Positions 1 through 64,000 of a DNA stretch of 64,000 nucleotides are shown here, piece by piece. A model generated the notes under the pieces. It did no database searches. It was not told where the DNA came from and was given only the letters and a program-made list of their open reading frames with translations. Position 1 is the first letter of the stretch. Each line of letters begins with the position of its first letter. A program made the position numbers and the translations under genes. Origin of the DNA: Candidatus Gemmiger stercoravium (GTDB taxonomy: Bacteria; Bacillota; Clostridia; Oscillospirales; Ruminococcaceae); assembly GCA_019119835.1 (NCBI GenBank), contig DWWE01000015.1:1-64000 (forward strand), in the 5' to 3' direction.

Positions 1-60
1 GTCGCAGAATGCAAGCGCCGTCCAAGGCGCGCCGCATGATGCGGGCACCGCAACCCGGAC

Positions 61-146
61 ATACACAAGGGGAAACAGCCGCGTTAGGCAATTGCCGTGC
101 GCGGCTGTTGCCTCTTGTGCAGCGTGTCGAGGAACTCGACACGCTG
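61..146 (-). repeat. Truncated copy (A) of a dispersed multi-hairpin repeat
   Basis: Contains atacacaaggggaaacagccgcgttaggcaattgccgtgcgcggctgttgcctcttgtg and the hairpin agcgtgtcgag-gaa-ctcgacacgct. These match the copies near 4.7, 12.9 and 33.4 kb; the second half of the element is missing. Confidence 0.85.
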
Positions 147-148
147 AA

Positions 149-180
149 AAACCCCCGCCGCAGATCTGCGGCGGGGGTTT
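149..180. terminator. Bidirectional intrinsic terminator hairpin
   Basis: Perfect palindrome AAACCCCCGCCGCAGATCTGCGGCGGGGGTTT just downstream of the ferredoxin ORF. Confidence 0.8.
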
Positions 181-201
181 ATCCATTTGCGGTCCGAAAA
201 A

Positions 202-369
202 TTATTCCGGCTGAATGGCACCGGTGGGGCAGACGCCCTCGCAGGCGCCGCAATCGACGCAGGCAGAAGCGTCCACGACAGCCTTGTCGGCCATGCTGAT
301 GGCGCCGACCGGGCAGGTGTCAACGCAAGCGCCGCAGGCGACGCACTCGCTGGTAACGGTATGAGCCAT
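202..369 (-). CDS. 2[4Fe-4S] ferredoxin, 55 aa
   Basis: Minus-strand translation MAHTVTSECVACGACVDTCPVGAISMADKAVVDASACVDCGACEGVCPTGAIQPE* has two CxxCxxCxxxCP clusters. It is below the ORF-track length cut-off. Confidence 0.95.
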   Translation of the reverse strand: MAHTVTSECVACGACVDTCPVGAISMADKAVVDASACVDCGACEGVCPTGAIQPE

Positions 370-563
370 GGTGAAACTCCTTATCTCCGTGCGGTATGAT
401 TTTTCCCGCCGCCGCTCTGCACGGTAAACGCCGGTTGGTACGCAGGCAGGCCGGGCAGGATGCGCCGCCCCGCTGCGTTTTCCTTATTGTAGCACCCCGC
501 CGGGCGGTTATTCAAGCCTAACTTCGTTGTTTTTTGTGGTTTGTGCCCAAAAAAGGCCGGCCG

Positions 564-591
564 GAAAAAGTTGCCCTTCGTCAACTTTTTC
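564..591. terminator. Intrinsic terminator, likely bidirectional
   Basis: GAAAAAGTTG-cccttcgt-CAACTTTTTC stem-loop downstream of the AraC-family gene. Confidence 0.6.
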
Positions 592-705
592 GGTTTTGGC
601 CTGTGGTCGCGTTTTTTGCCCGGCGCCGGGGTGCGGCGGCGTCTTTCTTCTTGCAGGAAGGCGGAAAACATGGTATAATGTCAGCAGTGCATACCGCACA
701 GTTTT

Positions 706-1578
706 TCAGCCGTTTTCCCGCACGCTTTGGGCATATTGCCGCGGCGTGGCCCCGTACTCGCTGCGGAAAGCCCGGTAGAAATTGGCGTAGTCGCCGAAGC
801 CGCAGTAGCCGCATGCCTCGCTGGGGGCCACGCCCCCCGCCAGCAGCTGCTTGGCGATCAGCAGCCGCTTTTGCAGGATATACCGGTGGACCGTGGTGCC
901 CACCTGGGAGTCGAACTTGCGCAGCAGGTGGTATTTGCTGATGAAGAATTTTTCGGCCAGCAGGTCCAGGGTCAGCGGCTCGTTGTAGTGCTCGTTGATG
1001 TAGGCCACCACCGCATCCACCACCTGGTCGGTGGAGCAGTCGGCGTTTTTCTGGGTGCGGCGGTCGGCGGCGGCCTTGTTCAGCTCCACCAGAAGTTCCA
1101 CCAGGCAGCCGGCGGCCAGCAGGTCGTCGCCGTAGTCGCTCCGGGCGTGCAGTTCGCCCAGCCGTTCCAGCCGGCGGCGCATCTCGGCGCTGGCCGCCCC
1201 GGGCAGCCGCAGCAGGTTGGTGTGGCCGGGGATGCTGGTGTCAAAGCAGCGGGTCAGGCTGGTGCGCGGGCTGGAGTGCCGCTCCAGGTAGCTGCGGGCC
1301 ACCCACAGCACGATCCGCTCGTAGGGTTCGCTGTCGGTGGCGATGCGGGCCTGGTGCAGTTCCAGCGGGCTGACCAGCATCAGGTCGCCGGGGCGCATCT
1401 TGTACAGGTGATTTTCCACAATATAGCTCACCTGGCCGCGCAGCAGCAGGTAGACCTCGTAAAAATCGTGATGGTGCAGTGCCACCTCGTTCATATAGGT
1501 GCTGCGGTAGCGGTAGACCTCGAAGTCGCTGGCGATCATCGTCTGGCGGCGGGTGTAGGGCTGAAACGGGGCGGGCAT
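706..1578 (-). CDS. AraC family transcriptional regulator with N-terminal cupin domain
   Basis: HHHDFYEVYLLLRGQVSY cupin segment and C-terminal double HTH (FISKYHLLRKFDSQVGTTVHRYILQKRLLIAKQLL...CGFGDYANFYRAFRSEYGATPRQY). Start placed at the ATG preceded by AGGAGAAGG. Confidence 0.9.
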   Translation of the reverse strand: MPAPFQPYTRRQTMIASDFEVYRYRSTYMNEVALHHHDFYEVYLLLRGQVSYIVENHLYKMRPGDLMLVSPLELHQARIATDSEPYERIVLWVARSYLERHSSPRTSLTRCFDTSIPGHTNLLRLPGAASAEMRRRLERLGELHARSDYGDDLLAAGCLVELLVELNKAAADRRTQKNADCSTDQVVDAVVAYINEHYNEPLTLDLLAEKFFISKYHLLRKFDSQVGTTVHRYILQKRLLIAKQLLAGGVAPSEACGYCGFGDYANFYRAFRSEYGATPRQYAQSVRENG

Positions 1579-1780
1579 GGTCCTTCTCCTTTCCGGCGGG
1601 CGCCGCAGCCCCCGCCGATCCATACCTGTATTCTAACGCAATTTTTACAATCTTTCAAGCAATTCCTTCAATTTGATTTGCAAAAAGAACGTCGTATACT
1701 AGGGGACAGAAGCACGGCGGACCCACCGCCCGCCGGTCCCCAAGCATAAATCCAGGCATTGACAAGGAGTGTGTTTCGCT

Positions 1781-3400
1781 ATGCAAATGAACGCTGCATC
1801 CATCCAGAACCAGAAGGCCGAATGGGAGGCCCTGGGCGTCAAGGTTCCCGCCTTTGACCGCCCGGCCGTCGTCGCCGCCACCAAAGAACACCCGATCTGG
1901 GTCCACTTCGGCGCCGGCAACATCTTCCGCGGCTTCATCGCCGCGCTGCAGCAGAAGCTGCTGGACGAAGGGCTGTCCGACAAGGGCATCATCGCCGCCG
2001 ACACCTTTGACTACGACATCATCACCAAGATCTACGACCCCTATGACAACCTGACCATGATGGTCACCCTGAACCCCGACGGCACCACCAGCCGCGAGAT
2101 CATCGGCTCGGTGGTGGAGGGGCTGCGCGCCGACTCCTCCGACGCCGGCCAGATGGCCCGCTTCAAGGAGATCTTCACCGATCCCAGCCTGCAGATGATC
2201 TCCTTCACCATCACCGAGAAGGGCTATGCGATCTACCGGCCGGACGGCAGCCTGATGCCGGTGGTGCAGGCCGACATTGACGAAGGCCCCAGCAAGGCCC
2301 GCCACGCCATGAGCATGGTGGCCGCCCTGCTGCTGGAGCGCTTCAACGCCGGCAAGTACCCGCTGGCCGTGGTCAGCATGGACAACTGCAGCCACAACGG
2401 CGAAAAGCTGCAGTCCAGCGTGATGGCCGTGGCCAAGGCATGGCTGGAGAAGGGCTATGTGGGCCAGGACTTCATCGACTACCTGACCGACGAGAGCAAG
2501 ATCGCCTTCCCCTGGTCGATGATCGACAAGATCACCCCGCGTCCCCACAAGATCGTGGAGGAGCAGCTGGCCAAGGACGGCATTGAGGGCATGACCCCCA
2601 TCGTCACCGGCAAGAACACCTTCATCGCGGCCTTTGTCAACGCCGAGCGGCCCCAGTACCTGGTGGTGGAGGACAAGTTCCCCAACGGCCGTCCCCCGCT
2701 GGAAAAGGCCGGCGTCTACCTGACCGACCGCGACACCGTCAACAAGACCGAGCGGATGAAGGTCACCACCTGCCTGAACCCGCTGCACACCGCCATGAGC
2801 GTGTACGGCTGCATGCTGGGCTACACCCTGATCTGCGACGAGATGAAGGACGCCGACATCGTCGCGCTGATCAAGCGGCTGGGCTATGTGGAAGGTCTGC
2901 CCGTGGTGGTCAACCCGGGCATCCTGGACCCCAAGGCTTTCATTGACGAGGTGGTGGAGCAGCGCCTGCCCAACCCCTTCATGCCCGACGCGCCCCAGCG
3001 CATCGCCACCGACACCTCCCAGAAGGTGGGCATCCGCTTTGGCGAGACCATCAAGAGCTACATCGCCGAGGGCCGCGACCTGAACACCCTGGTTTCCATC
3101 CCGCTGGCGCTGGCCGGCTGGCTGCGCTACCTGCTGGCGGTGGACGACGAGGGCAAAGCCTTTGAGGTGAGCTCCGACCCGCTGAAGGACGAACTGCAGG
3201 CCAAGCTCGCCGGCATCGAGGCCGGCAAGCCCGAGACCTACAACGGCCAGCTCAAGGGCATCCTGAACAACGCCTCCATCTTCGGCGTGGACCTGACCAC
3301 CACCCCGCTGGCCGACAAGATCGAACAGTACTTCGTGGCCGAGCTGGCCGGCCCCGGCGCCGTGCGCAAGACCCTGCACGACGCGCTGGCCGAAGCGTGA
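1781..3400 (+). CDS. uxuB: Mannitol dehydrogenase family protein / fructuronate reductase-like
   Basis: Long-chain polyol dehydrogenase features (HFGAGNIFRGFIAALQQ, SMDNCSHNGEKL, CLNPLHTAMSVYGCMLGY) and position directly upstream of uxuA. Confidence 0.8.
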   Translation: MQMNAASIQNQKAEWEALGVKVPAFDRPAVVAATKEHPIWVHFGAGNIFRGFIAALQQKLLDEGLSDKGIIAADTFDYDIITKIYDPYDNLTMMVTLNPDGTTSREIIGSVVEGLRADSSDAGQMARFKEIFTDPSLQMISFTITEKGYAIYRPDGSLMPVVQADIDEGPSKARHAMSMVAALLLERFNAGKYPLAVVSMDNCSHNGEKLQSSVMAVAKAWLEKGYVGQDFIDYLTDESKIAFPWSMIDKITPRPHKIVEEQLAKDGIEGMTPIVTGKNTFIAAFVNAERPQYLVVEDKFPNGRPPLEKAGVYLTDRDTVNKTERMKVTTCLNPLHTAMSVYGCMLGYTLICDEMKDADIVALIKRLGYVEGLPVVVNPGILDPKAFIDEVVEQRLPNPFMPDAPQRIATDTSQKVGIRFGETIKSYIAEGRDLNTLVSIPLALAGWLRYLLAVDDEGKAFEVSSDPLKDELQAKLAGIEAGKPETYNGQLKGILNNASIFGVDLTTTPLADKIEQYFVAELAGPGAVRKTLHDALAEA

Positions 3401-3466
3401 GCCGCCCCGATCCCCCCGGAATTCCGGCGCTGTGCGCCGCGAACAGATAAATAAGGAGGAAACACT

Positions 3467-4564
3467 ATGCCTATGCAAATGGGATGGCGCTGGTACGGCG
3501 AGGGCAACGACCCCGTCACCCTGGGCGACATCAAGCAGATCCCCGGCGTGTCCACCATCGTGTGGGCGCTGCACGACAAGATGCCCGGCGAGATCTGGGA
3601 AGTGGACGAGATCAAGAAGGTCGTGGACCAGATCGAATCCTACGGCTTCAACGCCGACGTGGTGGAGAGCGTCAACGTCCATGACGACATCAAGATCGGC
3701 CTGCCCACCCGGGACCAGTACATCGAAAACTACAAGCAGTGCATCCGCAACCTGTCCCAGTTCGGCGTCAAGGTGATCTGCTACAACTTCATGCCGATCT
3801 TCGACTGGACCCGCACCGACCTGTTCCACCCGGTGGGCGACGGTTCCACCGCCCTGTTCTACCAGAAGGACATGATCAAGGACGACTACAAGGCCATGGC
3901 CGAGTACATCCTGAGCTTCACCGAGAAGTATCACATGACCTTCCCCGGCTGGGAACCCGAGCGGATGGCCAAGCTGGACGAGCTGTTCAAGGCTTACGCC
4001 CCGGTCACCAAGGAAAAACTGTGGGAGAACCTGAAGTACTTCCTGGAAGCCATCATGCCCACCTGCCGGGAATGCGACATCAAGATGGCCATTCACATGG
4101 ACGACCCGCCATGGGACATCTTCGGCCTGCCCCGCCTGATGGTGGACGAGGCCAGCATCCAGCGGTTCCTGACCATGGTGGACGACCCGTACAACTGCCT
4201 GACGCTGTGCTCCGGCAGCCTGAACGCCAACCCCGACAACAATGTGGCCGACATCGTTCGCAAGCACTGCGACCGCATCGCCTTCGCCCACATCCGCAAC
4301 ATCCACCACTTCCCCAACGGCGACTTCAGTGAAGCGGCCCACCGCGACTGCTGCGGCGAGACCGGCATCATCGAGATCCTGCGCGCCTACCACGACTGCG
4401 GCTTTGAAGGGTACATCCGCCCCGACCACGGCCGTCAGCTGTGGGAGGAAGGCCCCGGCAGCTGCCGCCCCGGCTACGGCAAGTATGACCGTGCGCTGGG
4501 CATCCAGTACATGCTGGGCGTCTGGGATCTGCTGGACCGCCTGGACGAAGAAAAGCACAAGTAA
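3467..4564 (+). CDS. uxuA: Mannonate dehydratase
   Basis: MGWRWYGEGNDPVTLGDIKQIPGV, HMDDPPWDIFGLPRL and HIRNIHHFPNGDFSEAAHR are typical of UxuA. Confidence 0.95.
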   Translation: MPMQMGWRWYGEGNDPVTLGDIKQIPGVSTIVWALHDKMPGEIWEVDEIKKVVDQIESYGFNADVVESVNVHDDIKIGLPTRDQYIENYKQCIRNLSQFGVKVICYNFMPIFDWTRTDLFHPVGDGSTALFYQKDMIKDDYKAMAEYILSFTEKYHMTFPGWEPERMAKLDELFKAYAPVTKEKLWENLKYFLEAIMPTCRECDIKMAIHMDDPPWDIFGLPRLMVDEASIQRFLTMVDDPYNCLTLCSGSLNANPDNNVADIVRKHCDRIAFAHIRNIHHFPNGDFSEAAHRDCCGETGIIEILRAYHDCGFEGYIRPDHGRQLWEEGPGSCRPGYGKYDRALGIQYMLGVWDLLDRLDEEKHK

Positions 4565-4585
4565 AACACACCTGCCGCACATTTC

Positions 4586-4620
4586 CGAAGACGGGGGACC
4601 CCAAGGGTCCCCCGTCTTCG
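4586..4620 (+). terminator. Intrinsic terminator after uxuA
   Basis: CGAAGACGGGGGACCC-caa-GGGTCCCCCGTCTTCG. Confidence 0.75.
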
Positions 4621-4722
4621 CGTGCCGGGAGGCCCGGCAGGGCGGGGCGGCTTTCCCAGAACTTTTACACCAACTTGCCGCCCGGGCCTTGTGCGGCGGG
4701 GGAAAATCGGGTATAATATATG

Positions 4723-4938
4723 CAGCGTGTCGAGAAACTCGACACGCTGCAAAAGGGGCAACAGCCGCGCACGGCAATTGCCTAACGCGTCTGTTTCCCC
4801 TTTTGGGAACCCCTTCGACAAAATTTTGCGGCAAATCGCGCACTCGTCGCTATGCTCCTCGCACACAATTTGCCGCAAAATTTCCCTGTCGGTGTCGCCG
4901 TCGTCGGCGCATGTCCGCCGACGGCGACGGTTTTTGAC
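4723..4938 (+). repeat. Copy B of the dispersed multi-hairpin repeat
   Basis: Ordered hairpins: GCGTGTCGAG/CTCGACACGC; ACAGCCGCG...CGCGTCTGT; TTTTGCGGCAAAT/ATTTGCCGCAAAA; GTCGCCGTCGTCGGC/GCCGACGGCGAC. Confidence 0.9.
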
Positions 4939-4979
4939 TTTATAAGTTCACAAGATTTTCCCCGATGGAGGGTCGAAAC

Positions 4980-5603
4980 ATGAAACTGACAAAACGCATT
5001 GGCGTGGCGGCGCTGGCGCTGGTCCTGGCGTTGAGCCTGACCGCCTGCAGCCCCAAGGATATGCTGGGCAATATGATCCTGGGCGTGGCCGACCTGTTCG
5101 GCCTGCGCAGCGAGAGCAGCAACGACGACGAGGCCGAGGAGACCGTCGCCACCCCCGGCGGCAGCATCTCCTTCCCCGAAGGGATGGACACCCAGAGCCG
5201 CTTCCCCACGATGGTGTCCGGCGATACGCTGTACATCGCCTTCAACGGCATCTCCAACCGCAGCACCGACTACTTTGTGGCGGCGAGCGATACCGTGACC
5301 CTGACCGCCTACGCCACCACCGAATCGGCCACCATCCTGGAGTTCAAGGCCGCCCTGTGGGAACTTTCGGACGACCAGACCAAGACCAGCTATCTGCAGG
5401 GGTCCACCGTCTACTTCCCCACCGGGGGCGAGTGTTCCACCTACACCGTCTCGGGCCTGACGCCGGGCAAGATGTACAAGGTGACGGTGAGCTACGATTC
5501 CGTCAGCTACTACATCACCGGCGGCATGACCGTGACCGGCGTTGGCAGCGAACAGCTGACCTCGCTGAGCGACGACACCACCGGGGACGGCTCTGACGCC
5601 TGA
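4980..5603 (+). CDS. Predicted lipoprotein of unknown function
   Basis: MKLTKRIGVAALALVLALSLTACSPK signal peptide with LTAC lipobox. Confidence 0.8.
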   Translation: MKLTKRIGVAALALVLALSLTACSPKDMLGNMILGVADLFGLRSESSNDDEAEETVATPGGSISFPEGMDTQSRFPTMVSGDTLYIAFNGISNRSTDYFVAASDTVTLTAYATTESATILEFKAALWELSDDQTKTSYLQGSTVYFPTGGECSTYTVSGLTPGKMYKVTVSYDSVSYYITGGMTVTGVGSEQLTSLSDDTTGDGSDA

Positions 5604-5697
5604 GACCCTGACGGCTGCGCCACCGGACCGCGCCTTTTCCCTGCGGGGAGAGGCACGGTCCTTTTTGCGGCCGATTTTTTGCAAGGAGGAACCGCAG

Positions 5698-6636
5698 ATG
5701 CACAAAACCTTGGACCGCACCCAGCTGCGCAACACCCTGCTGCTGGTGCTGGGGGCCCTGATCTGGGGCGTGGCCTTTGTGGCCCAGAGCGTGGGCAGCG
5801 GGTATGTGGGGGCCTACACCTTTCTGGCGGCCCGCAGCTGGCTGGCCTGCGCGTTTCTGCTGGGGCTGCTGGCGGTGCGCCGGGCCGGGCAGCGCCGCCG
5901 CGGGCTGCGGGTGCCCTTCTGGCTGGCGCCCAAAAAGCTGGCGCTGGGCGGGCTGCTGTGCGGCGCCGCGCTGTTTGCGGCTTCGGCCGCCCAGCAGATG
6001 GGGGTGGGTACCACCAGCACCGCCAAGGCCGGGTTTTTGACCGCACTGTATGTGGTGATCGTGCCGGTGCTGGGGCTGCTGGCCGGGCGGCGGCCCGGGG
6101 CCCGGCTGTGGGTCTGCGTGGCGGTGAGCGTGGCGGGGCTGTACCTGCTCTGCCTGGCCGGGCGGGACACCCTGAGCCTGACCGGCGGCGAATGGCTGCT
6201 GCTGCTCTGCGCGCTGCTGTTTGCGCTGCAGATCCTGCTGGTGGGGCATTTCGGCCCCCAGCTGGACGGGGTGCAGCTGAGCTTTGTGGAGTTTTTTGTG
6301 ACGGCGGCGCTGTCCACCGTCTTCATGTTCCTGTTTGAGCAGCCCACCCTGCCCCAGCTGGCCGGGGCGGCGGTGGCCATCCTGTACTGCGGCATCCTGT
6401 CCAGCGGGGTGGGCTACACCCTGCAGATCGTGGGGCAGCAGAACCTGGACCCCACCATCGCCAGCATGGCCATGTGCCTGGAAAGCGTCTTCAGTGCGCT
6501 GGCCGGCTGGCTTCTGCTGCACCAGACCCTGTCCGCCACCGAGCTGCTGGGCTGCGGGCTGATGTTCGCCGCCATCGTGGGCGCCCAGCTGCCCGACCGC
6601 AAAAAGGCCGGACCCGACCGGGACCCGGGCGCATAA
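5698..6636 (+). CDS. DMT superfamily (EamA) transporter
   Basis: Ten-TM-like pattern, LGALIWGVAFVAQSVG start and EamA-type repeat; RBS AAGGAGG upstream. Confidence 0.9.
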   Translation: MHKTLDRTQLRNTLLLVLGALIWGVAFVAQSVGSGYVGAYTFLAARSWLACAFLLGLLAVRRAGQRRRGLRVPFWLAPKKLALGGLLCGAALFAASAAQQMGVGTTSTAKAGFLTALYVVIVPVLGLLAGRRPGARLWVCVAVSVAGLYLLCLAGRDTLSLTGGEWLLLLCALLFALQILLVGHFGPQLDGVQLSFVEFFVTAALSTVFMFLFEQPTLPQLAGAAVAILYCGILSSGVGYTLQIVGQQNLDPTIASMAMCLESVFSALAGWLLLHQTLSATELLGCGLMFAAIVGAQLPDRKKAGPDRDPGA

Positions 6637-6666
6637 AGCCGCCTGTCCCCGCCGCCTGTCCCCGAA

Positions 6667-6702
6667 AAAAAATCCGTGGAGAACATTCTCCACGGATTTT
6701 TT
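6667..6702. terminator. Bidirectional intrinsic terminator
   Basis: AAAAATCCGTGGAGAA-ca-TTCTCCACGGATTTTT between convergent genes. Confidence 0.85.
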
Positions 6703-6725
6703 GCTTTTGCCGGCAAGCGGCCCGA

Positions 6726-7865
6726 TCAGCCCCGGGTGCCTTCCACGCTGGAATCGGTGCTCCAGCCCTGGAGATCGGTGGGGGTCAGGCTGTCCGCCCA
6801 GCGGCCGTCGGCCTGGGCGGCGTTCCACTCGTCCCAGGCGGCCTGGCTGCGGATGGTGGTGCCGGTGAGGTACTTGTCATCCCAGGGGTTTTCCGGGTCG
6901 GGGTCGGTGGGGTCCCAGCCGCGCAGCGTCTCGTCGGCCGGGTCGGTGTAGATGGTGCCGGGCTTGCCCATCGGGCCGGGGTCGTCGGGGTCGTCATAGA
7001 CGATGACCCGGGTGCCGATTTCGCAGTTGTCGTAGATCCACTTCACATCGTTGACCATCAGCCGCACACAGCCCAGGCTGGCCGGGGTGCCCAGCTCGTT
7101 GAACTGGTCATACTCCACATCGTCCTTGTGCTGGGTGTAGTAGGGCACGCTGTGGAACAGATAAACGTCCCAGATGCGGGTGGCATACTGGCCGTAGCTG
7201 GGGCCGGCCAGCGCCCGCCAGTCGTAGTTCACCGGGGTGGCGTAGAAGCCCAGCGGGGTCTCGGTGTCCTCCCCTTCCTTGCCGGCGCTGCAGACCATCG
7301 CCATATAGGGCACGGTGTAGCGGCCCTCCTCGTCCAGGGTGTAGACGGTGACGGTGGAGGCCGACCGGTTGACCGCGATCAGGTAGGGGAAGCCCTCCTT
7401 CTCGGTGACGTCGATCCCCTCGCTGACGAAGAACTCATCGCTGCTGAGCCTGTCCATCAGCGCCTTGCCCCGCTCGTTCCAGGTGGCGGGGTCGGTGACC
7501 ACCGGCGCGTCCTTGGTGGCGTTGGCGGAGACAGTGGCCATCACCTCGGCGATGCGCTGTTCCTCCTCGCTCATGGCGGGGGTGGGTTCGGGGGTGGGCT
7601 CGGCCACCGACTCGGCCGGGGCGGCAGCGGGCTGGATGGTGGTGTCGGCGCCGGTCGCGTCCTTGCGGCGGCCGAAAAGCAGGAAGACGCAGACCAGCAT
7701 CACCAGGGCCAGGATCCCCAGGCAGGCGGCGCCGGTGACGGCCGCCCGCCGGCGGGCGGCGGCCTCCCGGGCGCGGCGGCGGGCGGCGGCCCGGGCCTGG
7801 GGCCGGCTGTGGGGCTGCCCGGCAGGGCGCGGGCGGCGGGACGGGTCGGGGCGTTGGTTGGGCAT
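6726..7865 (-). CDS. L,D-transpeptidase (YkuD domain), membrane anchored
   Basis: N-terminal TM segment; catalytic-type motif LGTPASLGCVRLMVNDVKWIYDNC. Confidence 0.9.
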   Translation of the reverse strand: MPNQRPDPSRRPRPAGQPHSRPQARAAARRRAREAAARRRAAVTGAACLGILALVMLVCVFLLFGRRKDATGADTTIQPAAAPAESVAEPTPEPTPAMSEEEQRIAEVMATVSANATKDAPVVTDPATWNERGKALMDRLSSDEFFVSEGIDVTEKEGFPYLIAVNRSASTVTVYTLDEEGRYTVPYMAMVCSAGKEGEDTETPLGFYATPVNYDWRALAGPSYGQYATRIWDVYLFHSVPYYTQHKDDVEYDQFNELGTPASLGCVRLMVNDVKWIYDNCEIGTRVIVYDDPDDPGPMGKPGTIYTDPADETLRGWDPTDPDPENPWDDKYLTGTTIRSQAAWDEWNAAQADGRWADSLTPTDLQGWSTDSSVEGTRG

Positions 7866-7897
7866 AGGGAAGACTCCTCTCCTGGGTGCAGGCGGCG

Positions 7898-9088
7898 TCA
7901 GCCGCGGTACTGTTCCTTCACAAAGCGTTCAAGGGCGGCAAAGCTGCGCTGCACCTTTTCGGTGTCGATGCAGTAGGCCATGCGGAAGTAGCCGGGGCAG
8001 CCGAAGGTATCGCCGGGCACCAGGGCCAGGTCGTAAGCCTGGGCCTTGCGGCAGAAGGCAACCGCATCCTCCTCCAGCGCTTTGGGGAAGATGTAGAAGG
8101 TGCCGCCGGGGCGCACCACCGTGAAGCCCAGCCCCACCAGTTCGTCCCACAGCAGCCGCATGTTCCGCTCATACACCGAAAGGTCGCTGGTCTTGTCCAG
8201 GCAGCGGGCCACCGCCAGCTGGATCAGGCTGGCCGGGCAGTTGTGGCCGGTGCCGCGGCTGATCTGGCCGCACATCGGCACGATCCGGTCGGCCATCTCG
8301 CAGCGGGGGTTGGCGGCCACGTAGCCGATGCGCTCGCCGGGCAGCGACAGACTTTTGGAGAAGGAATAGCAGGTCAGGGTATCGGCATAGTATACGGCGG
8401 GGTGCTGCTGGGCGGCCCCGTCAAAGACGATCTCCCGGTAGGGTTCGTCCGAGATCAGGAAGATATGGTGGCCGAAACGGGCCGAGGCCGCCCGCAGCAG
8501 GTCGGCCAGGCGGGCGAGGGTCTCGGGGCTGTAGGCGATGCCCGAGGGGTTGTTGGGGGTGTTGATGAGCACCGCCGCGGTGTTTGCGTCCAGCATGGAT
8601 TCAAAGGCGTCGAAGTCGATCTGGAAATCCTCCACCCGGGGGGGCACCACCCGCAGGCGGCAGCCGGCGCCCTCCACATAGGGCTTGTACTCGGGGAAAT
8701 AGGGGGCGAAGGTGAGCACGTCCTGCCCGGGTTCGGCCACGCAGCGCAGCGCGTGGGCCAGCGCCCCGGCCGCGCCGGTGGTCATGAAGATGTGGTCAAG
8801 GGTGTAGTCCATGCCGAAGCGGCGGTTGAGGTCTTCGGCCACGGCGGCCCGGACCGAGGGGATGGTCAGGGTGGGGCTGTAGCCGTGCAGCGCCACCGGC
8901 TCCTCGGTGTCCAGCAGGTCGCGGACGGCCCGGGTGAACTCGGGCGGGCAGGGCACGCTGGGGTTGCCCAGCGAGTAGTCGAAGACATTCTCGTACCCGA
9001 TCTGTGCGCCCCGGGCGGCGCTCCACTCGGCCAGCTGGCGGATCACCGAGGTGCCGCCCAGCATATCCAAATACTTCTGTGCAATCAT
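7898..9088 (-). CDS. Pyridoxal-phosphate-dependent aminotransferase (class I/II)
   Basis: NTPNNPSGIAYS, YSFSKSLSLPGERIGY (PLP Lys) and TTGAAGALAHAL. Confidence 0.9.
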   Translation of the reverse strand: MIAQKYLDMLGGTSVIRQLAEWSAARGAQIGYENVFDYSLGNPSVPCPPEFTRAVRDLLDTEEPVALHGYSPTLTIPSVRAAVAEDLNRRFGMDYTLDHIFMTTGAAGALAHALRCVAEPGQDVLTFAPYFPEYKPYVEGAGCRLRVVPPRVEDFQIDFDAFESMLDANTAAVLINTPNNPSGIAYSPETLARLADLLRAASARFGHHIFLISDEPYREIVFDGAAQQHPAVYYADTLTCYSFSKSLSLPGERIGYVAANPRCEMADRIVPMCGQISRGTGHNCPASLIQLAVARCLDKTSDLSVYERNMRLLWDELVGLGFTVVRPGGTFYIFPKALEEDAVAFCRKAQAYDLALVPGDTFGCPGYFRMAYCIDTEKVQRSFAALERFVKEQYRG

Positions 9089-9109
9089 TCTGCGTTCCTT
9101 CCCTTCCGT

Positions 9110-9790
9110 TTATTCGTCTGATGCGCCGCCCGCCGGGCCGGCCAGCACCACCCGCTCCAGCGCGGCGGCGTCGGCGGCCAGGTAGCGGGCGCCCTCCTGC
9201 TGCAGTTCCTGCCGGGTACGGAAGCCCCACAGCACGCCGCAGCAGTCCAGCCCGGCGTTGCGGGCGGTCTGCACGTCCACATTGCTGTCCCCCACATACA
9301 GGGTGGCAGCGGGGTCGGCCCCCAGGGCCGCCAGCAGCGCCCGGGTTCCCTCGGGCGCCGGCTTGACCGGAGTGTCGGGGCGCTGGCCCCGCACCAGGTC
9401 AAAGAGGGCGGGGTCGAAATAGCTCGCCACCACCTCCCTGGCCAGCGGGTCTGCCTTGTTGGAGAAGACCGCCAGCTGCACGCCGGCAGCCTTGAGCCGG
9501 CCCAGCATCGCCGGGATGCCCGGGTAGGGGGTGGTCTTGTCCCGCAGGTGGGCGCCGTAGTCGGCCTGGAACCAGGCCAGCGCCTCGGCCAGTTCCGCCG
9601 GGGTGCGGTGTTCGGGCGGGGCCAGCCGCTCGATCAGCTTGGGGATGCCGTTGCCCACAAAGTAGCGGAACTCCTCCGCCGTGTGGGTGGGCCAGCCCCG
9701 GTCCGCGCACAGGCGGTTGCCTGCGTCGGCCAGGTCGTCCAGTGTGTTGAGCAGCGTTCCATCCAGGTCAAATACAACGGTCTTGTACAT
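9110..9790 (-). CDS. HAD family hydrolase, phosphoglycolate phosphatase-like
   Basis: FDLDGTLLNTLDDL, AVFSNK and YVGDSNVDVQTARNAGL motifs. Confidence 0.9.
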   Translation of the reverse strand: MYKTVVFDLDGTLLNTLDDLADAGNRLCADRGWPTHTAEEFRYFVGNGIPKLIERLAPPEHRTPAELAEALAWFQADYGAHLRDKTTPYPGIPAMLGRLKAAGVQLAVFSNKADPLAREVVASYFDPALFDLVRGQRPDTPVKPAPEGTRALLAALGADPAATLYVGDSNVDVQTARNAGLDCCGVLWGFRTRQELQQEGARYLAADAAALERVVLAGPAGGASDE

Positions 9791-10103
9791 GGGGGTCCCT
9801 TCCCTTTCTGCTTTCCCGCGGCCCGCCGCCGGCGGGCCGTCCATACACCAATTATACCGCGCCGGCGGCGGCTGTCAATGCGGCGGGGGCCCCGGGCGGG
9901 ATTTTTGCCGGCGGAAGTTGTAAAAGCTGGAAAAACAGGTGCAAACTGCCGCGAAATATGGTATAGTAAGAAGACATAACAGGGCCATAACGGCAAAGGC
10001 GCAGGGCGCCCGGACCCGGCCGCCGGCGGCGGGGCGGGGTTTGCTTTGCGCCGAAAACCGCGGCGGCGCCGCAGCCGCCCGGCCCCAAAGGGGAGGCTAT
10101 GCA

Positions 10104-10982
10104 ATGGATTTTATCCTGGAGATTCTGAAGGCCGTGGTCTACGGCGTGATCGAGGGCATTACCGAATGGCTGCCGATTTCCAGCACCGGCCACATGATCC
10201 TGGCCGAGCAGGTGCTGAAGTTCCAGTTCAGCGACGCCTTTATGGAGATGTTCCGGGTGGTCATCCAGCTGGGGGCGATCCTGGCGGTGGTGGTGCTCTA
10301 CTTCCGCAAACTCTGGCCCTTCTGCGTGGACAACGGCCAGACGGTGGGGTTTTCCCGGCACATCCGCTGGCCGGTGATGCACCTGTGGTTCAAGATCATC
10401 GCGGCCTGCCTGCCGGCGGCGGTGCTGGGCATCCTGCTGGACGACTGGTTTGACGCGCACCTGTACAACAGCCTGACGGTGGCCACCACCCTGATCCTCT
10501 ACGGCGTGATCTTCATTCTGATCGAACGGCGGCCCCGCCCGCCCCGCACCGCCAAGCTCAGCCGCATCACCTACCGGCAGGCCGGCATCGTGGGGCTGTG
10601 GCAGGTGCTCTCGCTGGTGCCCGGCACCTCCCGCAGCGGCGCGACCATCATCGGCGGCACGCTGTGCGGCATGTCCCGGCCCTGCGCGTCCCAGTTCACC
10701 TTCTTCCTGGCCATTCCGGTGATGCTGGGGGCCAGCGGCCTCAAGCTCGTGAAGTTCTTCGGGGACGGCAACCAGCTGACCGGGGCCGAGGTCACGGTGC
10801 TGCTGGTGGGCTGCGTGGTGGCCTTCCTGGTCTCGATGCTGGCCATCCGCTTCCTGATGGACTATGTCAAACGGCACACCTTCACGGCCTTCGGCTGGTA
10901 CCGCATCGCGCTGGGCATCGTGGTGCTGGTGGTCTGGGTGGTGCAGGCGGTCTTCTTCAAGACCCCTGCCCCCGCCGCCTGA
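10104..10982 (+). CDS. uppP: Undecaprenyl-diphosphatase
   Basis: GVIEGITEWLPISSTGHMILAEQ and LSLVPGTSRSGATIIGG signatures of UppP/BacA. Confidence 0.97.
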   Translation: MDFILEILKAVVYGVIEGITEWLPISSTGHMILAEQVLKFQFSDAFMEMFRVVIQLGAILAVVVLYFRKLWPFCVDNGQTVGFSRHIRWPVMHLWFKIIAACLPAAVLGILLDDWFDAHLYNSLTVATTLILYGVIFILIERRPRPPRTAKLSRITYRQAGIVGLWQVLSLVPGTSRSGATIIGGTLCGMSRPCASQFTFFLAIPVMLGASGLKLVKFFGDGNQLTGAEVTVLLVGCVVAFLVSMLAIRFLMDYVKRHTFTAFGWYRIALGIVVLVVWVVQAVFFKTPAPAA

Positions 10983-11002
10983 CAATCAAACAGCAAACAC
11001 GG

Positions 11003-11036
11003 GAAGATCCCCGGGCCTTTCGGCCCGGGGATCTTC
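11003..11036. terminator. Intrinsic terminator
   Basis: GAAGATCCCCGGGCC-tttc-GGCCCGGGGATCTTC. Confidence 0.8.
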
Positions 11037-11073
11037 GCTGTATTTGGGAGTGAGTGAATGTCGGGAACAGCCG

Positions 11074-12489
11074 TCAGTGGGCGGCGTGGCGGGCTTCCAG
11101 ATCGCCCTTCATGGTGTTGAGGGTCTTGCGGTCCAGGTTGTAGATCAGGCCATAGCTGACCAGCGAGAGGACGCCGCCGATCAGGTACATCGTCGGGGTC
11201 AGGTAGCGCATGTTCAGCGCCACCGCGGCGGGCTGGTCGGGGCCCAGCGTGGCGTTGTAGCCCAGCCAGGTGGCCAGCACGATGCCCAGGGAGGGGCCGA
11301 CGCCCTGCGCCAGCTTGCGGAAGAAGGAGTGCATCGCGTAGGTGGTGCCCTCGTTGCGCTCGCCGAACTTCCATTCCTCGTAGTCCATCGCATCGGCCAT
11401 CATGGCGTAGCCCACGCAGGTGCCGAAGCCGTTGCCGATGGCTGCGATGATCTGGCAGAAGACAAACAGACCGATGCCCTTGGCGTCCGGCGTGATGGGA
11501 AGCACCAGCATGAGGACGTAGGCGAAGCAGGTGATGATGCCGCCGATGATGCAGCCTTCCTTTTTGCCGAGCTTATTGACCAGGGGTTTGACAAAGGGCA
11601 TGAAGAGGAAGAGGCCCAGGTAGGAGAGCATCCCCACGGCGCCGGAGATCTGGGCGTTGCCGAAGTAAGCCTGGAAGAGAACGGTGGTGGCGGTCTGGGC
11701 GCCGTACATGCCGAACTGAACAGCCACGGCCGACAGGGTGGCGCCCACGGCGGGGCGGTTGCGGAAGAAGTTCTTCATCGCAACGAGGAAGTTGAACTTG
11801 GGGGCTTCTTCGCCGACCTTGACCTCGGTGTTGACCCGGATCTCGGTGGTGCGGATCATGAACTGGAAGCACAGCAGCCCGATGCCGCCCATGATCAGCG
11901 CCATCCAGAACATCCGCTGGCCGATCAGCACATTGTTGGCGTCATAGATCACGACGGGGATCAGGATGCCGGTGAGGATGCCGGCCACCATCGCGCCAGC
12001 GCTGCGGAAGCTGGAGATCTCGGCGCGCTGGGCGGGGTCGTCGGTGATCAGGGAGAGCAGCGAACCGTAGGGCACGTTGGCCACGGTGTAGAAGGCGTCC
12101 CAGATGATATAGCCGGCCACAAACATGATGCACTCGGCCACTTCCGGCAGGCCCGGGAAGGGCAGGAAGCAGAGGGCGCCGGCCACCGTCAGGCCAATGG
12201 CGCCCACATTGATGTAGGCCAGGAACTTGTTGCGCTTGTAGTGGCGGCGGTCAGCGTCCACCATCGAACCGATCAGCGGGTCGTTGATGGCGTCCCACAC
12301 CTGCACAAGCAGCAGCAGGCCGGCCATAAGGATCTGGTTGATCCCCATGAACTGGGTCCAGTAGACGGTCAGGCTGCCCTTTAAGGCAAAGCTCATGTTG
12401 CAGCCAAAGTCGCCGGCTGCGTAGCTGATGCGGTCCAGCCAACCGAATTTACGGTAGCCGTTGGCATCCAGGTTTTTGGTTTTTGCCAT
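11074..12489 (-). CDS. GPH-family (glycoside-pentoside-hexuronide:cation) symporter, copy 1
   Basis: SYAAGDFGCNMSFALKGSLTVYWTQFMGINQILMAGLLLLVQVWDAINDPLIGSMVD is typical of the GPH family. Confidence 0.9.
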   Translation of the reverse strand: MAKTKNLDANGYRKFGWLDRISYAAGDFGCNMSFALKGSLTVYWTQFMGINQILMAGLLLLVQVWDAINDPLIGSMVDADRRHYKRNKFLAYINVGAIGLTVAGALCFLPFPGLPEVAECIMFVAGYIIWDAFYTVANVPYGSLLSLITDDPAQRAEISSFRSAGAMVAGILTGILIPVVIYDANNVLIGQRMFWMALIMGGIGLLCFQFMIRTTEIRVNTEVKVGEEAPKFNFLVAMKNFFRNRPAVGATLSAVAVQFGMYGAQTATTVLFQAYFGNAQISGAVGMLSYLGLFLFMPFVKPLVNKLGKKEGCIIGGIITCFAYVLMLVLPITPDAKGIGLFVFCQIIAAIGNGFGTCVGYAMMADAMDYEEWKFGERNEGTTYAMHSFFRKLAQGVGPSLGIVLATWLGYNATLGPDQPAAVALNMRYLTPTMYLIGGVLSLVSYGLIYNLDRKTLNTMKGDLEARHAAH

Positions 12490-12596
12490 TCCGTTTTCCT
12501 CCTTCTTGTTGCGGACGTTCCCGGCGGAACGTCACGGCTTTACTTGTATTATAGCCCCGCCGGCCCGGGGCGCGTAAGCGGCACGGCCTGTCGCAC

Positions 12597-12604
12597 TGTG
12601 ACAC
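12597..12604 (-). promoter_or_regulatory. GTGTCACA box upstream of GPH copy 1
   Basis: TGTGACAC on + (GTGTCACA on -), 43 nt upstream of TATAAT (12553-12548). Confidence 0.5.
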
Positions 12605-12929
12605 TGTTTGCCGAACCCTTTTCAACATTTTTGTGGAATGTGACCATGGTTTTCTCTTTTGCTCCCCCACCGGGGCAAAATGTCCATTTCCGGGCCGGGC
12701 AATTTGGAACCGCATGTCACAGACCGCCGGCCTTTGCCGCTTGTGCAGACGGAGCGGCAGTCACTATAATGAGAATGGTGATAGAAACCAGAAGGTAGAC
12801 GATTCAGAACCTTTGCCTGCAAAGGGCCCTGTCCGGGCCCGCTGATTGTTCTTTCGGTTTCCAACAATCCTTCTTTTCTTCTCCCAACGCGGCAAAAGTC
12901 GTGCTCCTTGCGGGCACGCCTTTTGTCAT

Positions 12930-13221
12930 AGCGTGTCGAGAAACTCGACACGCTGCACAAGGGGCAACAGCCGCGCACGGCAATTGCCTAACGCGACTGT
13001 TTCCCCTTGTGTATCCCCTTTGACAAAATTTTACGGCAAACCGCGCACTCGGAGCAAAGCTCCTCGCACACAATTTGCCGCAAAATTTCCCTGTCGGTGT
13101 CGCCGTCGTCGGCGCACTGCGCCCGCAGGCGCGTTTCGGAGGCCAACCGGGCCGCAAGGCCCGGCTCTTAGGCCGGAGATGTCCGCCGACGGCGACGATT
13201 TGAGATATTTTCGACAGTCTG
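12930..13221 (+). repeat. Copy C of the dispersed multi-hairpin repeat, with a 63 bp insertion in the fourth hairpin loop
   Basis: Same hairpin order as copy B. Extra ctgcgcccgcaggcgc...ggccggaga at 13117-13179 inside the GTCGCCGTCGTCGGC/GCCGACGGCGAC hairpin; ends in GACAGTCTG as copy D does. Confidence 0.9.
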
Positions 13222-13306
13222 TTGCCGTTGTTACAGTACAGCCCCCGGCTGCTGCGGGGCGGCCGGGGGCTGTACGGGTATGACAATAATCAGGAGATAG
13301 CGGAAA

Positions 13307-14722
13307 TTACTTGGCCGCGTGGCGCTCTTCCAGCTCCTTGGTCATGGTGGCCAGGGTCTTGCGGTCCAGGTTGTAGACCAGGCCGTAGGCCACGAGAGCC
13401 AGGACGGCACCAAGCAGATACATACCGGGAACCAGATACCGCATGTTCAGCGCGACCTCAGCGGGCTGGTTCTGCTGCAGGGTAGCATTGTAGCCGACGG
13501 CTGTGGCCAGCACAATGCCCAGGGAGGGGCCAACGCCCTGCGCCAGCTTGCGGAAGAAGGAGTACAGCGCGTAGGTGGTGCCTTCGTTGCGCTCGCCGTA
13601 TTTCCACTCTTCGTAGTCCATCGCATCGGCCATCAGAGCCCAGGCCACGCACTGGCTGAAGCCGTTGCCGACAGCCGCCAGCAGCTGGCAGAGAGCGTAC
13701 ATCACGAGGCCCTTGCCGTCCGGGGTGATGGGCAGAATGAACATCAGGATATAAGCGGCCACCGCGATCACGGCGCCGATGGTGCACATTTCCTTCTTGC
13801 CGACCTTACCGACCAGCGGCTTGATGAAGGGCAGGAAGGCGAACATGCCGACGTAGGAGACCATGGCCATCAGGCCGGAGATCTGGGCGTTCTTGAAGTA
13901 CGCCTGGAACAGAACCTGGGTGGCGGTGGAAGCGCCGTACATGCCGAGGAACATGGAAATCGCAGACAGGGTGGCGCCCAGCGCGGCGCGGTTGCGCACG
14001 AAGTTGAGCATGGCCTTGAAGATGTTGAACTTGGGGGTCTCTTCGCCGGCCTTGACCTCGGTGTTGATGCGCACGACGGTGGTGCGGACCATGAACTGGA
14101 AGCAGATCAGGCCCAGGCCGCCCATGAGCAGGGCGATCCAGAAGATGCGCTCGCCCATCAGAGCGTTGGAGGCATCATAGATGAGCATGGGCAGCAGGAT
14201 GGAGGTGCCGATGTTGGCGATCATCGCGCCGACGCTGCGCCAGGTGGACAGCTGGGAACGCTCGATCGGGTTGTCGGTGATCAGGGACAGCAGCGAGCCG
14301 TAGGGCACGTTGGCCACGGTGTAGAAGGCGTCCCACAGGATGTAGCCGGCCACGAACATGATGGCCTCGGCCACTTCCGGCAGGCCCGGGAAGGGCAGGA
14401 AGCACAGGGCGCCGGCCACGGTCAGGCCGATGCCGCCGGCGTTGACATACGCCAGGAACTTGTTGCGCTTGTAGTGGCGGCGGTCCGCGTCCACCATCGA
14501 GCCGATCAGCGGGTCGTTGATCGCGTCCCACACCTGCACGAGCAGGAGCAGGCCAGCCATAAGGATCTGATTGATGCCCATGAACTGGGTCCAGTAAATT
14601 GTCAGTGTACCTTTCAGGGCAAAGCTCATGTTACAGCCAAAGTCGCCGGCTGCGTAGCTGACTTTGTCGAGAAGGCCGAACTTGCGGGTGCCGTTGGCCG
14701 CCGCAGTGTTGGTTTGTGCCAT
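13307..14722 (-). CDS. GPH-family symporter, copy 2
   Basis: Same 471 aa length and highly similar to copy 1 throughout (VSYAAGDFGCNMSFALKGTLTIYWTQFMGINQ). Confidence 0.9.
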   Translation of the reverse strand: MAQTNTAAANGTRKFGLLDKVSYAAGDFGCNMSFALKGTLTIYWTQFMGINQILMAGLLLLVQVWDAINDPLIGSMVDADRRHYKRNKFLAYVNAGGIGLTVAGALCFLPFPGLPEVAEAIMFVAGYILWDAFYTVANVPYGSLLSLITDNPIERSQLSTWRSVGAMIANIGTSILLPMLIYDASNALMGERIFWIALLMGGLGLICFQFMVRTTVVRINTEVKAGEETPKFNIFKAMLNFVRNRAALGATLSAISMFLGMYGASTATQVLFQAYFKNAQISGLMAMVSYVGMFAFLPFIKPLVGKVGKKEMCTIGAVIAVAAYILMFILPITPDGKGLVMYALCQLLAAVGNGFSQCVAWALMADAMDYEEWKYGERNEGTTYALYSFFRKLAQGVGPSLGIVLATAVGYNATLQQNQPAEVALNMRYLVPGMYLLGAVLALVAYGLVYNLDRKTLATMTKELEERHAAK

Positions 14723-14875
14723 TCAACAATTCCTCCTTTTCCTTTAGCAAAAGCTGCGCTTGCGTCGCCGCAAAAAGCGGACCAGCCGGGTAGCGCGCAT
14801 GGCCCGCCTGCCGCAAGCTGTTAACTCTATTATACGGGGATTGCGGATTTTTCGGGAGGGGCAATCCCCAAAATC

Positions 14876-14883
14876 TGTGACAC
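14876..14883 (-). promoter_or_regulatory. GTGTCACA box upstream of GPH copy 2
   Basis: Within perfect palindrome TCTGTG-A-CACAGA (14874-14886); 41 nt upstream of TATAAT (14834-14829). Confidence 0.5.
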
Positions 14884-15024
14884 AGAAAGTCAAATTTGTT
14901 TAGACTTTTATGTGCGGATTGCACAAGTTTTGCAGTGAGATTGATTCCTGGGCTTGGCCGTTTTCACACTTTTCACCCATTTAGCCCTTACAAAATTGTA
15001 AAAATGTGTTATAATGTTTTCAAT

Positions 15025-15038
15025 CACCCGATCGGGTG
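15025..15038. promoter_or_regulatory. Putative autoregulatory operator of the TetR gene
   Basis: Perfect 14 bp palindrome CACCCGATCGGGTG just downstream of TATAAT (15010-15015). Confidence 0.55.
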
Positions 15039-15069
15039 GCATTCAAGATCTTGGCAGTCGGGAGGACCT

Positions 15070-15717
15070 ATGTACAAAGCGTGTAAAACCAAACAGTCAG
15101 CCCAGCGCCAGCAGCACATTGTGGACTGCCTGCTGGAACTGATGCAGGGCAAAACCATTCAGGAGATCACGGTGCTGGAACTGTGCCAGAAGGCCGAGGT
15201 GCCCCGCAAGTCCTTCTACCGGTATTTTGAGTCGAAGGAAGATGTGGTGCTGGCCGCCATCGACTCGCTGATCATGGGGTACGAATCCTTCCTCGGGCCC
15301 TACCGCAGCCCGGAGGAGCCCCGCACCACCCGCAAGGATCTGGAAAAATTCCTGATGTATTCGATGCATCACCGCAAGACCTTTTACAGCCTGTACCAGA
15401 ACAGCCTGCTCACCCCGTATATGGGGCGGATGATCGAGAGTCTGCTGCAGACCCAGACCGGCCGCCGGTTGATGCGTACGAAGGATGACGATGTCACCTT
15501 TCGGGCCGCCACCTGTTTCATTGTGTATGGCATCACAGCGGTGGTATCGGACTGGATGCTGCGCAATTGCGCCGAGTCGGTGGACAAGATGGCCGGCATC
15601 CTTCTGCAGATCATGACCGAGCCGATCTACCGCACGCTGGAGGAACAGGCCCGGCGGGACGGGACCGGCCGGATCCCGGCCGCCCGCCCCCTGTTCATCG
15701 GCGGCCAGCCCGGCTAA
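15070..15717 (+). CDS. TetR/AcrR family transcriptional regulator
   Basis: N-terminal HTH ...GKTIQEITVLELCQKAEVPRKSFYRYFESKEDVVLAAID; GGAGGACCT RBS. Confidence 0.9.
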   Translation: MYKACKTKQSAQRQQHIVDCLLELMQGKTIQEITVLELCQKAEVPRKSFYRYFESKEDVVLAAIDSLIMGYESFLGPYRSPEEPRTTRKDLEKFLMYSMHHRKTFYSLYQNSLLTPYMGRMIESLLQTQTGRRLMRTKDDDVTFRAATCFIVYGITAVVSDWMLRNCAESVDKMAGILLQIMTEPIYRTLEEQARRDGTGRIPAARPLFIGGQPG

Positions 15718-15761
15718 AGGGGGCATCTGTGCCAATTCGGCGGGGCAAACCTTGGGAGGCC

Positions 15762-15769
15762 GTGTCACA
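15762..15769 (+). promoter_or_regulatory. GTGTCACA box upstream of the GH79-like gene
   Basis: 43 nt upstream of TATAAT (15813-15818). Confidence 0.5.
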
Positions 15770-15876
15770 CTTTTTCCGGTTCTGTCGCTTGTGCCCGGCC
15801 CGCCCCGGCCCCTATAATGGAAAGAGATGTCTGCGCCCGCCACCGGGTCCGGACAAGGAAAAGGAGTGTGTACCCC

Positions 15877-17382
15877 ATGGCAGAAACGATCAAGCTCGCC
15901 CCCGAAGCCCTGAAACCGCTGCGCACCGTGGACGAACGGCTGATGTCCTACAATGTGGAGATGGCCGAAGTCACCGGCGGCACCTTCTGGAAAGAATACA
16001 CCCCCGGCCAGATCGACGGGACCGAGACCTTCCCGCCCATCAAGAATCTGGTGGAGGATATGCGCAACCTGATGCAGGTCTACCCGCCCATCGACCTGTA
16101 CGACGAAAAGCTGCGGGAGCTCACCCGCCAGCTGGGCCCGGCCTGGGTGCGGGTGTCCGGCACCTGGGCCACCAAGACCTACTATGATTTTGACGGCACC
16201 GGCGTGACCCCGCCGGGCTACCAGAACCGGCTGACCAAAGAACAGTGGATCGGCGTGCTGGATTTCTGCAAGGCGGTGGGCGCCAAGCTGCTGATCTCGG
16301 TGGCCAACTGCAACGGCCTGCACAAAGCCGAGGAGCCCTGGAACCCCAGCGAGGCCGAAAAGATCTTTTCGCTGAGCCGGGACTACGGCGTGCCCATCGA
16401 CGCGGCCGAGTTCATGAACGAGCCCAACATGCTGGGCCCCTCCGGCGGGCCGGACGGCTACACCGTCGAGCAGTTCGCCCGGGACCAGGACGCCTTCTTC
16501 GCCTGGGTGCGGGCCAACTACCCCGAGTGCCTCTGCGTCGGCCCCTGCAACACCGGCAACACCGGCATGGGCCCCCAGGACGATTCGGTGGTGGGCCGCG
16601 GCATGGGCGACCTGCTGGGCAACGTGGCCAGCTGCGAGGACCTGATGGCCGGCACCAAGGAAAAGCTGGACGTATACAGCTACCATTATTATAATGGCTG
16701 CTCCGAGCGGCTGGCGTCGCTGATCCCGGCGTCCCACTGGGATGTGAGCCGCGCCACCGACGAGGATTACCTGGACGTGGCCGCCCGCTGCGTGCGGGAC
16801 AACCTGGCGGCCCGGGACCGGTTCTGCCCCGGCGGCCAGATGTGGGTCACCGAGTCCGGCGACGCGGGCGGCGGCGGCGATACCTGGGCCTCCACCTACC
16901 TGGATGTCTTCCGCACCCTCAACGAGCTGGCCGAGTTCGCCACCCTGACCGACGGCGTGATCTTCCACAACACGCTGGCTTCCTCCGACTACGGCTTCCT
17001 GGCGCGGGAGGTCTTTGATCCCCGCCCCAACTACTTCGCCGTGCTGCTCTGGAACCGCCTGATGGGCCAGACCGTCTACGACAGCGGCGAACCGCTGCGC
17101 AAGGGCGCCCGGGTCTTCTGCCACAGCCGCAAGGACGGCCAGGCGGGCAAGGTGTACATGATCCTCAACAACTCCACCACCGACCCCACCACCGTGGAGC
17201 TGCCCGTTGACGCCGTGCGCTACACCCTGAGCGCCGACTCCCTGCGTGCCCCGGTGATGAAGCTGAACGGCCGGGAACTGACCCTGACCGGCGAGACCGG
17301 CCTGCCGGACCTGACCGGCGAGGCGCAGCCCGCCGGCACCCTGACCCTGGCCCCCGCCACCATCACCTTCCTGGTTGTGTAA
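15877..17382 (+). CDS. Glycoside hydrolase, GH79/heparanase-like (putative beta-glucuronidase)
   Basis: RVSGTWATKTYYDF, AAEFMNEPNMLG (acid/base Asn-Glu) and VTESGDAGGGG. Located with hexuronate genes and GPH symporters. Confidence 0.7.
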   Translation: MAETIKLAPEALKPLRTVDERLMSYNVEMAEVTGGTFWKEYTPGQIDGTETFPPIKNLVEDMRNLMQVYPPIDLYDEKLRELTRQLGPAWVRVSGTWATKTYYDFDGTGVTPPGYQNRLTKEQWIGVLDFCKAVGAKLLISVANCNGLHKAEEPWNPSEAEKIFSLSRDYGVPIDAAEFMNEPNMLGPSGGPDGYTVEQFARDQDAFFAWVRANYPECLCVGPCNTGNTGMGPQDDSVVGRGMGDLLGNVASCEDLMAGTKEKLDVYSYHYYNGCSERLASLIPASHWDVSRATDEDYLDVAARCVRDNLAARDRFCPGGQMWVTESGDAGGGGDTWASTYLDVFRTLNELAEFATLTDGVIFHNTLASSDYGFLAREVFDPRPNYFAVLLWNRLMGQTVYDSGEPLRKGARVFCHSRKDGQAGKVYMILNNSTTDPTTVELPVDAVRYTLSADSLRAPVMKLNGRELTLTGETGLPDLTGEAQPAGTLTLAPATITFLVV

Positions 17383-17401
17383 AACTTTCTCCCGATACGG
17401 C

Positions 17402-17431
17402 AAAGGGCGTACCCGAACGGGTACGCCCTTT
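17402..17431 (+). terminator. Intrinsic terminator
   Basis: AAAGGGCGTACCC-gaac-GGGTACGCCCTTT. Confidence 0.8.
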
Positions 17432-17459
17432 GCGCGGTTTTGCTGCGGGTTCGGCCGGC

Positions 17460-18794
17460 TCAGCCGGACCGGCGCATCGTCTGCCGGTAGACCCAGCCGG
17501 CTGCCAGCGCGGTGACCGCCTCGGTCACCCAGAAGGCGTGCCACACCCCGGTGGGGCCCATCAGCCGGCAGAGCAGGAAGGCGGCCGGGATCATGACCGC
17601 CACATACCGCATCAGCGAGATGATGAGCGACTGCGCCCCCTTGCCAAGCCCTTCCAACGCACCGGAGGCCGCCACCGACACGGTGGAGACCAGGAACCCC
17701 GCGCAGAGGATCCGCAGCGCCTGGCCGCCCAGCGCGACGGTCTCGGGGTTGTCGGTGAAGAGGGCGATCAGCGGTTCGGCCCCCGCCAGGCAGAGCAGGG
17801 TGCCCAGCAGCATGATGGCCGCACACATGACCAGGGTGGTGGAAAAGATCTTCCGGACCCGGCCGTATTCCCGGGCGCCGTAGTTGTAGCCGATGATCGG
17901 GCGCATCCCCTGCACAATGCCGCTGGCCGGCAGGTACAGGAAGGTCTGCAGCTTGTAATAGATGCCGAGAATGACCACATAACTCTGGGAGAAGGCCGCC
18001 AGCAGGCTGTTGAGCACCGAGACCAGCAGCGAGGGCAGCGCCAGGTTGAGGATGGCCGGCACCCCGATGGCGTAAAGCCGGGCGTCCAGCCGCAGGTCGG
18101 GCCGCAGCCAGGCCCGGCCCAGCCGCACCGGCGGCGGCGCGACCGCGTACACGACCAGGTACACCGCCAGCGACACCACCTGGCCGATGCCGGTGGCCAG
18201 CGCCGCCCCCGCGATGCCCATGGCCGGGACGGGGCCCAGCCCGAAGATCATGACCGGGTCGAGGAGGATGTTGGTAAGGCAGCCGCTGATCAGCGCCGCC
18301 ATCGTGACCTTCATCCGGCCAACGGCCTGGAAGATCTTTTCGAAGGCCAGCCCCAGCATGATGACCACCGAGAAGAGGAAGACGATGGTGCCGTACCGCA
18401 CCCCCAGGTCCAGCACGGCCGGGTCCCGGGTGAACAGCCCCAGAAAGGCCGGCAGCACCGCGATGCAGCCTACCATGAGCACCAGCCCGTGGACCGCCGA
18501 CAGCGTCAGCCCGTGGGTGGCGGCGGTGCTGGCCCGGTCCTTCTCCCCCGCCCCCAGGTGGAAGGCGATCAGGGCGTTCATCCCGACGCCGAACCCGATG
18601 GCCGCCGCGTTGACGAAATTCTGGATCGGGTAGACCAGCGACAAAGCGGTCATGGCGTCCTCACTGATGCGGGCCACAAAAAAGCTGTCCACGATGTTGT
18701 ACAGCGAGTTCACCAGCATCGAGACGACCATCGGCAGCGCCATGGATGTGAGCAGCGGCAGGATCGGCCGCTCCTTCATAAACTGTTCGTTCAT
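17460..18794 (-). CDS. MATE family efflux transporter
   Basis: MALPMVVSMLVNSLYNIVDSFFVARISEDAMTALSLVYPIQNFVNAAAIGFGVG. Start at ATG preceded by AAGGAG. Confidence 0.93.
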   Translation of the reverse strand: MNEQFMKERPILPLLTSMALPMVVSMLVNSLYNIVDSFFVARISEDAMTALSLVYPIQNFVNAAAIGFGVGMNALIAFHLGAGEKDRASTAATHGLTLSAVHGLVLMVGCIAVLPAFLGLFTRDPAVLDLGVRYGTIVFLFSVVIMLGLAFEKIFQAVGRMKVTMAALISGCLTNILLDPVMIFGLGPVPAMGIAGAALATGIGQVVSLAVYLVVYAVAPPPVRLGRAWLRPDLRLDARLYAIGVPAILNLALPSLLVSVLNSLLAAFSQSYVVILGIYYKLQTFLYLPASGIVQGMRPIIGYNYGAREYGRVRKIFSTTLVMCAAIMLLGTLLCLAGAEPLIALFTDNPETVALGGQALRILCAGFLVSTVSVAASGALEGLGKGAQSLIISLMRYVAVMIPAAFLLCRLMGPTGVWHAFWVTEAVTALAAGWVYRQTMRRSG

Positions 18795-18833
18795 TGGCAA
18801 CACTCCTTGGGCCGTGGCCCGGGTCGTCCGGGC

Positions 18834-18881
18834 AAAAAAAGCCGCACGACCCGACCCCGGCCCCGGGGTGGATCGTGCGGC
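18834..18881 (-). terminator. Intrinsic terminator inside the 5' leader of the MATE gene (putative attenuator)
   Basis: On minus: GCCGCACGATCCACCCCGGGGCCGGGGTCGGGTCGTGCGGC followed by T7, upstream of the MATE ATG and downstream of its predicted promoter. Confidence 0.7.
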
Positions 18882-19078
18882 GAAAAGAGCGCCGGCCACC
18901 CGGCGCTGAAAAATCCACACGGCAGTTTTTAGTGCGGTGTGCCGGGGCCTCAGGCAGACCGGCCAGCCGCCGGCCACAGCGGCCCCGGGCCGTTTGCCCC
19001 ATGCCGCAGACGCCGGCCGGGGCCGAAGCATCGCCCCGCCGCGTTTTTGCCTGTTCCTCCGAACACATCAGCGCCTTT

Positions 19079-19107
19079 ATGATACCGCAGCCGCCCCGTT
19101 TTGTCAA
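19079..19107 (-). promoter_or_regulatory. Sigma-70-type promoter of the MATE gene
   Basis: Minus strand TTGACA (19107-19102) - 17 bp - TATCAT (19084-19079). Confidence 0.7.
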
Positions 19108-19309
19108 CGGCAGGCAGAGCGGCGGCCGCCGAACTTTTTACGAATCCGGCAGTTTTCCACCCCTGATTTATGGAATTCTTCCCTTGCCGGAAGGCGCAGT
19201 GCCTCCCTATAATAGAACTAGGCAATGAACCAACGCCGCATGGCGGCGGGAAGGGCTTCGATCCGCCGCAGCAGCCCCACGATCTCACAGCAGAAAGGAA
19301 GTGTTTCCC

Positions 19310-20554
19310 ATGGGATCCGAACCCCATTCCCTGCGCACCGATGCACAGCAGATCCTGACAGCCAGCCTGCAGGCGGTCCAGCCCGACGCGGCGGTCCGGC
19401 GGGCCCTGCAGGACCTGTCCCCTTCCGGCGGGCGCATCCTGCTGGTGGCGGCGGGCAAGGCCGCCTGGCAGATGGCCCGGGCCGCCCTCGACTGTCTGGG
19501 CCGGGTGGACGAGGGCATCGTCATCACCAAGTACGGCCATGTACGGGGCGAGCTGCCCGGCGTGACCTGCTATGAGGCCGGCCACCCGGTCCCCGACGAA
19601 AACAGCTTCGCGGCCACCGCCCGGGCGCTGGCGCTGGCCAGGAGCGCCGGCGAGGGAGACACGGTGCTCTTCCTGCTCTCCGGCGGGGGCAGCGCCCTGT
19701 TCGAACAGCCGCGGATCCCCGGGGCGGAACTGCAGGACATCACCGCCCAGCTGCTGGGCTGCGGGGCGGACATCGTCGAGATGAACACCATCCGCAAGCG
19801 GCTGTCGGATGTCAAGGGCGGCCGCTTTGCGCTGGCCTGTGCGCCGGCACAGGTGTTTAGCATCGTGCTCAGCGACATTCCGGGCGACCCGCTGGACATG
19901 ATCGCCTCCGGCCCGGCCTGTCCCGATTCCTCCACCTGCGCCGAGGCGCTGGCCATTGCGGAGAAGTACCGCCTGCGGCTGAGCTCCCGGGCCGCCGCCT
20001 GTCTGCGTCAGGAGACCCCCAAACAGCTGACCCGCGTGCAGACCCGCATCACCGGCAGTGTGCGGGATCTCTGCGCCGCGGCGGCCGCGGCCTGCCGGGA
20101 GCTGGGCTATCAGCCGGTGCTGCTCACCGACCGGCTGGACTGCGAAGCCCGGGAAGCCGGCCGGTTCCTGGGGGCGGTGGCCCGCACCCACGCAGGCTGC
20201 GGGCAGGCGCTGGCCTTTCTGGCGGGCGGCGAGACCGTCGTACACCTGACCGGGCGGGGGCTGGGCGGGCGCAACCAGGAACTGGCGCTGGCCGCCGCCC
20301 CGGCGCTGGCGGGGACGAACGGCGCCGCCGTCTTCTCGGTGGGCAGCGACGGTACCGACGGCCCCACCGACGCCGCCGGCGGCTATGTGGACGGCGATAC
20401 CTTGAAGTCCCTGACCGACCGGGGCTGGACGGTCCACGCCGCCCTGGCCGACAACGACGCCTACCACGCCCTGCAGGCGGTGGGCGGTCTGCTCTTCACC
20501 GGCCCCACCGGCACCAATGTCAACGACATCTCGGTCGCGCTGGTGCGGGGCTGA
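19310..20554 (+). CDS. Glycerate kinase (DUF4147/MOFRL type)
   Basis: LLVAAGKAAWQMARAA, AGHPVPDENSF, LLSGGGSALFEQP and GTDGPTDAAGGYVDG. Confidence 0.9.
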   Translation: MGSEPHSLRTDAQQILTASLQAVQPDAAVRRALQDLSPSGGRILLVAAGKAAWQMARAALDCLGRVDEGIVITKYGHVRGELPGVTCYEAGHPVPDENSFAATARALALARSAGEGDTVLFLLSGGGSALFEQPRIPGAELQDITAQLLGCGADIVEMNTIRKRLSDVKGGRFALACAPAQVFSIVLSDIPGDPLDMIASGPACPDSSTCAEALAIAEKYRLRLSSRAAACLRQETPKQLTRVQTRITGSVRDLCAAAAAACRELGYQPVLLTDRLDCEAREAGRFLGAVARTHAGCGQALAFLAGGETVVHLTGRGLGGRNQELALAAAPALAGTNGAAVFSVGSDGTDGPTDAAGGYVDGDTLKSLTDRGWTVHAALADNDAYHALQAVGGLLFTGPTGTNVNDISVALVRG

Positions 20555-20601
20555 CCTGCGCCGGGTGGCCGACTTCGCGGGGGTGTAGGGCGGGCGGAAA
20601 A

Positions 20602-20668
20602 GAAAACAGAAAGGCGGTTCTGCCGCCCGGCGATCGTGCCGGGGCAGGCTGCCTTTCTGTGTTTTGTC
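20602..20668. terminator. Bidirectional terminator-like hairpin between convergent genes
   Basis: AAAACAGAAAGGC...GCCTTTCTGTGTTTT. Confidence 0.6.
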
Positions 20669-20700
20669 TGACCGTATGGTTGCCGCCGGGGCGCTTTCCC

Positions 20701-21405
20701 TCACCCCGGCAGGTCCAGGAGGACGGGGACGGGGGCGCGCAGGGTCAGGCTGGCGGGGGTGACGGCGCAGTCCATCGCGTGGATCTCGACGCCGGCGGCG
20801 GCCGCCTGCTGCAGTGCCCGGCCAAACTCGGGCTGGGTGGCCCAGTTGGGGGCAAACGCCCGTACCCCCTGCATCTGGATGACCACCAGCACGCAGCAGC
20901 GGGCCCCCTGCCCGGCCAGGGCGGTGAGGGTCCGCAGATGTTTGAGTCCCCGCAGCGTCGGCGCGTCGGGAAACAGGGCCAGGCCGTCCTGCTCCAGCGT
21001 GCAGCCCTTGACCTCGATGTACACCGGGCGGCCCTGCTGCCGGGCGGCGAAATCCAGCCGGGAATCCCCCGCCCGCTGTTCCGCCCGCAGCGCTTCCAGC
21101 GGGCCGAGCCCGCCGGAAGCCAGCCATTCCCCCGCCGCCAGGTTGGGGGCGGCGGAGTCCATGTTGATGAGCCGGACCCCGCCCGGGACCCGCTTTTCCA
21201 CCGCCACCAGGTCGCAGGGGGTGGCGCGGCGGGGGTTGTCCGCCCCTTCCAGGTATACCCGGGCGCCGGGCACCAGCAGCTCGGCGCAGCGGCCGGTGTT
21301 CTTCACATGGGCCCGCAGCCGGCTGCCGTCCGGCCGTTCCACCTCGGCCACAAACCGGTTGGGCCGGGCCAGAAAGACAGCCTCCTCAATTTGCCGGTAC
21401 TGCAT
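20701..21405 (-). CDS. sfsA: Sugar fermentation stimulation protein homolog (SfsA)
   Basis: RFVAEVERPDGSRLRAHVKNTGRCAELLVPGARVYLE and VYIEVKGCTLEQDGLALFPDAPTLRGLKHLRTL. Confidence 0.95.
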   Translation of the reverse strand: MQYRQIEEAVFLARPNRFVAEVERPDGSRLRAHVKNTGRCAELLVPGARVYLEGADNPRRATPCDLVAVEKRVPGGVRLINMDSAAPNLAAGEWLASGGLGPLEALRAEQRAGDSRLDFAARQQGRPVYIEVKGCTLEQDGLALFPDAPTLRGLKHLRTLTALAGQGARCCVLVVIQMQGVRAFAPNWATQPEFGRALQQAAAAGVEIHAMDCAVTPASLTLRAPVPVLLDLPG

Positions 21406-21686
21406 CAGGGCACACCTCCTTCAGCGCCACCGCCAGTGCCGCCGGGGCGTTGTGGGTCCAGCTTGCGCAGCAGGCCGCCAGCAGCAGCGCCAGCAAGCCG
21501 CCGAACATTCCGTAAAAACACCGCAGAAGTCCCCGCCGCATGGGAACTCCTCCCTTCCCGCAATTTTTTCTTTCCGGGGATCTTCCCCCCCCGCCCAGTA
21601 TACCAGACCCCGCCCCGCCGGGCAAGGGCGGGCGGCGTTGACCGGCCCGCGGCCCCGTGCTATGATGGGAACGGGAGGGATGCCGG

Positions 21687-22391
21687 ATGATCGGTTGGAC
21701 ACAGGGCGACCGGGCGGTGATGCTCTGGCCCGGGCAGACGCCGGAGGCGCCGCTGCTCTGGCTGAACGCCGGCACGGCCCGGCAGGGCGAGGAGGTACAG
21801 GCGGCGCTGCAGGCCCTTTGCCCCGGCGGAGACTGGGCGCTGGCGGCGGTGAGCGGCCTGGACTGGGACCGGGACCTGGTCCCCTGGGACGCCCCGGCCC
21901 CCGCCCCGGGCGCCGCCCCCCTGACCGGCGGCGCCGACGCCTACCTGGCTGAGCTGACCGGGCAGCTGCTGCCGGCGGCCGAGGCCCGGCTGGGCGGGGT
22001 GCCCCGGTGGCGGGGGCTGGCCGGCTACTCGCTGGGCGGGCTGTTTGCGCTGTACGCCCTGTACCGGACCGATCGCTTCACCCGGGCGGCCAGCGTGTCC
22101 GGGTCGCTGTGGTTCCCCGGGCTGACCGACTATCTGGCCGGCCACGCCCCGGCGGTCCGGCCCCGGTGCCTGTACTTTTCCATCGGCCGGCGGGAGGACC
22201 GCACCCGCAACCCGCTGCTGCGCCCCGGCCGGGCCTGTACCGAGGCCATCGCCGCCGGGTTTGCCGCCGCCGGGGTGGAGACGGTGTTCGCCCTGAACCC
22301 CGGCGGCCACTTTCAGGACCCGGCCCTGCGCACCGCCCGGGGGCTGGCCTGGCTGCTGGACCGGCAGGACCCGCCGGTCCCCGGGGGATGA
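21687..22391 (+). CDS. Alpha/beta hydrolase, esterase-like
   Basis: Nucleophile elbow GYSLGGLFALYALY; C-terminal GGHF catalytic His context. Confidence 0.75.
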   Translation: MIGWTQGDRAVMLWPGQTPEAPLLWLNAGTARQGEEVQAALQALCPGGDWALAAVSGLDWDRDLVPWDAPAPAPGAAPLTGGADAYLAELTGQLLPAAEARLGGVPRWRGLAGYSLGGLFALYALYRTDRFTRAASVSGSLWFPGLTDYLAGHAPAVRPRCLYFSIGRREDRTRNPLLRPGRACTEAIAAGFAAAGVETVFALNPGGHFQDPALRTARGLAWLLDRQDPPVPGG

Positions 22392-22536
22392 CCCTGCCCG
22401 GCGTGCCGAGAGGTTCGACACGCCCCGCCACCGGCATCCACTGTCCTTTACGGGTTTTTTACCGCCCTTTTTCCTGCCCCTGGTGGCAGGCGGGGCGGTC
22501 TTTTTTGTAAAATGGAAGCAGAGAGGAGGAAGTCCC

Positions 22537-23463
22537 ATGCTTCTTTTCGCGCTGTTCTGTCTGGCGGCGGCGGTGCTGCTGCTGACCCTGGCCCGGCGGC
22601 AGTTCGGACGGTGGCGGGTCTGGGCGGGCGCCCGCCGCTGCACCGCGGTGGTGGAGCGGCTGCAGTACCGCTTTGTGCGCAGCAGCCCCGACCGCATCCG
22701 GGACAACCGTTCCACGGTGGAGGCGGAGGTCCTGTTCCGCCCGGGCGGCACACCGGTGCGGCGCACCCTGCACTATGAGGGGATCCTGGCTTCGCCCGGC
22801 TGCCGCGGGCAGAAGATCCGGGTGCTGTACCGCCCCGACACCGGCGAGACGGTCGCCGCCCGGGTCCAGCGGCCCTGGTGGGCGGTGCAGCTGGCGGTGG
22901 GGGCGGTGCTGGCCGCCGTGGGGCTGGTGTGCGCGGCGATCCCCCGGCAGGTGCAGGACCAGCTGGAGCTCCACACCGCCGACATTCCCACCCCCCTGGG
23001 CACCGTCGCCCTGGTGCTGCTGGGGGCGGTGCTGCTGGTGATGGCGGGCTGTATGCTGCTGGTCCTGCCCGACGTGCTGCGCCCGCTGGCGGCGCTGGCC
23101 GGCTGGGCAGCCGGGGCGGCGCTGAACCGGTGGGAGGAGGTGGACGCCACCTGCATCGGGTGTGTGGAGTCGGTGCTGGACGACAGCGTTTCGCTGTACC
23201 CGATGTTCCGGGTGGACACCCCGGCCGGGCCCGAATACTGGCACACCCCCGGCGAGCGCAGCCCCCGCCGCTACCAGACCGACCTGCCCTACACCCTGCT
23301 GCGGGACCGGCGCACCGGCCGCTACGCGCTGCCGCCCCGCCTTGCCGACCTGGGCACCCTGGTGCTTTCGCTGGCGCCGCTGGCCATCTTCACGCTGGTG
23401 TTCCTGTCTTTTTTGAGCAGCGGGGTGATGATGCTGATTCTGGCGGTGCTGCCCTGGCTGTAA
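22537..23463 (+). CDS. Membrane protein, DUF3592-like
   Basis: Two copies of a VEAEVLFRPGGTPVRRTL...YRPDTGE-type segment plus TM helices; RBS GAGGAGG. Confidence 0.5.
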   Translation: MLLFALFCLAAAVLLLTLARRQFGRWRVWAGARRCTAVVERLQYRFVRSSPDRIRDNRSTVEAEVLFRPGGTPVRRTLHYEGILASPGCRGQKIRVLYRPDTGETVAARVQRPWWAVQLAVGAVLAAVGLVCAAIPRQVQDQLELHTADIPTPLGTVALVLLGAVLLVMAGCMLLVLPDVLRPLAALAGWAAGAALNRWEEVDATCIGCVESVLDDSVSLYPMFRVDTPAGPEYWHTPGERSPRRYQTDLPYTLLRDRRTGRYALPPRLADLGTLVLSLAPLAIFTLVFLSFLSSGVMMLILAVLPWL

Positions 23464-23479
23464 GGGGTATGAAAAAACT

Positions 23480-23503
23480 TGCCCGGCGGCATCTGCCGCC
23501 GGG
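23480..23503. terminator. Bidirectional terminator-like hairpin
   Basis: GCCCGGCGGCA-tc-TGCCGCCGGGC with flanking A-rich tracts. Confidence 0.55.
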
Positions 23504-23512
23504 CAAATCGGT

Positions 23513-24490
23513 TCAGTTCTCGAAAAACACATCCTGGCCGGTGCGCAGCGGGTAGCTGCGCAGCTCGCCGCCTTCCAGCGAGCCGGGGCGCAGCCGCACG
23601 GCGGTCAGGCGGTTGTTGTCATAGGTTTTGTAGTAGTAGGTGCCGGTCTCGGCGCTGAAGCAGCAGGCGTAGGTGGTGATGTCGTACTTGCCCTCCGGCG
23701 TGATCACGCTGCCCCGCACCATCGCCACCGCGTCCAGCAGGTGGAAGAACTGGGCCACCCGGCCGCTGTCCTCGCCGGGGTCGGGGGTGTTGAGCTTGTG
23801 GAAGGCCGCCTTCACATACCGGGAGGCGGGCGAGGAGTCCCCCGGCAGGCCGATGGCCCCCATGCCCTGGCCGAAGGCGGTGAGCGGCGCGTCGGGGGCG
23901 AAGCGGTTTTCCACCGGCCGGGCCGACAGGCCCTGGTACTGGTTCAGGTTCATCTGGTGGAAGGGGAAAGGCGGGTTGTTGGTAAGCACCCCCACCGGGT
24001 CCTCGTAGAGAGCGACCCCGTCGCGGGTGGTTTCCAGCACCAGCGCGCCGGTGCGGTCGGCAATGTGCCAGTGCAGCGGGGCCAGCGGCAGCCCCTGGCG
24101 GAAGGAGACGCCCAGCGGGCGGAAGTTGGCCAGCTTTTTGCGCACTTCGGTCAGGCTGGCGCAGCTGCCCAGCAGCCAGGGGATCAGCTCATACGGGGTC
24201 ACGGCGTCGTACCGGGGCGACACCTCCGGCGGGAACCAGGCGTTGCCGGGGAAGTTGAGCCCCGCCATATACACCCCTTTTTCGTTGGCGGCCTCGGCGT
24301 ACATCGGCACGCCGTCGGCCAGGTTGGCCATGCCGATCAGCGCGTAGTGCTCGGTCATGGCCGGCAGGCGGCGGAACCGCAGCGGGAAATGCCGCGGCGT
24401 GACCACCACCTGTTCGCCGAAGCTGCAGTCCAGGTCCAGGTTGCGCCCGAAATAGCCGGCGCCCTGGAACAGGGCAATGCTCGTACACAT
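23513..24490 (-). CDS. Choloylglycine hydrolase / linear amide C-N hydrolase (bile salt hydrolase-like)
   Basis: MCTSIALF (Cys2 nucleophile), FGRNLDL, NEKGVYMAGLNFP, LTNNPPFPFH and GLPGDSSPASRYVKAAF match the Ntn-hydrolase BSH/PVA motifs. Confidence 0.85.
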   Translation of the reverse strand: MCTSIALFQGAGYFGRNLDLDCSFGEQVVVTPRHFPLRFRRLPAMTEHYALIGMANLADGVPMYAEAANEKGVYMAGLNFPGNAWFPPEVSPRYDAVTPYELIPWLLGSCASLTEVRKKLANFRPLGVSFRQGLPLAPLHWHIADRTGALVLETTRDGVALYEDPVGVLTNNPPFPFHQMNLNQYQGLSARPVENRFAPDAPLTAFGQGMGAIGLPGDSSPASRYVKAAFHKLNTPDPGEDSGRVAQFFHLLDAVAMVRGSVITPEGKYDITTYACCFSAETGTYYYKTYDNNRLTAVRLRPGSLEGGELRSYPLRTGQDVFFEN

Positions 24491-24764
24491 AAAATATCCC
24501 TCCCTTTTATTGGAAAACCGCGCCGGGGCCGGGCGGCCCGGGCCAAAGCCAGGCCCCCGGCCGGCGCCGTTTCTTCTGTTGTTCGGCGCCGCTGCGCCCG
24601 GCGGATCTATTGTACCCCCTTTGGCCGCCGGGAAACAGGGGCCGCGGGGCGGTGGCTGCCGCCGGGTGGCCGCAGGGGGTTTACAAGCCGCCGAATTCCT
24701 ACTATAATAGCAGGATACAGACCATCCGGTCTGTTGGATCTCTGGAACGAAAGGACTGATTCCT

Positions 24765-25316
24765 ATGTCGATGCTGGAAGAAATGATCGGGCTGCTCACC
24801 GGGCGCTTCTCCAACGCGGAACAGGCGGCCGAACTGCAGAAGCAGAACCCCGCTTTCCCGCTGGCGGAGCACCGCAATACCGCCTGCAATGATAAGATCC
24901 GCAACCTGCCCGAAGGGTTTGCCGGGGTGTTTGTGGTGGAGGAAAGCTACTACACCGCCCAGGGCGCCACCCACGCTTCACCCCACCTGTTCCTGTTTAC
25001 CGAGGAGGGCGAGGGGGTGCGGCTGACCTCCTACGAGATCCCCGCCGGGTATGACAAGAACGCCTTTACCTACGACGGGATGCAGCCGGTGGACTACCGG
25101 GACCTGGCGCCTTCGAAAAAGTTCACCCCCGCGCTGTACCGGAAAAAGGACGGCGTGTGGGAGGGCGGCAGCACCAGCCTGTTCACCCCGACGCTGAAGT
25201 TCACCCTCTTCGAGCGGTTCTCCCCCGAGGTGCTGGAGGTTTCGGAAACGATGGAACAGGGCGGCCGGCGCGTCTTCGGGTATGACCAGCCGATCTTGTA
25301 CAAGCGCATCCGCTGA
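24765..25316 (+). CDS. Hypothetical protein, possibly CpeT/CpcT-like
   Basis: LTGRFSNAEQA opening, VVEESYYTAQGATHASPHLFLFTEEG and a C-terminal GYDQPILYKRIR pattern resembling CpcT/CpeT proteins. Confidence 0.45.
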   Translation: MSMLEEMIGLLTGRFSNAEQAAELQKQNPAFPLAEHRNTACNDKIRNLPEGFAGVFVVEESYYTAQGATHASPHLFLFTEEGEGVRLTSYEIPAGYDKNAFTYDGMQPVDYRDLAPSKKFTPALYRKKDGVWEGGSTSLFTPTLKFTLFERFSPEVLEVSETMEQGGRRVFGYDQPILYKRIR

Positions 25317-25337
25317 GGGCGGCACAGCCCCGGCCGG

Positions 25338-25378
25338 GCCGCGGTCTTTCGGGGTTTCCCCAAAGGCCGCGGCCTTTT
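25338..25378. terminator. Intrinsic terminator
   Basis: GGCCGCGGTCTTTCGGGG...CCCCAAAGGCCGCGGCC followed by TTTTGC. Confidence 0.6.
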
Positions 25379-25394
25379 GCTTTGCCCGCCGGCC

Positions 25395-25787
25395 TCACTC
25401 ATGCAGTTCCAGCGGCAGACCATCCGGGTCAAAAAAGAAGGTCATCCGCCCGCCGGTGAACTCGTCGGTGCGCACCGGCTCGCACCGGATGCCCCGCTTG
25501 GCCAGGTCGGCCACCGCGGCGTCCAGGTCCGCCACCCGGAAGGCCAGGTGCCGCAGCCCGCAGGCTTCGGGCCGGGTGGGGCGGCGGGGCGGGTCGGGTT
25601 CGGCAAAGATCTCCAGCTCCACGGCGTCGGGGCCGGTCCCCACCCGCAGGTCCAGCTTCCAGTCCCCCCGGGCCGGGCGGTAGTTTTCCCGCAGGATCGG
25701 AAAGCCGAGTTTTTCCACATAGAATTCCTTCGCCTTCCGGTAGTCGGAGACGATGATCGCCACATGATGGATCTGCTGCCACTGCAT
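25395..25787 (-). CDS. VOC/glyoxalase family protein
   Basis: IHHVAIIVSDYRKAKEFYVEKLGFPIL...GLRHLAFRVADLDAAVADL...FFFDPDGLPLELHE. Confidence 0.9.
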   Translation of the reverse strand: MQWQQIHHVAIIVSDYRKAKEFYVEKLGFPILRENYRPARGDWKLDLRVGTGPDAVELEIFAEPDPPRRPTRPEACGLRHLAFRVADLDAAVADLAKRGIRCEPVRTDEFTGGRMTFFFDPDGLPLELHE

Positions 25788-26009
25788 GGTTGTCCTCCTC
25801 AGTCGGGGTCAGAGCGTTCGCTGCCCTTATTATACCATGCCGCGCCGCGGAATGGTAGGATGGCGGCGCAAAAGACAGCGCCGGGCCGGCAGGCCGCCGC
25901 GCAAAAGCACAAAAAAGCGGCGGCGGGCCTTTCGCCGGCGGCGCGGCATTGCCCCCGGGCCGCAAAGGGGCTATACTGGTAGCAGGCTGGAGGAAGGTTG
26001 GTGACTGCC

Positions 26010-26681
26010 ATGACCATCTTGTTTTTGGAGGACGACGACGCCATCGCCGGGGCGGTGTGTGATTTCCTGGCCGGCCGGGGGTGCCGGGTCGCCCGTTATA
26101 CCACCCTGGCCGCTGCCCGGCAGGCGCTGGCCGGGGCGCTGCCCGACCTGGCGTTGCTGGACCGGAACCTGCCCGACGGCGACGGCGCGGACCTTTGCCG
26201 GGCGCTGCGGGCCCGCTGTCCCCGGATGCCGGTGCTGCTGCTGACGGTGCGGGGCGACACCCCCGACGTGCTGGAGGGCTTCGGCTGCGGGGCGGACGAT
26301 TATGTGACCAAGCCCTTTGAGCTGGAGGTGCTGTACTCCCGCCTGCAGGCGCTGTGGCGGCGCAGCCGGCCCGAGACCGGGCCTTTGCTGCGGTGCGGGC
26401 CGATCACGCTGGACGAAGCCCGCCAGGCCGTCAGCTGCCGGGGGCAGGCGGTGGCGCTGGGGGCGCTGGAATACCAGCTGCTGTTGCTGCTGCTGCGCAA
26501 CCAGGGCCGCACCCTGACCCGCCGCCAGCTGCTGGATGAACTGTGGGACCGCAACGGCCGGTTCGTCAACGACAACACCCTGACCGTGACCATGAAGCGG
26601 CTGCGGGAAAAGCTGGGCCAGCCCGGCTGCCTCAAGACCGTCCGCAGCTTTGGCTACCGCATGGAGGAGGACGCCCCATGA
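26010..26681 (+). CDS. Two-component response regulator, OmpR/PhoB family
   Basis: ILFLEDDDAI, LLDRNLPDGDG, DDYVTKPFELEVL and winged-helix C-terminus. Confidence 0.95.
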   Translation: MTILFLEDDDAIAGAVCDFLAGRGCRVARYTTLAAARQALAGALPDLALLDRNLPDGDGADLCRALRARCPRMPVLLLTVRGDTPDVLEGFGCGADDYVTKPFELEVLYSRLQALWRRSRPETGPLLRCGPITLDEARQAVSCRGQAVALGALEYQLLLLLLRNQGRTLTRRQLLDELWDRNGRFVNDNTLTVTMKRLREKLGQPGCLKTVRSFGYRMEEDAP

Positions 26682-27850
26682 AACACCCCACCCCCGCCCG
26701 TTTTGGCGCCGCCGCCCTGGCCGGGGCGCTGGCCGCCTGCCTGCTGGCCGCCGCCCTGACCGCGGCGCTGCTGGGGCTGTGGCACAGCCGCCGGCAGATG
26801 GCGCTGCTGGACGGGTTCTGCACCGCCCTGGTGGACCGGGCGCCCGCCATAGCCGAGGATGTGTACGCGCTGGTGAAGGAGGGCGGCTACGCCCCCGGCC
26901 CCGGCGTGCTGGCCGCCCGGGGCTACCGGCCCGCGCCGGCGCCCCCGGCCCCGCTGGCCGCCGCGGCCGGGGCGGGGTTTGTGCTGGGCGGCGGGCTGCT
27001 GGCGGCCGACCGGCTGTGGCAGCGGCGGCGCACCGACCGGGCGCTGCGCCGGCTGACCCGGACGCTGGAAGCCGCCCGCGCCGGTGCGCCGCTGCCGCTG
27101 GCCGAGGACCCGGAGGGGGAGGTCGGCCGGCTGGGGGATGAGATCGCCAAGACGGTGACCGAACTGACCCGCACCCGCCGGGAGGCCCTGGAGGCCCGGG
27201 ACCGGTTTGCCCGGGACCTGGCGGACATCGCCCACCAGCTCAAGACCCCGCTGACCGCCCTGTCCCTGGCCGCCCAGGGGGCGGACCCGGCGCTGCGCAG
27301 CCGGATGCAGCCGCCGCTGGACCAGCTGGAGCGGCTGGGCGGGGCGCTGCTTTTGCTGGCCCGGCTGGACGCCGGCGCGCTGCCGCTGCACCCGGAACCT
27401 GCCGACCTGTTCACCCTGGTGCAGATGGCCGCCGACGGCCTGCAGCCGCTGGCTGACCGGGCCGGGGTGACGCTGGAGGTGCCCGAAGCCCCGCCGATCC
27501 CGGTGACCGCCGACCCGGACTGGACGGTGGAAGCGCTGATGAACCTGATCAAGAACGGCATCGAGCACAGCCCGCCGGGCGGCGCCGTACACTGCACCTG
27601 CGCCGACGGGGCGCTGTACGCCGAGCTCTGCATCCGGGACGAGGGGGCCGGCTTCGCCCCGGCCGACCTGCCCCGGCTGTTTGACCGGTTCTACCGCGGG
27701 GCCGGCGCCGCCCCCGGCAGCACCGGCATCGGCCTGGCCATCGCCCGGGAATTGCTGCAGCGCCAGGGCGCCGTGCTGCGGGCCGAAAACCACCCGGAGG
27801 GGGGCGGGGTGTTCCGGGTGCGGTTTTACCCGGGGTTCCCCCGGCCCTGA
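26678..27850 (+). CDS. Sensor histidine kinase
   Basis: DIAHQLKTPLTALSLAAQ (H-box), NLIKNGIEHSPPGG (N) and GSTGIGLAIARELLQRQG (G). ATGA overlap with the response regulator. Confidence 0.95.
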   Translation: MKHPTPARFGAAALAGALAACLLAAALTAALLGLWHSRRQMALLDGFCTALVDRAPAIAEDVYALVKEGGYAPGPGVLAARGYRPAPAPPAPLAAAAGAGFVLGGGLLAADRLWQRRRTDRALRRLTRTLEAARAGAPLPLAEDPEGEVGRLGDEIAKTVTELTRTRREALEARDRFARDLADIAHQLKTPLTALSLAAQGADPALRSRMQPPLDQLERLGGALLLLARLDAGALPLHPEPADLFTLVQMAADGLQPLADRAGVTLEVPEAPPIPVTADPDWTVEALMNLIKNGIEHSPPGGAVHCTCADGALYAELCIRDEGAGFAPADLPRLFDRFYRGAGAAPGSTGIGLAIARELLQRQGAVLRAENHPEGGGVFRVRFYPGFPRP

Positions 27851-27930
27851 GCCTGTCACCGGGATGTCACCTTCGGCTGCTATACTGTTGTCCAAAGGCC
27901 CCGCAGGCGGGGCATAAAGGAGGGCGACCC

Positions 27931-28611
27931 ATGGAACTTCTGCACTGCACCGATCTTGAAAAGGTCTACGGCCGGGGCGACACCGCCGTCCGGGCGCTGG
28001 ACGGCGTCAACCTGCAGGTGGACCGCGGCGAGTTTGTGGCCATTGTCGGGGCGTCCGGCTCGGGCAAGTCCACCCTGCTGCACATCCTGGCCAGCGTGGA
28101 CCGGCCCACCGCCGGCACCGTGACGGTGGACGGGGTGGACCTGGGCCGGCTGGACCCCACCCGCGCCGCGCTGTTCCGCCGGCGCAAGGTGGGGCTGGTC
28201 TACCAGTTTTTCAACCTGATCCCCACCCTGACGGTGGAAAAGAACATCACCCTGCCCCTGCGGCTGGACAAGCGCCGCCCCGACCCCGCCGCCCTGGCCG
28301 AGCTGGTGGGGGCGCTGGGCCTGCAGGACAAGCTGCAGGCGCTGCCGGGGCAGCTTTCCGGCGGGCAGCAGCAGCGGGTGGCCATTGCCCGGGCGCTGTG
28401 TTACCGCCCCGCGCTGCTGCTGGCTGACGAGCCCACCGGCAACCTGGACCGGCGCAACACCGGCGAGATCCTGGATCTGCTGGGGCTGTGCCACCGCAGT
28501 TACGGCCAGACCATCCTGCTGGTGACCCATGACGAGGAGCTGGCCGCCCAGGCCGACCGGGTCATCACGCTGAGCGACGGGCGGATCGTCTCCGACCGCA
28601 GACGGGGGTGA
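27931..28611 (+). CDS. ABC transporter ATP-binding protein (MacB/BceA-like)
   Basis: GASGSGKSTLLHIL, LSGGQQQRVAIARAL and LLADEPTGNLD. Confidence 0.95.
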   Translation: MELLHCTDLEKVYGRGDTAVRALDGVNLQVDRGEFVAIVGASGSGKSTLLHILASVDRPTAGTVTVDGVDLGRLDPTRAALFRRRKVGLVYQFFNLIPTLTVEKNITLPLRLDKRRPDPAALAELVGALGLQDKLQALPGQLSGGQQQRVAIARALCYRPALLLADEPTGNLDRRNTGEILDLLGLCHRSYGQTILLVTHDEELAAQADRVITLSDGRIVSDRRRG

Positions 28612-28616
28612 GGGCG

Positions 28617-30833
28617 ATGTGGAAGGAGTTTTCCCGCAGTTACCTGGCCCGCAACCCCGCCGCCGGGCGGACGGTGGCCGCCGCCGCGCTGGCCGCCGCC
28701 TTCTTTCTCTCGCTGGTGATCGGGCTGTTCTACAACCTCTGGGTCTATGAGGTAGAGCGGATCATCCGGGAGGAGGGCGGCTGGCAGGCCCGGGTGACGG
28801 TGCCGGCCGACGGCCCCGCGCCGGAAGAGCTGCTCAAGGCCCTGACCGACTTTGCCAATGTGGAGAGCGCCGCCCTGGCCGACCCCACCGCCGAGGGGGA
28901 GGCGGTGATCGAGCTGACCTTCCGCCGGCGGGGCCGGATCTATGCGGACCTGGCGCTGATCCGCCAGACCCTGGATCTGCCGGAGGAGGCGGTGCAGGCC
29001 CACGAGCTGCTGCTCTCCCGCTACCTTGTCAGCGACCCGCAGGACCCCGACCCGCCGCTGCTTCTGCCCTTTCTGCTGGCGGTGGTGGGGGCGGTGGCGC
29101 TGGCGCTGGTGCTGCTGATCCGCAATGCCTTTGCGATCACGATGCAGTCCCGGCTGCACCAGTTCGGCATTCTGTCCAGCGTCGGCGCCACCCCCCGGCA
29201 GCTGCGCGTCTGCCTGCTGCAGGAAGCCGCCGTGCTGGCCCTGATCCCGCTGGCCGCCGGCACCGCGCTGGGGCTGGCCGGCTGCGCGGGGGTGCTGGCC
29301 GCCGTGAATGCGGCCGCCGCCGACCTGGCCGGCCGGCAGGACGCGGTGTTCCGGCTGCACCCGCTGGTGGTGGCCGGGGCGCTGGGCGCCGCGCTGGTCA
29401 CGGTGCTGGTCTCGGCCTGGCTGCCCGCCTTCCGGCTGAGCCGGATGCCCCCGCTGCAGGCGCTGCAGGACGGCGCCGGCCCACAGGCGGATCGGGTCCG
29501 GCGGCGCCGGGGCGGCGGGCTGCTGGGGCTTGTCTTCGGGGTGCGGGGCGAGCTGGCCGGCTGTGCGCTGCGGCAAAGCCGCCGGGCGCTGCGGGTGGCC
29601 AACCTGTCGCTGCTGCTCTCCTTCCTGGGTTTTACGGCGATGCTGTGCTTTTTCACCCTGTCCGGCATCAGCACCCGGTACACCTATTTTGAACGGTATC
29701 AGGACGCCTGGGACGTGATGGCCCGGCTGCCCGACGCTTCGGCGGAGGATTTTGCCCGGCTGGAACCGCTGCAGACCCTGACCGGGGTGCGCAGCGCCAC
29801 CGTTTATACCCGGGCGGACGCCGCCTGCCGGCTGGACGCCGACGACCAGAGCCCGGCTTTGCAGCAGCTGGGCGGGCTGGGGGCGGTGGCCGGCGACACC
29901 GCCGCCCCGCTGGAGGAAGGCTGGCTGGTGAACGCCCCGATCCTGGTGATGGACGACGCCAGCTTCCTCGCCTACTGTGAAGAGGCGGGGCTGACCCCCT
30001 CGCTGGACGGGGCCATCCTGCTGAACCGGGTGTGGGACAGCCTGCACAGCAATTTCCGCGACCGGCTCTACCTGCCCTTTGTACGGAGGGATCTGACCGC
30101 CCTGACCCTGACCGGCCCGGACGGCGCCGTGCTGGGCGAACTGCCGCTGCTGGGCTGCACCGACACCCCACCCGCCCTGCGGGAAGAGTATGACCAGTAC
30201 GCGCTGGTGCAGTTCTGGCCGCTGAGCCTGTGGCAGTCGCTGCCCTGGGCGCCGGCGGCCGAGCCGGGGGTGACGGTGCGCCTGCTCGGCCCGGAGGGGA
30301 TCACCGCCGCCGGCTGCGAGGCGCTGCAGGCCGCCGCGGCCGGGCAGCTGGACCTGACCGGCCTTGCCTACACCATCGAGAACCGCATTGCCGAGCGGGC
30401 CGCCAACGACCGGATGATCGCGGGGGCCCAGGCGATTTTGGGGGCCTTCTGCCTGCTGCTGGCCGCCATCGGGCTGGCCAACGTCTTTTTGAACACACTG
30501 GGCTTTGTGGGCCAGCGCCGGCGGGAGTTTGCCCGCTACCTGGCCCTTGGCATGACCCCCGGGGAGCTGCGCAGCCTGTTTTGGATCGAGGCGGCGGTCA
30601 TCGCCGGGCGGCCGCTGGTCATCACCCTGCTCCTGACCGGGGGGATGGTCGCCTTCATGCTGCGGGCCAGCTACCTGGACCCGGCGGTCTTTCTGGCCGA
30701 GGCCCCGGTGGGGCCGGTGGCGCTGTTTGCCGGGCTGATCGCCGGCGCCGTGGCGCTGGCCTACGCCCTGGGCGCCCGCCGTGTGCTGGCCGGCGACCTG
30801 ACCCATCTGCTCAAGGACGACAGCCTGCGCTGA
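28617..30833 (+). CDS. FtsX-like ABC transporter permease (BceB-like)
   Basis: FtsX-type permease with internal repeats (MQSRLHQFGILSSVGATPRQLR...; GQRRREFARYLALGMTPGELR...). Confidence 0.9.
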   Translation: MWKEFSRSYLARNPAAGRTVAAAALAAAFFLSLVIGLFYNLWVYEVERIIREEGGWQARVTVPADGPAPEELLKALTDFANVESAALADPTAEGEAVIELTFRRRGRIYADLALIRQTLDLPEEAVQAHELLLSRYLVSDPQDPDPPLLLPFLLAVVGAVALALVLLIRNAFAITMQSRLHQFGILSSVGATPRQLRVCLLQEAAVLALIPLAAGTALGLAGCAGVLAAVNAAAADLAGRQDAVFRLHPLVVAGALGAALVTVLVSAWLPAFRLSRMPPLQALQDGAGPQADRVRRRRGGGLLGLVFGVRGELAGCALRQSRRALRVANLSLLLSFLGFTAMLCFFTLSGISTRYTYFERYQDAWDVMARLPDASAEDFARLEPLQTLTGVRSATVYTRADAACRLDADDQSPALQQLGGLGAVAGDTAAPLEEGWLVNAPILVMDDASFLAYCEEAGLTPSLDGAILLNRVWDSLHSNFRDRLYLPFVRRDLTALTLTGPDGAVLGELPLLGCTDTPPALREEYDQYALVQFWPLSLWQSLPWAPAAEPGVTVRLLGPEGITAAGCEALQAAAAGQLDLTGLAYTIENRIAERAANDRMIAGAQAILGAFCLLLAAIGLANVFLNTLGFVGQRRREFARYLALGMTPGELRSLFWIEAAVIAGRPLVITLLLTGGMVAFMLRASYLDPAVFLAEAPVGPVALFAGLIAGAVALAYALGARRVLAGDLTHLLKDDSLR

Positions 30834-30936
30834 ATGCGGGATTTTCATAAAACGCAAACATTTTGTTAGCACGATGCAAACATCCGCCGGGCGAAGATCG
30901 CGGCCAGCAAGCGGCTGACGGTGGGCGGCCGACGCG

Positions 30937-31800
30937 GTGCGCCGCCGCCTGCTGGTGGACCGGCCGGTGCGGCAGATCGTGGAGGCCGCCAGCCGGATCA
31001 CCCGGGGGGATTTTTCGGTGCGCATCCCGACGGACGGGCTCGCCGGGGCGGAAGGCTTCGCCCGGATCGCCGAGTCCTTCAACACGCTGGCCCGGGAACT
31101 TTCGGGTATGGAGACGCTGCGCACCGACTTCATCGCCAATGTGAGCCATGAGCTCAAGACCCCGCTGACCGTGCTGCAGAACTACGGCACCCTGCTGCAG
31201 CAGCCCGGCCTGGACGAGCCGACCCGGCAGGAATATGCCCGCGCCGTGACCGACACCGCCCGCCGGCTGGCCAGCCTGGTGACCAACATCCTGCGGCTGA
31301 ACAAGCTGGAAAACCAGCAGATCTACCCCAACGCCGCCACCTATGACCTGGGCGAGCAGCTGCGCGAGTGCCTGCTGGGCTTTGAGGATGCCTGGGAGCA
31401 GAAGGGCCTTTGCATCGAGACGGATGTGGAGGACGGGGTGCTGGTCCACACCGACGCCGAACTGCTGAGCCTTGTGTGGAACAACCTGTTTTCCAACGCC
31501 ATCAAGTTCACCGACGCCGGCGGCACCGTTGGCCTGGCGCTGCACGCCCGGGGCCCCGACGCCGTGGTGGAGGTGCGGGACACCGGCTGCGGCATTTCGC
31601 CGGAGGTGGGGCGGCATATCTTTGAAAAGTTCTACCAGGGCGACCCTTCCCACGCCACCCGGGGCAACGGGCTGGGGCTGGCGCTGGTGCGCCGGGTGGT
31701 GGACATTGTGGGCGGCAGCATCACGGTCAGCAGCGAGGTGGGCCGGGGCAGCCGGTTCACCGTGGTATTGCGGAGGTGCCCCGATGCGCCGGCCCGCTGA
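30937..31800 (+). pseudogene. Sensor histidine kinase lacking its N-terminal sensor/TM region (5'-truncated)
   Basis: Begins at the HAMP-like region (VDRPVRQIVEAASRITRGDFSVRIPTDGL), then NVSHELKTPLTVLQNYG and GNGLGLALVRRVVDIVGG. In-frame TGA at 30916 and no TM segments or response regulator upstream. Confidence 0.7.
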
Positions 31801-31954
31801 CTGGCGGCGGCTGGGGCGGCGGCTGCTTTACCCCCACCCGGCGGTGGTGGCGCTCTGCGTGCCGGCGGGGGCGGCGGGGCTGGGCGGGTATCTGTTCATC
31901 CGTGCCGGCCGCCGGACCCATAAGGAGGATTGCTGTGATGCAGGAAAATCATGA
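31784..31954 (+). CDS. Small membrane protein, 56 aa
   Basis: MRRPADWRRLGRRLLYPHPAVVALCVPAGAAGLGGYLFIRAGRRTHKEDCCDAGKS overlaps the end of the kinase ORF and the next start. Confidence 0.5.
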   Translation: MRRPADWRRLGRRLLYPHPAVVALCVPAGAAGLGGYLFIRAGRRTHKEDCCDAGKS

Positions 31955-32330
31955 GACCTTCACCTACACCTACTCGGCCCAGGAACAGGCGGAGATCCGC
32001 CGCATCCGGGACCGCTACCTGCCCCCCGCCGAGACCCCGCTGGACCGGCTGCGCCGGCTGGAGCGGCAGGTGACCCGCAAGGGCACCGCCGCCGCGGTGT
32101 GCGCGGGGGTGGCGGGCACCCTGCTGCTGGGACTGGGGATGTGCTGCACGACGGTCTGGGTGGAGCTGTTCGCCCCCGGCGTGGGGGTGGGGCTGGCCGG
32201 CATCGGGCTGATCGCCGCGGCGCTGCCGCTGTACAACCGCATCACCCGGCGGGAGCGGGAAAAGCTGGCCCCGCTGGTGCTGGAACTGACCCGGGACGCC
32301 GACCCGCCGGCGCCCCCGGGCGCCCCGTGA
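31938..32330 (+). CDS. Small membrane protein of unknown function
   Basis: MQENHETFTYTYSAQEQAEIRRIRDRYLPP with two TM segments; TAAGGAGG upstream. Confidence 0.75.
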   Translation: MQENHETFTYTYSAQEQAEIRRIRDRYLPPAETPLDRLRRLERQVTRKGTAAAVCAGVAGTLLLGLGMCCTTVWVELFAPGVGVGLAGIGLIAAALPLYNRITRREREKLAPLVLELTRDADPPAPPGAP

Positions 32331-32403
32331 GGCCGGGCGAAACCGGCGGCGAAAGCCAAAAAGATCCGCCGCAAAGCCCCCCCGCCCCAAAACCGGTACA
32401 GCC

Positions 32404-32450
32404 AAACACCCCTTCCGGGAAGTCAAGCCGGCTTCCCGGAAGGGGTGTTT
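32404..32450 (+). terminator. Intrinsic terminator
   Basis: AAACACCCCTTCCGGGAAG...CTTCCCGGAAGGGGTGTTTTG. Confidence 0.8.
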
Positions 32451-32519
32451 TGTTCTCTGCCTTTTTGTGCGGACTGCTCCTGCCGTTTCGCAGCGGGCCT
32501 GTTTGTGCCGCGCAACCGG

Positions 32520-33359
32520 TCAGGGGGCGCCCTTGCCCTCCTGGTAGGCGGCTTTCAGCCGGCGCAGGCGCTCCAGCCGTTCCACCGCCCGGCCGCCCAG
32601 CCGGGCCGACACCGCCAGCACCAGCGCGTCCACCAGGGCGGCGGGGGCGGTCATCGAGTGGTATTCGTTCTCCTCGCCCCGGTAGACAAAGAGGGAGAGG
32701 TCGGCCCCGGGCGTGCCGGTGAGCTGGCCGGTGAAGAGCAGCGTGCGGTAGCCGGCCTGCTTTTGCAGGTCCAGGATGATCCGCCCTTCGGCCGAGAGTT
32801 TGGAAAAGCTGAACAGCACCACCAGGTCCCCCGCCTCGGCGGCGGCCAGGCCCTCCAGCAGCTCGCTGCCGCCGGCGGACAGGCGGTGTACCTCCACCCC
32901 GATGCGCCGCAGCCGGTAGCCCAGCAGTTCGGCCAGCGAGCGGGAGGCGTTTTTGGCGTACAGGTACACCCGCCGGGCCCCGGCGATGGCCTGCACCGCC
33001 TGCCCGAACTGGTCCGGGTCCAGCAGTTCCAGCGTTTTTTCCAGGCAGTAGCGCTGCTGTTCCATCCAGCGGGGCAGCAGCGCGCCGTCCCCTTCGGCCA
33101 GGGTGGCGGCGATCTTGCCCGCCGGGCCGGGGCGGGCGGGCTGGGTCTGTTCCAGCACCACCTGCTTGAGATGCTTGAAGTCCCGGCAGCCCACATGGCG
33201 GGCAAAGCGGGAGACGGTGGCCTCCGACATAGACAGTTCGGCGGCCAGCCGGGCGATGTTCATGAAGAGGAACTGGTCCCGGTTGCGGTTGATGTATTCA
33301 AGGATGGCGGTCTCGTTGGCCGTGAGTTTGTCCGGCATCCGGGGGAAGGTCAGCGGCAT
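32520..33359 (-). CDS. RpiR/MurR family transcriptional regulator (HTH + SIS)
   Basis: LTANETAILEYINRNRDQFLFMNIARLAAELSMSEATVSRFARHVGCRDFKHLK; SIS-type domain. Confidence 0.93.
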   Translation of the reverse strand: MPLTFPRMPDKLTANETAILEYINRNRDQFLFMNIARLAAELSMSEATVSRFARHVGCRDFKHLKQVVLEQTQPARPGPAGKIAATLAEGDGALLPRWMEQQRYCLEKTLELLDPDQFGQAVQAIAGARRVYLYAKNASRSLAELLGYRLRRIGVEVHRLSAGGSELLEGLAAAEAGDLVVLFSFSKLSAEGRIILDLQKQAGYRTLLFTGQLTGTPGADLSLFVYRGEENEYHSMTAPAALVDALVLAVSARLGGRAVERLERLRRLKAAYQEGKGAP

Positions 33360-33380
33360 GGGCGGGCTCCTTTGTGTACA

Positions 33381-33400
33381 GGACAGGGTCTACCCTGCCA
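33381..33400. repeat. Direct repeat flanking repeat copy D (left)
   Basis: GGACAGGGTCTACCCTGCCA, identical to 33631-33650. Confidence 0.9.
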
Positions 33401-33630
33401 CAGACTGTCAAAAAATATAAAATCCGTCGCCGTCGGCGGACATGTGCCGACGACGGCGACACCGCCAGGGAAATTTTACGGCAAATTGTGTGCGAGGAGC
33501 TTTGCTCCGAGTGCGCGATTTGCCGTAAAATTTTGTCGAAGGGGATACACAAGGGGAAACAGCCGCGTTAGGCGATTGCCGTGCGCGGCTGTTGCCTCTT
33601 GTGGAGCGTGTCGAGTTTCTCGACACGCTC
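33401..33630 (-). mobile_element. Copy D of the dispersed multi-hairpin repeat; probable non-autonomous mobile element
   Basis: 230 bp with all four hairpins, precisely bounded by identical 20 bp direct repeats. Confidence 0.75.
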
Positions 33631-33650
33631 GGACAGGGTCTACCCTGCCA
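33631..33650. repeat. Direct repeat flanking repeat copy D (right)
   Basis: GGACAGGGTCTACCCTGCCA, identical to 33381-33400. Confidence 0.9.
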
Positions 33651-33707
33651 TTGTACCACATGGCCGGGCGGCGCGCACGGGGTTTGCGCAAATTTCACCC
33701 CCGCCCT

Positions 33708-34535
33708 TCAGCCGGCCCGCCGCTTGGCGGTGAGGACGGCCGGGGTCTCGCCGTGGCCCAGCAGCACCTGCACATAGTCGCCGCCCAGGGCGTGGACCTC
33801 CTTGAGCGCCCGCTTGAGGATGCCGGCGGTGCGCACCTTGAAGGCGGCTTCCGGGTGGACGACGATCTCATACCGGCCGGCCTTCATCTCGGCGTACAGG
33901 GCGTCGAAGGTGTCCGCATCCCGCTCGAACCGGGTGCGGATGCAGCCGTACTGGGTGGCCTGGTGGGTGTCGCTGCCCGCCACCACCGGCACCCCCAGCG
34001 CCTTGCCGAAGCCCCGGGTCAGCAGTTCGGTGCGGGTGCGGTCCTCGGCAATGTCCTTGCCGTTCATGTCGATAAAATCCAGCCGGGTCAGCAGTTCGGC
34101 GCTTTGTTCGGGGATGTGCCCGCCTGCCCGGAAGGGATGCGCCGCCCCCACCAGCACCGGGTAGCGGGCAAACAGGTCCAGCAGTTCGGCAAAGGGCAGG
34201 AAGGTCTCCCGCCGCTTGTGGGGTTCCAGCCGGCGGTTGAGTTCCCGGATGGCCTCCATCGGGCCGAGGCAGAGCACATGCCCGCCCTCGGCGATGTCGG
34301 TCTCCATGCCGGGGAAGACCTTCAGCCCGTCAAAGACGAAGGCGTCGCCCGCCGGCGTGCCCTGCCCGGCGATAAAGGCGTAGACCTCGTCAAACTGCTG
34401 GGTGTTGAAATGTTCGGTCAGGCAGATGGCGTCCAGCCCGGCGTTCCGGGCCTCCCCCAGCAGCCACCGGGTGTAGGGCACCGAAAAGGGCAGGTATTTG
34501 GCCAGCTTGCCGTGGGTGTGAAAATCCAGATACAT
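33708..34535 (-). CDS. PHP domain phosphoesterase
   Basis: YLDFHTHGKLAKYLPF, ICLTEHFNTQQ, HPFRAGGH and VVAGSDTHQATQYG metal-binding motifs. Confidence 0.85.
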   Translation of the reverse strand: MYLDFHTHGKLAKYLPFSVPYTRWLLGEARNAGLDAICLTEHFNTQQFDEVYAFIAGQGTPAGDAFVFDGLKVFPGMETDIAEGGHVLCLGPMEAIRELNRRLEPHKRRETFLPFAELLDLFARYPVLVGAAHPFRAGGHIPEQSAELLTRLDFIDMNGKDIAEDRTRTELLTRGFGKALGVPVVAGSDTHQATQYGCIRTRFERDADTFDALYAEMKAGRYEIVVHPEAAFKVRTAGILKRALKEVHALGGDYVQVLLGHGETPAVLTAKRRAG

Positions 34536-34548
34536 CGTCGGTCCTCCC

Positions 34549-35382
34549 TCAGATCAGCGTGGCCGCCAGCAGGGTGAGCGCCACCCACAGGAAGGACAGC
34601 GCCAAAAACAGCAGGTCGTTGTTGGATACCTTCATGTGGGAGAGTTTGATCTTTTTCACCTGCCGGTCTACGGCCGCGTACCGGTAGCCTTTGAGTTCCA
34701 GCACTTCCACCGTGGTGCGGGACCGCTTGGCGGTGTTGAGCATCAGCGGGTAGAAGGACTGGATGATGATGCGGACCTGGTAGACCAGGTAGCGCAGTTT
34801 GCCGGGCAGCGTGTCGTGGGCGGGCGGGTTGCCCCGCAGCCGGTAGGACAGCAGCACGTTCTGGAACTCCTCCATCAGCAGCGGCAGCATCCGGTACGCG
34901 TAGGAGATGGAGAAGCTCAGCCGTTCGGGGCAGCCGAACCACATCAGCCCGTTGGCCAGCTTGTCCGGGTCCAGGCCGGAAAAGATCGTGATGGAGGCCA
35001 GCGAGACGGTGGCCACCTTGAGGGTCAGCACCAGCAGCGGCAGGATGGCCGAGGCGTCGCCGCCGAACAGCAGCGTGACCAGGAAGAGGTACCCGGTCTG
35101 GGAAAAGACGCCGACGGCGAACAGAAAGAGCACCAGCCCCGCCACATGGGCCATCCAGGTGGTGAAGGCCACCAGCATGAAGCAGCCGACCAAAAAGACC
35201 ACGTCGTGGACGAACCAGGGCACCAGCCCGAAGAACAGGTACCACACCAGCAGCGGGCGGGGGTCCATGGCGGCGATGAGGGTATCGCTGTTGCCGTAGG
35301 CGTTTTTGAGCACCTGGCTGCGCAAAAAGTCGATGGAGAGCTTGTCCAGGATGCTCTCGGAAAGTTTTTCGATGGTTTTCAT
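34549..35382 (-). CDS. ECF transporter transmembrane component (EcfT/CbiQ-like)
   Basis: CbiQ-like TM protein with ALELKGYR-type coupling motif (VEVLELKGYRYA). Confidence 0.85.
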   Translation of the reverse strand: MKTIEKLSESILDKLSIDFLRSQVLKNAYGNSDTLIAAMDPRPLLVWYLFFGLVPWFVHDVVFLVGCFMLVAFTTWMAHVAGLVLFLFAVGVFSQTGYLFLVTLLFGGDASAILPLLVLTLKVATVSLASITIFSGLDPDKLANGLMWFGCPERLSFSISYAYRMLPLLMEEFQNVLLSYRLRGNPPAHDTLPGKLRYLVYQVRIIIQSFYPLMLNTAKRSRTTVEVLELKGYRYAAVDRQVKKIKLSHMKVSNNDLLFLALSFLWVALTLLAATLI

Positions 35383-37079
35383 CCTTCGGCCTTCCTTCCG
35401 GTAAACTCATGCAGGAACTCATCGACGGTGTAGCAGACGGCCTGCGGGTCCAGCGCCCGCCCCATCGTGAAGATCTCGGGCGGGCGGATGCCGGCGGCGT
35501 CCAGCAGCGCCCGGTCGGCAAAGATGCGGTCCCGGGGGCCGTCGGCCAGCACCCGGCCGCCGCTGAGCACCACCACCCGCTCGGCCCATTCGCAGACAAG
35601 CTGCATGTCGTGGGTGGCGATCACCACCGTCTCGGTGATCTCTTTCATCTGTTCCAGCGTGCGCATGATCTCCTTGCGGGTGGCAATGTCCAGGTTGGCG
35701 GTGGGTTCGTCCAGCAGCAGGATGCCCGGGTCCAGCGCGATGCCGATGGCCAGGCTGGCCCGGCGCATCTGCCCGCCCGACAGCAGCCGCCCGTCCCGCC
35801 CGCGCAGGTCGGTCAGCCGGAAACGGTCCAGCAGCGCCTCGGTGCGGCGGCGGGCGTCGGGCACGCCCCGCACCTCCATGGCGTAGGCGATGTCCGCCTC
35901 GATGGAATCCTTGATGAACATGTCCTCGGGGTTCTGGTAGACCATCGACACCTGGCGGGCCAGCGTTTCGGGCCCTGCGCGGCGCAGGTCCCGGCCGTTC
36001 AGCACCACCTCGCCCCGGTCGGGTTTGAGCAGCCCCACCATCATCTTCATCAGGGTGGATTTGCCGGCCCCGTTGGAGCCGATCAGTGCGATCTTGTCCC
36101 CCTTGCGGATGGTCAGGTCCAGCCCGTCATAGACGGTGTGGGGGTCCCCCTTGACGCTGCGGTAACTCACCGCCACGTCCCGGAACTGCACCACCGGCTC
36201 GCCGGCGGGCAGCGCCGGGGCGGGGGTCCTGGCCGGCGCCCCCGGGCGGCGGGCAAAGACCCGGCGCCCTTCCTCCACCGTGGCGGGCAGCCGCGGGGCG
36301 TCCAGCTCGCCGGCCTGGCGCAGCCGGTGGGCCGCGATGGTCACCTGGGGCGGGAAGATGTTGCAGCCCTGCAGCTCCTCCACCCGCTGCAGGGCGTCGT
36401 CGGTGGGCAGCTTCCAGCGCACCCCGCCGTCTTTGAGCAGCAGCACATGCTTGCAGTAGTCGGCGATGTACTCGGTGTGATGCTCGATGACCAGGATGGT
36501 CTTGCCGTACTGCTCGTTCAGGGTCCGCAGCACGCCGTAGATCCGGTCGGCGTGCTGCGGGTCCAGCTGGGCGATGGGCTCGTCCAGGATCAGCACCTCC
36601 GGCTGGAGCGACAGCACCCCGGCCAGCGCCAGCAGGTGGGTCTGCCCGCCGGACAGCTGCCAGATGAAGTCCGCCTCTCGCCCCTGCAGGCCGCACTGGG
36701 CCAGGGCCTGCCGGCCCCGGTCCAGGTAGTCGGGCAGGGCGTAGTTCAGGCAGGCGTAGCTGGCGTCGTCCAGCACGGTGGGGCGGATGATCTGGTTTTC
36801 AAAATCCTGGTAGACATAGCCCACCTTCCGGGCCAGCGCCCCCACGTCGGTGCCGGCGGCGTCCAGGCCGCAGACCCTGACCCGGCCCGAGAATTCCCCG
36901 GTGATGAACTGGGGGATCAGCCCGTTGAGGGTTTTGCAGAGGGTGGATTTGCCGCACCCGTTGTTGCCCACGATGGCCAGGAAATCGCCCTTTTCGATGG
37001 TCAGGTCCACATCCTGCAGCGTCGGTTTGTCAGCGCCGGGGTAGGTGTAGCACAGGTGTTCGATCTCCACCACATTCAT
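35379..37079 (-). CDS. ECF transporter ATPase, two fused ABC domains
   Basis: Two Walker A (GNNGCGKSTLCKTL; GSNGAGKSTLMKMM) and two signature/Walker B regions (LSGGQTHLLALAG...LILDEP; LSGGQMRRASLAI...LLLDEP). Confidence 0.92.
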   Translation of the reverse strand: MNVVEIEHLCYTYPGADKPTLQDVDLTIEKGDFLAIVGNNGCGKSTLCKTLNGLIPQFITGEFSGRVRVCGLDAAGTDVGALARKVGYVYQDFENQIIRPTVLDDASYACLNYALPDYLDRGRQALAQCGLQGREADFIWQLSGGQTHLLALAGVLSLQPEVLILDEPIAQLDPQHADRIYGVLRTLNEQYGKTILVIEHHTEYIADYCKHVLLLKDGGVRWKLPTDDALQRVEELQGCNIFPPQVTIAAHRLRQAGELDAPRLPATVEEGRRVFARRPGAPARTPAPALPAGEPVVQFRDVAVSYRSVKGDPHTVYDGLDLTIRKGDKIALIGSNGAGKSTLMKMMVGLLKPDRGEVVLNGRDLRRAGPETLARQVSMVYQNPEDMFIKDSIEADIAYAMEVRGVPDARRRTEALLDRFRLTDLRGRDGRLLSGGQMRRASLAIGIALDPGILLLDEPTANLDIATRKEIMRTLEQMKEITETVVIATHDMQLVCEWAERVVVLSGGRVLADGPRDRIFADRALLDAAGIRPPEIFTMGRALDPQAVCYTVDEFLHEFTGRKAEG

Positions 37080-37080
37080 C

Positions 37081-37920
37081 TCAGGCACCCTTCTTCCCGG
37101 CGCTGCGGCGCATGACCAGCAGGATCGCCACCGCCACGACGGCCGCCACCACGATGCCCGCCGCAATGGCGGTGCCGCTGCCGGCCCAGTCCGCCTCCCA
37201 GTCGATCAGGGAGAAGCCGCTGGTGGCCAGCAGTTCGCAGACCAGCGCCGCCGCAAAGGCCACGGCGCAGCCGGCGATCACCTTGCCGCCGATGGGTTCC
37301 AGCGCGGTGGTTTCGGTGCGGGGCGCCATGCCCAGCAGCGGTTCGATCTTGCCGTGGAGTTTGGGCACCAGATAGAGGGTGGGCAGCAGGCAGAACAGAA
37401 TGCCGGAGAACAGGATGTCGTTGAGGCAGGCGAAGCCCTCGGTGGCAAAGACGCTCTCGGGCAGGCCGGCGACGGCTTCAAAATCCTCGACGCCGAACTG
37501 CACCTTGCAGATGTCCACGATGCAGCCCAGCAGCTGCTGGATCACCACGCCGCCGATGGCCGCCGCCCCCACCAGGGCGCGGTTTTTGGGGTTGCGCACC
37601 AGCCGGCCGGCAATGTAGACGCCGATGGTGACGGTGATGAACTTTTCCAGCTCACCCAGGCCGCCGAACTGCCCCAGCATGATCTCGCTGAAGACCAGCT
37701 CGCCGGTGGCTGCGCCCAGCGCCGCCGACATCGGGTCGAACAGCATGGCCAGCGTCAGGGGGATGAACAGGAAGTATTCCACCGAGAATTCCACGATGCC
37801 CACCTGGAAAGAGGGGATCAGCTCGGTGAAGAGGGTGGCCAGGCCGTACAGGGCCATGGTGAGCACAAAGACCATCAGCTTCTGGGACTGATTGGCGGAT
37901 GTTTTCTGCGTGGCAGTCAT
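37081..37920 (-). CDS. ECF transporter substrate-binding (S) component, substrate unknown
   Basis: Multi-TM S-component-like protein directly upstream of EcfA/EcfT in the same operon. Confidence 0.75.
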   Translation of the reverse strand: MTATQKTSANQSQKLMVFVLTMALYGLATLFTELIPSFQVGIVEFSVEYFLFIPLTLAMLFDPMSAALGAATGELVFSEIMLGQFGGLGELEKFITVTIGVYIAGRLVRNPKNRALVGAAAIGGVVIQQLLGCIVDICKVQFGVEDFEAVAGLPESVFATEGFACLNDILFSGILFCLLPTLYLVPKLHGKIEPLLGMAPRTETTALEPIGGKVIAGCAVAFAAALVCELLATSGFSLIDWEADWAGSGTAIAAGIVVAAVVAVAILLVMRRSAGKKGA

Positions 37921-38070
37921 AATAGATTCCTCCCGATTTGTAGGTCACAACATTCCGGATCCGCGTATTTCCGCACCCGGCCTTGGTTCGCCGGGTCTGT
38001 CTCTATTGTAGCAGGGCAATGTAAAGGTCTCTATCATGGGATTGTAAAATGTCTGTTATTTTTTCATGAT

Positions 38071-38085
38071 TTTCATTCAATGAAA
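38071..38085. promoter_or_regulatory. Palindromic operator candidate
   Basis: Perfect TTTCATT-C-AATGAAA in the ecfS/brnQ divergent intergenic region. Confidence 0.4.
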
Positions 38086-38204
38086 TTTTTTCTACATTTC
38101 CGTCCCGCCTGTCCGCCGCAGTCCCGCCGCCTTGCCGCCGGGCCCCGCCTTTGCTATAATGGAGGGCGGCAAACGACACCCTGGGAAACGGGAGGCAGTA
38201 TGGT

Positions 38205-39554
38205 ATGAGGAAGTTGACGGTCCGGCAGCTGGTCGCGGTGGCCAGTATGCTGTTCGGGATGTTTTTCGGCGCGGGGAACCTGATCTTCCCCGCCTCGATG
38301 GGGCAGATGGCGGGGCAGAATCTATGGCCGGCCATCGGCGGGTTCCTGGTCACCGGGGTGGGGCTGCCGCTGCTGGGGGTGGTCGCCCTGGGCGTCAGCC
38401 GGGAGGAAGGGCTGCTGGAGCTGAGCAGCCGGGTCGGCCGGGGGTACGGGCTGTTCTTCACCACCCTTTTGTACCTGACCATCGGGCCATTTTTCGCCAT
38501 TCCCCGCTGCGCCACGGTCTCCTACACGGTGGGGGTGCAGCGGCTTTTGCCGGGCGAAGGGCACCCGGCCGTGCTGGCCGGGTTTTCGCTGGCGTTTTTT
38601 GCGGCGGTGCTGTTTTTCTCGTTGCGCCCGGGGGAGATCCTGACCTGGATCGGCAAGGTGCTCAACCCGCTGTTCCTGGGCTTTCTGGCGGTGCTGGTGG
38701 TGCGGGCGCTGGCCGCGCCGCTGGGCCGGGCGGCGGACATTGCCCCCACCGGCGCTTACGGGCAGGCGGCCTTCGCCACCGGCCTGCTGGAAGGCTACAA
38801 CACGATGGACGCGCTGGCCGGACTGGCCTTCGGCATCATTGTGGTCCACGCCATCCGCAGGCTGGGGGTGCAGGAACCCGGCGAGGTGGCCCGCAGCACC
38901 GTGCGGGCCGGGCTGTTCAGCTCGCTGCTGATGGCGCTGATCTACCTGCTGGTGACGGTGGTGGGCGCCCAGAGCCGTGAGCTTTTTCCCGCTTCGGCCA
39001 ACGGCGGCGAGGCGCTGGCCCTGATTGCGGAGCACTATTTCGGCGGGGCCGGGGCGCTGATCCTGGCCTGCACCGTGACGGTGGCCTGCCTGAAAACCGC
39101 GGTGGGGCTGATCACCAGCTGCGGCGAAACCTTTGTGAAGCTGTTTCCCGGCGGCCCGGGCTACCCGGTGTGGGCGTCGGGGTTCTGCGTGCTGTCCTTC
39201 CTGATTGCCAACCTGGGGCTGGATGCGATCCTGGCCTACTCCAAGCCGGTGCTGATGTTCCTCTACCCGCTGGCCATCGTGCTGATCCTGCTCACCCTGG
39301 CCGGGCGGCTGTTCGGCAGCGACCGGACCGTGCTGCGCTGGACCGTCGGCCTGACCGCCGCCGCGGCCGCCTTTGATTTTCTGCGGGCACTGCCCGAAGG
39401 GGCCCGGGCGCTGCTGCACCTGGACCCGGCCGTCGCCCTGGCCGAAGCCCGGCTGCCCCTCTTCGCCCAGGGGTTCGGCTGGGTCTGCCCCGCCGCCCTC
39501 GGCTTTGCCGTCGGCCTGGCTGTGCGCAGCCTGCGCCGCCGCCCGGCCCCCTGA
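38205..39554 (+). CDS. brnQ: Branched-chain amino acid transport system II carrier protein
   Basis: FGMFFGAGNLIFPASMGQMAGQN and 12-TM LIVCS family pattern. Confidence 0.93.
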   Translation: MRKLTVRQLVAVASMLFGMFFGAGNLIFPASMGQMAGQNLWPAIGGFLVTGVGLPLLGVVALGVSREEGLLELSSRVGRGYGLFFTTLLYLTIGPFFAIPRCATVSYTVGVQRLLPGEGHPAVLAGFSLAFFAAVLFFSLRPGEILTWIGKVLNPLFLGFLAVLVVRALAAPLGRAADIAPTGAYGQAAFATGLLEGYNTMDALAGLAFGIIVVHAIRRLGVQEPGEVARSTVRAGLFSSLLMALIYLLVTVVGAQSRELFPASANGGEALALIAEHYFGGAGALILACTVTVACLKTAVGLITSCGETFVKLFPGGPGYPVWASGFCVLSFLIANLGLDAILAYSKPVLMFLYPLAIVLILLTLAGRLFGSDRTVLRWTVGLTAAAAAFDFLRALPEGARALLHLDPAVALAEARLPLFAQGFGWVCPAALGFAVGLAVRSLRRRPAP

Positions 39555-39592
39555 CAGACGGCGCGGCCCCCGCCCCCCATCCAAAAGACGCG

Positions 39593-39636
39593 AAAACCCC
39601 TTTGGGGAAAGCACAGCTTTCCCCAAAGGGGCTTTT
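39593..39636. terminator. Bidirectional intrinsic terminator
   Basis: AAAACCCCTTTGGGGAAAGC-aca-GCTTTCCCCAAAGGGGCTTTT. Confidence 0.85.
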
Positions 39637-39657
39637 GTCTGATTCGGCCAGGCCGGT

Positions 39658-40269
39658 TCAGCCCAGCAGTTTTTCCACAAAGTTTCGGGTGATCTCGCAG
39701 ACCGAAAGGCGCGGATACTCCACCCCGGCCATCGCCATCGCCTGCTGCTGTTTGGGGGTGACGGTGGTGTAGGGGTAGATGCCGAACAAAAACGGATAAA
39801 ACGCATAGAGGAACCGCTCGGCCGCCGGCCCGGACAAAGCGGGGCCGCTGCGGGCCAGCAGCCGGCGCACCGCCTGCATCGAGGCGGCGTAGACCGTCTT
39901 GAAGGCGGCGAGGTTTTCCACCCGGCTGTTGGCTTCGATGTCGTACAGGTTCATCGACAGCAGCCGCAGCATCGTGCCCCGGCGTTCCAGGGTGCGGGCC
40001 AGCGCGTCGGCCAGCGCCGCCGCGTCCGGCTGGGCGGGCAGCGCGTCCAGGTCGGCGGTCCAGGCTTCGTACTCCCGCCGGAGCAGCGCGAGGAAGATCT
40101 CCTCCTTGGTCTCGAAATAGTTGTAGATCGAGGTGCGGGTGAAACTGGTGCGTGCACCGATCAGCTTGATGGTGATTTCCCGCAGGCTCATCGTCTCATA
40201 CAGGGCGGCGCAGGCGTCGATGATCTCCTCCCGCCGCGCATGGGTCAGGGCTTCAGAACCTTTTGGCAT
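39658..40269 (-). CDS. TetR family transcriptional regulator
   Basis: ACAALYETMSLREITIKLIGARTSFTRTSIYNYFETKEEIFLALL. Confidence 0.9.
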   Translation of the reverse strand: MPKGSEALTHARREEIIDACAALYETMSLREITIKLIGARTSFTRTSIYNYFETKEEIFLALLRREYEAWTADLDALPAQPDAAALADALARTLERRGTMLRLLSMNLYDIEANSRVENLAAFKTVYAASMQAVRRLLARSGPALSGPAAERFLYAFYPFLFGIYPYTTVTPKQQQAMAMAGVEYPRLSVCEITRNFVEKLLG

Positions 40270-40297
40270 GGGGTCGTTCCTTTCCGGGCGGCGCAGC

Positions 40298-41188
40298 TTA
40301 CAGTTCGATCAGCTCATATTCCCGGCTGCCGGTGCCCAGCTCGGCCGCCGCCTCGATGGTATGGATGCCGTTGCGGCTGTTGACCCGCTCCATAAAATGT
40401 TCCTTGCCCGGGTCGTCCGACTGCATGACCAGGTCGATGCAGGCCTGGTCGATGGCCACCGGGTCCAGCGAGGCAAGGATGCCGATGTCCTTCATGCAGG
40501 GGTCCTCGGCCACGGCGCAGCAGTCGCAGTCCACCGAGAGGTTCTTCATCACATTGATGAAGGCGATCTTGCCCTTGAAATGCTCGACGACGCTGTGGGC
40601 CGCATCGGCCATCGCTTCGGGGAACTGGACCGGGCTGGCGTGCTGTTCCCAGGTCTTGTACCGGTCGTCGGTGGCGCCGGCCGAGTGGATCAGCGCCTTG
40701 CCCCCGCGGGAGGCACAGCCGATGGCCAGCTGCTTGAGCGCCCCGCCGTAGCCGCCCATCGGGTGGCCCTTGAAGTGGGCGAGCACCAGCATCGAGTCAT
40801 AGTTTTCGATGTTCTTGCCCAGGTGGTTTTCCTTGAGCACCTTGCCGCCGGGGATGGGCCACACCACGTCGGGGCCTTCGGCGTCCATGATGTCCACATC
40901 AAAGTACCGGGTCCAGCCGTGTTCCTCCATCAGCTTCCAGTGGCTGTCGGTGTTGTCCCGCACGCCGCCGGCAGCGTCGCCGTAAGCGGTGTTGCACTCG
41001 ACGATGGTGCCCTGGACGGCCTCCACCATCGGCTTCCAGAATTCCGGATGCAGGAAGTTCTGGTTGCCCTTCTCGCCCGAATGGACCTTGACGGCCACCT
41101 TGCCGGGCAGTTCGACGCCCAGCGCACGGTAGAGTTCCACCACCTTTTCGGGGCTGATGGTGCGGGTGAAGTAGACCTTTGCTTTCAT
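40298..41188 (-). CDS. DUF362 domain-containing protein
   Basis: KVAVKVHSGEKGNQNFLHPEFW, ECNTAYG and GHPMGGYGGALKQLAIGCASRGGK. Confidence 0.85.
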   Translation of the reverse strand: MKAKVYFTRTISPEKVVELYRALGVELPGKVAVKVHSGEKGNQNFLHPEFWKPMVEAVQGTIVECNTAYGDAAGGVRDNTDSHWKLMEEHGWTRYFDVDIMDAEGPDVVWPIPGGKVLKENHLGKNIENYDSMLVLAHFKGHPMGGYGGALKQLAIGCASRGGKALIHSAGATDDRYKTWEQHASPVQFPEAMADAAHSVVEHFKGKIAFINVMKNLSVDCDCCAVAEDPCMKDIGILASLDPVAIDQACIDLVMQSDDPGKEHFMERVNSRNGIHTIEAAAELGTGSREYELIEL

Positions 41189-41346
41189 CGGGGTATCCTC
41201 CTGTCGTGAAAAGGATCGCAGTGCATTCTGACATCGTGTCATTATCTATAGAATACCCCCTTCCCGCCCGGATGTCAATGCCCGCCGGGCAGTTTTTTCC
41301 CGCCGGGTCCGCGGGCGCTTCCCCCGCTTGCCCTGCCGGGCCCATG

Positions 41347-41402
41347 GCAAAGGCGCCGGCAGCCGGCCGCGGGGTTCGCGGGGGCTGTCGGCGCCTTTTT
41401 GC
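41347..41402 (-). terminator. Terminator-like hairpin
   Basis: CAAAGGCGCCG...CGGCGCCTTTTTG downstream of the GNAT remnant. Confidence 0.55.
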
Positions 41403-41415
41403 CGGGCATCCGGGT

Positions 41416-41523
41416 CTACAAGCGGATGAAGTCGCGGAACAGGCCCGGTTCGATCTCCTGTTCCCGCAGTGTACGCCAGGTCAGCGGCAGGTCCGCCGCG
41501 GCGCTGTTTTTTCGGGGCTGCAA
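41416..41523 (-). pseudogene. Possible remnant of an N-terminal GNAT acetyltransferase fragment
   Basis: TTG-initiated 35 aa ORF LQPRKNSAAADLPLTWRTLREQEIEPGLFRDFIRL* with GGAGGTGA RBS; resembles the first helix of clostridial GNAT proteins. Confidence 0.35.
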
Positions 41524-41551
41524 GGCGGCTCACCTCCTCCCGGTCAGGCCC

Positions 41552-42685
41552 TTACGCCTGCACCGGCAGGCCGTTGGCGTACAGCCCCTCCGCCGGGATC
41601 AGCAGGTACTTGCGGCCGTCGATCTCGGTGGTCTCGATCCGGCCGCCCTGCTCGGGGGCGAGCATCACCTTGGCCGCGCCGTCGCCGGCTTCCAGCTCGA
41701 ACTTGCCGGTGTTGATGAGGTTGGCCGGGTTCATAGCGGCGGAAGCGCCGAAGCTCTCGGCAAACCGGGCGGCGAAGGCTTCCACCTGCGCTTCCGGCAC
41801 CTGGCTGTCCAGCAAAACGGCGGTGAGGTCGGCGGCGGTCACGGCGAGGGGCTCTTCCTCCCGGCTTTCTTTGTGTTCCTCCACCTTGTCCCGCACCCAC
41901 TCGTACAGGTTCCGGGCCAGCTGCAGGGTGCAGGCGTCGCCCAGACTTTCGGCAAGGATGGTCTCGAAGGTCTCCCGCTGCTCGGCGGCGGACATGGGCG
42001 GCTCCACGCGGAAGACGCCGTCGATGAATTCCTGGTGGATCTGGTCCGGCTTGCGGGTGTAGAACAGCGCGTTGTAGAGGTTGGCGGCCCGGTCGTCAAA
42101 GGCCGGGAAGACAAACCCCAGTTCCGGCTGGCCGACGACCTGGTTGGTGCCGTAGCTGTGGAACTCGTTCTGGGCCGAGTAGAAGCCCAGCGCGGCCTTG
42201 CCCTCCTTGACCGGGCAGACGCAGCAGACCACATAGTGGAACATCGTGTCCGAGACCTGGTCGAAGGTCAGGCCGTCCTTGGCCTTGAAGGGCACGTCGT
42301 AGGCGTCGTGGGCCAGCAGCACCAGGTAGTTGCTGTCGTCCATGTCCAGCGACTCGATGACCTTGTCGTAGAACGCCTGGCGCACCGCCGGGTCCTTGAG
42401 CTCGGTCTCCCGCAGCGACATGAGCAGCTTGTGCTCGGGGCTGTCCGCCACCTGCTGGGTGGAGAACACAATGTCGATCAGGTTCTTTCCCTGGGTGCCG
42501 GAGAGCGCTTTTTTGAGCAGCCCCAGGTACTTTTCGGCCTCCTCCGGCGGCATGGCGGCGAGGGATTCGTCCAGATAGGCGATGATCTCCTTTTTGGTGT
42601 TAACGTAGCAGCCATAGATGTGGCCGATGGAATTCTTGTCCGGGCTGAACCGGCGGCGCAGTTCGCTGATTTCTTTCTTGTTCAT
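41552..42685 (-). CDS. DUF4317 family protein
   Basis: MNKKEISELRRRFSPDKNSIGHIYGCYVNTKKEIIAYLDESLAAMPPEEAEKYLGLLKKALSG. Confidence 0.85.
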   Translation of the reverse strand: MNKKEISELRRRFSPDKNSIGHIYGCYVNTKKEIIAYLDESLAAMPPEEAEKYLGLLKKALSGTQGKNLIDIVFSTQQVADSPEHKLLMSLRETELKDPAVRQAFYDKVIESLDMDDSNYLVLLAHDAYDVPFKAKDGLTFDQVSDTMFHYVVCCVCPVKEGKAALGFYSAQNEFHSYGTNQVVGQPELGFVFPAFDDRAANLYNALFYTRKPDQIHQEFIDGVFRVEPPMSAAEQRETFETILAESLGDACTLQLARNLYEWVRDKVEEHKESREEEPLAVTAADLTAVLLDSQVPEAQVEAFAARFAESFGASAAMNPANLINTGKFELEAGDGAAKVMLAPEQGGRIETTEIDGRKYLLIPAEGLYANGLPVQA

Positions 42686-43043
42686 GGCAATACCTCGATA
42701 TTGAATGCGATAGACGGTAAACATCGACCAGTATACCACATTTCGCGCCGGCTGTCAGGGGGGTCAGGGGGGGGGCGGCGCGGTACAGGCAGGGGCGGGC
42801 GGCGCGGTACAGGGCCGGGCCGGCGGAATGTCTGCCGCTTATGTTCCATCCCGTCCCTTACGTTTTTGTGTGGCGGACTCGGGAACGCCGCCGGCGTTTG
42901 ACAAAGCCGCACGCAAAACAGTATGATGAAGATACCACCTTTCCCTTCCCGGTCCGGGCGGGCGTTTCCACACGACCGGCGCCGGGCCGCGGCCACACCC
43001 GACGGCGCCCCGAAAGCGGGCAAAAGCGTTTGGAGGTTTTACC

Positions 43044-44012
43044 ATGCAGGAGATTCGTATTCAAGAGATCGAGGGCGTCCGGATCGGTCAGGCCGAGAAC
43101 CGGGACGCCGCAACCGGATGCACCGTGGTCCTGTGCCCGGAGGGCGCGGCGGCCGGGCTGGACGTGCGCGGCGGCGGACCGGCTTCCCGGGAATCGGAAT
43201 TGCTGAAACCGGTGGCCGCCGCAGACCGGATCCACGCCGTTGTGCTCAGCGGCGGCAGCGCCTTCGGGCTGGACGCCGCCGGCGGGGTGATGCGCTGGCT
43301 GGAAGAGCAGGGCATCGGCTTTGACACCGGCGCCGCCAGGGTGCCGCTGGTCTGTGCTTCCTGTTTGTACGACCTGACGGTCGGTTCCTGCACAGTCCGG
43401 CCGGACGCCGCCATGGGCTATGCCGCCTGCGAGGGGGCCGCCCGGGGCAACTATCAGGACGGCTGTTTCGGGGCCGGGACCGGCGCCTCGGTGGGCAAGT
43501 ACCGGGGCATGGGCCAGGCGATGAAAGCCGGCATTGGCAGTTACGGGGTGCAGCTGGGCGCGCTGAAGGTGGGCGCCGTGGTGGCGGTCAACGCCCTGGG
43601 CGATGTGTTCGACTGGAAGACAGGACGCCAGGCGGCGGGTCTGCTTACGCCGGAGCACAGCGCGTTCCTGTCCACCGAGGAGGAGATGTACAAAAGCATC
43701 CAGGTGGTCAGGAACAAATTTGTGGGCAACACCACCATCGGCGCCGTGATCACAAACGGCAGCTTTACCAAGACCGAGATGAACAAGATCGCCGCCATGG
43801 CCCAAAACGGCATGGTACGCGCCATCCGGCCGGTGAACACCACGGCGGACGGCGACAGCCTGTACGCGCTGTCGGTGGGCCGTGTGGAGGCCGATCTGGA
43901 TGTGGTGGGCACCCTGGCCGCCCGGGTGGTGGCCGAGGCCATCCTGCGTGCCGTGGACCGGGCGACCGGCCTGGACGGGCTGCCCGCCCGCCGGGATCTG
44001 GGCTGGGCGTAA
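43044..44012 (+). CDS. P1 family peptidase (DmpA/L-aminopeptidase-D-esterase type)
   Basis: EGVRIGQAENRDAATGCTVVL, LSGGSAFGLDAAGGVMRWLEEQGIG and autoprocessing-like NTTIGAVITNGSFTKTEM. Confidence 0.92.
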   Translation: MQEIRIQEIEGVRIGQAENRDAATGCTVVLCPEGAAAGLDVRGGGPASRESELLKPVAAADRIHAVVLSGGSAFGLDAAGGVMRWLEEQGIGFDTGAARVPLVCASCLYDLTVGSCTVRPDAAMGYAACEGAARGNYQDGCFGAGTGASVGKYRGMGQAMKAGIGSYGVQLGALKVGAVVAVNALGDVFDWKTGRQAAGLLTPEHSAFLSTEEEMYKSIQVVRNKFVGNTTIGAVITNGSFTKTEMNKIAAMAQNGMVRAIRPVNTTADGDSLYALSVGRVEADLDVVGTLAARVVAEAILRAVDRATGLDGLPARRDLGWA

Positions 44013-44094
44013 GCCGCGGCAGCGGGGTCTGCCCGGGCCCGTCAGCCAAGGGCGGCCGCATTATAAAATTTCAATCATTTTTGATAATTTATTG

Positions 44095-44123
44095 TTTACA
44101 AACCCGGACCGGCGTGCTATACT
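44095..44123 (+). promoter_or_regulatory. Sigma-70-type promoter
   Basis: TTTACA (44095-44100) - 17 bp - TATACT (44118-44123). Confidence 0.6.
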
Positions 44124-44138
44124 GTCGGCAAGAAAAGA

Positions 44139-44181
44139 AGCAGAGACGCTTGGGGAGCCCCCCTGGCGTCTCTGCTTTTTT
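44139..44181 (+). terminator. Intrinsic terminator
   Basis: GCAGAGACGC...GCGTCTCTGC followed by T8. Confidence 0.85.
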
Positions 44182-44311
44182 TCATTGTTTGGAAAGGAGA
44201 TGCTGCCAGCGCACGCCGGCCCGGGGCAGACCCGCGCCCCCCGGCCCCTGCGCCCTGTCTGCAAGCCTTCCGCAAAGGCAGCGGCCGTGCCTTTGCGCCG
44301 GGCCTTCCGCC

Positions 44312-44398
44312 TCAGTCCTCGCGGGATTTGTTCAGGTAGCGGTACACCGTGGGGGTGGACACCCCCAGCTGCCGGGCGATCTCCGCCACGGCGGTGGA
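44312..44398 (-). pseudogene. C-terminal HTH fragment of a serine recombinase (resolvase/invertase)
   Basis: Minus-strand STAVAEIARQLGVSTPTVYRYLNKSRED* matches the resolvase/Hin C-terminal HTH; no catalytic domain upstream. Confidence 0.65.
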
Positions 44399-45050
44399 CG
44401 CCCTGGGCACGATGCCGGGCTTCACCCCCGACGCCCCCAAGGAGGGGTTTGACGCCATCCCCATGTGGGTGGCGGACATGAACTTCCCCACCGTTCCCAC
44501 CATTCCCGAAGCCATCATCCGGCGGGCCCAGCACCCGGCCTACGGGTACTTCTCCCCCACCCGGGAATACTTTGATTCCATCATCCGCTGGCAGGAGACC
44601 CGCAACGGGGTCAAGGGGCTCACGGCCGAGGCCATCGGCTATGAGAACGGCGTGCTGGGCGGGGTGATCAGCGCGCTGAACGTCGTATGCTCCAAGGGGG
44701 ACAATGTGCTGGTCCACAGCCCCACCTACATCGGCTTTACGATGTGCCTGACCAACAACGGCTACAACATCGTACACAGCCCGCTGGTCAAGGACGAAAA
44801 CCAGGTCTGGCGGATGGACTTTGCGGATATGGAATGGGGAGCTACCACATCATCTATAACAAGTGGTGGCGGGACCGGGTGGAGAAGGAGTCCAGCCTGC
44901 CCCACTACAACGACATGAACGTGCTGAGCATGCACGCCCTGATCGGCGCCTACAAGCCCGAGGGGTACGAGTGGTGCGACGAACTCTGCGAGGTGCTGAG
45001 CGGCAATGTGAACTACGCGGTGGACTACATTGCCCGGCATTTCGACGGGG
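44393..45050 (+). pseudogene. MalY/PatB-type aminotransferase remnant with internal deletion/frameshift and both ends lost
   Basis: VDALGTMPGFTPDAPKEGFDAIPMWVADMNFPTVPTIPEAIIRRA...WRMDFADME, then directly in another frame GSYHIIYNKWWRDRVEKESSLPHYNDMNVLSMHALIGAY...HFDGV. The PLP-lysine region is absent. Confidence 0.8.
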
Positions 45051-45207
45051 TGCCGTTTTTCCCGGCGGCCAGCCGGTCCAGCAGCGCCAGCAGCCGGTTG
45101 CCTTCATTCTACCCCGGCGGGCGTGGTCAGGGAAGTTCCGTTTGGTACATAAGTATATACCCAAAGGTGGTTTCCCGGCATGAAGTTTCAAGCCCTTCCC
45201 AACAGAA

Positions 45208-45245
45208 AAGGTCCGCTGCAACGGGAAACCTCCGCAGCAGACCTT
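45208..45245 (-). terminator. Intrinsic terminator after malG-like gene
   Basis: AAAGGTCCGCTGC...GCAGCAGACCTT. Confidence 0.6.
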
Positions 45246-45268
45246 CCTGATGGGTATTGTCTTGCCGG

Positions 45269-46150
45269 TCAGCCCTTGTCGGCGCCGGAGGTGATGCCTT
45301 CGACGTAGAATTTCTGCATGATGACAAAGAGGACCGAGATGGGGATGGACACCAGCACGCCGCCCGCGCAGAACAGCGCGAAGTAGTTGTTGACCAGCGT
45401 GCGGGACAGCATGTTGTACAGCCCGATGGCCACGGTCCAGTCGGCGCTGACGCCGGAGTTGAGGATCATCTTGGCCATGACAAAGTCGGTCCAGGGCATC
45501 ATGAAGGAATTGATGATGGTGTAGACCAGGATCGGCCTGGACATCGGGATGACCACCTGGAAGAAGATGCGCGCCTCCGAAGCGCCGTCCAGCTTGGCGG
45601 CTTCCCGCAGCGAGACGGGCACCGTGTCAAAAAAGCCCTTGCAGATCAGGTAGCCCAGGCCCGAGGACCCGGCGTACACCATGATCAGGCCGGCGTAGGA
45701 GTTGGTCAGGTTCAGATACCGCAGCACGAAGTAGACGGCGATCATGGCCAGCACACCGGGGAACAGGTTGACCGTGACCGACAGGTTCTGCAGCAGCCGC
45801 CGGCTTTTGAACCGGCAGCAGCTGAAGGCGTAGGCCACCATCAGCACAAAGCAGGTGGAGATCACGCAGTTGAACACGGCCACAATAAAGGTGTTGGCGA
45901 ACCACTGGGGGAACTGCGCCACGCTGTCGGGGTGGAACAGCACGTTGATGTAGTTGTCCAGCGTATACGTCTCGGGGAAGAAGGTCGTGAAGTTGATGCC
46001 GCGGTAGCCGGAAAAGGAGGTGACCACCAGCCAGACGATCGGCACCAGCCATACCACAGACAGCGCGATCAGGATCAGGTGGCGGATCGTGCTGCGCACG
46101 CCGCGCTGGACCTTGCCCTGGCGAAGCTGCTTTCGGGTATCGGTAGACAT
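45269..46150 (-). CDS. Carbohydrate ABC transporter permease, MalG-like
   Basis: EAAKLDGASEARIFFQVVIPMSRPI EAA-loop; CUT1-type permease. Confidence 0.92.
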   Translation of the reverse strand: MSTDTRKQLRQGKVQRGVRSTIRHLILIALSVVWLVPIVWLVVTSFSGYRGINFTTFFPETYTLDNYINVLFHPDSVAQFPQWFANTFIVAVFNCVISTCFVLMVAYAFSCCRFKSRRLLQNLSVTVNLFPGVLAMIAVYFVLRYLNLTNSYAGLIMVYAGSSGLGYLICKGFFDTVPVSLREAAKLDGASEARIFFQVVIPMSRPILVYTIINSFMMPWTDFVMAKMILNSGVSADWTVAIGLYNMLSRTLVNNYFALFCAGGVLVSIPISVLFVIMQKFYVEGITSGADKG

Positions 46151-46158
46151 TGCCTGTG

Positions 46159-47610
46159 TCAAGAGAACGTCGCCTCCTTCTTGTTGATGAACCGGAAGCA
46201 CACCACCGTGAACACGGCGCAGATGATGAACACCATGATGCCGATGACGGCGGCCATCTTGTAGTTGTACTGTTCCTGGGTCAGGCGGAACAGCCAGGTC
46301 ACCAGCAGGTCCACTTCCTTGGCGCTGGAGGCTGCCATCGCCTGGTCGGTGGTGACAAAGACATCCTGCGTCAGCAGATAGATGACGTTGAAGTTGTTGA
46401 TGTTCTTGACAAAATCGGTGACCAAGGCCGGGCCCTGCACGCTGAGCAGGTAGGGCAGCTTGATGGAGAAGAACATCTGCACCGGGTTGGCGCCGTCAAT
46501 GCGGGCGGCTTCCAGCATATCGCCGGGAATGTTCATCAGAACGCCGGTGGCGATCAGCATCTGGTAGGGCACGCCGACCCAGATGTTGATGAGGATGATC
46601 ATGACCTGGGCCCAGCCGTTGCTGGTCAGGAAGGGGATGTGATCCACGCCGGGGCTGAGCAGCCCGATGTTGTGCAGGAAATCGGTGACGCCGATGTTGG
46701 ACATCATCGTGTTGAAGATGCCGTTGTCGCCAAAGAAGTTGCGCACCAGCAGCAGGGTGACGAACTGGGGCACCGCGATGGTGATGACGAACAGGGTGCG
46801 CCACAGCTTGGGGAACTTAGTCTTTTTGTCGTTGATGAACATTGCCAGAAAGACGCCGCCAAAGAAGTTGGTAAAGGTGGCGAAGAACGCCCAGACCAGC
46901 GTCCAGACCAAAACCTTGCCGAAGGCGTAGCCGAAGGTCAGGGACAGGCTCTGCCCGCCGCCGAACAGGGTGAAGAAGTTGGACAGCCCCACCCAGGTGA
47001 ACAGCGAGTTGGGCGGCATGTGCTGCTGGTCGTAGTTGGTGAAGGCCACTGCGATCAGGATGAACAGCGGCACGATGGTGAACACCACCACCCCCAGCAC
47101 CGGCAGGGTCAGCAGCGTGACGTAGAATTTCTCGTTCAGGTACACGCGGATGTCCTGCCGGAAATTGTTGGTCTTTTTGCCCGCCTGGCGGATCTGCTGC
47201 AGCTGGTAGTTGGAGGCCACCACCGCCATGGCCGCGGCGATCAGCGCCACGATCACCACCAGGGCGATGACGCTCAAAAGCAGGATCGCAAAGGAGTTGT
47301 CGTAGTCATTGACCTCGTTTTTGAAGGTGGCCGGGTTGAACACCATCTCCATCTGGACGGTGCCCAGGGTGCCGAATTTCATCAGGTTGGGGATGCCCGC
47401 CACCCCCAGGTAGTAAAGCCCGAGCCCTTGCACCAGGGTGACCAGGACCGCCTTGATCAGCTGGCCGTGGCCGATATAGCCAAGCCCCCAGATAAAGAAG
47501 GACAGCTTGGTGAAAACATCCCCATGGACAAAGGCATGGCCGAATCTCTGCAGGAAGCCTGGCTCCCTGCCGTCCGCACGCAGCGGGGCTGTCAGCGTCA
47601 TTTCTGCCAC
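46159..47610 (-). CDS. Carbohydrate ABC transporter permease, MalF-like
   Basis: LEAARIDGANPVQMFFSIKLPYLLSVQGPALVTDFVKNINNFNVIYLLT. GTG start with AAAGGAG RBS. Confidence 0.92.
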   Translation of the reverse strand: MAEMTLTAPLRADGREPGFLQRFGHAFVHGDVFTKLSFFIWGLGYIGHGQLIKAVLVTLVQGLGLYYLGVAGIPNLMKFGTLGTVQMEMVFNPATFKNEVNDYDNSFAILLLSVIALVVIVALIAAAMAVVASNYQLQQIRQAGKKTNNFRQDIRVYLNEKFYVTLLTLPVLGVVVFTIVPLFILIAVAFTNYDQQHMPPNSLFTWVGLSNFFTLFGGGQSLSLTFGYAFGKVLVWTLVWAFFATFTNFFGGVFLAMFINDKKTKFPKLWRTLFVITIAVPQFVTLLLVRNFFGDNGIFNTMMSNIGVTDFLHNIGLLSPGVDHIPFLTSNGWAQVMIILINIWVGVPYQMLIATGVLMNIPGDMLEAARIDGANPVQMFFSIKLPYLLSVQGPALVTDFVKNINNFNVIYLLTQDVFVTTDQAMAASSAKEVDLLVTWLFRLTQEQYNYKMAAVIGIMVFIICAVFTVVCFRFINKKEATFS

Positions 47611-47720
47611 AGCGACCACTCCTTTCCGTTTGATTCGCGCACAATAAAACGGGCGCCGCCCGCGGGCGGTATGCCGCAGGCAGCGCCCGCCGATCTTTTA
47701 CCGGTTCGTTTCAGCCGGGG

Positions 47721-49010
47721 TCACTGCGCCACTGCGGCGGTGATGCCGGCGACCGCATCGTCCACCAGCTGCTGGGTGGTCTTGCCCTGGGTGTCGCCGG
47801 AAGCCAGGATCTGGCCCAGGCTGGCGGCGGGGTCCCAATAGTTGGCGCCCACGCGCTGCAGGTCGGAGAAGTCGCTCTGGGCGGCCAGCGCGGCAATGGC
47901 GGGGGCAGCCTGCACCGCCTCGGAGGCGTTCACATTGATGTTGGAGGGGCCCAGCTGGCGGTCTTCAAACCGTTTCTGCTGGTTGGCCTCGTTGGTGATG
48001 TAGTCGGCCAGCATCATGGCCACGCCCACATTGGCGCTGTGGGGGTTGACGCCCACCAGCTTGTAGCCGGCGAAGGAGCCCATCTGGACCTGCTCGCCGT
48101 TCATCGTGTAGGTGGGCAGTTTGGTGGCGGCGTAGTTTTCGCCCCAGGTCTCCTGCGCGACCTGCGCGTTCCAGGTGCCGCTGACGGCGGCGCAGACGGT
48201 GCCGTTGGTGATGCCGGAAACGATGTCGGCGTCAGGCGCGCTGACAAAGGCACTGTTGGACGCAATGTCCATGACGGCCTGGGCCACGTCGGCGCCGGGC
48301 GCCTCGTTCCAGTTGCAGACGGTGTTGACCCCGTCGTCGGCCAGGGTGGCTTCCAGGCCGGCGCCGGCAAAGAAGCTGTAGATGTACCAGCCGTCGTTCA
48401 GCGTCATGTCAAAGGTGCGTCCGGCAGCCGCCGCGGCCGCCAGGATGCCGTCCACCGTCTGGGCGTCCTCGGCGCTGATCACGCTGGAATCATAGTACAG
48501 GAAGTAGCCGTTGTCCGCCGTCATGGGGTAGGCGTAGAGCTTGCCGTCCAGGCTGGCGGCCTCCACCGAGCCTTCCAGATTGCGGCTCTTCACATCGTCC
48601 GCATTCAGCGAGACTTCCTGCAGTGCGCCGGCCGCCACCAGCTCGTTGAGCTGGTCGTCGGCAAAGGCAAACACATCCGCCGCGGCGGTGGGGTCGGTCA
48701 GGATGTTGTCTTTGGCGTCCGCCTCGGAGCAGGCGCCGATGTTGATGGTGATGTTGCCCTTGTCGGCGTTCTCTGCAATGAAAGCGTCGGCCATCTCGCG
48801 CAGCATCGTCTGATCTTCCTCGGCGCCCCACATGGTCAGGGTAACGTCGCCCCAGCTGGCCGCCTCCCCGGTCGCGTCGCTGCCGGTGGAATCGGTGGCG
48901 GCCGCGCCGCTGTCTGCCGCGGCGGCGGAGCTGCTGCTCGGGCTGCCGCCGCAGGCGGCCAGAGACAGCGCCATGACGGTGGCCATAGCAAGGCTTACTT
49001 GTTTTTTCAT
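47721..49010 (-). CDS. Extracellular solute-binding lipoprotein, MalE-like
   Basis: MKKQVSLAMATVMALSLAACGG lipobox; WGDVTLTMWGAEEDQTMLREMADAFIAEN. Confidence 0.93.
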   Translation of the reverse strand: MKKQVSLAMATVMALSLAACGGSPSSSSAAAADSGAAATDSTGSDATGEAASWGDVTLTMWGAEEDQTMLREMADAFIAENADKGNITINIGACSEADAKDNILTDPTAAADVFAFADDQLNELVAAGALQEVSLNADDVKSRNLEGSVEAASLDGKLYAYPMTADNGYFLYYDSSVISAEDAQTVDGILAAAAAAGRTFDMTLNDGWYIYSFFAGAGLEATLADDGVNTVCNWNEAPGADVAQAVMDIASNSAFVSAPDADIVSGITNGTVCAAVSGTWNAQVAQETWGENYAATKLPTYTMNGEQVQMGSFAGYKLVGVNPHSANVGVAMMLADYITNEANQQKRFEDRQLGPSNINVNASEAVQAAPAIAALAAQSDFSDLQRVGANYWDPAASLGQILASGDTQGKTTQQLVDDAVAGITAAVAQ

Positions 49011-49047
49011 AGCGGTCTTCTCCTTTTGTGTTGGCTGTGTTGTTTGG

Positions 49048-49067
49048 TTGCGCAATCTTGTGCAACT
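49048..49067 (-). promoter_or_regulatory. LacI-family operator a (overlapping malE-like transcription start)
   Basis: GTTGCGCA-ATCT-TGTGCAAC, just downstream of TATAAT on the minus strand. Confidence 0.65.
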
Positions 49068-49182
49068 CATTGCTCTATTATTATACTTCAATGGTGCCGG
49101 CAGCGTCTATATTCCAAATCCACAGTGTTTTTTCCGTGATGTTGTGCAGTTTGCTTATATTCCGGCCTTTTTGCGTTTTTGG

Positions 49183-49202
49183 CTGCGCAATATGGCGCAA
49201 GC
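49183..49202 (-). promoter_or_regulatory. LacI-family operator b (upstream of malE-like promoter)
   Basis: CTGCGCA-ATAT-GGCGCAAG, same half-sites. Confidence 0.45.
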
Positions 49203-49227
49203 GTCCTTTCCGACCCCGCCGCAGCAA

Positions 49228-49252
49228 AAAGCACCCGCCTCCCGGCGGGTGC
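49228..49252 (-). terminator. Intrinsic terminator downstream of the LacI gene
   Basis: GGCACCCGCCGGGAGGCGGGTGC followed by TTTTTGC on minus. Confidence 0.6.
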
Positions 49253-49344
49253 CAGACTGTCAAAGCTGTCGAGAAGGTTCAGAATCCGCCGCCGGCGGCG
49301 GGCGGTTTGCGGCCCGTGCGCTGCCGGCGCGGCCCTGCGGCCGG

Positions 49345-50352
49345 CTACTTGGTGGAATCCCGAAGGATCAGCTGATACCCTTCCACCAGGCGGGTGTTGG
49401 TCTGCTTGCGGGACAGGATGTCCAGCAGCATCCGGCAGGCGGCCGTGCCCAGCCGTTCCGCGTCGAACTGCACGGCGGACACCGCCGGCATCGTGCTTGT
49501 GAGCAGTTCGCTGTCATACAGGCTGGCCACCTGCAGGTCCTGGGGCACCCGGATGTGCCGGGCGTGCAGCGCCTGCATGACGTCGAAGGCCAGCCGGTCG
49601 TCGCCGCAAAGCAGGCAGTCCGGGCGCTGTTCCAGCAGCGCCTCCAGCGCGTCCGCCAGCTGGGCGGCATTCTCCACCCCATCCTGCACCAGGCGGCGGT
49701 CCTCCGGAACGCCGAACTCCGGCAGGGCGCGCAGATACCCGCGGATGCGGTCCTTGTTCACCATATAGGTGGTCGTACCCGCGATCAGCGCGATCCTTCT
49801 GGCGCCCAGGCGCAGCAGCAGCCGGGTCATCTCATAGGAAGCGCCCGCCTGGTCGTTGTCCACCTGGGGGATCTGGTCGCACTCGCACCGCCCGATCACC
49901 ACATAGGGCACCGCGTACTGGCGCAGAAGATCCAGGCAGGGGTCGTCCTCCATGGCGCGGGAGAGGATGACCCCGTCCGTTTTGTGGTTGGCCAGCTGCC
50001 GTTCCAGCTGGGTCGTGTCCGACGCGCTGGCATAGCACAAAAGCAGGTCATACCCCCGCTGCGCCGCCATCATGCTGATGCCCCCCATGCACTTGCGCAA
50101 AAAGGGCAGGTCCAGCTTGACAAAATGATCGGGGATGACCATGCTCAGATTGTGGGTGGCCGTGTTGCCGGGCCACTGGGTGCGCACGATCGGCGCCGCG
50201 CCGGTGCTGGTCACATAGTCGCGCACCCGCTTGCGGGTGCTTTCGCTGATGCGTCCCTTGCCGGACAAAGCGCGGGATACCGTTGTTTTTGACACTTGCA
50301 ACGCCTGTGCGATCTCCTCGATCGAGATTCTGTCCTTCTCCGTATTCGCCAC
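49345..50352 (-). CDS. LacI family transcriptional regulator
   Basis: ISIEEIAQALQVSKTTVSRALSGKGRISESTRKRV HTH and periplasmic-binding-like domain. GTG start with GAGGGG upstream. Confidence 0.93.
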   Translation of the reverse strand: MANTEKDRISIEEIAQALQVSKTTVSRALSGKGRISESTRKRVRDYVTSTGAAPIVRTQWPGNTATHNLSMVIPDHFVKLDLPFLRKCMGGISMMAAQRGYDLLLCYASASDTTQLERQLANHKTDGVILSRAMEDDPCLDLLRQYAVPYVVIGRCECDQIPQVDNDQAGASYEMTRLLLRLGARRIALIAGTTTYMVNKDRIRGYLRALPEFGVPEDRRLVQDGVENAAQLADALEALLEQRPDCLLCGDDRLAFDVMQALHARHIRVPQDLQVASLYDSELLTSTMPAVSAVQFDAERLGTAACRMLLDILSRKQTNTRLVEGYQLILRDSTK

Positions 50353-50375
50353 AATGACCCCTCCCGAATCAGATC

Positions 50376-50395
50376 GGCGCAATTTATTGCGCAAT
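50376..50395 (-). promoter_or_regulatory. LacI-family operator c (autoregulatory)
   Basis: GGCGCAATTTATTGCGCAAT just downstream of TATGCT (50404-50399), with TTGACA (50428-50423) 18 bp away. Confidence 0.6.
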
Positions 50396-50488
50396 TTCAG
50401 CATATCAGTTTCCGCGCAGCCATGTCAAGGGCATCGGGGCAAAACCGGCAGAACCACCAGCTTTCCCCAAACAGAATCGTCATTTTGA

Positions 50489-50542
50489 CAAAAAGAGAGC
50501 GCCTTTCTCTGTGCAGCAACACAGGGAAAGGCGCTCTTTTTC
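50489..50542 (-). terminator. Intrinsic terminator after the GH42 gene
   Basis: AAAAAGAGAGCGCCTTTCTCTGTG...CACAGGGAAAGGCGCTCTTTTT. Confidence 0.8.
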
Positions 50543-50553
50543 AGAATGATCGC

Positions 50554-52554
50554 TCACAGCAGCCTGGTCAGCCGGCCGCCGTCCTGCTGCCAGACCGCCG
50601 TGCCGTAGGCCGGCAGCACCGCATCCAGGGCCTTTTCGGGGCGCGGGTTGCAGTTCTGCACAAACAGCAGCCCGTCCCGCCGGGCCGCCAGCACGCCGGC
50701 CGGCAGGGGCAGCGGGCTGGCTGGCGCCAGTCCGGCCTCCTTCGCCAGTCCGGCATACAGCGCACTGTAAAAATCCTGGGTGAAGCGGCTGGCCAGGTAG
50801 TAGGCCCGGCCGTCGCCGCAGGGGTGTACGGCGGCCGCCGGCGCACCCGCAAAGTAGTCCTCGTCATACAAAAGCAGCGGGGTGGCGGGGTCCGTCTCAT
50901 TCAGCGCAGGAACCTCGCACAAAACGCTGGCCTGGGTGGCGGGCAGCGGCAGCGGCGCGCCCGGCGCCGGGATGCAGCGGCGGCGCTCCTCGTCGTAAAG
51001 GCCGTCGATCTCGGCACGGCGCAGGCCCAGCAGTTCGGTCAGGCCGTAGGGCGTATCGCCCAGGCGGCAGAGGTCGCTCTCGTCCACCACACCGCTCCAC
51101 TGGCTGACCACCACCGTCCCCCCGCGGCGGGCAAAGCGGCAGAGCTTTTCGGCAAAGTCTTCCCGCAGCAGGTAGAGCATCGGCGCCACCACCAGGCTGT
51201 ACCCGGCCAGGTCGCTGTCCTGGCCCACAAAGTCCACCGTGACGCCGGCGCAGGCCAGGGCGTTATAGTGGCAGGCCAGTTCCCGCCAGTATCCCAGCCC
51301 CAGGTTGCGCGGCCCGCTGGAGCCTTCCAGCGCCCACATATTCGGCCAGTCGTGGACGATGGCCGCCTGCCGGGGGCGCCCGGCGCCGGCTGCGCAGGCC
51401 ATCTGTTCCAGCGCCGCGCCCACCTCCGCCGTTTCCCGGAAGGTCCGCGCATCGCTGCGGCCGTCATGCCCGACGACCGCCCCGTGGAACTTTTCCTCGG
51501 CGCCGCGGCTGGCACGCCATTGGAAATAGCAGACGCTGTCCGACCCGTGGGCCACCGCCTGCAGGGCCGACAGCATGGCCACGCCCGGCTTTTTCTGCTT
51601 GGTCACCGGCTGCCAGTTGGTAAAGCTGGGGCTGGATTCCATGAGCAGAAAGGGCTTGCCCTTGAGCGAATAGAACAGGTCGTGCATCATGGCGGTGTCC
51701 AGCGCAGTCTGCTCCACCGTCTCGCTGGGCTTGTGCCAGGTGGGGTAGTTGTCCCAGCTGACCAGGTCCAGCTCTTTGGCCAGGTCATGGTAGTCGATGT
51801 CGTGGAAGCGGTACATCAGGTTGGTGGTAAACTTTGCTTCCGGCAGGATGCTGCGGATCACATCCCGCTCAAATCTGAAAAAGTCGATATGCCGGTCGCT
51901 GACGAAGCGTTTCCAGTCAAGCGTCAGCCCCTGCACCGCGTCCTCGCCCTGGGGGGCGGGGCTTTCGATCTGATCCCAAGCGGTATAGTCATGGCTCCAG
52001 AACCGGGCGTTCCAGGCTTTGTTCAGGGCTTCCAGGCTGCCGTAGCGGGCCTGCAGCCAGCGGCGGAACTCCGCCTGGCAGAGCGGGCAGTGGCAGTCGC
52101 CGCCCATCTCGTTGGAGATGTGCCAGAGGATCACCGCCGGGTCGCCGCCAAAGCGGCGGGCCAGCTGCTCGTCGATGGCGCGTACCTTCTGCCGGAACAG
52201 GGGCGAGGTGTAGCAGTAGTTCTGGCGGCGGCGGAACAGTTCCCGGGTGCGGTCGGCCCGCACCCGGCGCACCTCGGGGTATTTCTGCGCCATCCAGGCC
52301 GGGCGCGCCGCGCTGGGGGTGGCCAGAATGGTCGAGATGCCGTTGGCATACAGGGTGTGGATGATCGCTTCCAGCCAGTCGAAGTGGTATTCCCCTTCCC
52401 GCGGCTCCATCACCGACCAGGAAAACACCCCCAGCGTCACCACGTTCACATGGGCCTGTTTCATCATCGTGATGTCCTGTTCCAGGATATCCGGCCGGTC
52501 CAGCCATTGTTCCGGGTTGTAATCCCCGCCGTGTAACAGTTTTCGCTCAGACAT
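50554..52554 (-). CDS. Beta-galactosidase, GH42 family
   Basis: LLHGGDYNPEQWLDRPDILEQDITMMKQAHVNVVTLGVFSWSVMEPREGEY and WHISNEMGGDCHC. Confidence 0.93.
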   Translation of the reverse strand: MSERKLLHGGDYNPEQWLDRPDILEQDITMMKQAHVNVVTLGVFSWSVMEPREGEYHFDWLEAIIHTLYANGISTILATPSAARPAWMAQKYPEVRRVRADRTRELFRRRQNYCYTSPLFRQKVRAIDEQLARRFGGDPAVILWHISNEMGGDCHCPLCQAEFRRWLQARYGSLEALNKAWNARFWSHDYTAWDQIESPAPQGEDAVQGLTLDWKRFVSDRHIDFFRFERDVIRSILPEAKFTTNLMYRFHDIDYHDLAKELDLVSWDNYPTWHKPSETVEQTALDTAMMHDLFYSLKGKPFLLMESSPSFTNWQPVTKQKKPGVAMLSALQAVAHGSDSVCYFQWRASRGAEEKFHGAVVGHDGRSDARTFRETAEVGAALEQMACAAGAGRPRQAAIVHDWPNMWALEGSSGPRNLGLGYWRELACHYNALACAGVTVDFVGQDSDLAGYSLVVAPMLYLLREDFAEKLCRFARRGGTVVVSQWSGVVDESDLCRLGDTPYGLTELLGLRRAEIDGLYDEERRRCIPAPGAPLPLPATQASVLCEVPALNETDPATPLLLYDEDYFAGAPAAAVHPCGDGRAYYLASRFTQDFYSALYAGLAKEAGLAPASPLPLPAGVLAARRDGLLFVQNCNPRPEKALDAVLPAYGTAVWQQDGGRLTRLL

Positions 52555-52576
52555 TGCAAAGTCCTCCGTGCCGCAT

Positions 52577-52594
52577 TGCGCACAGTTGCGCATT
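52577..52594 (-). promoter_or_regulatory. LacI-family operator d (GH42 promoter)
   Basis: TTGCGCA-CAGT-TGCGCAT, downstream of TTGCAT-17-TATACT on minus (52642-52614). Confidence 0.6.
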
Positions 52595-52698
52595 TTCCAG
52601 AGCCGTTTGCTTTAGTATAGCAGTACGGAGCGGGGAATGCAACGGGGTTTCTTGATATTTTTGCCCTCCCGTCTCCCGTCTTTTCTTATCTGCAAGCA

Positions 52699-52734
52699 AA
52701 AATTGCGCAACATCAGCTTTGTTGCGCAATTTTT
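52699..52734. terminator. Bidirectional terminator-like inverted repeat containing two TTGCGCAA octamers
   Basis: AAAAATTGCGCAACA-tcagct-TTGTTGCGCAATTTTT. Confidence 0.6.
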
Positions 52735-52866
52735 CCGGCGAGCGGAGGCAGGGAGCCGATCCTTCCGGCCACAAAATCCATAAAGGCAGCCGAGACGAGC
52801 CCCCCGCACCGCGGCACAAAACCCGAGACAACAGCAGCGAAAAGCGCCGCCGCGGCCTGCGGCTCG

Positions 52867-55800
52867 CTACCGCCCGCCGAAATACCGGATCAAAATTTCC
52901 TTGATATAATGGTAGCGCCGCGCATAACTGTTTTCCACCCGGATCAGCTCAAACCCGTGTTCGCGGCAGATGGCCTCTTTCTTGCGGTCACGGGCCTGCA
53001 CGGCAAGGTCACCGCGGTGTTCCTTGCCGTCCAGTTCAATGGCCAAAATCGGCATCAGGCGGCCGCCCTGCCGCTCGTAGACGACAAAATCAAACCGCCC
53101 GGTGTAGAACAGGTCCACGCAGGAAGGGTTGTCCACAAACACCTGAGAAATGGCGACTTCCCGCCTGACCGTACAGCGCCGCCCGTCCAGAAAAGCGTTG
53201 TCCAGCGCGTGGTTCAGGTTTTCGAGGAAGGCGTCCTCCGTCTTGGTGCTGTACGGTTTGATGCCCAGTGCCCGCGAAGCGGCGGGTTTGGCCGTTACCC
53301 GGGATGTACCGTGGCTCTTGACATACTGCACGAGCTCGTACAGATCATCCGAGCCAGCCTGACCCGCGTGCAGCCGGTCCAGCTGAGCCTGGTTGGACAG
53401 CACGACCAGCTGCTCCCGGGCACGGGAGGTGGCCACATTGATGAGTTCTTTGTTGTCCTTCAGCCATTTGTAGGTTTCCGGCCGGGTCCTGTCGGTGACG
53501 GCCAGCGAGAAGATCACAACGTCCTTCTCGTCCCCCTGGAAAGCATGCACCGTGCCGCAGCTTGCGTTGGCGTACCCGCGCACCTTCAGCAGATCCTCAA
53601 TACATTCCCGCTGACGCGCAAACGGCGTGATGATGCCCACGCTGCGCTCCGGGTATTTGTCCAGATACCGGCGGATCATATCCACCTCGGCGGGGGCGGT
53701 GTTTTTCTCGTCGGTGGTGTTGTTTGGAATTTCCACATAGACCAGCGGCTTGTCGCTTTCCACCTTGCTGGCCACATGCAGTTTGTTGTTGTAGTACTTT
53801 TTGTTGTTGAACTGGATAATGCGCGGGTGGCAGCGGTAATGCCAGCTCAGCAGCACCTCGTCGCTGATGGCATCGCAGGCGAGGAAGCATTTGTAGATCG
53901 AGTTGGCAATGTAATCGTATTCCTGGGTGACCCGGTAGCGGCGGCGCAGGGTTTCGTTGTCCTTGGGGTCCAGCACGATCACCGGGCTGAGCTGCTGGGG
54001 GTCGCCGACGAGCATCAGGCTGTTGCCGCGCAGAATCGGCACCAGCGACATGGCGGTGTTGCACTGGCTGGCTTCGTCCATGATGACCATGTCAAAGACC
54101 GGCTCCGGCTTGCCCAGCCGGTGGGCGGAAATGCAGGTGGTGGCGATAATCGGGAACACCCGCAGCAACTTTTTGAGGTTTTCGGGCTCAGAGAGGTAGC
54201 GGTTGAAAGCGATCACCTTATCCTGAGGTTCCTCCGGGCTGTTGACAATCTCCATCAAATCCTCATACTTTGGTTCACGCAGACGCAGGATGTAGCGGGC
54301 GGAGGTGAAGTTGAGGTACTGGTACAGCTCCTCCTCGTTGCGGTCGAGCAGGGCCAGCGCATCCTCGGTGGTGACGGTGCCCAGCTTGGCCAGTTCTTTT
54401 TGCAGTGCGGGCAGCTGCGCACCCTGCAGCTCATACTGGAAGTTCAGGTGGCTGCGGGCTTCCAGCAGGCGGTGGATCGTTGCTTCCCGCTCCCGCAGGT
54501 CCAGGATCTTTTCGTAGCGCTCCAGCAGGGCGGTCAGCTGTTTGGCGCGCTCGGCCCGCTGGGCGTGGTTGCGGTCAAGCGCTTTCTCATAGACCTTGAG
54601 TTTCCGGCACTGATCGTACAGGCGGCGGATGGTATCCAGCGCCGCGGCCGTGCGCTCGCTGTTGCCCAGCCGCAAAATCGGGAAAGGGATGGTTCGCCCG
54701 CGATAAGTCAGATTTTGGAGTTTCTCCACCACGCCGTCGATGGGGTGGTTGTTGTAGGAGGCAAACAGCACGGTCCGCTCATTGAAAAAGGCGGTGACCA
54801 GCGTGTTGACGATGGTGTTGGTCTTGCCGGTGCCGGGCGGCCCCTGCACATAGGTCAGCGGGTAACGCATCGCGCTGTTGATGGCCAACAGCTGGTCAAG
54901 GTTGATCCGCCGGTTGAGCAGCGCCAGCGGGAAGGATTTGCGCCGCCGCGGGCGGGTGGTCATCTCGCCAAAGAAGGCGCGGATCGGCGGGGTCGGGCCG
55001 GACTTTCCATCCTCCCGGTCGCTGTCGTAGAGATCGAGGATGCCCCGGTACTCATAGTCCAGGTCCACATGCACATCCCGCCCGATTGCGACAAGGTAGG
55101 GCATATCGTTGACGCCCCGAAGCTGAGGATTGTTGGCGGTGATCCGGTCCTTGATCCGTTCAAGGTTTTGTTCCGGACGATCGAGCAGGGCGTAGTCCTC
55201 GGGGTCCAAAAACTTCCGCAGGCTGACCTTGTCGCCCTGGATCGTGAATTCCCGACACAGAACGATTTCGTCCTGGGCACGCAGTTCCCGCTTTTTGACA
55301 TCCAGCACCAGCGGCCGGTATGCCAACACATACAGACCTTTGGGAGTGTCTACGCTGATGAGGTTGAGCCCCAGCTGCTGAATGTGCAGGTTCCGGCCTG
55401 CCGGGCCCTGGGTGCGCTGCTGGAAGTTTTCCACGATCTCGCGGAACTGCGCGTCGTTCAAGGGCAGCCGCCCGCCCGAAAAGGAATCGCCGTCCAGGCG
55501 CCGGATCAGGGCGTAGTCGGTCTTGTAGGGCACACTGTCCAGCCGGTTGCAGGCAGCCAGGTAGTCCAGCACCCGCAGGTTGACCGGGCTGGAAAAAAAC
55601 ACGGCGTACCGATTCGGGTTTTCCTCAATATCCGCCACAAGCGCCTCGTTCACCGGGCACCAGGAACCTTCCACCAGCTCGGCGGAGCGGATGCGGTCAA
55701 GATAGATCGAGAGTTCCTGCACGGTCAGCTGCCCCAGGTGCAGCCCGTCCACGACCAGAACGCCCCGGGGCAGCCGCAGCTCCCGAATGGCGATCCAGTA

Positions 55801-55893
55801 GCGGGTGGTCTGCTCGTTTCTGTTGCGATATTCAATGGTCAGCCATTTGCCCTCGTGGATGGCCTTAAAGACGGCAGCATAGACACCGGTCAT
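52867..55893 (-). CDS. SF1 (UPF1-like) helicase with N-terminal WYL-like domain and C-terminal DUF559/DUF2726-like PD-(D/E)xK nuclease
   Basis: WYL-like FKAIHEGKWLTIEYRNRNEQTTRYWIAIREL...GQLTVQELSIYLDRIRSAEL; Walker A YVQGPPGTGKTNTI; VIMDEASQCNTAM; TVHAFQGDEKDVVIFSL; NVATSRAREQLVVLS; nuclease FDFVVYE...LAIELDGKEHRGD...KEAICREHGFELIRV. Confidence 0.85.
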   Translation of the reverse strand: MTGVYAAVFKAIHEGKWLTIEYRNRNEQTTRYWIAIRELRLPRGVLVVDGLHLGQLTVQELSIYLDRIRSAELVEGSWCPVNEALVADIEENPNRYAVFFSSPVNLRVLDYLAACNRLDSVPYKTDYALIRRLDGDSFSGGRLPLNDAQFREIVENFQQRTQGPAGRNLHIQQLGLNLISVDTPKGLYVLAYRPLVLDVKKRELRAQDEIVLCREFTIQGDKVSLRKFLDPEDYALLDRPEQNLERIKDRITANNPQLRGVNDMPYLVAIGRDVHVDLDYEYRGILDLYDSDREDGKSGPTPPIRAFFGEMTTRPRRRKSFPLALLNRRINLDQLLAINSAMRYPLTYVQGPPGTGKTNTIVNTLVTAFFNERTVLFASYNNHPIDGVVEKLQNLTYRGRTIPFPILRLGNSERTAAALDTIRRLYDQCRKLKVYEKALDRNHAQRAERAKQLTALLERYEKILDLREREATIHRLLEARSHLNFQYELQGAQLPALQKELAKLGTVTTEDALALLDRNEEELYQYLNFTSARYILRLREPKYEDLMEIVNSPEEPQDKVIAFNRYLSEPENLKKLLRVFPIIATTCISAHRLGKPEPVFDMVIMDEASQCNTAMSLVPILRGNSLMLVGDPQQLSPVIVLDPKDNETLRRRYRVTQEYDYIANSIYKCFLACDAISDEVLLSWHYRCHPRIIQFNNKKYYNNKLHVASKVESDKPLVYVEIPNNTTDEKNTAPAEVDMIRRYLDKYPERSVGIITPFARQRECIEDLLKVRGYANASCGTVHAFQGDEKDVVIFSLAVTDRTRPETYKWLKDNKELINVATSRAREQLVVLSNQAQLDRLHAGQAGSDDLYELVQYVKSHGTSRVTAKPAASRALGIKPYSTKTEDAFLENLNHALDNAFLDGRRCTVRREVAISQVFVDNPSCVDLFYTGRFDFVVYERQGGRLMPILAIELDGKEHRGDLAVQARDRKKEAICREHGFELIRVENSYARRYHYIKEILIRYFGGR

Positions 55894-56091
55894 GGGGATT
55901 CCTCTTTTCCCGAAGCATCGCAAAAGTGGTGAAAGCAACCGTTCGGACTGCGCGAACGATCGACAAACTTCTTGCCTTTATTATATCAGTTCCTGCCATG
56001 CAGGACAATGGCCGGGGATGGTTCCTACGCCCTCGTCCGGCAGATGATGGCGATGCCGTTCTGCCACATGCACGGCCCGGAGCATCATGTG

Positions 56092-56865
56092 TCAGTCCCT
56101 TACCACAATGCAGTTGACTCTGCCCGAAACCGGCGTGCAGGCATCCAATGCGATAATTCCGTTCCCATAGTAAGGGGTAAAGTCCGGGTCGTTGTCAAAC
56201 TCGCCGCCCCGGCCCTCATAATGCGCATGGCCGAAGGAGCAATGCCAGTGGCCGCAAACGATTGTCTTGCCGGGTTCCGTCACACCGCCGTGGGCGGCTT
56301 CCATGCCGTTCAGCCATCGGGCAGCCTCCCATGCATCCGGCGTAGCATCCCGCCAGTTATCGAACGAGGCATATTGCACTTTGTGCCTTCCCAGCCGGGT
56401 GAGCGCACAGGGGATCCAGCCATGTACAAAAATGTAGTGCGGTGTTTCATAATAGTCCTGCATGGCCGGAATGAGCGTCTGCATGTAGGGGGTATGCAGA
56501 AATTCTCGTCCGGCGGCTTCCGGGTTGCTGAGCAGTTCCGCAACTGACAGCCCGGTAAGCTGGCAAACTGTGCCAACCGTTCCATTGGAGTGGTGGTAGC
56601 TGCGCAGGTAGCCGCCCTGCGGCCAGTCATGCAACAGCTCCACGGCCAAATCTTCGTGGTTGCCGCGAATCAGGATGACTTCATCCTTTTCCAGCAGGTC
56701 CAGGATAAATGTCTGCAGTTCTTTTGCCTGCTTCCCCCTGTCGAACAGATCACCGCAGACGACCAATTTGTGGCGCTCGCTGTCCATAAAGTAGCCCTGC
56801 TCGGTCAGGGCGGCTTGCAGTTCATCAAAATAGCCGTGGACATCGGCAACGACATAGTATTTCAT
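56092..56865 (-). CDS. Metallophosphoesterase / serine-threonine phosphatase-like
   Basis: YYVVADVHGYFDELQAAL, LVVCGDLFDRGKQ, LIRGNHED and VCGHWHCSFGH. Confidence 0.9.
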   Translation of the reverse strand: MKYYVVADVHGYFDELQAALTEQGYFMDSERHKLVVCGDLFDRGKQAKELQTFILDLLEKDEVILIRGNHEDLAVELLHDWPQGGYLRSYHHSNGTVGTVCQLTGLSVAELLSNPEAAGREFLHTPYMQTLIPAMQDYYETPHYIFVHGWIPCALTRLGRHKVQYASFDNWRDATPDAWEAARWLNGMEAAHGGVTEPGKTIVCGHWHCSFGHAHYEGRGGEFDNDPDFTPYYGNGIIALDACTPVSGRVNCIVVRD

Positions 56866-57078
56866 GGTTGCTCCTTGCAAATATACAATTATCTACCAAC
56901 AAGTTTACCACAAACCGCCCCCAAAAGCATTGCATCCTGTGCCTTTGCCATCAGGTTTTGTATATAGCGGAACTCTGCCATATCTATCTCAAGGATCAGC
57001 CTCGGCGGCATATCTTGTTTACGGATTGGGTTTCGCAGGCAGACCTTTGCCCTACTGACGATACTGCGGAGATTCAGG

Positions 57079-57258
57079 ATGGAGCAAACCAATCTGTCTA
57101 TCTGCCGGCTGGTGCAAAACTGGATTCCCCAGGCGATTCGGGATAAGATCGACTTGGAGGGCGAGATCCTGGCAAAGATCGCCTATTTCCTTGGTTTGAT
57201 ACGGCCTTCCCCATTACAAGCTGACGACTTTGGCAAGATGTTGCCATTTGCTGCTTGA
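57079..57258 (+). CDS. Possible small protein, 59 aa
   Basis: MEQTNLSICRLVQNWIPQAIRDKIDLEGEILAKIAYFLGLIRPSPLQADDFGKMLPFAA*, preceded by GGAG. No homology recognised. Confidence 0.35.
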   Translation: MEQTNLSICRLVQNWIPQAIRDKIDLEGEILAKIAYFLGLIRPSPLQADDFGKMLPFAA

Positions 57259-57333
57259 AGCACTTCATCGGGCACACACTGATTGTGAGAGAATTGTGCA
57301 GCTATACACAAATTGGGTATCTTATCCATCATT

Positions 57334-57351
57334 TAGGTATGCGCATACCTA
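57334..57351. promoter_or_regulatory. Perfect 18 bp palindromic operator abutting the -35 of the MTase-TIR operon
   Basis: TAGGTATGCGCATACCTA. Confidence 0.65.
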
Positions 57352-57380
57352 TTGACTTTTTCCGTGGTTCCTTTTATACT
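57352..57380 (+). promoter_or_regulatory. Sigma-70-type promoter of the MTase-TIR operon
   Basis: TTGACT (57352-57357) - 17 bp - TATACT (57375-57380). Confidence 0.75.
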
Positions 57381-57399
57381 TGTAGCAGGAGATGGTGCC

Positions 57400-59175
57400 A
57401 TGACATTGAAATTGAGTTCCTTTTTGGCCTCAAACAGCCAGTTTTCGGAAGAGTCTGGTAAGAGACTCCTTCTTTATGTATCCTTTGTCCAATGCTTTTG
57501 CCAGCAATATCATGTGTCGTACCAACCGGACACACAACTGGAAGGGCTGCTTCCCCTTCTCTTCCGGCAGGTCCCGGGATACGCCATTAAGGAAGCCGCC
57601 GTCACCTTTGACAGCGCAATGCCCTGGGAGTTGCTTCAAGGCAATTCTCAGTTAGCCGTTTCCCTATCCCACTTTCAACAAGAGCTTGTCAGATCTTGCT
57701 GTGCCACCCCCGCGTGGCTGCTTGCGCAGTTGGACGATCTGTTCGAAGCAGACAACATACTATTCGACGTTTCTGTTACTCCGCCTACTCTTTGCACCCT
57801 CATTGCCCGGTTGGCCTCACTTCGACCGGCACGGCAGATTGTGGATTTATGCTGCGGTACTTACTCACTGGGACTGCGAACATGGCGGGAACTGGGTTCC
57901 GCCCCTGGCATATCCTGCCTTGGCGAGGATATCAACGGATATTTATGTTCTTTTGCACGCCTTCTGCTGTTTCTCTGCGGCGTTTATGATTTTTCCATTG
58001 CAGAGCGAGATATTACCCTTCCATTCACAGAACCGCCAGGACCTCATACGCCCACCATTTTTACTGCGGACTTTCCGTTTACCGGCAATCGGACGCGAGC
58101 CACCTCAAAGGACACCCCCAGTTCCAGGATATACGCTGACTGGCTTATGATCCGTGCCCTGCTGGGCAGGATGCACCCCGGCGACCGCGCTTTTGTTGTC
58201 GCCACCAAAGGCGCTTTGGTTCGGAAAAACGAGTGCGCCCTGCGGGCGGAACTTGTAAAAAACGACTGGCTGGACGCCGTAATCCAACTGCCGCCCGGGC
58301 TATATCCTGACCACAATCTGCCTCTTGAGCTCGTGGTCTTCGAAAAGGCCCGTCCTTCCTCCCGAAGTGGCCGGGTATTTTTCGCCGACATGAGCGCTTT
58401 CTCGATTCCGGGTACTCGCCGGGCCAAGAAACTCTCCCCATCCGGTATTGATCAGGCGTGCCGTGCTTTTCAATCCTTTGTTTGTGAAGTGCCCTTTTCT
58501 GCTGTGGTTCCGAAGGAAGCAATCGAACATGCCGGATGGAGTCTCTATCCCCTGACCTATCTGACGCAGGACAACTTGCCCAGCAGATCGCTGCGACTGG
58601 GCGATGTTGCCAGCATTACCCGGGGATTGCAGCTTGCCAAGGGCTCACAGGTGTGCAGCACCCCTCGATATTTGCTTAACATTCGTGACCTGCAAAACGG
58701 CGAGATTCTGTTTGAAACCGCTGATCAAGTGGAGGTAGGCAGTGTCTCCTTAGAGGAAAAGTACCGAATCCAAGAAGACGATATCATTCTTACTTCCAAG
58801 GGTTCCGCTCTCAAAATTGCCATCGTACCGCCCAATCCTCCCGCCTCCTATTTGGGTGGAAATCTCACCCGGATTCGCGTCCGGAACGACCGGTACTCCC
58901 CTTATCTTCTATACGAATATCTGATCTCTGAACGTGGTCAGAACGCCCTTAACCTGATCCAAACGGGCACCACCATCCGCGTGCTTGGCAGTGCCAACTT
59001 AAAAGAGCTGAATATTCCTGACTATGCCTCATCCAGCGCTGTCAAAATCGGGGCAGCGCTTAAAGATGCGGCGATCCAACACCGCCAAGAGAAAAGAAAG
59101 CTGGACGAAGCGTTTGCCCGCAAAAGGGAATCTCTGCTATCCCAGCTTACCACTGCAAAGGAGAGAGAAACATGA
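57400..59175 (+). CDS. N6-DNA-methyltransferase-like (HsdM) protein with degenerate NPPF motif, fused to a C-terminal HsdS-type target recognition domain
   Basis: Motif I region IVDLCCGTYSLGLRTWRELG; motif IV position reads TADFPFTGN instead of NPP(F/Y); HsdM-type GDRAFVVATKGALVRKNECALRAELVKNDWLDAVIQLPPGLY...LVVFEK; TRD RLGDVASITRGLQLAKG...LTSKGSALKIAIVP...YLLYEYLISERGQNALNLIQTGTTIRVLGSANLKELNIP plus coiled-coil tail. Confidence 0.8.
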   Translation: MTLKLSSFLASNSQFSEESGKRLLLYVSFVQCFCQQYHVSYQPDTQLEGLLPLLFRQVPGYAIKEAAVTFDSAMPWELLQGNSQLAVSLSHFQQELVRSCCATPAWLLAQLDDLFEADNILFDVSVTPPTLCTLIARLASLRPARQIVDLCCGTYSLGLRTWRELGSAPGISCLGEDINGYLCSFARLLLFLCGVYDFSIAERDITLPFTEPPGPHTPTIFTADFPFTGNRTRATSKDTPSSRIYADWLMIRALLGRMHPGDRAFVVATKGALVRKNECALRAELVKNDWLDAVIQLPPGLYPDHNLPLELVVFEKARPSSRSGRVFFADMSAFSIPGTRRAKKLSPSGIDQACRAFQSFVCEVPFSAVVPKEAIEHAGWSLYPLTYLTQDNLPSRSLRLGDVASITRGLQLAKGSQVCSTPRYLLNIRDLQNGEILFETADQVEVGSVSLEEKYRIQEDDIILTSKGSALKIAIVPPNPPASYLGGNLTRIRVRNDRYSPYLLYEYLISERGQNALNLIQTGTTIRVLGSANLKELNIPDYASSSAVKIGAALKDAAIQHRQEKRKLDEAFARKRESLLSQLTTAKERET

Positions 59176-59948
59176 GCCGCCTTTTTATCAGTCACAGTTC
59201 ACAGGACAAGGAGGCGGTACATGCCTTTGTTGAATTTCTTGTCTTGGGCATGGGAATACCTCGAGAGGACATCTTCTGTACCTCGTTAAGTGGAACGCTG
59301 CCCGCCGGACAATTCTTTATTGAACGCATCCGTGCCGCCCTCCAGGACTGTCGGCAGGTCCTCTGTTTCCTCACGCCCAACTACCTGAAAAGTGTCTCCT
59401 GCGTAGCAGAGCTGGGTGCAGCTTGGATTCAGACCAGCAAGATCATTCCTCTGCTGGTCCCCCCGATGCAGTACAGCGACTTCAATAATACCCCGCTGCT
59501 GGGCATGCAGATGCTGCGGCTTGATCGCGCTGATTTAATGGACCTCTATGACCAGCTGTGCGTCTGCCAAGTTGCCAAAAGCGGCCGGACCGCAGAATTC
59601 GATCGGCAGTTGAAAGCCTACCTTCAGCATATTGATCAGCCCCAGCTCAAACCCTCATTGATTGCCCCTGACGCCTATGGCTATTATCGCGTCAAAATCA
59701 TATCGATTCGATCTACTCCGCCTCAATACCGTTGTTACAAGCTGGAAAGCCCGCTCCAGCTGCAGGAAAAAATGGCCCCCGGTGAGAGTCACTGGATTTT
59801 TTTCAAAGCCGGCATGTATGAGGATTTAGCGGTAGGCGACACAGTGGCGGTGCTTGTCGGCTCCACCAAACTGCACAAATTTCCCGACATCGGATATGCG
59901 CGCAATATCTACCCGGATGAGCTGAAAAAGCTCTCCAGCAGTTTCTGA
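59172..59948 (+). CDS. TIR domain protein with C-terminal domain of unknown function
   Basis: SRLFISHSSQDKEAVHAFVEFLVLGMGIPREDIFCTSLSGTLPAGQFFIERIRAALQDCRQVLCFLTPNYLKSVSCVAELGAAW (TIR fold; E in SCVAEL is the putative catalytic Glu). ATGA overlap with the upstream gene. Confidence 0.9.
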   Translation: MSRLFISHSSQDKEAVHAFVEFLVLGMGIPREDIFCTSLSGTLPAGQFFIERIRAALQDCRQVLCFLTPNYLKSVSCVAELGAAWIQTSKIIPLLVPPMQYSDFNNTPLLGMQMLRLDRADLMDLYDQLCVCQVAKSGRTAEFDRQLKAYLQHIDQPQLKPSLIAPDAYGYYRVKIISIRSTPPQYRCYKLESPLQLQEKMAPGESHWIFFKAGMYEDLAVGDTVAVLVGSTKLHKFPDIGYARNIYPDELKKLSSSF

Positions 59949-60017
59949 TTCACTTTGGCGGTCGAACATAGGCAGCCCCCAAACACAATCAGCAACCGGT
60001 TATCCGAGTGTTGCAAT

Positions 60018-60039
60018 CTTGGGATAATTGTATCCCAAG
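60018..60039. terminator. Inverted repeat downstream of the TIR gene
   Basis: CTTGGGATA-attg-TATCCCAAG. Confidence 0.4.
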
Positions 60040-60066
60040 TCTGTACCGCGCTGCATCCGCCGTTTT

Positions 60067-60946
60067 TTATCCGCTCTCCCTTCCGCTTTTTCGCATCAAC
60101 AGCAGGAAGTACCCCACGCAGAGCAGATCCTGCACCAGCGAGGATGCCGGTGTGCCCAAGCCGATCAGGAAGAGCGATGTTTCTGGCAGACGGCTCATCG
60201 CCCAGGCCACCGGGATTCGCACGCAGAACGCCCCGATGATCCCCTGCGCCATCACAAACAGCGTTTTTTCGCAGCCGTTGAAGTAGCCGGTAAAACAGAA
60301 CAACAACGGGGTAAGCAGGCAGTCGACGGCGTATGCCTGCAAATACTGCCGGGCCGCCGCCACCACCGCCGGGTCCCGGGCAAACAGCGCCGCCAGCCAG
60401 TCACCGTGCCAGAAGGTCAGCGCCCCCATAAACGCCCCCACCACCAAAGACGACAAAATGCCGCAGCGCAGCGCCTGCTGCGCCCAGGAAGTTGTACGCC
60501 ACAATAAAGACCATGCCCAACCCGCAGATCCGGATGTAGGCGACGGTATGGTCCATGGCCTCGGGCGGGGCGTCAAGCAGCGCCGCCAACGGTTGGGCGA
60601 ACAGCGCCAGCCCCAAAGTGAGCAGCACAGCCAAGCTGCCCAGCAGAGTGAGCCCGGCCAGGACCGCGCGGCCGGCCTCCTTGGGGCTGCCACTGCCGAT
60701 GGCCTCTCCCACAGTCACGGTAGGCCCCATGGACAGTCCGGTGACCAGCATTGTAAAAGTCGAGAGGAGCATACTGCCGGTGGATACGCCGGAGACATCG
60801 GCGGTGGAGGCAAACTGTCCGACCACCAGCAAGTCCACTCCGCCGTAGAGCGCCTGCAAAAACAGCGTGAGCAAAACAGGTAGTGAAAAGCGGGCCAGAC
60901 TGTAAAAAATGCCGCCACTGGTCAGCGAACGGGACGGACCTGCCAT
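60067..60946 (-). pseudogene. MATE transporter pseudogene with internal deletion and frameshift
   Basis: N-terminal half (MAGPSRSLTSGGIFYSLARFSLPVLLTLFLQALYGGVDLLVVGQFAS...VAYNFLGAAG) and C-terminal segment (LRCGILSSLVVGAFMGALTFWHGDWLAALFARDPAVV...LLLMRKSGRESG) in different frames; ~290 aa instead of ~450. Confidence 0.8.
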
Positions 60947-61013
60947 AAATATACACTTCCTTCAAGCTGTGAATTGGGCGATCACGGCCCGGCGCCGATG
61001 CACCGCTCGAAAA

Positions 61014-61057
61014 AAGCCGGGGAAGGAACCGGACATTCCGGTTGCCTTCTCCGGCTT
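61014..61057 (-). terminator. Intrinsic terminator after the ROK gene
   Basis: AAGCCGGGGAAGGAACCGGACATTCCGGTTGCCTTCTCCGGCTT. Confidence 0.6.
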
Positions 61058-61092
61058 CCCTGTTTGGGATGCCCTCCGGCGTTTTGGGGTGC

Positions 61093-62235
61093 TCACCCCT
61101 GCAATTCGCTGAGGATCGTGCTTTCGAACACACCGCTGGCTGCCCCGATCAGAGTGCAGTGAGCCGAGCCAGGCCGCGTGATCGAAACGCTCCGTTTGCG
61201 GTGGGACAGCAGGCGGTTCACCTCCTGCTCGGTGCGGGCTACAAGGCCCGGCAGATGGGCAGGCACCGCCCCCGCCAGCACAAACTGGTCCATATCAAAC
61301 AAAAAACTGAAGTTATAGATCGACGTGACCAGCCCCGGAAGCAGAAACTCCACCATCCGCTTTTCCAGGTCCGGCGAAAGCACCGGGTCATCCAACAGAT
61401 TGACCCCAAAAGCCTTTTCCAGAGCCTGTAAGTTGATGCGGGTCTCCAGCGGTTCGATCTGCGGCGGCAGAGGCGCCTTCAAATCGAAGGGCCCCATGTG
61501 GGTGTTGCCGATCTCACCGGCGCGGCCATGCCCGCCGAGCCAAATCGCACCGTTGTTCATGATTCCGGCGCCGAAACCCGTGCCCAATGTCAGGTAACAC
61601 AGGTTCATCGTTTCCCGCGGACCGCCGCGGAGCAGGGCTTCGCCCAGGCAGGCCAGATTCACGTCATTCCCGTAAAAGGGTGGCAGATGCAGCGCTTGCA
61701 GCAGCGGCCCGAACAGGCGCTGCAGCGGGATCATTGATTCCTGCCGGTCATAGTACAGCACAACGGTTTCCGCTTGGCCGTCGATGTCAGCCGGCATACC
61801 GATTCCCACGCCCAGCACATGGCAGGGCGACTTTTCCACAAGCGACTGCAGCAGCGGCGTCAGTTTGACGTAGTCCTCCGTCTGATGGAAGCAGTCAAAC
61901 GGATGCTGCTCGTATTGCAGGAGCTGCCCGGCCAGGTCCACCAGGCCCACTTCCAGCATGCTGCCCTCGAAATTCAGTGCCAGGGCCGCATAGGCTGACG
62001 GGTTGAACCGCAGGTTGCGGCGCCGCCGCCCCGGGCGGCTGGCCGGTTCCTCGCTTCCAATCTCGGAAATGATGCCGCGGGAGATCAGGAAATCCACCGC
62101 TTTGCTGGCTGTGGGGAAGCTCATCTTGGTGCGCTGCACGATTTCGGCGCGGGACAGTTCCCGCTCATGCAGAAATAAGTCAAAAACAGTTTTCCGATTT
62201 CTGGCTTTCAGATATTCCGGTACATAGGATGTCAT
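61093..62235 (-). CDS. ROK family transcriptional regulator (NagC/XylR type)
   Basis: HTH ELSRAEIVQRTKMSFPTASKAVDFLISRGIISEIGSEE; ROK domain YLTLGTGFGAGIMNNGAIWLGGHGRAGEIGNTHMG. Confidence 0.93.
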   Translation of the reverse strand: MTSYVPEYLKARNRKTVFDLFLHERELSRAEIVQRTKMSFPTASKAVDFLISRGIISEIGSEEPASRPGRRRRNLRFNPSAYAALALNFEGSMLEVGLVDLAGQLLQYEQHPFDCFHQTEDYVKLTPLLQSLVEKSPCHVLGVGIGMPADIDGQAETVVLYYDRQESMIPLQRLFGPLLQALHLPPFYGNDVNLACLGEALLRGGPRETMNLCYLTLGTGFGAGIMNNGAIWLGGHGRAGEIGNTHMGPFDLKAPLPPQIEPLETRINLQALEKAFGVNLLDDPVLSPDLEKRMVEFLLPGLVTSIYNFSFLFDMDQFVLAGAVPAHLPGLVARTEQEVNRLLSHRKRSVSITRPGSAHCTLIGAASGVFESTILSELQG

Positions 62236-62347
62236 GAAAAGTCCTCCTGCCAGTCCGCCTGCGGTCAGGACCGGTAGATCAATATCGTTCCATCCTTTTT
62301 ATTGTAACAGGAATCTTTCCAAATGCCAAGACCGGGCATTCCTTCGT

Positions 62348-63307
62348 TCAGCACACCGCAGGCGAGGTCGTTTGCCCGGCGGACAATCGTTCCAGCGCCA
62401 GCTGCACAGCGCCTTCCGTGGCGGTGCGCGTGGGTCGAACGACCGGGGAACCGGGGAACCACCGGGCCGCCAGTGCGCAGAATTCATCATACAGGACCGG
62501 CGATTTCAGGATGTTGCTGCCCCAGACCCCCAACGGGAACCCAGGTTCCTTTTCACTCAGGCGCAGCGCATTCGCCACATCCTCGGCAATGGTTATCATC
62601 AGGGCAGCAGCCTCTTTCAGAATGGTCACCGCGTCTGGGTCACCCGCAGCGGCCGCCTCGTTCACCAGCTTGCCCAGTTCCGGCGGCTTCCAGGGCGGGG
62701 CCGCAATGCGGACCGCGATGTTGTTGAGGTCCTCCCGCGTATACACCGAGAGCTCCTCGCAAAGGCGGCGGATCAGCACGCCTTCGGCCGCAGCGCCGTC
62801 GAGCCACCGGCCCAGTTGGCGCAGCGCGCGTTTGCTGACCCAGGTGCCCGAGCCCTCGTCCCCGAGAATCGTGCAGAACCAGCCACCAGCCCGGGCACTG
62901 TGGCCCTGGCTGTCCCGGCCAAAACCGATGGACCCAGTACCGGAGATTACCAGTACACCGCGGCCACCGGTCACTGTGTAGTGGGCCAGTTCCGCATCGT
63001 TGACAATATATTGCGGGCAGTCAAGCCCCGGGATCTGCCCGTACAGTTCGCGCAGGAACACGCCGTCCTGATCGCTGTCCAGGCCGGTGGTTCCCACCAC
63101 CAGGTAGCGGCAATCCGACCGCCGCCCCCCGAACTGGCCCAGGCAGGTATCCAGCGATTCTCGAATGATCCGCTTGACCTGGTCTTCCGGCACACAGTAA
63201 TGGTTGGCCGGCTGGCCGGTGTAGCTGCCCAGCGTATGGCCCTGCAGGTCCGCAGCCATCACACGGTAGTTGGTGCCACCGGAATCAATTCCCAGTACAT
63301 ACTCCAT
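62348..63307 (-). CDS. BadF/BadG/BcrA/BcrD-type sugar kinase (N-acetylglucosamine kinase-like)
   Basis: VLGIDSGGTNYRVMAADLQG, GRGVLVISGTGSIGFG and GDEGSGTWVSKRALRQ. Confidence 0.85.
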   Translation of the reverse strand: MEYVLGIDSGGTNYRVMAADLQGHTLGSYTGQPANHYCVPEDQVKRIIRESLDTCLGQFGGRRSDCRYLVVGTTGLDSDQDGVFLRELYGQIPGLDCPQYIVNDAELAHYTVTGGRGVLVISGTGSIGFGRDSQGHSARAGGWFCTILGDEGSGTWVSKRALRQLGRWLDGAAAEGVLIRRLCEELSVYTREDLNNIAVRIAAPPWKPPELGKLVNEAAAAGDPDAVTILKEAAALMITIAEDVANALRLSEKEPGFPLGVWGSNILKSPVLYDEFCALAARWFPGSPVVRPTRTATEGAVQLALERLSAGQTTSPAVC

Positions 63308-63324
63308 ACTGCTGCACCTCCAGA

Positions 63325-64000
63325 TCAATGGGTGTCGGGCTGCACATACTCCGTCTCACCATCGGCGCCCTTGAATTTAATGTTCAGCAGCATATCCAGC
63401 TTGTGGAAGGTCGCAAAGCTGGCGTTTTCGATGCCCAGCTCAGCGGGCACCGCGGCGCTGACTACCTGCATCGGCAAAATGTACTCAAACGGCTGGGTAT
63501 ACCACTGGCCGGTCACCTGCAAGGTGCAGTCCCGCGGGTCTGCTGCGTCGGGTCCCCCCAGCGTGTAGACATGGGGGCAGACACTGCGGTGATAAGCCAT
63601 CAGGTCCAGCATGCGGCGGCGGTCCGGGTCTCCCTCAGGCGGCACCAGATAGAACCCCGCCACATCCGGCTTGATCGAACTTGTCGGGCCGTGAAGGAAC
63701 TCTTCAAAGTCGAAGGCCGCGGTGGGGATCAACAGAGTCTCCTGCAATTTGAGTGCGCCTTCCTGGGCGATGCGCAGCGCCTGCCCCTTGCCCACCAGAT
63801 AGGCCACCTTCAGCCCGCGCTGGGCCTCGTCGTTGACCTTCTGCCAGGCAACGGTAGATTCGACATTGGCCGCCATCGCCTGACCGGCTGCGGTCAGCGT
63901 TGACATATAGGTCTCGTAGTCCGCTTCGCTCAGTCGGCCGGTGGCACGGGCTGTCTCCAGAGCCAGCAGATAGAGGCCCAGGATGGTCATGGTATACCCC
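63325..64000 (-). CDS. SIS domain sugar isomerase/deaminase-like protein, incomplete at window edge
   Basis: KVAYLVGKGQALRIAQEGALKLQETLLIPTAAFDFEEFLHGPTSSIKP is typical of GlmS/AgaS-type SIS domains; the gene continues past 64000. Confidence 0.85.
   Translation of the reverse strand, partial: GYTMTILGLYLLALETARATGRLSEADYETYMSTLTAAGQAMAANVESTVAWQKVNDEAQRGLKVAYLVGKGQALRIAQEGALKLQETLLIPTAAFDFEEFLHGPTSSIKPDVAGFYLVPPEGDPDRRRMLDLMAYHRSVCPHVYTLGGPDAADPRDCTLQVTGQWYTQPFEYILPMQVVSAAVPAELGIENASFATFHKLDMLLNIKFKGADGETEYVQPDTH

Follow-up and report, generated by a model that had tools for sequence, protein, structure and literature searches.

What places a ~230-bp multi-hairpin repeat between two identical 20-bp hairpins, in the space between two bacterial genes? 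We addressed this question in a 64,000-nt stretch of DNA from Candidatus Gemmiger stercoravium (hereafter the window). On its plus strand, GGACAGGGTCTACCCTGCCA occurs at 33381-33400 and, as an exact copy, at 33631-33650, with no other match in the window even at three mismatches and zero occurrences expected from shuffled controls. The two copies enclose a 230-bp element, copy D (33401-33630, plus strand), which sits between an rpiR-family regulator gene with HTH_6 and SIS domains (32520-33359, minus strand; PF01418, PF01380) and a PHP-domain gene (33708-34535, minus strand; PF13263). A preliminary description had reported the perfect repeat around a multi-hairpin element, the near-palindromic nature of the repeated target (CAGGGT-CT-ACCCTG), the position upstream of rpiR and the lack of a transposase. 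All of this was borne out: GGACAGGGTCTACCCTGCCA is a near-palindrome, and the 230 bp form four hairpins and contain no transposase open reading frame. As explanations, that description had offered insertion by an unusual mechanism that makes long target duplications, or site-specific insertion, and it had proposed a search for empty sites with one repeat copy, for duplications at other copies and for a transposase with matching ends. From the sequence comparisons below, we consider it probable, at roughly 0.88, that the element is a non-autonomous MITE moved in trans by an IS1182 DDE transposase, which would insert it at stem-loops and duplicate them.

The genome containing the window (2.36 Mb, 120 contigs) holds ~40 copies of the element, and several of its contigs terminate within copies. 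Full copies begin with CAGACTGTCGAAAAAGT, represented in copy D by the left terminal inverted repeat CAGACTGTCAAAAAATAT (33401-33418, plus strand), and end in a palindrome of 27 bp; read inward, the outer half of this palindrome is (C/G)AGCGTGTCGAG. The left-end pattern was found at 31 sites in the genome versus 0 for a reversed control. Terminal inverted repeats are present but imperfect (CAGACTGTCGA / CAGCGTGTCGA). In copy D, hairpins 1 to 4 occupy plus-strand positions 33426-33460, 33471-33533, 33548-33603 and 33604-33630; the outer half of hairpin 4, read inward (GAGCGTGTCGAG), constitutes the right terminal inverted repeat, and in most copies this hairpin adjoins the duplicated target. 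Three further copies lie in the window, none with a visible direct repeat: copy A (61-145, plus strand), cut by the contig start to its right part and adjoined there by a terminator-like hairpin (AAACCCCCGCCGCAGATCTGCGGCGGGGGTTT, 148-179); copy B (4724-4935, minus strand), with a decayed left end; and copy C (12930-13221, minus strand), in which the loop of hairpin 1 contains an insert of 62 bp. That insert (13117-13178) marks a subfamily with ~60 bp of G+C-rich sequence (CTCCGGCCTAAGAGCCGGGCC...) in this loop, also seen at L064, L065, L070 and L083. In a longer variant of 344 bp, an additional module separates hairpins 2 and 3 (GGGCTGCGGAGCCGAGCGCC...CCCGGACAT; window 1-60, L073 and L077), and L073 is flanked by its own 16-bp target repeat. 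Separately, copy C lies between two direct repeats of 78-79% identity (11080-12028 and 13313-14261) that are probably duplicated genes.

Folded as DNA with its flanks, copy D gave a minimum free energy of -95.6 kcal/mol (z = -13.2). Across an alignment of 30 copies, compensatory double changes occurred in 23 of 74 predicted pairs, involving all four hairpins, with persistent G-T pairs in hairpin 2. The consensus folded far better on the window plus strand than on the other (-110 vs -63 kcal/mol). Minority G-T pairs outnumbered A-C pairs on the plus strand (63 vs 8 cells) and in helices predicted for both strands (15 vs 3), a wobble bias that is only suggestive of selection on one strand, as RNA or single-stranded DNA, given that the consensus was derived with G-U allowed and that the aligned copies are related. 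The compensatory changes and the strand bias also speak for a rival account, in which the element is retained chiefly for a function as structured RNA or in regulation, and less for its mobility. We regard that account as improbable: within one genus, matches vary from 0 to ~30 per species, empty sites exist, and stable stem-loops have been reported for MITE transcripts in general (PMC10969869). An Rfam search with the element returned no family match. A structured RNA and a mobile element can, moreover, be one and the same.

To see how other copies are flanked, we compiled 33 distinct MITE copies with both flanks from the same genome and from sister species, most of whose genomes are split into many contigs. 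Direct repeats of 13-33 bp, taken as the longest word common to the left and right flank, were present in 18 of them, mostly right at the element ends or no more than ~15 bp from them. Mismatched flank pairs shared words of 5-13 bp, plus six values of 18-21 that we attribute to copies listed twice in this control. The duplicated targets, for example AAGCTCCGGTGTGAACCGGGGCTT (L013), AACGGCGGGCCCCGGGCCCGCCGTTT (L030) and CGGCATGCAGTACCCTGCATGCCGC (L041), are mutually unrelated in sequence; most form stem-loops, and several include a T-run, for which no clear orientation bias relative to the element was seen. We scored hairpins by folding z-scores, having dropped a count of perfect stems that undervalued imperfect hairpins. 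By this measure, 53% of the 36-nt stretches beside MITE ends folded with z < -2; for stretches at a distance of 80 nt, the share was 9% (p = 3e-8). A clear direct repeat was absent at 15 of the 33 copies, which we read as decayed, as recombinants between copies or as chimeric assemblies. At some copies (L004, L008 and L015), the two duplicates differ in the loop, and these differences may be real or assembly effects. Site-specific insertion, one of the two original proposals, fails at the level of sequence, as the targets differ at every site and have the stem-loop as their common feature.

Could the paired hairpins have been there before the element, or have arisen by recombination? Tandem terminators exist, and many copies carry differing hairpins at their two sides, so the idea deserves consideration. 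It is contradicted by empty sites with a single hairpin. At L036 (G008), a 33-bp repeat, ACGGGCCCGGGCGGTCAAACCGCCGGGCCCGAT, flanks the copy, while the orthologous sites of three sister species (G014, G046 and G009; 88-91% flank identity) lack the element and have one hairpin, which runs on into the right-hand flank. The window site behaves likewise in four relatives (G003, G041, G023 and G045; rpiR identity 73-77%): the element is absent, and a single hairpin, diverged in sequence, lies between rpiR and a stretch resembling the window's TTGTACCACAT, where the window itself has two hairpins. A search for an empty counterpart of L031 yielded no clean ortholog. The duplications also abut the element ends exactly and have a different sequence at each site, and we find pre-existing or recombinant pairs scarcely credible. 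Because empty sites hold one hairpin, the flanking repeats of the MITE represent target duplications. Together with the differing duplications elsewhere, they favor the long target duplication originally proposed. The element is, therefore, a short (230 bp), multicopy sequence without a transposase gene but with terminal inverted repeats, target duplications and empty sites, as is characteristic of MITEs.

The proposed search for a transposase with matching ends led to the IS1182 family, in relatives. The left end of the MITE, CAGACTGTCGAAAAAGTC, matches IS1182-family ends (CAGNCTGTC[GA]AAAAAG) from this bacterial family and from other Clostridia at 17 of 18 bases; the right end (CAGCGTGTCGAG) has only about 10-11 bases in common with them. 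Complete elements from other genera of the family (L122-L124) end in CAGCCTGTCGAAAAAGG or CAGTCTGTCGAAAAAGTC and are bordered by whole hairpins in exact duplicate (39, 29 and 31 bp). Their protein belongs to the IS1182 family (NF033551, 397 bits at a cut-off of 270), with DUF772 and DDE_Tnp_1_6 domains. A scan of named genomes yielded 80 relatives, 56 of them with usable flanks. Exact direct repeats of 17-39 bp, recognizable by eye as stem-loops, were present at 31 of these 56 loci, abutting or nearly abutting CAGNCTGTC[GA]AAAAA. In the complete chromosome of Chakrabartyella piscis, all nine fetched copies had exact repeats, with a separate hairpin for each copy, which rules out draft assembly as the source of the repeats. 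At loci lacking a repeat, the two ends often adjoin differing hairpins, as expected from recombination between copies or from chimeric assembly. Strong hairpins (z < -2) were present at 94% of IS1182 ends versus 11% of control stretches (p = 2e-20). The MITE and IS1182 share not only ends but also hairpin targets without a sequence consensus and duplications as long as the hairpin.

Closer to the window, IS1182 remains are fragmentary. In G010, from the same genus, CAGACTGTCAAATAAG and a terminator-like hairpin precede an IS1182-type transposase fragment, with CAGACTGTC beside a hairpin. On two contigs of this genome (G010:C45 and G010:C95; L227 and L229), both IS1182 ends lie beside the same 30-bp hairpin with an inverted loop (ATTC vs GAAT); this inversion could stem from assembly or hint that the hairpin is resolved as the element inserts. 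Ends of this type were not convincing in IS-like fragments from G006, G007 and G021. Neither the element nor the window's assembly (G000), which is 93% complete and fragmented at repeats, yielded an IS1182 transposase; we, therefore, infer the helper from relatives and file the element as a derived non-autonomous element rather than an IS. One other candidate from G000 was rejected as the mover. This DUF772-only protein of ~150 aa (L086:1390-1860, minus strand; G000:C36:16959-17162) consists of an IS5-like, not IS1182-like, transposase N-terminal domain alone, lacks a catalytic domain and also occurs in MITE-free genomes. About one such locus was present in 30 of 35 genomes of the genus, and the protein is possibly a domesticated transposase domain.

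In the mechanism that we propose, the IS1182 enzyme would move the MITE by recognizing element ends of the type CAGNCTGTCGAAAAAG and would target stem-loops irrespective of their sequence, in many cases transcription terminators. The enzyme, presumably recognizing the stem-loop as an extruded hairpin, would join the element by its 3' ends to both 5' feet of this structure, so that the stagger equals the hairpin in width. Repair would then copy the hairpin and leave one whole hairpin on each side of the element, which would explain the 20-bp palindromic duplication around copy D. Defined ends and targets and a 230-bp substrate would allow the idea of a structure-directed DDE transposase to be put to the test. 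A bolder version, which we hold to be unlikely, adds that the transposase reads the extruded stem-loop by shape and cuts at its 5' feet, and that the strand-biased fold of the MITE is part of the reaction, the element moving in the form of a folded single strand or by way of one. If true, it would describe a DDE system in which DNA secondary structure is the guide at donor and target alike.

Other enzymes are also directed by hairpins. Y1/HUH transposases (IS200/IS605 or REP-associated), group IIC intron machinery and Cas1-like, palindrome-duplicating integrases use hairpins or terminators, and the element is itself a string of hairpins, making a mover of this kind conceivable. We know of no target duplication by HUH elements or group IIC introns, in contrast to the long ones present here. 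Intron terminal features are missing from the element, in line with the absent Rfam match, and its ends match those of a DDE family with the same duplications. We consequently judge such a mover very improbable and retain IS1182 as the presumed helper.

Several known repeat families resemble the element in part. REP sequences with their RAYT (Y1) transposases are likewise repeated intergenic hairpins but, to our knowledge, differ in their ends and are not flanked by long target duplications. For BOX, RUP, SPRITE and QMITE2, too, we know of no long hairpin duplications. These families share with the element that they are short, repeated, intergenic, structured and non-autonomous, yet their ends differ from those described here (for BOX, RUP, SPRITE and QMITE2 of Coxiella, see PMC10969869). 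The 2024 review of prokaryotic MITEs does not mention IS1182 (PMC10969869). As an insertion that copies a terminator would keep termination on both sides, whole-hairpin duplication offers a plausible reason for accumulation near genes.

The closest likeness is to clostridial IS1182 elements, such as those of Gemmiger sp. An120 (L132) and C. piscis (L169-L175), which have the same ends (CAGNCTGTC[GA]AAAAAG) and exact whole-hairpin duplications; they differ in being ~1.5 kb long with a transposase gene, whereas the window element is 230 bp long, has no gene and has a palindromic right end. ISfinder-type tables give the direct repeats of the IS1182 family as 0-60 bp long and, if this is correct, long repeats as such are already on record. 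IS1272/TnSha1, members of this family in staphylococci, also target stem-loops, often terminators, without a sequence consensus (PMC4923244, PMC5678879), and, thus, resemble our system in targeting and in the transposase family of the presumed helper. There, however, the hairpin is lost: Furi et al. described its deletion without duplication (PMC4923244), and Wan et al. saw IS1272 replace the hairpin and sketched whole-hairpin duplication as the hypothetical pathway b (PMC5678879). Here, the whole hairpin is duplicated, by an element without a transposase gene. Within the open-licence literature, our data newly show that this hypothetical branch of the IS1272 paper is taken commonly in a large group of IS1182 elements from Clostridia.
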